From Oscillospiraceae bacterium (GTDB lineage: Bacteria; Bacillota; Clostridia; Oscillospirales; Ruminococcaceae): 6,558 nucleotides of DNA. The translations under genes and the position numbers were made by a program. Under the pieces are notes generated by a model. It was not told the origin of the DNA. It was given only the letters and a program-made list of their open reading frames with translations, and made no database searches. Numbering within the stretch: position 1 is the first letter of the stretch; each line of letters opens with the position of its first letter. Positions 1-6,558 of this stretch are shown here, one piece after another. The stretch covers positions 1-6,558 of the forward strand of contig JAFQND010000134.1 of NCBI GenBank assembly GCA_017396055.1, written 5' to 3'.

Positions 1-102
1 ATTCCGGACGGATATATCAAAAACAAGGCGAAGATCATCGAGGAGCTGAAAGCGAGACAAGCCCCTACAAACGGTATGCCGCTGCCGCAGCCTACCGTTT
101 GA
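1..102 (+). CDS. C-terminal end of an upstream gene, probably phage portal protein (partial)
   Basis: An open frame enters from the left edge and stops at TGA 100-102, leaving 33 codons. The peptide is a basic, helical stretch (KNKAKIIEELKARQ) followed by a Pro-rich tail (MPLPQPTV). No domain can be recognised in so short a piece. The assignment to portal protein is inference from gene order: in tailed phages of Firmicutes the gene before the scaffold and capsid genes is usually the portal, with terminase further upstream, and portal C termini are often charged and disordered like this one. It could also be a minor head or protease gene. The reading frame itself is well supported by the clean stop just before the next ribosome site. 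Confidence 0.5.
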   Translation: MPDGYIKNKAKIIEELKARQAPTNGMPLPQPTV

Positions 103-106
103 CATA

Positions 107-130
107 GACACGCCGCTTTGCGGCTTAGTC
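107..130 (+). other. Small hairpin between the first two genes
   Basis: A perfect 5-bp GCCGC/GCGGC stem (112-116 with 120-124) closes a TTT loop, with GAC/GTC pairs possible further out (107-109 with 128-130). No T-run follows, so it is not a good terminator. It may be an mRNA processing or stability hairpin in the late transcript, or chance. Confidence 0.35.
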
Positions 131-155
131 TGCAAGAATAGAGGAGGAAAACAGA

Positions 156-335
156 ATGTTGTGCCCCTATTGTAATATCGTGACCAGAATTGAGAAACAG
201 CGGGTCGAAGTGGAAGGGGACCAGAGCCCCGACACCGAGACCAAAGTATATCGGATTTTATCCTTTGTCTGCCGGAATCCCAGGTGTGAGCATCATGGGG
301 AAGAGGTCGGCGAGACAAAAGTGCAGATCAACTGA
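156..335 (+). CDS. Small zinc-ribbon-like Cys4 protein, function unknown
   Basis: This is a 59-residue protein whose ATG lies 6 bases after a GAGGAGGAAA ribosome site (141-150). The first residues are MLCPYC (Cys3, Cys6), and a second Cys pair with spacing C-x4-C is at Cys39 and Cys44 (CRNPRC). A CxxC knuckle paired with a second Cys pair 33 residues later is the usual layout of a small zinc ribbon, so one structural zinc ion is likely; that part is inference. The middle is charged (Glu, Lys, Asp), and the C terminus EVGETKVQIN looks like a closing beta strand. It sits between the probable portal and scaffold genes, where Firmicutes phages often carry small orphan proteins. A role in head assembly or nucleic-acid contact is only a guess. 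The ribosome site, the Cys pattern and the tight fit between neighbours make it a real gene despite its size. Confidence 0.75.
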   Translation: MLCPYCNIVTRIEKQRVEVEGDQSPDTETKVYRILSFVCRNPRCEHHGEEVGETKVQIN

Positions 336-384
336 TGTGTTTTACGGGGCAGACCAGCTCCGGGACAGATAGAAAGGAGCAGAC

Positions 385-1188
385 ATGGAAGAAAATACCA
401 TTGACACCATGGAGGCAGAAGACAGTCTCGACTTTGACGCAGAGGATTGGGCGGAGGATACCAGTTCGCCCGAGGAAGGCGCAGAGGAGAGCGTGACGGC
501 TGAAGAAACCGGTGAGGCGGCAGAGGAAACAACTGTCACCGAGCAGGCAGAGGCAGCCGGCGAAGGATTGACCATCAAGTATAACGGCGAGGAGATGACT
601 CTGAGCCGGGAACAGGCGGTCACCCTGGCCCAGAAGGGCATGAATTATGAGAAAGTCCTGCAGGAAAGAGACAGGCTGAGAGCTGCCCCCGAGATCGAGC
701 TGGTGGCCAGAATGGCAAGGCTTAACGGCATGGAACCGGCTCAGTACATGGAAGCATTGGCACAGGCGGAAACCAATCGCCAGGTGCAGGTGTATGTACA
801 GAAAGGTGTGCCGGAGGAAGAAGCCAGACAGCTTGTACAGCTGCAGGCAGAGAAAAAGCGGAATGATGCCGAAGCGGCGAAGAGACAGTCTGCGGACGCG
901 CAGAGAGACCGGATCCGCATGCAGGTGGAAGAATTTCGCAAAGAGTATCCCGATGTGGCGGAGTTCCCGCCCGAGGTTCTGGAAAGGATCAGAGCGGGCG
1001 AACATCCCGTATCGGCATACCGTGCCTATCAGATCGGCCAGATGGAAGCTGAACTGAAGGCACTGAAAGAACAGAAAGCCGCACAGGCTGTCACCGAGAA
1101 GAACCGGTCGAAGACACTTGGCTCGGTATCGGGAGGCGGCGCGGCGAACGATCCCATGATGGAGGCATTTGACTCTGTTTTTGGTTAA
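385..1188 (+). CDS. Phage scaffold protein for procapsid assembly
   Basis: This 267-residue protein has a ribosome site AGAAAGGAG at 371-379, just before ATG 385. Residues 1-60 are extremely acidic and low in complexity (runs of Glu, Ala, Thr). Residues 61-90 form a small module (LTIKYNGEEMTLSREQAV, then AQKGMNYEKV) seen in scaffold proteins of Clostridia phages. From about residue 90 to 240 it is nearly all charged helix with heptad character (QLQAEKKRNDAEAAKRQ, QMEAELKALKEQKA), and it ends in a Gly-rich linker and DPMMEAFDSVFG. Scaffolds of this build hold capsid subunits in the procapsid and leave, or are cleaved, before DNA packaging; the C-terminal tip usually binds the coat protein. The place directly before the capsid gene supports this. 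No protease motif is visible, so it is not a protease-scaffold fusion. Confidence is high for scaffold, from composition and position rather than from a catalytic motif. Confidence 0.85.
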   Translation: MEENTIDTMEAEDSLDFDAEDWAEDTSSPEEGAEESVTAEETGEAAEETTVTEQAEAAGEGLTIKYNGEEMTLSREQAVTLAQKGMNYEKVLQERDRLRAAPEIELVARMARLNGMEPAQYMEALAQAETNRQVQVYVQKGVPEEEARQLVQLQAEKKRNDAEAAKRQSADAQRDRIRMQVEEFRKEYPDVAEFPPEVLERIRAGEHPVSAYRAYQIGQMEAELKALKEQKAAQAVTEKNRSKTLGSVSGGGAANDPMMEAFDSVFG

Positions 1189-1220
1189 GCCTCTAAGACG
1201 AAAGAAAGGAAAGAGTGAAA

Positions 1221-2261
1221 ATGGCAGTATATCTTCATGATAAGTTTGCGCCCAAGATCGAAAAAGCATTCCGCGAGCGTTCGGTCGTAAAGGGCAGATT
1301 TTCTAACAGATACAGTTTTGACGGTGTACGCACCCTGAAGGTCATGAGCCTGGAGACCGCACCTCTGGTCGATTACGCCAGAAACGGCGCCAACCGCTAT
1401 GGCGAGCCCAGCGAGGTGCAGGACACCTATCAGACCATTGTTCTGGAAAAGGACAGGGCCTTCTCCAAGACCATCGACAAGGGCAACCATGCCGACCAGG
1501 GCGGTCTGAAAGCAGCCGGCACTTTTATGGCACTGCAGGTGCAGGAACGCTATATCCCCGAGTATGACGCATATATGCTGCAGAAGCTTGCCTCCAAGGC
1601 AGGCACCATTGTTGCCAACTCTTCCGCACTGACCAAGAGCACCGTTCTGACCCAGATCGGTGCAGGCATGGCAGCTCTGGACGATGCAGAGGTTCCCGCT
1701 GACGGCAGAACCATCTGGGTCAAGGCCAGCGTACTGAACCTGATCAGACTGAGCGACGAGTTCACCAAGATCGAGGAGCTGGGTCTGAAGGGTGTCAAGG
1801 ACGGCCGTGTGGGTGAGCTGTTTGGCGCTGAAGTGGTCAAGGTTCCCGCCGGCAGATGGCCCGCGGGCGTCAACTTTATCATTGCCCACAAGGATGCCGC
1901 AGTCTGTGCCGAGAAGATCCACGACACCAAGATCCACGAGGATCCTCCCGGTATCAACGGCAACCTGATCGAAGGCCGCTTCTATTACGGCGGCGAGGTT
2001 CTGGCAGCCAAGTGCGGCGGCGTATATGCAGAAGTTACCGGCACTGTACTGGCTGCTCCCAGCATCAGTGCTGCCGGCGCCATCACCGGTGCTTCCGGTG
2101 CGACCTTCTGGTATACCACCGACGGCTCTGATCCCCGTTATTCCGGCACCAGAAAGACCGGCACCCAGTCCGACGTGACCGCTGCCGGCACCGTGGTCAA
2201 GGCATATGCTGAGAAGACCGGCAGCTGGGACAGCCCCGTCACCACCGTCACTCTGGCATAA
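1221..2261 (+). CDS. Major capsid protein with C-terminal Ig-like (CHB_HEX_C-type) domain
   Basis: I chose ATG 1221 (346 residues). AAGGA at 1206-1210 lies 10 bases before it, whereas an in-frame GTG at 1215 would have only 4 bases of spacing. Residues 1-272 match the major capsid protein type common in Clostridia phages: an N-terminal basic stretch (HDKFAPKIEKAFRE), the SFDGVRTLKVMSLETAPLVDY segment, a conserved IDKGNHADQ-like core and a late ELFGAEVVKVP region. An HK97-type fold is expected from family knowledge. From about residue 275 a separate domain follows after an Ala/Gly/Ser-rich linker. It has the signature YTTDGSDP (298-305), then strand patterns VVKAYAEK and TTVTL, as in chitobiase/hexosaminidase C-terminal Ig-like domains. 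Such domains on capsids are thought to decorate the outer surface and may bind glycans. C-ending codons (GCC, GGC, ACC, GTC) are enriched compared with the genes after 2470, which fits very high expression. Confidence 0.88.
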   Translation: MAVYLHDKFAPKIEKAFRERSVVKGRFSNRYSFDGVRTLKVMSLETAPLVDYARNGANRYGEPSEVQDTYQTIVLEKDRAFSKTIDKGNHADQGGLKAAGTFMALQVQERYIPEYDAYMLQKLASKAGTIVANSSALTKSTVLTQIGAGMAALDDAEVPADGRTIWVKASVLNLIRLSDEFTKIEELGLKGVKDGRVGELFGAEVVKVPAGRWPAGVNFIIAHKDAAVCAEKIHDTKIHEDPPGINGNLIEGRFYYGGEVLAAKCGGVYAEVTGTVLAAPSISAAGAITGASGATFWYTTDGSDPRYSGTRKTGTQSDVTAAGTVVKAYAEKTGSWDSPVTTVTLA

Positions 2262-2280
2262 GGAAAGCCCTCTCCCGATA

Positions 2281-2297
2281 CAAACCCTTCGGGTTTG
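2281..2297 (+). repeat. Perfect inverted repeat (hairpin) after the capsid gene
   Basis: CAAACCC (2281-2287) pairs perfectly with GGGTTTG (2291-2297) around a TTC loop. There is no T-run after it. The core CCCTTCGGG recurs at 2339-2347 inside the neighbouring branched element. It lies 20 bases after the capsid stop codon, so it could protect or define the 3' end of the capsid mRNA. Confidence 0.7.
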
Positions 2298-2302
2298 ACT
2301 TG

Positions 2303-2367
2303 GCAAGAACGCTTTCGGCCCTGCAGGGCCTCCCGTAGCCCTTCGGGCTGGACGGCCGCGTTCTTGC
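2303..2367 (+). ncRNA. Candidate branched structured RNA element (three-way junction)
   Basis: A perfect 10-bp stem, GCAAGAACGC (2303-2312) with GCGTTCTTGC (2358-2367), encloses two further perfect hairpins. The first is GGCCC-TGCA-GGGCC (2317-2330), which as DNA is a 14-base palindrome. The second is AGCCC-TTC-GGGCT (2337-2349), extendable by TCC/GGA (2331-2333 with 2350-2352). An alternative inner pairing CGGCC/GGCCG (2316-2320 with 2353-2357) competes with the first hairpin. The base pairing is seen directly. That it acts as RNA, for example as a processing, stability or antitermination element, is inference. I recognise no known riboswitch or RNA family. Confidence 0.55.
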
Positions 2368-2404
2368 GGGGTGGGTGAAACAACAGAACTTCTACCGGTA
2401 AACC

Positions 2405-2446
2405 AACGGGGAGAAGGAGCAGGAAGAGCTCTTTCTTCCCGTTTTT
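2405..2446 (+). terminator. Intrinsic (Rho-independent) terminator after the capsid gene
   Basis: A 14-bp stem (2407-2420 with 2428-2441, two G-T pairs, no mismatch) closes a 7-base loop (2421-2427) and is followed at once by five T residues (2442-2446). AA at 2405-2406 can pair with the first T residues. This is a full intrinsic terminator on the + strand. It ends only 23 bases before the next start codon, and I see no -35/-10 pair between it and that gene. It therefore probably acts as a partial terminator that sets the ratio of capsid to downstream tail genes. Confidence 0.85.
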
Positions 2447-2469
2447 CAATAACGCAGGAGGTGAGAAAG

Positions 2470-2841
2470 ATGACAGTAAAAGATGCGTATCATCTGGCAC
2501 TGGCGTGCCTGGGTGAGCCGAAAGCGAGCGAGGGCGATTATGAGGCTGATGTGGTGGTTGGAAAGGTAAACACGCTGATCTGGGAGCTGTGGCCTTATTC
2601 GACGGCACTGAGGGCAGCGGAAGGGCTGGCACCGGCGGAGCTGAAGGCAGTGAGCGTTCTTTCGGAGGAGATCTCACTGGAGGAGCAGATCGTAAGGATG
2701 CCGCTTGTGTACGGACTGGCGAGCGGTCTTGCGATGGACGACGATGAGATGGCAAAGGCAAGTTATTGGAACGAGATGAAAAACGAGTATCTGATGAAGA
2801 GTCTGCCGGCTGTGGTGGGCGAGATCGAGGACGTGTATTAA
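2470..2841 (+). CDS. Small helical phage protein, probable head-tail connector or head-completion protein
   Basis: This 123-residue protein starts at ATG 2470, 7 bases after AGGAGGTGA (the site runs 2456-2464). An upstream in-frame GTG at 2371 would extend it through the terminator and is rejected. It begins MTVKDAYHLALACLGEP, then has helical segments rich in Leu, Ala, Glu, including ISLEEQIVRMPLVYGLASGLAMDDDEMAKASYWNEM, and ends in an acidic tail (EIEDVY). No transmembrane segment or Cys pattern is present. Small all-helical proteins of this size directly after the capsid gene are usually adaptors that sit under the portal or complete the head in tailed phages. The PLVYGLASGLAMDDD stretch resembles such adaptors in general style, but I cannot name the family. 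It is the only small gene between the capsid and fibre genes, so it is the likely head-tail joint. Confidence 0.6.
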   Translation: MTVKDAYHLALACLGEPKASEGDYEADVVVGKVNTLIWELWPYSTALRAAEGLAPAELKAVSVLSEEISLEEQIVRMPLVYGLASGLAMDDDEMAKASYWNEMKNEYLMKSLPAVVGEIEDVY

Positions 2842-2853
2842 AGGGGTGAGAGA

Positions 2854-3864
2854 ATGAGTTTTAAGAAAATCACTGAGCCGGATCTTGCGGGTCTTGGCGT
2901 GATCGGTTTGCCTGACGCGCCGGGGCTTTCAGCAGCAGAGATGCAGGCAAAGATGGAAGAAGTGGTGCGCAGCGCGGTGATCCCTGCGTTCAACCGGCTG
3001 ATCGATGAGTTGGGAGCAGAGACGGCGGCAGGTCTTCTGGGCTTTGAGAGTGTAGACGGGCTGGAAGCAGCAACGGTGCAGGAAGCCGTGGAAGCGCTGC
3101 TTCGGACGATACAGCAGATCGGGGAAGACACTTCGGAGGCACTTTCGGCATTGGATGAAAAGGTTGAGAGCGCCCTTTCGACGAGTGAACAGGCGGTGGA
3201 AGAATCTCTTTCAGCACTGGATAAAAAAGTGACCGACGCTCTTTCGGAGACCGAAGAAAACGTCAGCATGCAGCTTGGCGAGATGGAGACCGTGGTAAAC
3301 GAAGCGGCGGAAGCGTCGCGTCAGGCCTATGAGACGGCGCTCAGTGAAGCGAAAAAGTATATCGACCAGAAAGTTATCAATGCCGGTTCGGCAGACATGC
3401 GATCGGAGGTATATGATCCGCAGGGCTTGAAGATGGACGTCTTTGCATATGCGGCGAACGCGGCAAATGCTGCGGCGGGGAAGGTGAGAGAAGAAACTGC
3501 AGCGGATGTAGAAGCGTTGGACAGAGAAGTGACCGCTATGGGTGAAGAGGTGGGGGCACTGACCGAAGCGATGAACGGGATGGCAGTCAGTATGCCGAAA
3601 ATCAGTTATGTTACAGCGACGCTGACAGCTGCGGGCTGGGCAGCGGAGGGAGAACTGTTTGTACAGAGCGTGGCGGCAGCCGGTGTAACGGTAAACGGAG
3701 AAGGCTTTGTCACACCCGCGCCGATGACCGACGCAGGATATGAGGCATATAGTGATGCGGGCATCAGAGCAAGGCAGCTGAGCACGGACGGTGTGATCGT
3801 GTTTCAGGCGGACGAGAAGCCCGGAGCGGATATCGCGCTGAAGATCGAGGTGGTGAGCGTATGA
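2854..3864 (+). CDS. Tail fibre protein with coiled-coil shaft and C-terminal beta domain
   Basis: This 336-residue protein has ATG 2854 preceded by AAGGGGTGAG, 12 bases after the upstream stop. Residues 1-95 form an N-terminal module likely to attach to the virion (SFKKITEPDLAGLGVIGLPD, then a helical segment). Residues 97-175 are a helical shaft with a clear 22-residue repeat: copies begin at Leu97, Leu119, Leu141 and Leu163, the first two being LSALDEKVESALS and LSALDKKVTDALS. Such a period, twice 11, suggests a hendecad coiled coil, probably trimeric. After about residue 245 a beta-rich domain follows (YVTATLTAAGWAAEG, then VTPAPMTDAGYEAYSDAGI, ending IALKIEVVSV). I know this type as the C-terminal domain of many fibre and tail proteins in Clostridia phages. 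It has no enzyme motif. Its stop overlaps the next start (ATGA), so the two are translationally coupled. Confidence 0.75.
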   Translation: MSFKKITEPDLAGLGVIGLPDAPGLSAAEMQAKMEEVVRSAVIPAFNRLIDELGAETAAGLLGFESVDGLEAATVQEAVEALLRTIQQIGEDTSEALSALDEKVESALSTSEQAVEESLSALDKKVTDALSETEENVSMQLGEMETVVNEAAEASRQAYETALSEAKKYIDQKVINAGSADMRSEVYDPQGLKMDVFAYAANAANAAAGKVREETAADVEALDREVTAMGEEVGALTEAMNGMAVSMPKISYVTATLTAAGWAAEGELFVQSVAAAGVTVNGEGFVTPAPMTDAGYEAYSDAGIRARQLSTDGVIVFQADEKPGADIALKIEVVSV

Positions 3865-4358
3865 TCGTGAGAAACGCGAGCGGCGGAGGCGGCGTGAAGC
3901 TTCCCGTACTGACGAACCCCGCAGACGCGGCGCAGGTGTTAAAGGGTTATGAATTTATCAACCCGGAAACCGGAGAAGCTGCAACGGGTGCGGCGCTGTC
4001 CACGGTCATTTCTGCGACCGCTGCAAACGTGGAAAACGGGAAAACCTATTATGATCATACCGGTGCTTTAAAGACCGGTACGGCAACGATGTATAAATTA
4101 ACAAGCGGCTCGTTAAGCCTGCAAAGTTCCTCAAACACTACCGCTGTATCATTTACGGGAACCCTTGTGGCTGCTCTGGTTTATTGCACTGTAAGTGGTG
4201 TTCATTATTCTGCCGCCATTGATAACACTATCACGGCTATAGCTAATGCGCGCGATGATGACGGCACAAGAATCTTGTATATCCAAAAAAACGGTAATAA
4301 TATCAACATTCTGCCGAAACAGACGACAACTTATTACTATGTAATTATTACAAAATAA
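3861..4358 (+). CDS. Modular tail fibre or adhesin protein with two short repeats and an AT-rich tip
   Basis: This 165-residue protein starts at ATG 3861, overlapping the fibre stop codon. After a Gly-rich start (ASGGGGVKLP) it carries two copies of a module usual in gut Firmicutes phage fibres: ADAAQVLKGYEFINPETGEAATG and ATAANVENGKTYYDHTGALKTGT. Each ends in the (Y/N)-x-x-(T/D)-G...TGT/A type turn. The C-terminal half (from about residue 80) is Ser/Thr/Asn-rich and beta-like (LSLQSSSNTTAVSFTGTLVAA, then ILYIQKNGNNINILPKQTTTYYY). Its DNA is much poorer in G+C (about 40 percent by hand count over 4081-4380, against nearly 60 percent in a sampled part of the capsid gene). That boundary suggests a swapped receptor-binding tip. 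No catalytic residues are visible. The place after the shaft protein and before the tail accessory gene supports host recognition. Confidence 0.65.
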   Translation: MIVRNASGGGGVKLPVLTNPADAAQVLKGYEFINPETGEAATGAALSTVISATAANVENGKTYYDHTGALKTGTATMYKLTSGSLSLQSSSNTTAVSFTGTLVAALVYCTVSGVHYSAAIDNTITAIANARDDDGTRILYIQKNGNNINILPKQTTTYYYVIITK

Positions 4359-4370
4359 GGAGTGATATTT

Positions 4371-4946
4371 ATGCTGATTATTCATGAAAACGGAAATATT
4401 ATTGCTACCCTGTCCGGGGATTACAAGAACCCTACCGCAATCGTGGCAAATGTTCCCGACGGATATCATGTGGAAAGCGTGGACATGGAAACCGGGGAAC
4501 CCGTAATTGTTCCCGATGCTGCCACCGATGGGGACCGCATGAAAGCGCTGGAAAAGCAGATGATGCAGGAGGCTGCCGGTCATGCCGGCACCTATGAAGA
4601 CCCTATTCCCTTTGTCTATGGCATGGCCACGGAGAAGGGCAAGTATTACAGCTTTGGCGGCGAGGTGTATGTCTGGAACGCGGCGGACTGTGCGGCCTGC
4701 GTCTGGATGCCGGGCGGCATCTGGGAATGGCAGAAGGCAGAGGAGCCGGGGGAGAGTCACACCGGCACTGCGGAAGACCCCATTTCTGCCGAAAGAGGCA
4801 TGGAGTATGTGTACGGCAAATACTATCTGGATCCTGAGACAGACGGCATTTATCTCTGTGCCAGAGCGGGCGAGGAGGCCGGTGGTAAGATCACGCTGAG
4901 CTATCTTCCCCACGAGCTTGTCGGGCAGTATTTTGAGGTGATGTGA
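4371..4946 (+). CDS. Tail accessory or fibre protein with two tandem GTxEDPI modules
   Basis: I chose ATG 4371 (191 residues) because AAGGAG at 4357-4362 gives an 8-base spacing; an in-frame GTG at 4362 overlaps the ribosome site itself. The N-terminal part (MLIIHENGNIIATLSG, then HVESVDMETGEPVIV) resembles the short beta entry module of phage baseplate or fibre proteins. A helix (DRMKALEKQMMQEAA) leads into two related modules: GTYEDPIPFVYGM...GKYYSFGGEVYVWNAAD and GTAEDPISAERGMEYVYGKYYLDPETDGIYLCARAG. Both have an aromatic core like small carbohydrate-binding domains. The protein ends SYLPHELVGQYFEVM, an ending I associate with tail proteins of gut Firmicutes phages. Cys and Trp residues cluster in the first module (AADCAACVWMPGGIWEWQ). 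I infer glycan contact at the cell surface; a fibre chaperone role is the main alternative. Its TGA overlaps the next ATG. Confidence 0.65.
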   Translation: MLIIHENGNIIATLSGDYKNPTAIVANVPDGYHVESVDMETGEPVIVPDAATDGDRMKALEKQMMQEAAGHAGTYEDPIPFVYGMATEKGKYYSFGGEVYVWNAADCAACVWMPGGIWEWQKAEEPGESHTGTAEDPISAERGMEYVYGKYYLDPETDGIYLCARAGEEAGGKITLSYLPHELVGQYFEVM

Positions 4947-5245
4947 TGGAGTGGGTACTGACCGCGATCTCGGTGACGGGCACGGTGGTAGCTATTATCT
5001 GCAGTCTGACGGCGATTGTACGCAACAAAAAGGCTGACGCCGGCAGCGAGGGACGGCAGGATGGACAGATTCTGACCGAGTTGGGGTATATCAAAGGCGG
5101 CATCGATGACGTGAAGAACGAACAGAGAGAGCAGAGAAAGATCAATACCGATTTTGTATCCCGGCTGACGGCTGTGGAGGCAAGCGCCAAGCAGGCACAC
5201 AAGCGGCTTGATCAGATCGAAGGAAGGGTGCATCCGCTTGAATAA
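4946..5245 (+). CDS. Membrane-anchored coiled-coil phage protein, XhlA-like or spanin-like role possible
   Basis: This protein has 99 residues from ATG 4946, which overlaps the upstream TGA (TGATG); a GTG one codon earlier is possible but less likely. Residues 3-25 form one hydrophobic segment (VLTAISVTGTVVAIICSLTAIV) followed by RNKK, so the positive-inside rule predicts that the rest lies in the cytoplasm. A charged linker leads to a coiled coil from about residue 45 to the end (DDVKNEQREQRKINTDFVSRL, then AKQAHKRLDQIEG). The same design, including the TELGYIKGG(I/V)DDVK and RLTAVE(A/S)SAKQAHKR stretches, is familiar from the end of the tail cluster in Clostridia phages, where it is usually left as hypothetical. 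XhlA of Bacillus phages has the reverse order (coil first, membrane helix last), so an XhlA-like role in lysis is only an analogy. The position before two membrane proteins supports a lysis-linked job. Confidence 0.7.
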   Translation: MEWVLTAISVTGTVVAIICSLTAIVRNKKADAGSEGRQDGQILTELGYIKGGIDDVKNEQREQRKINTDFVSRLTAVEASAKQAHKRLDQIEGRVHPLE

Positions 5246-5504
5246 AGAAGACGACATTATCCTGCGGATTCCGAAGCGCAAACAGATGAGGTTTGTCTCA
5301 AAGATGCTGACCTTCGGGTGTATCGTGCTGACAGCGTATACGGCGGTGACGATGGTACTTTGCTGGCATGCCATGACAACTCCGCCGGACGCGCTGACCT
5401 ATGCTCTGTTCGGATTCTGGGGCGTTGAGGGCGGCTGGAGCGCGCTGATCAGAGTGAGTGAGAGACGGGAGAAGGCGGAAGAAAAAGAAAACCCGCACCC
5501 TTGA
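5238..5504 (+). CDS. Two-helix small membrane protein, holin-like
   Basis: I chose TTG 5238 (88 residues, read as Met): AAGGAAGGG at 5220-5228 gives a good spacing of 9, and the start overlaps the stop of the upstream gene. An upstream TTG at 5208 would need an extra N terminus and has no ribosome site. A basic N terminus (RIPKRKQMRFVSK) precedes membrane segment 1 (residues 23-43, MLTFGCIVLTAYTAVTMVLCW). A short loop with Pro-Pro follows, then segment 2 (52-71, ALTYALFGFWGVEGGWSALI), and a charged C terminus (RVSERREKAEEKENPHP). Short proteins with two helices and charged ends are the class II holin layout. A second, better holin candidate lies at 6214, so this one may be an accessory holin or a membrane protein of the lysis block. 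The last codons lie inside the - strand terminator of the toxin-antitoxin unit. Confidence 0.65.
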   Translation: MNKEDDIILRIPKRKQMRFVSKMLTFGCIVLTAYTAVTMVLCWHAMTTPPDALTYALFGFWGVEGGWSALIRVSERREKAEEKENPHP

Positions 5505-5516
5505 ACGGGGTGCGGG
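5481..5516 (-). terminator. Intrinsic terminator of the toxin-antitoxin operon
   Basis: Read on the - strand, CCCGCACCC (complement of 5508-5516) pairs perfectly with GGGTGCGGG (complement of 5492-5500) around a 7-base loop. TTTTCTTTTTC then follows (complement of 5481-5491). The 9-bp GC-rich stem and T-run form a clear terminator 10 bases after the toxin stop. On the + strand no T-run follows the hairpin (CAGGATTCGG), so it is probably one-directional. The TGA of the + strand membrane protein gene (5502-5504) lies in the loop. Confidence 0.88.
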
Positions 5517-5521
5517 CAGGA

Positions 5522-5537
5522 TTCGGTCATTCGGTCA
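5522..5537. repeat. Tandem 8-base repeat over the toxin stop codon
   Basis: TTCGGTCA occurs twice head to tail (5522-5529 and 5530-5537). On the - strand it covers the last codons and stop of the toxin gene. It may be a slippage product or a join scar at the edge of the inserted unit; nothing more can be said. Confidence 0.6.
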
Positions 5538-5907
5538 GATGCTCACAAATCCAGAGAAAGAGCTCATTGTCATCAGCTTTGCCGGAAGCGACGGCAAGGA
5601 TGATATCGATCAGTTCCTGTTGGTCATATTGGAGCGGGATGCCGTTCAGCTCGAGAAAAACGAGCATGGCATGAGCTCCGGTACGCTTGTTCCCATCGAC
5701 GAAGGGATGGTTCTGGACAATGCCGAAGGCGAGTCTTGCAGCTTTTCGATGGATACCGAGATAGAGAGGGCGGCCGGCGAAAGTCTGGAACGGTGCACTG
5801 ACAGCGGATTCCAGCAGGCCGTCATCTCTGACACCGTCTGAGCCGCCAAAAGAATCGATGAGATGTTTGTGTAGAGTCAGAATATGAGCTTTGGTGAGGA
5901 TTTTCAT
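5527..5907 (-). CDS. doc: Doc/Fic-family toxin (death-on-curing)
   Basis: This protein has 126 residues on the - strand, close to the usual length of Doc proteins. The Fic/Doc active-site motif is intact: HPFVDGNKRTG at residues 67-77, matching HxFx(D/N)(G/A)NK-R, with the catalytic His67 and phosphate-loop Asn73, Lys74, Arg75. Upstream are the family elements FGGSDGVRDDGLLESAV (20-36) and AARLAFGIVQN (56-66), and the C terminus carries IILAVASGK. Family knowledge: P1 Doc phosphorylates elongation factor Tu and so blocks translation, unlike AMP-adding Fic proteins; here kinase activity is inferred from the motif only. The start ATG overlaps the antitoxin stop (ATGA), so antitoxin is made first and the two are coupled. 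The operon has its own terminator just past the stop. An 8-base tandem repeat (TTCGGTCA, 5522-5537) spans the stop codon. The protein looks complete and functional. Confidence 0.93.
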   Translation of the reverse strand: MKILTKAHILTLHKHLIDSFGGSDGVRDDGLLESAVSAPFQTFAGRPLYLGIHRKAARLAFGIVQNHPFVDGNKRTGAHAMLVFLELNGIPLQYDQQELIDIILAVASGKADDNELFLWICEHLTE

Positions 5908-6149
5908 TTTGCGAGCACCTCATAGGCGGCATGATTCTTTTCGATCAGACGCCGGCTGATGGCATCGATGTCATCGGGTTCGGCAATCTCAGCGGGCTCC
6001 AGTCTGGGACGGAAGGGAAGACCCTGCATCTGGACCGACTGGCGCAGGAAGATATTGACGGCGGTGGAAAGATCCATACCGAGGGCACGATAAAGTTCCT
6101 GGGCTTCGGCTTTCAGAGCGTCGTCGACGCGGATGTTGATGTTTGCCAT
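5904..6149 (-). CDS. RelB/DinJ-family antitoxin
   Basis: This protein has 81 residues on the - strand. I chose the ATG at 6149-6147 because GGAGGTGAT sits directly before it; a longer frame reaching back to 6239 would run through the promoter and is rejected. The N terminus ANINIRVDDALKAEAQELYRALGMDLSTAVNIFLRQSV is the ribbon-helix-helix fold of RelB/DinJ (strand at 3-8, helices after it). This fold forms DNA-binding dimers that repress their own promoter. The C-terminal part (LPFRPRLEPAEIAEPDDIDAISRRLIEKNHAAYEVLAK) should wrap the toxin and neutralise it. RelB/DinJ antitoxins are best known with RelE or YafQ type RNase toxins, whereas here the partner is a Doc-type toxin, a pair of mixed families. 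The stop overlaps the toxin start by four bases. Self-repression through the palindromes in the promoter is likely but inferred. Confidence 0.92.
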   Translation of the reverse strand: MANINIRVDDALKAEAQELYRALGMDLSTAVNIFLRQSVQMQGLPFRPRLEPAEIAEPDDIDAISRRLIEKNHAAYEVLAK

Positions 6150-6153
6150 GATA

Positions 6154-6161
6154 TCACCTCC
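6154..6161 (-). promoter_or_regulatory. Ribosome site of the antitoxin that fixes its start
   Basis: GGAGGTGA on the - strand (complement of 6154-6161) stands 4 bases before the ATG at 6149 and is nearly perfectly complementary to the 16S rRNA tail. It decides the start of the antitoxin. It also lies at the very 5' end of the predicted transcript. Confidence 0.8.
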
Positions 6162-6167
6162 ACACAC

Positions 6168-6196
6168 ATAATAGCACGATGTTATTACATTGTCAA
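6168..6196 (-). promoter_or_regulatory. Sigma-70/SigA promoter of the toxin-antitoxin operon
   Basis: On the - strand the sequence reads TTGACA (complement of 6191-6196), a 17-base spacer, then TATTAT (complement of 6168-6173). The -35 box is a perfect match, the -10 box differs from TATAAT at one position, and the spacing is ideal. The predicted start site, near 6161, falls at the first base of the ribosome site, so the leader would be only about 12 bases long. Confidence 0.9.
6169..6190. promoter_or_regulatory. Candidate operator palindromes inside the toxin-antitoxin promoter
   Basis: Two overlapping inverted repeats lie between and over the promoter boxes: TAATA (6169-6173) with TATTA (6183-6187), 9 bases apart, and ATGT (6179-6182) with ACAT (6187-6190), 4 bases apart. 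Ribbon-helix-helix antitoxins bind short palindromes of this sort, and binding here would block RNA polymerase. The repeats are seen; the operator role is inferred. Confidence 0.45.
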
Positions 6197-6213
6197 CACG
6201 AAAGGAGAATGGA

Positions 6214-6438
6214 ATGAACTGGAACGACCTTAAACGCAAGCTTGCGAGCCGGAAATTCTGGGCGGCCGTGGCCGGTCTTGTGTCGGCGGTACTGGTAGTG
6301 ATGAACTACAGCGAAAACGAGATCACCCAGGCGGTAAGCGTGGTATCGGCAGCCGGCGTGCTGATCGCTTATATCTTTGCGGAAGGCAGTGTCGATGCCG
6401 CGAGAGCGGAGGGTAAAAACGATGAAACTTCTGTTTGA
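6214..6438 (+). CDS. Phage holin (A118/LL-H-like type)
   Basis: This protein has 74 residues from ATG 6214, with AAAGGAG at 6201-6207, 6 bases upstream. A longer frame from 6190 is rejected because it has no ribosome site. A basic amphipathic start (MNWNDLKRKLASRKFW) leads into membrane segment 1 (about residues 23-40, AAVAGLVSAVLVVM). A short polar turn follows (NYSENEITQ), then segment 2 (about 46-63, AVSVVSAAGVLIAYIFAEG) and a charged tail (SVDAARAEGKNDETSV). This pattern (SRKFWAAVAG, then AAGVLIAYIFAEGSVDAA) is typical of small holins in Firmicutes phages. It would make the membrane lesions through which the peptidase reaches the wall. It overlaps the next gene by 17 bases. The toxin-antitoxin unit separates it from the other lysis membrane proteins, and its ribosome site lies just outside the - strand promoter. 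Confidence 0.85.
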   Translation: MNWNDLKRKLASRKFWAAVAGLVSAVLVVMNYSENEITQAVSVVSAAGVLIAYIFAEGSVDAARAEGKNDETSV

Positions 6439-6558
6439 GGGCAGAAACCGGGTGACGAGCTGTTTTCGCTCTCCGGACCGGCCGGATCATCACGGCATCG
6501 ATATCGTCGGCGACGATTCGAGGGATATTCTCTGTCCGGTGGACGGGATCGTTCGGAG
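6422..6558 (+). CDS. Endolysin or cell-wall peptidase of the M23 type (N-terminal part, cut by window end)
   Basis: The frame opens at ATG 6422, with GGAGGG at 6408-6413, inside the end of the holin gene, and runs off the window after 45 complete codons. The residues MKLLFEGRNRVTSCFRSPDRP are followed by DHHGIDIVGDD and ILCPVDGIV. His23 and Asp27 fit the HxxxD zinc-binding motif of M23 (LytM/lysostaphin-type) peptidases, and (A/C)PVDG-x-V is the usual strand after it. Such enzymes cut peptide bridges in the cell wall. The second zinc motif (HxH) would lie beyond the end and cannot be checked. The place directly after the holin supports an endolysin. There is no signal peptide, so export would depend on the holin. 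M23 also occurs in tail proteins, which is the main alternative. Confidence 0.75.
   Translation, partial: MKLLFEGRNRVTSCFRSPDRPDHHGIDIVGDDSRDILCPVDGIVR

Follow-up and report, generated by a model that had tools for sequence, protein, structure and literature searches.

A dispersed, self-complementary three-way-junction repeat, probably mobile DNA, behind a phage capsid gene and at bacterial gene ends

Introduction

The gap between a phage capsid gene and the gene that follows it was found to hold a branched, perfectly paired element, which raises the question of what such a structure is and what it does there. The gap lies in the window, by which we mean the whole stretch of DNA analysed; this is contig C26, 6,558 bases long, from assembly G000, which is fragmented (351 contigs) and 68% complete. 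Here the element is described and compared with related copies in phage and bacterial genomes, and the readings that could account for it are weighed.

Results

Structure of the element in the capsid gap

The order of features in the gap is capsid stop, H0 hairpin, three-way junction, a separate terminator-like hairpin and the next gene. The features are listed below with the scores of two covariance models, R1, built from four copies of the element, and R2, built from 27.

1221..2261, + strand, major capsid (head) protein gene (phrog_422)
2276..2284, + strand, left-end sequence CGATACAAA, matched by eye in copies U3, c1 and c6 (L001), c7 (L085) and the L088 copy
2281-2287/2291-2297, + strand, H0 hairpin CAAACCC-TTC-GGGTTTG, 7 bp, directly 5' of the three-way junction
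2298..2370, + strand, three-way junction, the repeat proper (R1 46.5 bits; R2 60.3 bits, E 8e-13)
2303..2312, + strand, 5' arm GCAAGAACGC of the 10-bp closing stem P1 (partner 2358-2367)
2317..2330, + strand, P2, the 14-base palindrome GGCCCTGCAGGGCC
2333..2355, + strand, P3 hairpin CCGTAGCCC-TTC-GGGCT[GG]ACGG
2358..2367, + strand, 3' arm GCGTTCTTGC of P1 (partner 2303-2312)
2368..2404, + strand, right flank GGGGTGGGTGAAACAACAGAACTTCTACCGGTAAACC; in this gap of phage contig L001, parts of it border copies U2 and U3
2406..2446, + strand, terminator-like hairpin (inner stem 2422-2439) ending CGTTTTT, upstream of the next gene and outside the repeat
2470..2841, + strand, gene next 3' of the capsid gene, small, without a match in PHROGs or Pfam
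5527-6146, minus strand, toxin of the Doc/Fic type (phrog_577, PF02661) with an antitoxin of the RelB type (PF04221), a match to a sigma-70-like promoter lying ahead of them

The initial annotation had reported four perfect stems within 87 bases and a core sequence common to two of the hairpins. All four stems were recovered at the positions listed, and the core, CCCTTCGGG, occurs in both H0 and P3. The core of P3, AGCCC/GGGCT (2337-2341/2345-2349), is extended by CCGT/ACGG (2333-2336/2352-2355), and the two parts are separated by a two-base GG bulge at 2350-2351, whose TGGA context recurs in copies with a full-length P3. Folding of 2270-2400 gave -56 kcal/mol compared to -45.4 (sd 3.9) for 200 dinucleotide shuffles, corresponding to a z of -2.7, with 3 of the 200 shuffles folding equally well. 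This single-sequence excess is moderate, and it is the covariation across copies, given below, that provides the decisive support for the structure.

Further genes of the window include one with a weak tail-fibre match and one with a weak holin match. The C-terminal domain of the head protein (residues 289-342; window 2085-2250) is weakly similar to CHB_HEX_C_1, just below the curated cut-off, and could possibly be a capsid decoration domain.

A family of dispersed copies

When the gap was searched with BLAST against 61 genomes and a phage collection, only short matches were obtained beyond the window itself, of which two in G000 proved to be copies and led to further ones. R1 located at least 18 distinct sites in G000 at E<=1, and R2 at E<=1e-3 gave at least 22 copies in G000, including that of the window, and at least 13 in the congener G005; these genome counts are lower bounds, as 150 first-look candidates were scored per genome out of more. 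At the same threshold, and with the same 150 candidates scored per genome, R2 gave no copies in the 12 other congeners, six of which are at least 90% complete. From the fetched loci 45 of 47 model matches were kept, the two dropped being antisense read-backs of palindromic copies, and one disrupted copy (c7, in L085) was added by hand. The resulting set of 46 comprises the window's copy, 23 from the rest of G000, 14 from G005 and eight from a phage contig (L001/L085). The first MAFFT alignments, with gaps misplaced in P2 and P3, were left out of the model.

The repeat is a three-way junction of about 75 nt (P1/P2/P3), usually with an H0 hairpin ahead of P1, and it is close to certain that the copies form a dispersed repeat family, of which the structure in the window is one member. 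The junction sequences GCAAGAA, CATA, GGAT with the GG bulge, and TTCTTGC are common to copies at unrelated genes. Incomplete copies include several with a short or with a longer P3, and one (L151) that consists of P1 and P2 only. Many copies with a common fold, placed at unrelated loci and differing in presence among close relatives, make the pattern that of a dispersed structured repeat of the ERIC, REP or MITE kind. The copies have diverged in their stems, and a recent spread from one master copy was not seen.

The IMG/VR contigs L001 and L002 are near-identical (3 differences in 11,035 bases) and encode a head protein 89% identical to that of the window, and their capsid gap contains two junction copies with another repeat between them. 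Compared with the window, L001 carries more copies in other gaps and on both strands; the gap ahead of the capsid gene, for example, is empty in the window but occupied by a copy in L001. Seven of the eight phage copies were found by the models in L001, the eighth being the disrupted one in L085, and two of the eight are antisense to the neighbouring gene. L001 thus has two copies in the capsid gap, but none was found at the loci of the capsid relatives L004-L010 (31-54% identity), and conservation specific to the capsid locus was therefore rejected. In the capsid gap of L004-L008 a hairpin was the sole structure seen.

The view that the element belongs to no known RNA family was upheld, as Rfam gave no match to the window at E<=1, and at the gathering threshold 11 loci with copies matched only at their tmRNA, THF and tRNA neighbours. 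R2 found nothing in 25 loci of sister genomes and capsid relatives. Three proteobacterial records that matched a P3 consensus pattern are not members, with best R2 scores of 15.1 and 11.9 bits for two and none for the third. Among viral contigs, a tail pattern and two copy-type patterns matched only the two known contigs and two chromosomal-variant patterns matched none, while the tail pattern occurred in one of 297 family genomes, namely in the window. A coding origin of the element through MARxL-like frames was discarded because stops break the frames. No three-way-junction repeat of this kind was found described in the open-licence literature.

The sequence just 3' of P1 is shared by some copies. 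L091/L112 and L095 have a tail like GCGTGGTACCTCTGT, with variants at L097, L099 and L156, and some phage copies carry GGGGTGGG in place of this chromosomal-type tail. Tandem copies with duplicated non-coding spacers are present at L154 and L120, which suggests local amplification.

Smaller repeats are found in the same neighbourhoods. A hairpin module of the form GACAC-stem-TTAGTC occurs on both strands, at 102-138 of the window, at 2018-2048 of L001 and in the flanks of L106, L121 and L124, and is also nested inside copies c2 and c4 of L001; it seems to form a repeat family of its own. L001 also carries, at about 6164-6213 and about 3745-3795, a MITE-like sequence (ATCCCTCAGTCGCC...GGGAG), which separates the two copies of the capsid gap and occurs again behind copy c4.

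Covariation and pair chemistry

Covariation in related copies had been proposed as a check on the element. The outcome favoured the pairing: in the 27-copy alignment both partners vary at 24 of the 25 pairs, and pairing is kept in 96.4% of cells. The function proposed alongside it did not fare as well, for reasons that follow. The covariation score was 0.582, compared to 0.187 for shuffled and no more than 0.08 for slid alignments, and a further one of the five measures, the number of further pair types, was matched or exceeded in 33 of 500 shuffles. These values are not formal probabilities, because the copies are related, the cells are not independent and the alignment (A6/A7) was fitted to the structure.

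The stem cells of 44 distinct copies, with one identical copy counted once, comprised 966 Watson-Crick, 7 G-U, 19 A-C and 28 other pairs. The same count for 29 tRNAs of the genus gave 433 Watson-Crick, 40 G-U, 1 A-C and 19 other pairs, and the repeats differed from the tRNAs with Fisher p values of 6e-14 (G-U to Watson-Crick) and 5e-10 (G-U to A-C). The tRNAs were counted at fixed stem positions, since ARAGORN brackets omit mismatches and an A-C count of 0 for these 29 tRNAs is built in there; the earliest control had used 5 tRNAs only. The H0 stems contained 345 Watson-Crick pairs, 5 G-U pairs and 6 mismatches, although here the low number of G-U pairs is partly built in by a score that favours Watson-Crick pairing.

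A fold maintained as RNA tolerates G-U pairs but not A-C pairs. Despite its strong compensation the repeat has fewer G-U than A-C pairs, and the scarcity of G-U together with more A-C than in tRNAs fits folded or template-switched DNA better than selection on RNA. It is thus more likely that the stem changes reflect DNA folding or template switching. Template switching is described as able to make perfect hairpin arms and to fix pairing in a single event, and on that description it would account for the perfect arms and for compensatory changes at several bases that pass through no G-U intermediate (PMC8794818). What is described there is a mutation mechanism, whereas the repeat is a dispersed sequence family.

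Position at gene ends and absence from orthologous sites

Copies stand 3' of argF, atpG, a pepC-like gene, tRNA and tmRNA genes (L097, L125) and others, and by eye the L107 copy also lies behind a tRNA. ArgF, AtpG and AtpD were named by NCBIfam, while the pepC-like gene has no NCBIfam match and its name is our own. In many copies the stop of a sense ORF is close upstream of P1. Two of the roles that had been suggested for the element in the phage are difficult to reconcile with these positions. A cis element serving the capsid mRNA would not be expected behind argF, atpG, pepC-like, tRNA and tmRNA genes, with some copies antisense, and a put-like antitermination role is made unlikely by chromosomal copies behind many unrelated genes. 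The repeat also does not resemble an intrinsic terminator, as five T in eight bases within 10 nt past P1 were found in 3 of 45 copies. One copy is located between atpG and atpD, where it can hardly act as an efficient terminator.

The same gene ends are empty in related genomes. The argF copy of G000 is absent in all 12 congeners that have the gene, although for one of these the downstream sequence available was just 165 nt, and the atpG copy is absent in 9 of 9 close orthologues, a count that leaves out paralogues at 33-35% identity in G003, G006 and G011. The pepC-like copy is missing from 10 of 10 full-length orthologues and one fragment, and the ssrA copy from 10 of 10, of which only five have at least 390 nt downstream. 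These comparisons are between species, and the empty sites could be losses; it is likely, however, that the copies move.

The H0 hairpin differs from the junction in being tied to the locus. In 38 of 46 copies the H0 position holds a hairpin that scores above the 95th percentile of mononucleotide shuffles, and in 37 of 46 the score is at least 14. The sequence of H0 varies from copy to copy, and many copies have a different, locus-specific hairpin. In 13 of the 46 copies (an uncontrolled count; 12 if the doubtful L159 frame is omitted) the 5' arm of H0 lies inside the end of the upstream coding sequence and the 3' arm is its inverted copy; ten of these 13 stems are perfect and three have one mismatch. 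In two of the 13, L098 and L113, coding sequence makes up both arms.

The argF locus gives the clearest view of such an end. ArgF ends VKLMERR* in G005 and VKLMEHK* in G010, compared to VKLME* in G000, where the gene reads on into the inverted H0 arm and takes its stop codon from it. These ends suggest that the 5' arm is the ancestral one and that the 3' arm was added later. The pepC-like gene retains the LAD* end common to nearly all of its orthologues and the inverted arm comes after it, while in atpG the last codon differs and the stop sits in the H0 loop. The copy in the window has neither a coding-end H0 nor a gene-terminus duplicate of the kind described below.

Recoded gene-terminus duplicates

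When the sequences upstream and downstream of each of the 45 copies found by the models were compared as protein, duplicates of gene termini came to light that flank the element on both sides; no more than one of 216 cross-pair controls scored as high. Six duplicates are clear. Three involve L001 genes, namely the gene before the capsid gene (which we call scaffold-like from its position), ORF 88-948 and a gene that we take to be lysin-like, and three involve chromosomal genes in L086, L151 and L152. Across 99 codons, 58 were identical, 37 differed synonymously and 4 nonsynonymously, in a tally that leaves out the non-coding duplicates at L154 and L120 and the by-eye duplicate of c7 (MRVLK start). 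The mostly synonymous differences suggest that one copy of each terminus is probably from a diverged allele. We infer that the duplicates may be scars of an incoming allele and element joined into or beside the end of a resident gene; an element that caused the joint and one merely located there would both fit them.

A constant polarity of the duplicates was considered and rejected, since the full gene lies 3' of the element in five of the six but 5' of it at L152. At L152 the order on the reverse strand (1100-1850) is gene, repeat, a 43-codon duplicate of the gene's end and a second repeat. Eight codons of this duplicate differ, all synonymously. The gene itself presumably encodes an SDR oxidoreductase, on our own reading.

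Discussion

The reading that we favour, and hold to be probable, is that the structure behind the capsid gene is a copy of a dispersed self-complementary repeat, likely a non-autonomous mobile DNA that would insert as folded single-stranded DNA, often at gene ends. It is supported by the copy number, the presence of both orientations in the phage, the absence from orthologous sites, the Watson-Crick compensation and the coding-end H0 hairpins. The element probably has no capsid-specific job in the phage. Under our working hypothesis the moving form would be single-stranded or replication-exposed DNA, H0 would form when the end of the target folds back and is copied by template switching, and some enzyme would recognise the common junction (GCAAGAA...TTCTTGC, CATA, GGAT with the GG bulge). 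Y1_Tnp, the sole transposase family searched, was absent from G000 (68% complete) and G005 (86% complete), and two were present in G013, where R2 gave no copies. No short target-site duplication was noticed by eye among the copies.

Among the points against mobile DNA is that copies so often lie behind genes in sense orientation, as would also be expected of an RNA acting in 3' UTRs. The repeat would then be a structured RNA at mRNA 3' ends, acting as a stabiliser, RNase site or regulator and spread in the manner of ERIC or BOX, and in the phage it would protect or punctuate the capsid mRNA. Such a role would account for the sense stops close upstream of P1, for the copies behind tRNA and tmRNA genes, for the strong covariation and for the location of the window's copy between the capsid stop and a terminator-like hairpin. 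It is nevertheless unlikely, because the ratio of G-U to A-C pairs is 7:19 in the repeats compared to 40:1 in the tRNAs, copies c1, c2 and L086 are antisense, one copy separates atpG from atpD, and the element is missing both from the same gene ends in congeners and from the L004-L010 capsid loci. We regard as somewhat less likely again the proposal that nothing moves, and that the repeats were made or reshaped in place by template switching at inverted repeats and carried along by homologous recombination of the flanking genes. The mostly perfect Watson-Crick arms and the match of H0 arms to gene ends are what this would produce, and the duplicates beside six copies, with their 37 synonymous and 4 nonsynonymous differences, look like recombination scars. 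It is opposed by the junction sequences common to copies at unrelated genes, which imply that a sequence, and not only a process, has spread.

A sequence that spreads could belong to the REP or REPIN elements, which RAYT transposases mobilise, or could be the MITE of some known insertion sequence, and a small, palindromic, multicopy element found in only two of 14 congeners, with P1 arms that could act as terminal inverted repeats of about 10 bp, has the appearance of one. REPs as described are hairpins of 20-40 bp tagged GTAG or CGTC (PMC3733652). The repeat is instead a branched structure of about 75 nt, and only 2 of 45 copies bear either tag at the base of P1. Y1_Tnp was not found in the two carrier genomes, both of which are incomplete, and no target-site duplication was noticed by eye. 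We consider this origin very improbable. There are still similarities to REP and REPIN sequences as they are described, as both are palindromic, extragenic, multicopy and often just downstream of genes, and both have subfamilies with alternative complementary stem bases (PMC3733652, PMC3116915).

Dispersed structured repeats are a known kind of sequence, and what appears to set this family apart is the gene-end hairpin together with the recoded termini, which to our knowledge occur in no other repeat family. Integron attC sites are palindromes at gene 3' ends that act as folded single strands, and group IIC introns insert next to terminator-like hairpins; the introns need an intron core, for which a repeat of about 75 nt has no room. 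Fungal double-hairpin elements and yeast GC clusters are short organellar hairpin elements that are scattered and invade intergenic DNA, and neither arms folded back from a gene end nor recoded termini are known to us in these or in the sponge mitochondrial elements. The sponge mitochondrial hairpin elements are, as reported, likewise short and scattered and recurrently invade intergenic DNA, but they are organellar while this repeat is phage and bacterial (PMC2800124). ERIC, BOX and bcr1 share with it a dispersed, mostly intergenic distribution and a common predicted fold, and the descriptions consulted mention no stem-loop family whose leading hairpin is formed from a gene end (PMC2267715).

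The preferred reading of the repeat as mobile DNA can be taken further, into a more specific scheme that we put forward tentatively and regard as unlikely. The folded three-way palindrome would be joined to broken or nicked gene ends, and the target strand would snap back and be copied, giving a locus-specific hairpin that could even supply the gene's new stop codon. The element would then mark the joint left where an older allele gave way to a gene whose terminus is recoded. If this were true, the repeat would represent a new class of mobile DNA borne by both phage and host, and would double as a module-boundary device in phage mosaicism.

Strong covariation is usually counted as proof of a functional RNA. 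Here it is accompanied by few G-U pairs and by inverted copies of coding sequence, and the folding of DNA or template switching is its more likely source, which provides a testable caution for the discovery of structured RNAs. If the element does move, it would be a non-autonomous repeat common to phage and bacterium that inserts at gene ends and spares the gene, and it would offer a direct way into hairpin-primed insertion and the formation of phage module boundaries.
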